A DNA stretch of 12,286 nucleotides from Anaerolineales bacterium (GTDB lineage: Bacteria > Chloroflexota > Anaerolineae > Anaerolineales > Villigracilaceae). The position numbers were made by a program, and so were the translations under genes. The stretch covers positions 1 to 12,286 of the forward strand of contig JAICRQ010000049.1 of NCBI GenBank assembly GCA_025966435.1, read 5' to 3'. Positions 1 through 12,286 of this stretch are shown here, piece after piece. A model generated the notes under the pieces. The model did not search any database. It worked only from the letters and a program-made list of their open reading frames with translations, and had not been told where the DNA came from. How positions within the stretch are numbered: position 1 is the first letter of the stretch; the number at the start of each line of letters is the position of its first letter.

Positions 1-29
1 CGAATTGTGATCAGCGACTTTGTATCCAT
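1..29 (-). CDS. Probable start of the next gene of the Tad cluster (partial, leaves the window)
   Basis: An ATG at 29-27 on the minus strand opens a frame reading MDTKSLITI up to the window edge. It is preceded by an AGAGG ribosome-binding sequence four bases upstream and by a strong extended -10 box about 45 bases upstream. A second ATG at 33-31 in another frame (MYGYKVADHNS) is also open to the edge, but the Shine-Dalgarno then directly touches the start codon, so it is less likely. In Tad loci the gene after cpaF is usually tadB, an inner-membrane protein of the type II secretion F family. That identity is inferred from position only, since nine residues cannot show it. Confidence 0.3.
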
Positions 30-71
30 ACATCCTCTGAGACGCCCAGGATAACAAGCGGCGTTTCTCCG

Positions 72-80
72 ATTATAGCA
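72..80 (-). promoter_or_regulatory. Extended -10 promoter downstream of cpaF
   Basis: Read on the minus strand, 80-72 is TGCTATAAT, a perfect TATAAT preceded by the TGn extension that lets sigma-70-type polymerase do without a good -35 box. No convincing -35 hexamer is seen 16-18 bases upstream. Transcription would start near position 65 and give a leader of roughly 35 bases before the candidate ATG at 29. The box lies in the 65-base gap after the cpaF stop, so the next gene may be expressed apart from cpaF. The call rests on sequence match alone. Confidence 0.45.
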
Positions 81-94
81 GAGGGGATGGAATA

Positions 95-1414
95 CTATCG
101 CCTTTGATGCAGGTTGATTCCACCAGGAGGCATGAAGACTTCGGCGCCAAGTTTGAATCCGGCAGCTTCCAGCCGCGGCGTAAAGATCGGTCGGATGCCT
201 GTTGCCCTCAGTTCGCCCAGAATCTTTCCCTCTGCTCCCAGACCGGTCTGCTCGAACTTGAAGATATCGGTCAGGACCACAATATCCCCTTCCATCCCGA
301 CCACTTCCGTAATGGCGGTCACCTTGCGGGAGCCATCTTTAAGACGCGTTTGCTGGATAATGAGATCCACCGCCGAGGAAATCTGCTGGCGCACCACTTT
401 CAATGGCAGGTCCATGCCAGCCATCAACACCATCGTTTCCATACGTGAGATCGCATCACGCGGGGAATTGGAGTGTAAGGTGGTCAGGGAGCCATCGTGA
501 CCGGTGTTCATCGCCTGCAACATATCCAGGGTTTCACCGCCGCGACATTCGCCGACCACGATACGGTCCGGGCGCATGCGCAGAGAGTTGCGGACCAGGT
601 CACGGATCGTGACCGCGCCCCTTCCATCTGTGTTCGCGACCTTGGTCTCCATGCGCAAAACGTGCTCCTGCTGGAGCTGCAATTCCGCAGCGTCTTCAAT
701 GGTAATGATCCGTTCCTCTTCCGGGATAAAACTGGAGAGAACGTTCAAAAGCGTGGTCTTGCCCGAACCTGTCCCTCCGGAAATGACGATGTTCAAGTGC
801 GCCAGCACACAGGCACGGATGAACTCTGCCATCTGCGATGTGAGTGAGCCATAATCGATCAACTGCTGAATGGAGAGTTTATCCTTCTTGAACTTACGAA
901 TGGTAATGGAAGGTCCATCGATGGACACAGGGCGAATCACAGCATTCACGCGCGAGCCATCTGGCAGACGCGCGTCTACCGTGGGGGTATCGGCATCCAC
1001 GCGGCGACCGAGGGGGAGAATGATCCGGTCGATCACGCGCAGGACATGGTCGTCATCATCGAATGTAACCGGGCTTTTGATTAGTCTGCCCTTTTTTTCA
1101 ATAAAAACCTTCTTAGGTCCGTTCACCATTACTTCGCTAATATCCTCATCTTCCAGCAAAGGTTGGATCGGGCCGAAGCCGGTTACTTCATCAAGGATCT
1201 CATGAAAGATCTGTTTGCGCAGATCCTCAGGCAGGGATATTTTCGTCTGCACATAGACTTCATTCAAGCGCTGCTTGATGGTATCGCTTTGATCGCCAAG
1301 CTGTAACTGTTCGCCCTCCATAGAACGGCTGACCTGGTCGATCAGGTAGCGCTTCAACTTTAGCAGGTCGGCGGAAGTTAATCTTGTAAAATTAGAGGCA
1401 ATGGGGGTTGTCAT
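95..1414 (-). CDS. cpaF: Tad pilus/secretion ATPase CpaF (TadA), type II/IV secretion ATPase family
   Basis: This is the cytoplasmic hexameric ATPase that powers assembly of Tad/Flp pili. The 439-residue product has an N-terminal domain (about 1-180, including the family-typical LEDEDISEVMVNG stretch) and a RecA-like motor. The motor shows the Walker A GGTGSGKT at 213-220, an Asp box IITIEDAAEL at 236-245, a Walker B region RPDRIVVGECRG at 281-292 and a His box TGHDGSLTTLHS at 304-315. All the catalytic motifs look intact and the length is normal for CpaF. The ATG at 1414 was chosen over an upstream in-frame start because GAGGAGA lies at the right distance and because 1414 overlaps the stop of the preceding small gene in an ATGA arrangement, implying translational coupling. 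Family assignment is firm; the pilus role is inferred from the family and from the TadZ-like neighbour. Confidence 0.95.
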   Translation of the reverse strand: MTTPIASNFTRLTSADLLKLKRYLIDQVSRSMEGEQLQLGDQSDTIKQRLNEVYVQTKISLPEDLRKQIFHEILDEVTGFGPIQPLLEDEDISEVMVNGPKKVFIEKKGRLIKSPVTFDDDDHVLRVIDRIILPLGRRVDADTPTVDARLPDGSRVNAVIRPVSIDGPSITIRKFKKDKLSIQQLIDYGSLTSQMAEFIRACVLAHLNIVISGGTGSGKTTLLNVLSSFIPEEERIITIEDAAELQLQQEHVLRMETKVANTDGRGAVTIRDLVRNSLRMRPDRIVVGECRGGETLDMLQAMNTGHDGSLTTLHSNSPRDAISRMETMVLMAGMDLPLKVVRQQISSAVDLIIQQTRLKDGSRKVTAITEVVGMEGDIVVLTDIFKFEQTGLGAEGKILGELRATGIRPIFTPRLEAAGFKLGAEVFMPPGGINLHQRR

Positions 1415-1707
1415 GATGATCTCTCCTCGCTTGAGTTCTGCTCGGGGAGCACCCAAATAATATGCGAACGCCGAACAGCCAGGAAAGGCGCTTGGAAGAG
1501 CGTCTGTCCATCCGGTCCCATCACACTGACATCGGTCATCGCCAGGAAATTCTCGTTGAGGTCCAGCTCATCTTTGATACGCTGGTCCCTGCGAACGTGA
1601 ATTCGACCGCGAATCAAGTGCGTGGTTGTCTGCACCGTGGCTGCGATGGAATTTTTCGATACTATATCGGTAAAAATCTTGCCTTTTTCGTCGTATTCAA
1701 AAGTCAT
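1411..1707 (-). CDS. Small uncharacterised protein translationally coupled to CpaF
   Basis: This frame encodes 98 residues starting MTFEYDEKGK. The ATG at 1707 has a GAGGAAG Shine-Dalgarno at good spacing. A longer in-frame reading to 1806 has no such signal and begins with unlike sequence, so the short form is preferred. The body reads like a small beta-rich domain: a TTHLIRGRIHVRRDQRIKDE stretch at about 27-46, then NFLAMTDVSV at about 52-61 and FLAVRRSHIIWVLP near the end. There is no signal peptide and no membrane segment. I do not recognise the function. The pattern of a basic strand, an F-L-A-x-T-D-V core and a closing hydrophobic strand resembles small domains of unknown function seen in other bacteria, but that is only an impression. 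Its stop overlaps the cpaF start by four bases, so the two proteins are probably made together, which points to a pilus-related role. Confidence 0.8.
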   Translation of the reverse strand: MTFEYDEKGKIFTDIVSKNSIAATVQTTTHLIRGRIHVRRDQRIKDELDLNENFLAMTDVSVMGPDGQTLFQAPFLAVRRSHIIWVLPEQNSSEERSS

Positions 1708-1866
1708 AGCTTCCTCTTCGAATGCGGGTGTGCTGCAAAGGACTTCTTGTTTATCATTCCCTTGGCACAACCGTGAAAATAATTGTAAGGATGATCGCTG
1801 TATCATTTGTTGGTAACCCGCCTGGTAGTTTAGCCTAAATTATCTGTAAATCACCTTTCACTTTCT

Positions 1867-3051
1867 TTAAGAAGCAGTTTGCGTCTCCTGGCGCATACGA
1901 CGCGCCAGATTCACGATTTCTTCTGCTACCCCCTTTAGGATAATAGATGCTGTATCGGTGGGGTATTTCAAGGTAATCGGTTGGTTCAGATTATTGGCAA
2001 GAGCAAAATTCCCGCCCATGTAAGGCATAGTCGTCTTGATCGGCAAGCCAATGATCTCCTCAGCCTGGGATTTGGTCATGCCTTCCAGCCCGAGGGCGCG
2101 GTTCAAAATGACGTAGATGTTCTGGCTGTTCACACGTTGCGTCTGGAGATAGTCATAAACGGTTTTCGTGAGCTTGACCGTGCTCTGGTCGGTGGAAACA
2201 ATCAGGACGATCAGGTCGGCTTTTTGAATCAGAGGCCGGCTGATGCGCGAGAGAGAACGTCCAATATCCAGGATGACGAAATCGTACGCGGAACAGAGCA
2301 TCCCCACGATCTGATTAATTCGTTCTCCCTTGATGCTGTTTCCATGCTCAGGGTCGGGAGAACCAGTCAGTACCTGGTATTGCCAGCCCTCGGGTTTCGG
2401 CAGATTCTTATAGAAGTATGCGGCGTTCGTCTCCCCAGCGGGCAAGTCTGCTACTGTGACGAGATTCAGCGCTCCCTCACTCCCGACAATTGGACCAATG
2501 GAGCCAATCGGCAGGACCAGGTCAGCAACAACCACGCGCGCCTCCGGCTGGCTTTGTTGAATATTCATCGCCAGGTTGGCGCAAAGCGAAGACGTCCCTG
2601 TCCCGCCCTTCGCGCTGAGAAATACGATCAATAAGCCGCTTTTTTCAGCTGCTTCAGGTGCATCTTCCTCTGGCGTCTCCGTTGTAAATACATGTTTAAG
2701 GATTTGTTCGAGGGACGGAATGGCTTGCGACGATTTAACCAGATATTCATCCACTCCCGCGCTCAGGCAAGATTCTCTGCGGGCGGGCCCAGGATCGCTC
2801 GAAAGCGCAACGAGCCGCACCTTCTCAGTGCGGGCATCATTACGCAATTTTTGAATGAACTTTTTTTCGGGGATATCTGCCAGGACAGGATCGAACAGCA
2901 CAAGGTCAGGCTCATGACTCCAAGCCAAAATAAGGGCTTCTTTACCGGTTGGCGCTTCTAGAATCTCGAATTGTTTTGCTCGCAAATACTTCGCAAGAAA
3001 GATACGACTGGCTGGATTTTCATCAACGATAAGGATAGTTTTACCAACCAA
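1867..3051 (-). CDS. tadZ: CpaE/TadZ-like pilus localisation protein: receiver domain plus MinD/ParA-type ATPase
   Basis: This 394-residue protein has two domains. Residues 1-120 form a response-regulator receiver domain with the acidic pair D10/E11, a candidate phospho-acceptor D54 (DLVLFDPVL), S84/S85 and the conserved lysine K106 (YLVKS). Residues 138-394 form a MinD/ParA-superfamily ATPase with the deviant Walker A KGGTGTSS at 148-155, ADLVLP around D177 and FVILDIG ending near D262. TadZ/CpaE proteins of this architecture mark the cell site where Tad pili are built. The start is a TTG at 3051, because the receiver fold begins immediately there and an AGGAGG lies five bases upstream. Only 24 bases separate it from the preceding response-regulator gene, so it is very likely in the same operon. 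Many TadZ receivers are degenerate; this one keeps the phosphorylation residues. It could be named cpaE as well as tadZ. Confidence 0.9.
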   Translation of the reverse strand: MVGKTILIVDENPASRIFLAKYLRAKQFEILEAPTGKEALILAWSHEPDLVLFDPVLADIPEKKFIQKLRNDARTEKVRLVALSSDPGPARRESCLSAGVDEYLVKSSQAIPSLEQILKHVFTTETPEEDAPEAAEKSGLLIVFLSAKGGTGTSSLCANLAMNIQQSQPEARVVVADLVLPIGSIGPIVGSEGALNLVTVADLPAGETNAAYFYKNLPKPEGWQYQVLTGSPDPEHGNSIKGERINQIVGMLCSAYDFVILDIGRSLSRISRPLIQKADLIVLIVSTDQSTVKLTKTVYDYLQTQRVNSQNIYVILNRALGLEGMTKSQAEEIIGLPIKTTMPYMGGNFALANNLNQPITLKYPTDTASIILKGVAEEIVNLARRMRQETQTAS

Positions 3052-3075
3052 AGCAGCCTCCTCAGGATTGCGTTT

Positions 3076-3771
3076 TCAATCTTCCATAGGGGGCATCAAG
3101 TATCCCAACCCGGAGCGTGTGACGATGTGTTTGGGAGTGTGCGCATCATCCTCCAGCTTTTGGCGCAACCGGGCGATGCTCACCCATAGAATCTCTTTAT
3201 CATTGCGATACTCTGGTCCCCAGACACTGCTCAACAGATCTTCCGACGTCATGATTTTGCCAACATGGTGGGCAAATTGTAGCAAGAGACGATATTCGGT
3301 GGCAGACAGCGAGACCGCCTGCTCACCGCGCCAGACCTCTGCCCGGGCAAAATCGATCTTAAGATTATCATGCGTGAAAAATCGTGTCTGTCCCACCTCA
3401 GTAGGAGGCTGAGCCCGCCGTAAAACAGCGCGCACGCGCGCCAGCAACTCCGTCGCAGAAAATGGCTTGACCAAGTAATCATCCGCACCCAGGTCCAGAC
3501 CGCGGACGCGATCCTGCTCATCCCCTTTGGCGGTGAGGATAATGATCGGTGTGCTGGAAAATTCCCGGATGCGCTGAGTGGCGCCAAACCCATCCAGCTT
3601 TGGCATCATCACATCCATCAGGACGAGGTCAATCGGCTGGTCCGAAAAAACACTGACGGCTTGCATTCCATCCTGCGCCGTAACGACTTCATATCCCTCT
3701 GTGCGCAGATTGGCCTCGAGCAAACGTAGATAACGAGGTTCATCATCCACGATCAGAATGCGCTTTGCCAT
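3076..3771 (-). CDS. OmpR/PhoB-family response regulator (receiver plus winged-helix DNA-binding domain)
   Basis: This is a 231-residue transcription regulator of ordinary length for the family. The receiver domain (about 3-117) has D9/D10, the phospho-acceptor D53 in LVLMDVMMP, T80 in IIILTAKG and K102 in DDYLVKPF, so it should be phosphorylatable. The C-terminal winged helix (about 130-229) carries the usual signature, with ATEYRLL, then SSVWGPEY, IARLRQKLE and a closing RSGLGYLM. The ATG at 3771 follows AAGGAGG at four bases, one of the best ribosome-binding sites in the window. It lies 15 bases after the GAF histidine kinase and 24 bases before the TadZ-like gene. The likely partners are the two kinases upstream. 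Its target promoters are not visible from the sequence; Tad genes are an obvious guess. Confidence 0.95.
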   Translation of the reverse strand: MAKRILIVDDEPRYLRLLEANLRTEGYEVVTAQDGMQAVSVFSDQPIDLVLMDVMMPKLDGFGATQRIREFSSTPIIILTAKGDEQDRVRGLDLGADDYLVKPFSATELLARVRAVLRRAQPPTEVGQTRFFTHDNLKIDFARAEVWRGEQAVSLSATEYRLLLQFAHHVGKIMTSEDLLSSVWGPEYRNDKEILWVSIARLRQKLEDDAHTPKHIVTRSGLGYLMPPMED

Positions 3772-3786
3772 AATGCCTCCTTTTAA

Positions 3787-4974
3787 TTATCTGGATGAAT
3801 TAATGGGCAGTTCGATCAGGAATGTAGTTCCGTGACCGGGCGTGGATTCTGCCCAAATCTTACCACGATGTGCCTGAATTATTTGTTTGCAAATGTAGAG
3901 TCCCAGTCCGGTTCCGGTAATCGTCTTTTCGCCGCGCACCCTGTAAAAGCGTTCAAAAATCAGGGGCAGAGATTCTTTCTGGATTCCGGGGCCGTGATCG
4001 ATGAACGAAATGACAATCTTATCGCCCACCTGATTCAAAAGAATATCGATTGAGGAACCCGGGGCGTACTTAAGCGCATTCGTAAACAGGTTTTCAAAGA
4101 CCTGCGCCAGCCGCACACCGTCTCCAGAAATGGCAGGGACAGATTCAAGCTGGGTATTCACATCCAAGTCTTTATGACGGGCGCGTATTCGCATGGTTAC
4201 ATCTCGTAAGACGCCATCCAGCCTGAGGGGCTGGAATCGCAGTGGGAGCGTCTTGCTTTGCAGACGCGCGGATTCCAGTACATTCTCGATGAGGAGGGAG
4301 AGCCGGTCTGTTTCCTCATCAATGATCGTCAGGAATTCTTTCTGGGTTGCCTCATCCCAGTTTGTATCCGGCCGCAGCAGGCTGGTGCTGTAGCCTTTGA
4401 TAAACCCCAGAGGAGTACGCAATTCATGTGAGATCGTGCTGACAAAATCCTCCTGCAATTGCATCTGACGCTTGAGATCCTCAAGTTCCTGCTGCAATTC
4501 CGCCCAGGCCGCGCGTTCGAACAGCATCGAAAGCATTTCCCCTGCCAGAGAGGCAACGGCAATATGTTGATCTTCATAGACGGGCCCGCCAAAGCGCACA
4601 AACACCATCGCGCCTCTCACCAGGGTTCCCTCGCGAATGGGCAGACCCAGAAGATATGCCTGGTGCAGCCGATCATCTGGCGAAACATCTGGCTTTGGGT
4701 CGCGCAGTAGAAGCTGCCCCTTTTTCACCACTTGCCCGGCGAAGTCCTCGCCCCAGGCGGCATCCGCTTCTGCGGTTTTCGAACGGCCTACGGCACGTGC
4801 ATAGACGATTTCCAGGTTCTGCGTCGTCTTATCTTGTAAGTAAACTGCTACATTATCGAATACAAACTTTTTCCGTAGGGCGACGATGAACTTCTCGATA
4901 CTATTCCGCGAATCATCGGAGCGAGAGGCGATCAGCATCAATTCCTGCAAGTAGGAAAGAGTCTGACTGTCCAT
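3787..4974 (-). CDS. Soluble sensor histidine kinase with GAF-like input domain
   Basis: The 395-residue protein has a GAF-like sensor region at about 15-155 and a short coiled linker at about 156-176. A HisKA domain follows with the phospho-accepting H183 in the H box STISHELRTPLGF, and then an HATPase_c domain. The kinase core shows the N box (FENLFTNALKYAPG, N299 region), a G1 box DHGPGI at 326-331, an F box IFERFYRV and a G2 box TGTGLGLYICK at about 353-363. All catalytic elements are present. No transmembrane segment or signal peptide is seen, so it senses an intracellular cue. The ATG at 4974 is only five bases after the stop of the previous kinase gene, and the GGAG sits unusually close to the ATG (2-3 bases), so translation may depend on coupling. 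Its cognate regulator is probably the OmpR-type protein encoded next. The ligand of the GAF domain is unknown. Confidence 0.92.
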   Translation of the reverse strand: MDSQTLSYLQELMLIASRSDDSRNSIEKFIVALRKKFVFDNVAVYLQDKTTQNLEIVYARAVGRSKTAEADAAWGEDFAGQVVKKGQLLLRDPKPDVSPDDRLHQAYLLGLPIREGTLVRGAMVFVRFGGPVYEDQHIAVASLAGEMLSMLFERAAWAELQQELEDLKRQMQLQEDFVSTISHELRTPLGFIKGYSTSLLRPDTNWDEATQKEFLTIIDEETDRLSLLIENVLESARLQSKTLPLRFQPLRLDGVLRDVTMRIRARHKDLDVNTQLESVPAISGDGVRLAQVFENLFTNALKYAPGSSIDILLNQVGDKIVISFIDHGPGIQKESLPLIFERFYRVRGEKTITGTGLGLYICKQIIQAHRGKIWAESTPGHGTTFLIELPINSSR

Positions 4975-4979
4975 TGCTC

Positions 4980-6005
4980 CTAGTTTGCATCCATCGCAAC
5001 CAGCAGAGGGAATTTGAACGTCGAACCGCGTCCTTCAACCGACTGGACTTCGATCATCGAGCCATGCGCTTCAACGATCTGGCGCACCAGAGAAAGCCCC
5101 AGGCCTGTGCCGCCATAACGGCGCGTGGAGGAGCCATCCAACTGGTGGAACGGCTCGAAGATGTCATTGAATCGGTTGGCTGGAATTCCAATCCCTGTAT
5201 CCGTCACCGAAACGATCACAAGATTCTCCCCTTCGCGCTTCACGTTCACCACCACGCGTCCACCCGATGGCGTGAATTTGATTCCGTTATCCAGGAGTTG
5301 GTTCAACACCCAGGCGATCTTCTGCGGATCCGCCTGCACAGGAGGCACATTCTCGTCGATGATGACATTCAAGCTCACACCGCGTTCTTCCGCTTTAGAG
5401 GCATAGGCTTTAATAGAAAGATTCACCAGCCGGCGCAGATCCACGTTTTCATGCATGACGCTGAGCTCACCGCGCGAAGCCAGTGAGAACAAGATCAGGT
5501 CTTCGATCAGCGCCTCCAGCCTGCCTGTAGATTGCTGGCTGACTTGTAAGGCATGGCGTTGTTCATCCGTGATCGACCCGAGCGATTCCGTGACAAGTAA
5601 TTCCACATAGCCTTTGATGTGGGTCAAAGGAGTACGCAGCTCATGGGAAATGTTCGAGACGAAATTTGCTTTCAACTGGCTGAGTTCTGAAACGCGCTCC
5701 AGAGCCTTCTGCAGTTCTGCGGTGCGTTCCTCCACGCGGCGCTCCAGCGTTCGGTTCGCAGCCTGTAAAGCAGAACGCAACTGGATGATCTGTTCGGTCA
5801 CTGCCTGATCGAGATCCGCGCGTTCCAATAGTTTGAGATCGAGGAGCGCCTGTCCAAGCAGGATGGAGTTGCCCTTGGCAATTTCTTCCTGTTGGTAATT
5901 GAGCGCGTTCTGCAAACTTTCGGCCGAAATGAGACCTTTTTGGATGAGATATTCCCCCATGCGGGGCACGAGCATTTCAGGTGTAAGTCGCTGTTGCTCT
6001 ACCAT
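4980..6005 (-). CDS. Soluble sensor histidine kinase with N-terminal MshEN-like tandem motif
   Basis: The chosen ATG at 6005 gives 341 residues. Residues 15-38 fit the 24-residue motif R-L-G-x6-G-x6-L-x3-L-x2-Q (R15, M16, G17, G24, L31, L35, Q38). Residues 49-72 repeat it in weaker form (L49, L50, G51, L65, V69, Q72). This tandem pattern is that of the MshEN / GspE N-terminal domain, which in MshE-type ATPases binds c-di-GMP. A coiled coil (about 75-112) leads to HisKA with H121 in SNISHELRTPL and an HATPase domain with N240 (LLDNGIKF), DTGIGIP at 269-275 and GGTGLGLSL at 298-306. No membrane segment is present. The longer reading to 6113 is rejected because its extra 36 codons lie inside the amidohydrolase gene. 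No good Shine-Dalgarno precedes 6005; the start lies 7 bases after that gene's stop, so re-initiation is likely. c-di-GMP binding is an inference from the motif. Confidence 0.9.
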   Translation of the reverse strand: MVEQQRLTPEMLVPRMGEYLIQKGLISAESLQNALNYQQEEIAKGNSILLGQALLDLKLLERADLDQAVTEQIIQLRSALQAANRTLERRVEERTAELQKALERVSELSQLKANFVSNISHELRTPLTHIKGYVELLVTESLGSITDEQRHALQVSQQSTGRLEALIEDLILFSLASRGELSVMHENVDLRRLVNLSIKAYASKAEERGVSLNVIIDENVPPVQADPQKIAWVLNQLLDNGIKFTPSGGRVVVNVKREGENLVIVSVTDTGIGIPANRFNDIFEPFHQLDGSSTRRYGGTGLGLSLVRQIVEAHGSMIEVQSVEGRGSTFKFPLLVAMDAN

Positions 6006-6012
6006 AAGATTA

Positions 6013-7599
6013 TCAGGTAAACAGGTGAACCCATTCTCCTCCCACCATTGTAGCTGAGGACTGCATCGTAAGCAAATCTTCAGGGGCACAGGTGAAGGGA
6101 TCTTGCGAAGCATCCAGGACGATCAAATCGGCCAGAAAATTTGGAGCGAGACGACCCAGGCGGTTTTCCATGTAGGCAGCGTAAGCGGGACCCAGCGTGA
6201 ATCCCTCCCAGGCTTCCGCCATCGTGAGTTTCTGTTCAGGGTACCAGCCTTCGGGAGAGGGAGAGCCGTCCGCGCGGCGGCGGGTGACCGCGGCATACAA
6301 CCCCAGAAAAGGATTGGGCGACTCGACCGGCGCATCTGAGCCCAGGGCAAGGCGCGCCCCGTACTCGAGCTGCGTTCTTAACGCGTAGGCGAGGCGCGAT
6401 CGCTCGCCCCAGAACGCGTCTGCCATCAGCATATCGGATGTAGCATGGATGGGCTGCATGGACGCAATCACATTCATCTTACCGAGACGCGCAGCGTCGT
6501 CGGGATGAATCACCTGCACATGCTCGATGCGATGACGAAGCGCGGGCAGATGATTTTCACGTTCATACTTGCGCAATTGCTCGTAGGCGTTGAGCACTTC
6601 GTGGTTGGCGCGATCGCCAATGGCATGAACCGTGAGCCCCAGACCGACTTGCGCGGCTTTTCGTCCGTGCTCGAAAAGCTCCTCACCATCCATGTTAAGG
6701 ATACCGCGATTGTCGTCTTCACCGATATAAGGCTGGAACATCGCAGCCGTGTGCGGACCGAGAGCGCCATCCATAAAGACTTTGATGGAGCCGATGCGCA
6801 GCCAGTCATCACCAAAACCTGCGCGCAGACCAAGCTCATACGCTTGATCGAGTAATTCCACCGGGATATTCTTGAGCACACGCAGCTTGAGTTTTCCCTG
6901 CGCGTGCAGTTGCTGGAGCGCCATAAAAGAATCGCGGCGGTCGAAATCGTGGACGCCGGTCAACCCCATCCTCCACAGGATGGATTGTGCCTTTTCCATC
7001 GCATCTGCGATCTCAGCAATGGTCGGTTCGGGAATCATATCCCCAACCAGCTCCATCGCGGTTTCCAACAGGATGCCGGTAGCATTGCCTTTATCGTCGC
7101 GCTGGATCTGTCCGTTTTGGGGATGAGGCGTTCGTGAGGTGATCTTTGCCAGCTTCAGCGCGGCGATATTTGCCCAGGCGGCATGCAACGATTTGGCAGT
7201 GAGATAAACCGGATTGTTCGGTGCGATGGCATCCAGCTCCGCGGCGGTTGGCCAGGCGCCCCACACATTTTGATTCCACCCGTGACCTAAAATCCATTCG
7301 TTTGGTTTTGCCTGCCGGACGCGTTCTTCCACACGGCGCAGGCATTCCTCTTTCGTATCGGTTTCACAATCGATCTTTTGCAGACTCAGGGCGTAATTCT
7401 TCAAATGCAAATGTGCATCCGTCAGCCCGGGCAGGATGACACGCCCTTTCATATCCTGTTTTTCTGCATCTGGATATTGCGACAGGAGAGTATTTGATTC
7501 TCCAACTGCGAGAATCCGCTCGCAGTCAATAACTATTGCCGAGCCAACAGGATTCGATGGGTGCTGGGTATGGATGTAAGCGTTGTAAAGAAGCTTCAT
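6013..7599 (-). CDS. Metal-dependent amidohydrolase, YtcJ-like (Amidohydro_3 family)
   Basis: This 528-residue cytoplasmic hydrolase belongs to the amidohydrolase superfamily. It shows the N-terminal metal ligands H63 and H65 in LTDAHLHL, a lysine K273 in SIKVFMDGALG, H325 in TVHAIGDRAN, H360 in RHRIEHVQ and D422 in LGSDAPVESPNP, followed by the C-terminal return of the small beta domain (NFLADLIVLD). The length suits the YtcJ / N-substituted formamide deformylase group. The natural substrate cannot be told from the sequence. There is no signal peptide. The ATG at 7599 lies one base after the parB stop with no clear ribosome-binding site, which suggests translation coupled to parB. It has no obvious link to chromosome partitioning or pilus assembly and may simply ride in the operon. 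Confidence 0.93.
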   Translation of the reverse strand: MKLLYNAYIHTQHPSNPVGSAIVIDCERILAVGESNTLLSQYPDAEKQDMKGRVILPGLTDAHLHLKNYALSLQKIDCETDTKEECLRRVEERVRQAKPNEWILGHGWNQNVWGAWPTAAELDAIAPNNPVYLTAKSLHAAWANIAALKLAKITSRTPHPQNGQIQRDDKGNATGILLETAMELVGDMIPEPTIAEIADAMEKAQSILWRMGLTGVHDFDRRDSFMALQQLHAQGKLKLRVLKNIPVELLDQAYELGLRAGFGDDWLRIGSIKVFMDGALGPHTAAMFQPYIGEDDNRGILNMDGEELFEHGRKAAQVGLGLTVHAIGDRANHEVLNAYEQLRKYERENHLPALRHRIEHVQVIHPDDAARLGKMNVIASMQPIHATSDMLMADAFWGERSRLAYALRTQLEYGARLALGSDAPVESPNPFLGLYAAVTRRRADGSPSPEGWYPEQKLTMAEAWEGFTLGPAYAAYMENRLGRLAPNFLADLIVLDASQDPFTCAPEDLLTMQSSATMVGGEWVHLFT

Positions 7600-7600
7600 A

Positions 7601-8449
7601 TTATGTCAGTTTTTCCAGAAGGGAATCCAGCTCTTCATCCGAATAATAATAGATGGTGACGGTGCCACCCTTTTTGCCATGCCTGAGAGAGACCTTCGTT
7701 CCCAGACTCGAACGGAGGCGGCGTTCGATATCGTTCACATCGGCGCTGATACCGGATCTTCGTTTATGGACCGGTTTTTGGCCCGTATATTTCCTAGCAA
7801 GCGCCTCGGTCTGACGGACGCTCAGATCGAGGTTGATGATTTGGTTCAACAAAGTTTCCTGGGCTTTTGCCGTGCTCAAAGCCAGCAGTGCGCGTGCGTG
7901 GCCTTCTGTAATCTTTTTATCTACGAGAGCCTGCTTCACCGCCGCGGACGCGTCGAGCAGGCGCAATGTATTGGTGACAGCCACACGACTTTTCCCCACG
8001 CGTGAGGCAATGGTCTCATGCGAAAGTTTGAATTCCCTGGCAAGATGCTGGTACGCTTCTGCTTCCTCGAGGGCGTTTAAGTCCGCACGCTGGACATTTT
8101 CGATGAGCGCCAGTTCGAGCAACTGCTGGTCGGTGGCGTGACGGATCACAACTGGAACCGTTTTCAAGCCAGCTTTGCGCGCAGCTTGCAAGCGGCGCTC
8201 GCCAGCAATGAGTGTGTAAATTCCGTTCTTGCCCGGAGAAACAATCAAAGGCTGGATTACGCCATGCTCACGAATTGATGAAGCGAGGCTTTCCAACTCT
8301 TCAAAATCAAAATGCTCGCGCGGCTGACGCGGATTGCGCTGGATCGATTCAACAGGGATTTGTGTGACGCCGCCTTCCCCGCCAGTCGCTTTCTGACCGG
8401 ATGGGATGAGGGCATCGAGTCCTTTGCCAAGGCCGGAACGTGGGGGCAT
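7601..8449 (-). CDS. parB: Chromosome partitioning protein ParB (Spo0J family)
   Basis: ParB binds parS sites near the origin and, as a CTP-dependent sliding clamp, organises them for segregation by ParA. The 282-residue product begins MPPRSGLGKGLDALIP, the usual ParB leader. It has the N-terminal CTP-binding domain with GERRLQAARKAG (GERR at 83-86) and ENVQRADLN around 117-125, a helix-turn-helix at about 142-165 (SHETIASRVGKSRVAVTN), and a C-terminal dimerisation segment (about 236-282, ending DEELDSLLEKLT). The ATG at 8449 was chosen over an in-frame start 33 bases upstream because AGGAG stands eight bases before it and the family leader starts here. It follows parA across a 95-base gap with an inverted repeat that ends right beside this ribosome-binding site. 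No parS-like 16-mer was seen in the window. Confidence 0.96.
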   Translation of the reverse strand: MPPRSGLGKGLDALIPSGQKATGGEGGVTQIPVESIQRNPRQPREHFDFEELESLASSIREHGVIQPLIVSPGKNGIYTLIAGERRLQAARKAGLKTVPVVIRHATDQQLLELALIENVQRADLNALEEAEAYQHLAREFKLSHETIASRVGKSRVAVTNTLRLLDASAAVKQALVDKKITEGHARALLALSTAKAQETLLNQIINLDLSVRQTEALARKYTGQKPVHKRRSGISADVNDIERRLRSSLGTKVSLRHGKKGGTVTIYYYSDEELDSLLEKLT

Positions 8450-8470
8450 GAACAAATCTCCTTTTTCAAA

Positions 8471-8550
8471 CACGAAGGGCACGCACCTGTCCTGTCGGTG
8501 TCAGAGAAGAACAGCAGGAATTAAGAACTCCGTGTCCTTCGTGCTTAATT
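8471..8550 (-). repeat. Inverted CACGAAGG-type repeat between parA and parB
   Basis: On the minus strand the parA stop region carries CACGAAGGACACG (8543-8531), and 47 bases later CGTGCCCTTCGTG (8483-8471), its reverse complement at 12 of 13 positions. Three further pairs (one G-U) can extend the stem at its base. The first arm is also flanked by AATTAAG and CTTAATT (8550-8544 and 8525-8519), a 7-base inverted pair that overlaps the parA stop codon. The sequence type resembles short dispersed CACGAAGGACACG elements met between genes in several bacterial genomes, which is a recollection and not a search result. In mRNA the stem would end about ten bases before the parB Shine-Dalgarno, so it may adjust the ParA:ParB ratio or protect the message. 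Confidence 0.6.
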
Positions 8551-9324
8551 AACCACTACTCCATCGCCTTGCAGTAATTCCTTCGCCAGCGATTCATAAG
8601 CGTGCGCGCCCACGGATGTTGGAGCGTACGTAGAAATGGGCAATCCATATGAGGGCGCTTCTGCAAGGCGAATGCTGCGCGGCACAATGCTTTGAAAAAC
8701 CAACCCGGGGAAGTGATTCTTGACTTCTTTCACCACATCGGTAGAAAGATTCGTGCGCGGGTCGAACATCGTCAGGATCACGCCGCGTACGCGCAAGCCA
8801 GGGAAGAGAGAAGATTGGACGCGCTCAATCGTCTGTGTCAGCTGACCTAACCCTTCCAGGGCAAGATACTCACACTGCACCGGCACCAGCACGCCGTCCC
8901 TGGCTGCCACAAGTCCATTGACCGTGAGGATACCAAGCGAGGGCGGACAATCGATCAGGATGTAGTCGTATTTTCCATCAAGGGTCCCCAACGCGTTCTT
9001 GAGACGAAATTCGCGCCCATCCTCTTCGACGAGCTCAATCTCCGCGCCCGCCAGCGATGGAGACGATGGGAGCAGCGAGAGCTTGAGGCGTTCATTATAA
9101 AGAATTGAAGAGACAGGAATATCCGTATAGAGTAACGCATCATACGTGCTGCCCTGCACTGTGTATTTATCCACCCCAAGGCAGGACGTGGCATTTGCCT
9201 GCGGGTCGAGATCCACGACGAGCACTTGCTGGCCCATTTGCGCGAGATATGCACCGAGATTGATGGCAGTAGTCGTTTTCCCGACGCCGCCTTTTTGATT
9301 GACGAGAGTGTAGATGCGAGTCAT
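8545..9324 (-). CDS. parA: Chromosome partitioning ATPase ParA (Soj family)
   Basis: This dimerising ATPase works with ParB to segregate replication origins. The 259-residue protein opens MTRIYTLVNQKGGVGKTTTA with the deviant Walker A KGGVGKTT at 11-18 (signature K11, K16). It continues with VVDLDPQANAT (D40), a Walker B-like YILIDCPPSLGIL with D125, and the DPRTNLS and VPRSIRLAEAPSYG stretches typical of chromosomal Soj proteins. The length is normal and no N-terminal DNA-binding extension of the plasmid type is present. The ATG at 9324 gives the standard start. A longer frame from a TTG at 9366 adds 14 unlike residues and was rejected. No convincing Shine-Dalgarno precedes 9324; the nearest GGAGG is over 15 bases away. 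It lies 69 bases after the PfkB gene and 95 bases before parB. Confidence 0.96.
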   Translation of the reverse strand: MTRIYTLVNQKGGVGKTTTAINLGAYLAQMGQQVLVVDLDPQANATSCLGVDKYTVQGSTYDALLYTDIPVSSILYNERLKLSLLPSSPSLAGAEIELVEEDGREFRLKNALGTLDGKYDYILIDCPPSLGILTVNGLVAARDGVLVPVQCEYLALEGLGQLTQTIERVQSSLFPGLRVRGVILTMFDPRTNLSTDVVKEVKNHFPGLVFQSIVPRSIRLAEAPSYGLPISTYAPTSVGAHAYESLAKELLQGDGVVVN

Positions 9325-9393
9325 GGGTTTAAGTTTGGAGTCAAGGCCTCCAGACTTTAATATCAACGACAGAAGCCCTTGAGTCCACAGTGT

Positions 9394-10245
9394 TTAGGGC
9401 AATATTTCTATCATGCACACTGCCACTTCACCATCGGTGGCAATGCCTTCCAGCCCAGGACGCGTCACAGAACAGGAGGCGAGCATGGTCGCAAAACGTG
9501 TCGCTTCCCAGGGATCGTGTGTATTCAGCAGACGATAAAAAAACGCCGCAGCAAAGACATCTCCCGCGCCGGTGGCATCCACTTCCGTTACCTTGGGGGC
9601 GCGGAATCGGCGGCGGTCTCCGTTCCAATACAACACGGCACCTGCAGCACTTTCAGTCACAACCAGTACCTTCGTGTGCTGCGCCATGTGTTCGATCAGC
9701 TCGTCATCCCCATTTACATCCTCGCGGCTGATTACGACAGCTCCAGCACGGGACAGTGCGATATCCGCATCGTGCCATTCCCCACGGGACACACGGCACT
9801 CTGCGTCCCATTGGCGCATCCAGCCTTGCGGCGTGAGCCCGAGTAGGGTAGGAGAGAATCCCTCTGGCAGGCTTGCATCCATCTCATTCGCGATGGGGCC
9901 AAGGTGGATGATTGGGGCCTGCCGCCATACTTCCGGAACATAACCGAAATCAAGACGTGTAGCTTGGGCGCGCAGGTATTGAACTCGTCCTTGCTTTGTA
10001 TAGATATTTTCGAAGATTGTACTGTTTGGAGATTCAAGTGCGACTACAGGAATATCCCCCAACTGTGCCAGGGATGTTTCGGGTCCCAATGCAGTGACGA
10101 TGCCCACGCGTAAACCCAGGGCTTGCGCCGTCAACGCGGAATATGCGGCTGTCCCACCCAAACGCCAACCATCCGGCGTCAGGTCATGTGCGACATGACC
10201 GACCACGAGATAATCCACAGGCTCTACAACGGCAAGGTTGGACAT
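9394..10245 (-). CDS. PfkB-family (ribokinase-like) carbohydrate kinase
   Basis: This 283-residue cytoplasmic kinase phosphorylates a sugar, nucleoside or similar small molecule using ATP. The C-terminal PfkB signature is clear: VDATGAGDVFAAAF with the anion-hole GAGD at 226-229 and catalytic D229. Near the N-terminus, LGGTAAYSALTAQALG (29-44) is the substrate-side glycine motif. The fold starts at VDYLVVGHVAHD. It is slightly shorter than typical ribokinases (about 300 residues) and the substrate cannot be assigned. The ATG at 10245 has no Shine-Dalgarno; instead a perfect TATAAT ends six bases before it, which fits a leaderless mRNA starting at or next to the ATG. It is the first gene after the jag terminator and is followed by parA, so it may head the transcript that includes parAB. 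Its presence between jag and parA is not part of the textbook origin cluster. Confidence 0.92.
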   Translation of the reverse strand: MSNLAVVEPVDYLVVGHVAHDLTPDGWRLGGTAAYSALTAQALGLRVGIVTALGPETSLAQLGDIPVVALESPNSTIFENIYTKQGRVQYLRAQATRLDFGYVPEVWRQAPIIHLGPIANEMDASLPEGFSPTLLGLTPQGWMRQWDAECRVSRGEWHDADIALSRAGAVVISREDVNGDDELIEHMAQHTKVLVVTESAAGAVLYWNGDRRRFRAPKVTEVDATGAGDVFAAAFFYRLLNTHDPWEATRFATMLASCSVTRPGLEGIATDGEVAVCMIEILP

Positions 10246-10251
10246 ATATGA

Positions 10252-10257
10252 ATTATA
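10252..10257 (-). promoter_or_regulatory. -10 box of a probable leaderless promoter for the PfkB gene and parAB
   Basis: The minus strand reads TATAAT at 10257-10252, then TCATAT, then the ATG at 10245. With the usual 6-7 bases between a -10 box and the start point, transcription would begin at the A of the ATG. The 17-base spacer puts the -35 position at 10280-10275 (CCGCTC), inside the stem of the upstream terminator and not similar to TTGACA. There is no TGn extension. The absence of a ribosome-binding site before this ATG supports the leaderless reading, but no transcript data are available. Confidence 0.5.
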
Positions 10258-10263
10258 CCGTGA

Positions 10264-10295
10264 TAAAACGGTCGGAGCGGTATACGCTCCGACCG
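10264..10295 (-). terminator. Rho-independent terminator after jag
   Basis: On the minus strand a perfect 11-bp stem CGGTCGGAGCG / CGCTCCGACCG (10295-10285 and 10279-10269) encloses the 5-base loop TATAC and is followed by TTTTAT. It begins four bases after the jag stop codon at 10300. The plus-strand reading lacks a T-run after the stem, so it acts only on the beta-propeller-yidC-jag unit. It separates that unit from the PfkB-parA-parB unit, whose -10 box lies seven bases beyond the T-run. Confidence 0.9.
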
Positions 10296-10299
10296 AAAT

Positions 10300-11094
10300 T
10301 CAACTTTCTTTTGGAAGAATCATCACTTTGCGGTAAGGTTCTTCACCGCTGCTTTCTGTTTTTACATCCGGGTGATCGCGCAGGGCAATATGAATGATGC
10401 GGCGTTCGGCAGAGGGCATGGGCTCAAGAGTCTGTCGGCGGCCACTCTTGGCGACCTGGTCTGCTACGCGCTGTGCCATCTGGATTAATTGCTTCTCGCG
10501 GCGATCGCGATAGCCCTCCACATCCACCGTGAGTTGGACAAATTGCTGTTCCTCCTTACCCACGATGAGCGAAGCAATGTATTGGAAGGCACTCAGCGTT
10601 TCAGAGCGCCGCCCGATCAATACGCTCAGGTCATTGCCGCGGATGTCCACATGAATGTTGTGGCGTCCATCTCGCTCTGTCGATCCGTAATGGGCAGACA
10701 CCTGCGCCTGAAGATTGAGCAGATGCAGGAGTCTCGAAACGACAGACTCTGTCCGGTCAAGGAGAGCATCGTGTTCGGGCTGAGCTTCCGCGTCCCGGCT
10801 CAGGGGAGAGGATTGAACAGGAGATGGCTCCGGTTTTCTCTCCACGCGCTGTACTTCCGTTGTGGATGCCGGGGCTGTTTCCGTCCGAGGATTCATCTCA
10901 ACCATCCCGGGCGGGGGATTTACGGTTAGACGGACACGCACCTGTGTCTTTCCTAATCCGAAAAAGCCTTTTGTACCTGCATCCAATACTTCCACGCTGA
11001 CCGCATCTGCTGTGAGTCCCAGTTCGGCAAGTCCCTGTGCGATGGCTTCCTCTACGGTCGGCGCAATGATCTCCAATGTAGTTCGTTGATTCAT
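10300..11094 (-). CDS. jag: RNA-binding protein Jag/KhpB (SpoIIIJ-associated): Jag-N, KH and R3H domains
   Basis: The 264-residue protein has the full Jag architecture. Residues 4-56 form the Jag-N domain with the family motif KGFFGLG at 42-48. Residues 58-112 form a low-complexity linker rich in P, E and S. A KH domain at about 113-190 carries the IGRRSETLSAFQYIAS core (160-175), and a C-terminal R3H domain at about 195-262 has R231 and H235 in ERRIIHIALRDHPDV. KhpB proteins bind RNA in the cytoplasm and in Firmicutes influence cell division, sporulation or envelope synthesis. The ATG at 11094 follows AGGAG at eight bases. It starts 12 bases after the yidC stop, the usual yidC-jag pairing, and is the last gene before a strong terminator. 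The annotation is secure; the RNA targets in this organism are unknown. Confidence 0.96.
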   Translation of the reverse strand: MNQRTTLEIIAPTVEEAIAQGLAELGLTADAVSVEVLDAGTKGFFGLGKTQVRVRLTVNPPPGMVEMNPRTETAPASTTEVQRVERKPEPSPVQSSPLSRDAEAQPEHDALLDRTESVVSRLLHLLNLQAQVSAHYGSTERDGRHNIHVDIRGNDLSVLIGRRSETLSAFQYIASLIVGKEEQQFVQLTVDVEGYRDRREKQLIQMAQRVADQVAKSGRRQTLEPMPSAERRIIHIALRDHPDVKTESSGEEPYRKVMILPKES

Positions 11095-11106
11095 GTCCCC
11101 ATCTCC

Positions 11107-11874
11107 TTACTTTCTCTGTAAGAACTTTGGAATAAGATTATGCCAGTTGGCTTTCCCCTGCATCGCGTATTGGATAATACCCAGGAGATTGCTGGTGATA
11201 AAGTAGACGGAAAGTCCCGCTGCAAAGGTGATGGCAAAGTAGCCGAGCAATAAAGGCATGTAAATGGTCATCATACCGCTCATGGCTGCACTCTGATCAC
11301 CCGGGTTGGCAGCAACGGGCATGGTCAGTTTGGCTTGAATGTAGGTGGTGATGGCAACGACCAATGCCAGGGTCGGGATGCCAATCCCGAAGATCGCAAC
11401 CGCTTCAGGACGGCCAAGATCCATCCACAGAAATTTGCTGTTGAGCGGAATCAGGTCTGAAACATTCGGCAGGAAAAGGCTACGTGAAAGTTTCAACAGA
11501 TCCAGAGGCGTGGATCCCAGCGCACGGATAATACTCTGATATAACGCGATAATGATGGGGAACTGGATCAGAGTCGGCAAACAAGAGCTAAAGGGATTGA
11601 TACCTCGTTCACGATAAATGCGCATTTGCTCCTGCGCAAGTTTTTCGCGATCCTTGGCATACTTCTTCTGAATCGCCTGCCACTCTTTATCCGTCTGGAG
11701 TTCCTGCATAGCTGTCGCGCCCTTCATCTGTTGGGCGTTCAGCGGCCAGGTAACAATACGGATCAGGATTGTGAACAGGATGATCGCCAGACCAAAGTTA
11801 TTTCCGACAATATCGTAGATCCAGATCAGTACATTAACAAAGACAGAGATAAATAAGTCCCATATTTGTCCCAT
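11107..11874 (-). CDS. yidC: Membrane protein insertase YidC/Oxa1 family
   Basis: YidC inserts and folds membrane proteins alone or with SecYEG. The 256-residue product starts MGQIWDLFISVFVNVLIWIY. It has two N-terminal hydrophobic stretches (about 5-20 and 27-45), the conserved intramembrane arginine at R39 in FTILIRIVTWPL, and a charged cytoplasmic hairpin (about 46-95, LNAQQMKG to RERGINPF). The FPIIIALYQSI segment and further C-terminal membrane segments (about 170-190, 205-235) follow. It lacks the large periplasmic domain of proteobacterial YidC, so it is of the short Oxa1/YidC2 type expected in bacteria with one membrane; no lipobox cysteine is seen. The ATG at 11874 is preceded by AGAGGAA and lies 7 bases after the beta-propeller gene's stop. 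A longer frame to 11967 overlaps that gene and was rejected. Confidence 0.95.
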   Translation of the reverse strand: MGQIWDLFISVFVNVLIWIYDIVGNNFGLAIILFTILIRIVTWPLNAQQMKGATAMQELQTDKEWQAIQKKYAKDREKLAQEQMRIYRERGINPFSSCLPTLIQFPIIIALYQSIIRALGSTPLDLLKLSRSLFLPNVSDLIPLNSKFLWMDLGRPEAVAIFGIGIPTLALVVAITTYIQAKLTMPVAANPGDQSAAMSGMMTIYMPLLLGYFAITFAAGLSVYFITSNLLGIIQYAMQGKANWHNLIPKFLQRK

Positions 11875-11881
11875 AGTTCCT

Positions 11882-12286
11882 CTAATTCTCCGGGGTAAAG
11901 GTCCAAACCTGGCGGCCGTCCAAGTCGAGGGCCACAAGGTAAAATTCCGTTTCCAGCGGGGCAACAATGGTCAGGTCTCCCACGGCAACAGGAGTTGTAT
12001 AAATCTTACCGCCAATTTCTTGCGACCAAAGTTCTTTGCCCTCCCGGTCTATCGCATAGATTGAACCCGATTCTGTTGCAAGCAGAATGTGCTCTTCGCG
12101 GACCAGCGGGCTCGCCGTGACGGGACCATTTGGCTTTATAGGCTTCCAGTCCTGAGTGCCGGTGGATGTATTGAACGAGTAGAAATTTCCATCCACATCG
12201 CTAAAATAAAGTGTATCACCATCCAGGCTGGGCGTGCCCCACACCCAATTTTCTGCATCCACGACCGATTGATGATTTCCTGTAGC
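11882..12286 (-). CDS. PQQ-type beta-propeller repeat protein, C-terminal part (5' end outside the window)
   Basis: The frame is open to the right edge, so only the last 134 residues are seen; a GTG at 12262 could be read as a start but the frame continues upstream of it. Three propeller blades are visible with the usual pattern of a small or acidic turn, an aromatic-aliphatic strand and a closing G-x-x-x-W: LYFSDVDGNFYSF to TQDW, ILLATESGSIYAI to KELW, and FYLVALDLDGRQVW. This is the PQQ-like / BamB-like repeat fold. No PQQ ligands can be judged from the fragment. It ends 7 bases before yidC, so the two are cotranscribed. In a bacterium with a single membrane a BamB role would not apply; a secreted or lipid-anchored scaffold assisting membrane protein biogenesis is possible but speculative. 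Confidence 0.85.
   Translation of the reverse strand, partial: ATGNHQSVVDAENWVWGTPSLDGDTLYFSDVDGNFYSFNTSTGTQDWKPIKPNGPVTASPLVREEHILLATESGSIYAIDREGKELWSQEIGGKIYTTPVAVGDLTIVAPLETEFYLVALDLDGRQVWTFTPEN

Follow-up and report, generated by a model that had tools for sequence, protein, structure and literature searches.

Whether a histidine kinase encoded beside Tad pilus genes can respond directly to c-di-GMP is the question raised by a locus of an Anaerolineales bacterium. The stretch of DNA analyzed here, referred to as the window, is 12,286 nucleotides long (contig JAICRQ010000049.1 of assembly GCA_025966435.1), and the kinase gene lies at 4980 to 6005 on the minus strand, encoding 341 amino acids (coordinates including the stop codon). 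The N-terminal domain probably allows the kinase to read c-di-GMP directly. The reading preferred here, to which we assign a probability of roughly 0.7, is that the protein is a soluble cytoplasmic HisKA kinase controlled by c-di-GMP, with a stand-alone MshEN_N four-helix bundle as the gate and as the only recognizable input domain. The computed support consists of homology to MshEN_N, the predicted fold, retention of the c-di-GMP contacts, the presence of the kinase motifs, and joint occurrence with c-di-GMP synthesis.

A longer reading frame extending to 6113 enters the upstream gene, whose stop is at 6013, so the methionine at 6005 is the likely start codon of the kinase. From the N terminus, the protein contains a first c-di-GMP-type motif (motif I, residues 15 to 38, RMGEYLIQKGLISAESLQNALNYQ; 5892..5963), a 10-residue spacer (residues 39 to 48; 5862..5891), a second such motif (motif II, residues 49 to 72, LLGQALLDLKLLERADLDQAVTEQ; 5790..5861), a signaling helix (residues 73 to 110; 5676..5789), predicted as a single helix running from MshEN_N alpha4 into DHp helix 1, a HisKA/DHp domain (residues 112 to 174; 5484..5672) with the phosphoacceptor H121 in HELRTP, and a HATPase_c domain (residues 226 to 333; 5007..5330), all on the minus strand. 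The N box is at 240 and the G boxes are at 269 (DTGIG) and 299 (GTGLGL), and both H121 and N240 are invariant in 43 sequences. The protein thus has the phosphoacceptor histidine and the HATPase_c domain with N and G boxes that define an orthodox HisKA histidine kinase. Since these elements are present and the Kyte-Doolittle maximum reaches a mean of only 1.1 in a 19-residue window, the kinase looks soluble and active. Many bifunctional kinases use an acidic residue beside the histidine together with a threonine, and HELRTP retains both.

The first motif contains R15-M-G, G24, L31, L35, and Q38, and the second contains L49-L-G51, L65, V69, and Q72, in accordance with the tandem 24-residue motif (R/K/L)LGxx(LVI)(LVI)xxG(LVI)(LVI)xxxxLxxxLxxQ, from which M16, K58, and V69 deviate; both motifs and the 10-residue spacer of the original prediction were confirmed in the sequence. 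A phmmer search of residues 1 to 95 alone against all PDB chains returned eight distinct sequences at an E value of ≤10, all eight being PilF or MshE, with a best E value of 6.7e-7, the only one below 0.001, and the remaining seven between 0.037 and 0.15. A profile of 41 family sequences gave 17 PDB matches, the first 14 of which (E values of 3.2e-14 to 0.0053) were MshE, PilB, or PilF, including PilF at 3.2e-14 and MshE at 5.6e-8; the other three were FliJ and two profilins (0.16 to 2.0). Judged from these comparisons, the similarity of the tandem motif exceeds chance. A generic helical or chance resemblance, with an N terminus unrelated to MshEN, is scarcely credible. The absence of a match to the Pfam MshEN model PF05157 in the kinase, the stathmins (coiled-coil proteins) low in the list of the profile that included the signaling helix (A1), and weak Foldseek E values would be in keeping with such a resemblance, but both the phmmer and the profile searches of the PDB speak against it, with the coiled coil left out every match at an E value of <0.01 is MshE, PilB, or PilF, and the PF05157 model excludes MshEN_N. 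Profile A1 also produced 12 further matches in the window's own genome, mostly restricted to the signaling helix. Because A1 picked up coiled coils, a profile of residues 7 to 76 (A3) was used for the surveys.

Pfam and NCBIfam scans of the kinase N terminus gave no MshEN match among the rows listed, and no PF05157 match above the gathering score was found in the kinase or elsewhere in its own genome. In 61 genomes, its own included, PF05157 matched in two, never in this kinase. In proteins from these two positive genomes (L070 and L073), the Pfam match starts right after the tandem motif, and the same order is seen in two glycosyltransferases, with the tandem motif at 51 to 102 and PF05157 at 104 to 188 in L131, and at 26 to 77 and 79 to 163, respectively, in L133. 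Since its match begins just after the tandem motif, PF05157 models MshEN_C, which is absent from the kinase, and this accounts for the missing match. The profile search suggested along with the original prediction was therefore negative when run, but falsely so, and the Pfam result was rejected as a refutation of MshEN_N. According to Wang et al. (2016; PMC5013675), c-di-GMP is bound mainly by MshEN_N, and Vibrio cholerae MshEN_N in isolation binds it at 0.35 μM. The Pfam model thus omits the c-di-GMP-binding half, and other such receptors may lack annotation. In a genome of the same family that lacks the kinase (G036), five PF05157 matches were located on one contig (C86; L070, L072, and L074 to L076), four of them in a 1055-amino-acid frame.

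The AlphaFold2 (AF2) model of the N-terminal domain (pLDDT of 81.6) contains helices at 16 to 22, 28 to 43, 50 to 56, and from 62 on, which form the four-helix bundle of MshEN_N. The closest structural match is c-di-GMP-bound MshE (5htl), and the N domains of PilB and XpsE are also among the best matches, with Foldseek E values that are not significant. Together, the PDB searches, the fold, and the conserved contacts described below support the original proposal that a soluble HisKA kinase adjoining Tad genes carries a homologue of MshEN_N at its N terminus.

The contacts of MshE to c-di-GMP are R9, L10, G11, L25, L29, and Q32 together with R38, L39, G40, L54, L58, and Q61 (PMC5013675), and their equivalents in the kinase are R15, M16, G17, L31, L35, and Q38 and L49, L50, G51, L65, V69, and Q72. 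Conservation was analyzed in all 75 kinase-type matches outside the window's own family in a 121-genome sample, which were found by whole-genome HMM search with the family profile and retain a milder bias for that reason. The mean entropy was 0.58 bits at the twelve contacts, versus 2.05 bits in the rest of the domain and 1.44 bits at core positions, and none of 100,000 random position sets reached so low a value. An earlier run, on loci from peptide-pattern scans, had given 0.30 versus 1.67, and the test was repeated on the HMM-found domains because some of the scan patterns overlapped contact positions. G17 and G51 are invariant (75/75), L31 and L35 are each leucine in 74/75, position 15 always holds R or K (75/75), and Q38 and Q72 are glutamine in 69/75 and 64/75, respectively. 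The position of MshE L58 is occupied by I (47), V (27), or L (1), and the first position of motif II (MshE R38) by L (48), R (21), M (5), or T (1). The spacer has 10 residues in 62 of the 75, 11 in 9, and 6 to 8 in 4; elsewhere it has 5 in MshE, 7 in PilB (5tsg) as aligned, and between 5 and 14 in the remaining Chloroflexota sequences listed.

The original prediction had suspected weak binding from the lost arginine of motif II. The study of PilF allows R, K, or L at the motif start and proposes that hydrophobic residues predict very high affinity; its GSPII-B domain, whose motifs are led by K and L, binds c-di-GMP at 6 nM (PMC11731258). Binding by PilF was abolished in that study by the double substitution Q190E+Q218E. 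As the position-1 residues of the orthologues appear close to this R/K/L set, with arginine in 21 of the 75, and GSPII-B binds so tightly, the concern is unsupported. The exchange of R and L at this position among the orthologues offers a natural series for the effect of the residue on affinity.

A degenerate MshEN_N that binds no nucleotide and acts as a docking or dimerization module, as in Xanthomonas XpsE, would instead sense a partner such as the neighboring kinase. XpsE is changed at G11, I19, L29, R38, G40, L54, L58, and Q61 (PMC5013675). The window protein, unlike XpsE, retains the two glycines, every leucine-type position, and the two glutamines, its contact positions are better conserved than the core, and R and L, both known to stack on guanine, account for 69/75 at motif II position 1, all of which make such a module unlikely. 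Another ligand, such as cGAMP or a different dinucleotide, or c-di-GMP as a constitutive structural cofactor, is more doubtful still. MshE binds cGAMP weakly, with a KD of 3.3e-4 M (PMC5013675), and the PilF authors raise a structural role because the KD is under cellular levels (PMC11731258). Against this, the invariant glycines are the pair that recognize guanine O6/N7 through their backbone amides, and the kinase co-occurs with GGDEF proteins.

This co-occurrence was examined in 121 genomes drawn evenly across the order Anaerolineales. The domain was found in 89 of them and a kinase-type match in 88, the removed genome (G477) having its sole match in a 683-amino-acid frame; the 88 were counted by domain match, with the kinase part checked only in those also searched with the kinase sequence. 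All 88 kinase-type genomes had GGDEF matches, and the kinase-type domain was absent from all 20 genomes without GGDEF (Fisher p of 1.6e-14, phylogeny ignored). The double absences fall into three families, comprising all ten genomes of f15, nine genomes of f13, and a single f14 genome. Assembly gaps do not explain the absences in three f13 genomes, which are 97 to 99% complete at 2.9 to 3.2 Mb. However, 13 of the 101 GGDEF-bearing genomes lack the kinase, which argues against a strict link. CpaF correlates as well but less tightly (82/88 versus 14/33; p of 8.9e-9). The window's own genome has 14 GGDEF and 3 PilZ matches, and the two GGDEF-family matches examined carry GGEEF and GGEEL. A comparison with the neighboring kinase does not discriminate whether the co-loss with GGDEF is specific, because this kinase was kept and the MshEN_N kinase was gone both in a GGDEF-less genome (G458; 86% complete) and in four GGDEF-bearing f8 genomes (G453, G481, G488, and G519).

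If c-di-GMP is indeed the ligand, it would sit between motifs I and II, and alpha4, which bears L65, V69, and Q72, may shift between the bound and free states. In the full-length model (mean pLDDT of 83.9), residues 62 to 138 form one helix, with these three residues and H121 at opposite ends, so that alpha4 would lead through an unbroken signaling helix into the H121 helix. As the element following alpha4 is the signaling helix itself, a change in alpha4 packing on ligand binding would bias the coiled coil, and as alpha4 is predicted to be continuous with both helices, its shift would switch the balance of kinase and phosphatase activities, the sign of the effect not being predicted. PilF responds to c-di-GMP with an unwound first turn of alpha1 and a reoriented next subdomain (PMC11731258). 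The OmpR-type regulator next to the kinase would receive the phosphoryl group, as possibly would the receiver of a CpaE-like protein, and this transfer would tie the c-di-GMP level to transcription and perhaps to Tad pilus assembly.

The genes around the kinase run in one direction, on the minus strand, in the order ParA, ParB, amidohydrolase, MshEN_N kinase, second kinase, OmpR-type regulator, receiver-CpaE-like protein, DUF6812 protein, and CpaF, with intergenic gaps of 1 to 62 bp and one 13-bp overlap when the CpaF start is taken as 1423. The second histidine kinase (3787..4974), 5 bp downstream, has a weak, below-cutoff GAF match followed by HisKA-HATPase domains, and the OmpR-type response regulator (3076..3771) is the candidate partner. 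The CpaE-like protein (1867..3051) combines a receiver with a ParA/MinD-type ATPase and matches the NCBIfam CpaE homologue below the cutoff. Its receiver is a candidate second phosphotransfer target and possibly a direct phosphorelay input to Tad assembly; the acidic pair, the Asp, and the Lys are readable in its sequence, and the phosphorylation residues look intact. The CpaF/TadA-type Tad pilus ATPase (95..1456; NCBIfam TadA at 327 bits, with a cutoff of 373) probably starts within its frame, and the frame of the small DUF6812 protein (1411 to 1806), which is beside CpaF in 33 of 46 loci, overlaps the CpaF start. Upstream of the kinase are an amidohydrolase (6013..7599; 7 bp away) and two conserved neighbors at 7601..8482 and 8545..9366, which we take from their sequences to be ParB and ParA, respectively.

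Neighbors were counted by matches over 80 bits in 46 loci matching the kinase N terminus, many of which are truncated at contig ends. Counts were 43 loci for the second kinase, 41 for the regulator, 37 each for ParA and ParB, 35 for CpaF, 31 for the amidohydrolase, and 23 for the receiver-CpaE. ParA, ParB, and the amidohydrolase are thus linked to the kinase about as tightly as CpaF. Among 61 near genomes, 58 have a match starting at residue ≤12, one being partial (G058); the match of G004 is ended by a contig end, and G036 and G050 have none. Six of the 88 kinase-bearing genomes have no CpaF match at 1e-60, and in two of these (G045 and G466) the 19.0 and 16.0 kb examined, respectively, contain no ParA, ParB, amidohydrolase, or CpaF gene either. 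The kinase therefore does not serve only as a Tad accessory. A Tad role of the kinase is a candidate one that gene linkage suggests. In one genome (G032, C170:14485-16072), a 187-amino-acid frame corresponding to kinase residues 4 to 183, with no ATPase domain, lies directly upstream of the full kinase.

Fusion of MshEN as such is already known, as Wang et al. (2016; PMC5013675) listed it with REC, HD-GYP, CheA, CheX, cyclases, and Ser/Thr kinases, and so is control of histidine kinases by c-di-GMP. The kinase shares the two 24-residue motifs, the four-helix bundle, and the contact positions with MshEN_N of V. cholerae MshE (PDB 5HTL) but has HisKA instead of a pilus ATPase, lacks MshEN_C, has a spacer of 10 rather than 5 residues, and starts motif II with L. 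Thermus thermophilus PilF is its best PDB sequence match by E value; the GSPII-C stretch scores highest, and the other two domains align too. GSPII-B resembles the kinase in the Leu leading motif II and differs in its ATPase context, its C-terminal subdomain, and the K (R in the kinase) starting motif I. MshEN-CheA fusions (L139 and L141; a type listed by Wang et al. 2016) likewise have MshEN_N within a histidine-kinase-type protein, but with Hpt, P2, and CheW domains and MshEN_N internally, whereas the kinase is an orthodox HisKA protein with an N-terminal input. In Caulobacter, kinase activity is set by c-di-GMP in ShkA (PMC7010744) and in CckA (4.7 μM), as is predicted for the window kinase; ShkA senses through a pseudo-receiver domain, and for CckA no MshEN domain is described in the source of this value. 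A literature search on MshEN with histidine or sensor kinases, Chloroflexi, and GAF fusions, which did not extend to the domain architecture tables in the supplement of Wang et al., found no report of MshEN-HisKA. A kinase of the orthodox HisKA type whose one recognized input is MshEN_N, and which is conserved through an order, appears to be new.

Among 2892 candidate proteins, 2285 match kinase residues 1 to 110 at an E value of ≤0.001, the best 120 of which were listed. MshEN_N occurs in other proteins of the phylum Chloroflexota, in many cases with a long spacer and no match to PF05157. Frames of 600 to 780 amino acids matched by A3 were considered as pilus ATPases, which was rejected for the six scanned: the glycosyltransferases L131 and L133, the CheA proteins L139 and L141, a PAS-GAF histidine kinase (L129; hhalign probability of 95.9), and a REC-GAF protein (L138). 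The proposed move of the module from a pilus ATPase is not supported by these data; MshEN_N of the phylum is also carried by glycosyltransferase, CheA, GAF, FHA, TPR, and REC proteins. A broader generalization, which we hold tentatively and at a little under even odds, is that MshEN_N without MshEN_C, invisible to Pfam, would be a general plug-in c-di-GMP input in Chloroflexota (HisKA and PAS/GAF kinases, CheA, GAF, FHA, TPR, and REC proteins) that in Anaerolineales is helix-coupled to the kinase of a ParAB-Tad cluster, so that c-di-GMP would control a phosphorelay directed at a transcription factor and a receiver-CpaE. If the kinase responds to c-di-GMP as predicted, the second messenger would act directly on two-component phosphotransfer in a Chloroflexota order known here mainly from metagenome assemblies, through a receptor domain best known in pilus and secretion ATPases.

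Besides the PAS-GAF histidine kinase, CheA, and REC proteins, the phylum examples include MshEN_N with GAF (L119 to L121, two with a weak zinc-ribbon match), with FHA (L123), with TPR (L124 and L128), and as two copies alone in a small protein (L126); L122 carries MshEN_N as well. DUF4388 (PF14332) gave weak subthreshold matches over or beside the MshEN_N motifs in L121, L123, L126, L128, L139, and L141, hinting from the sequences that DUF4388 and MshEN_N may share a helical element.
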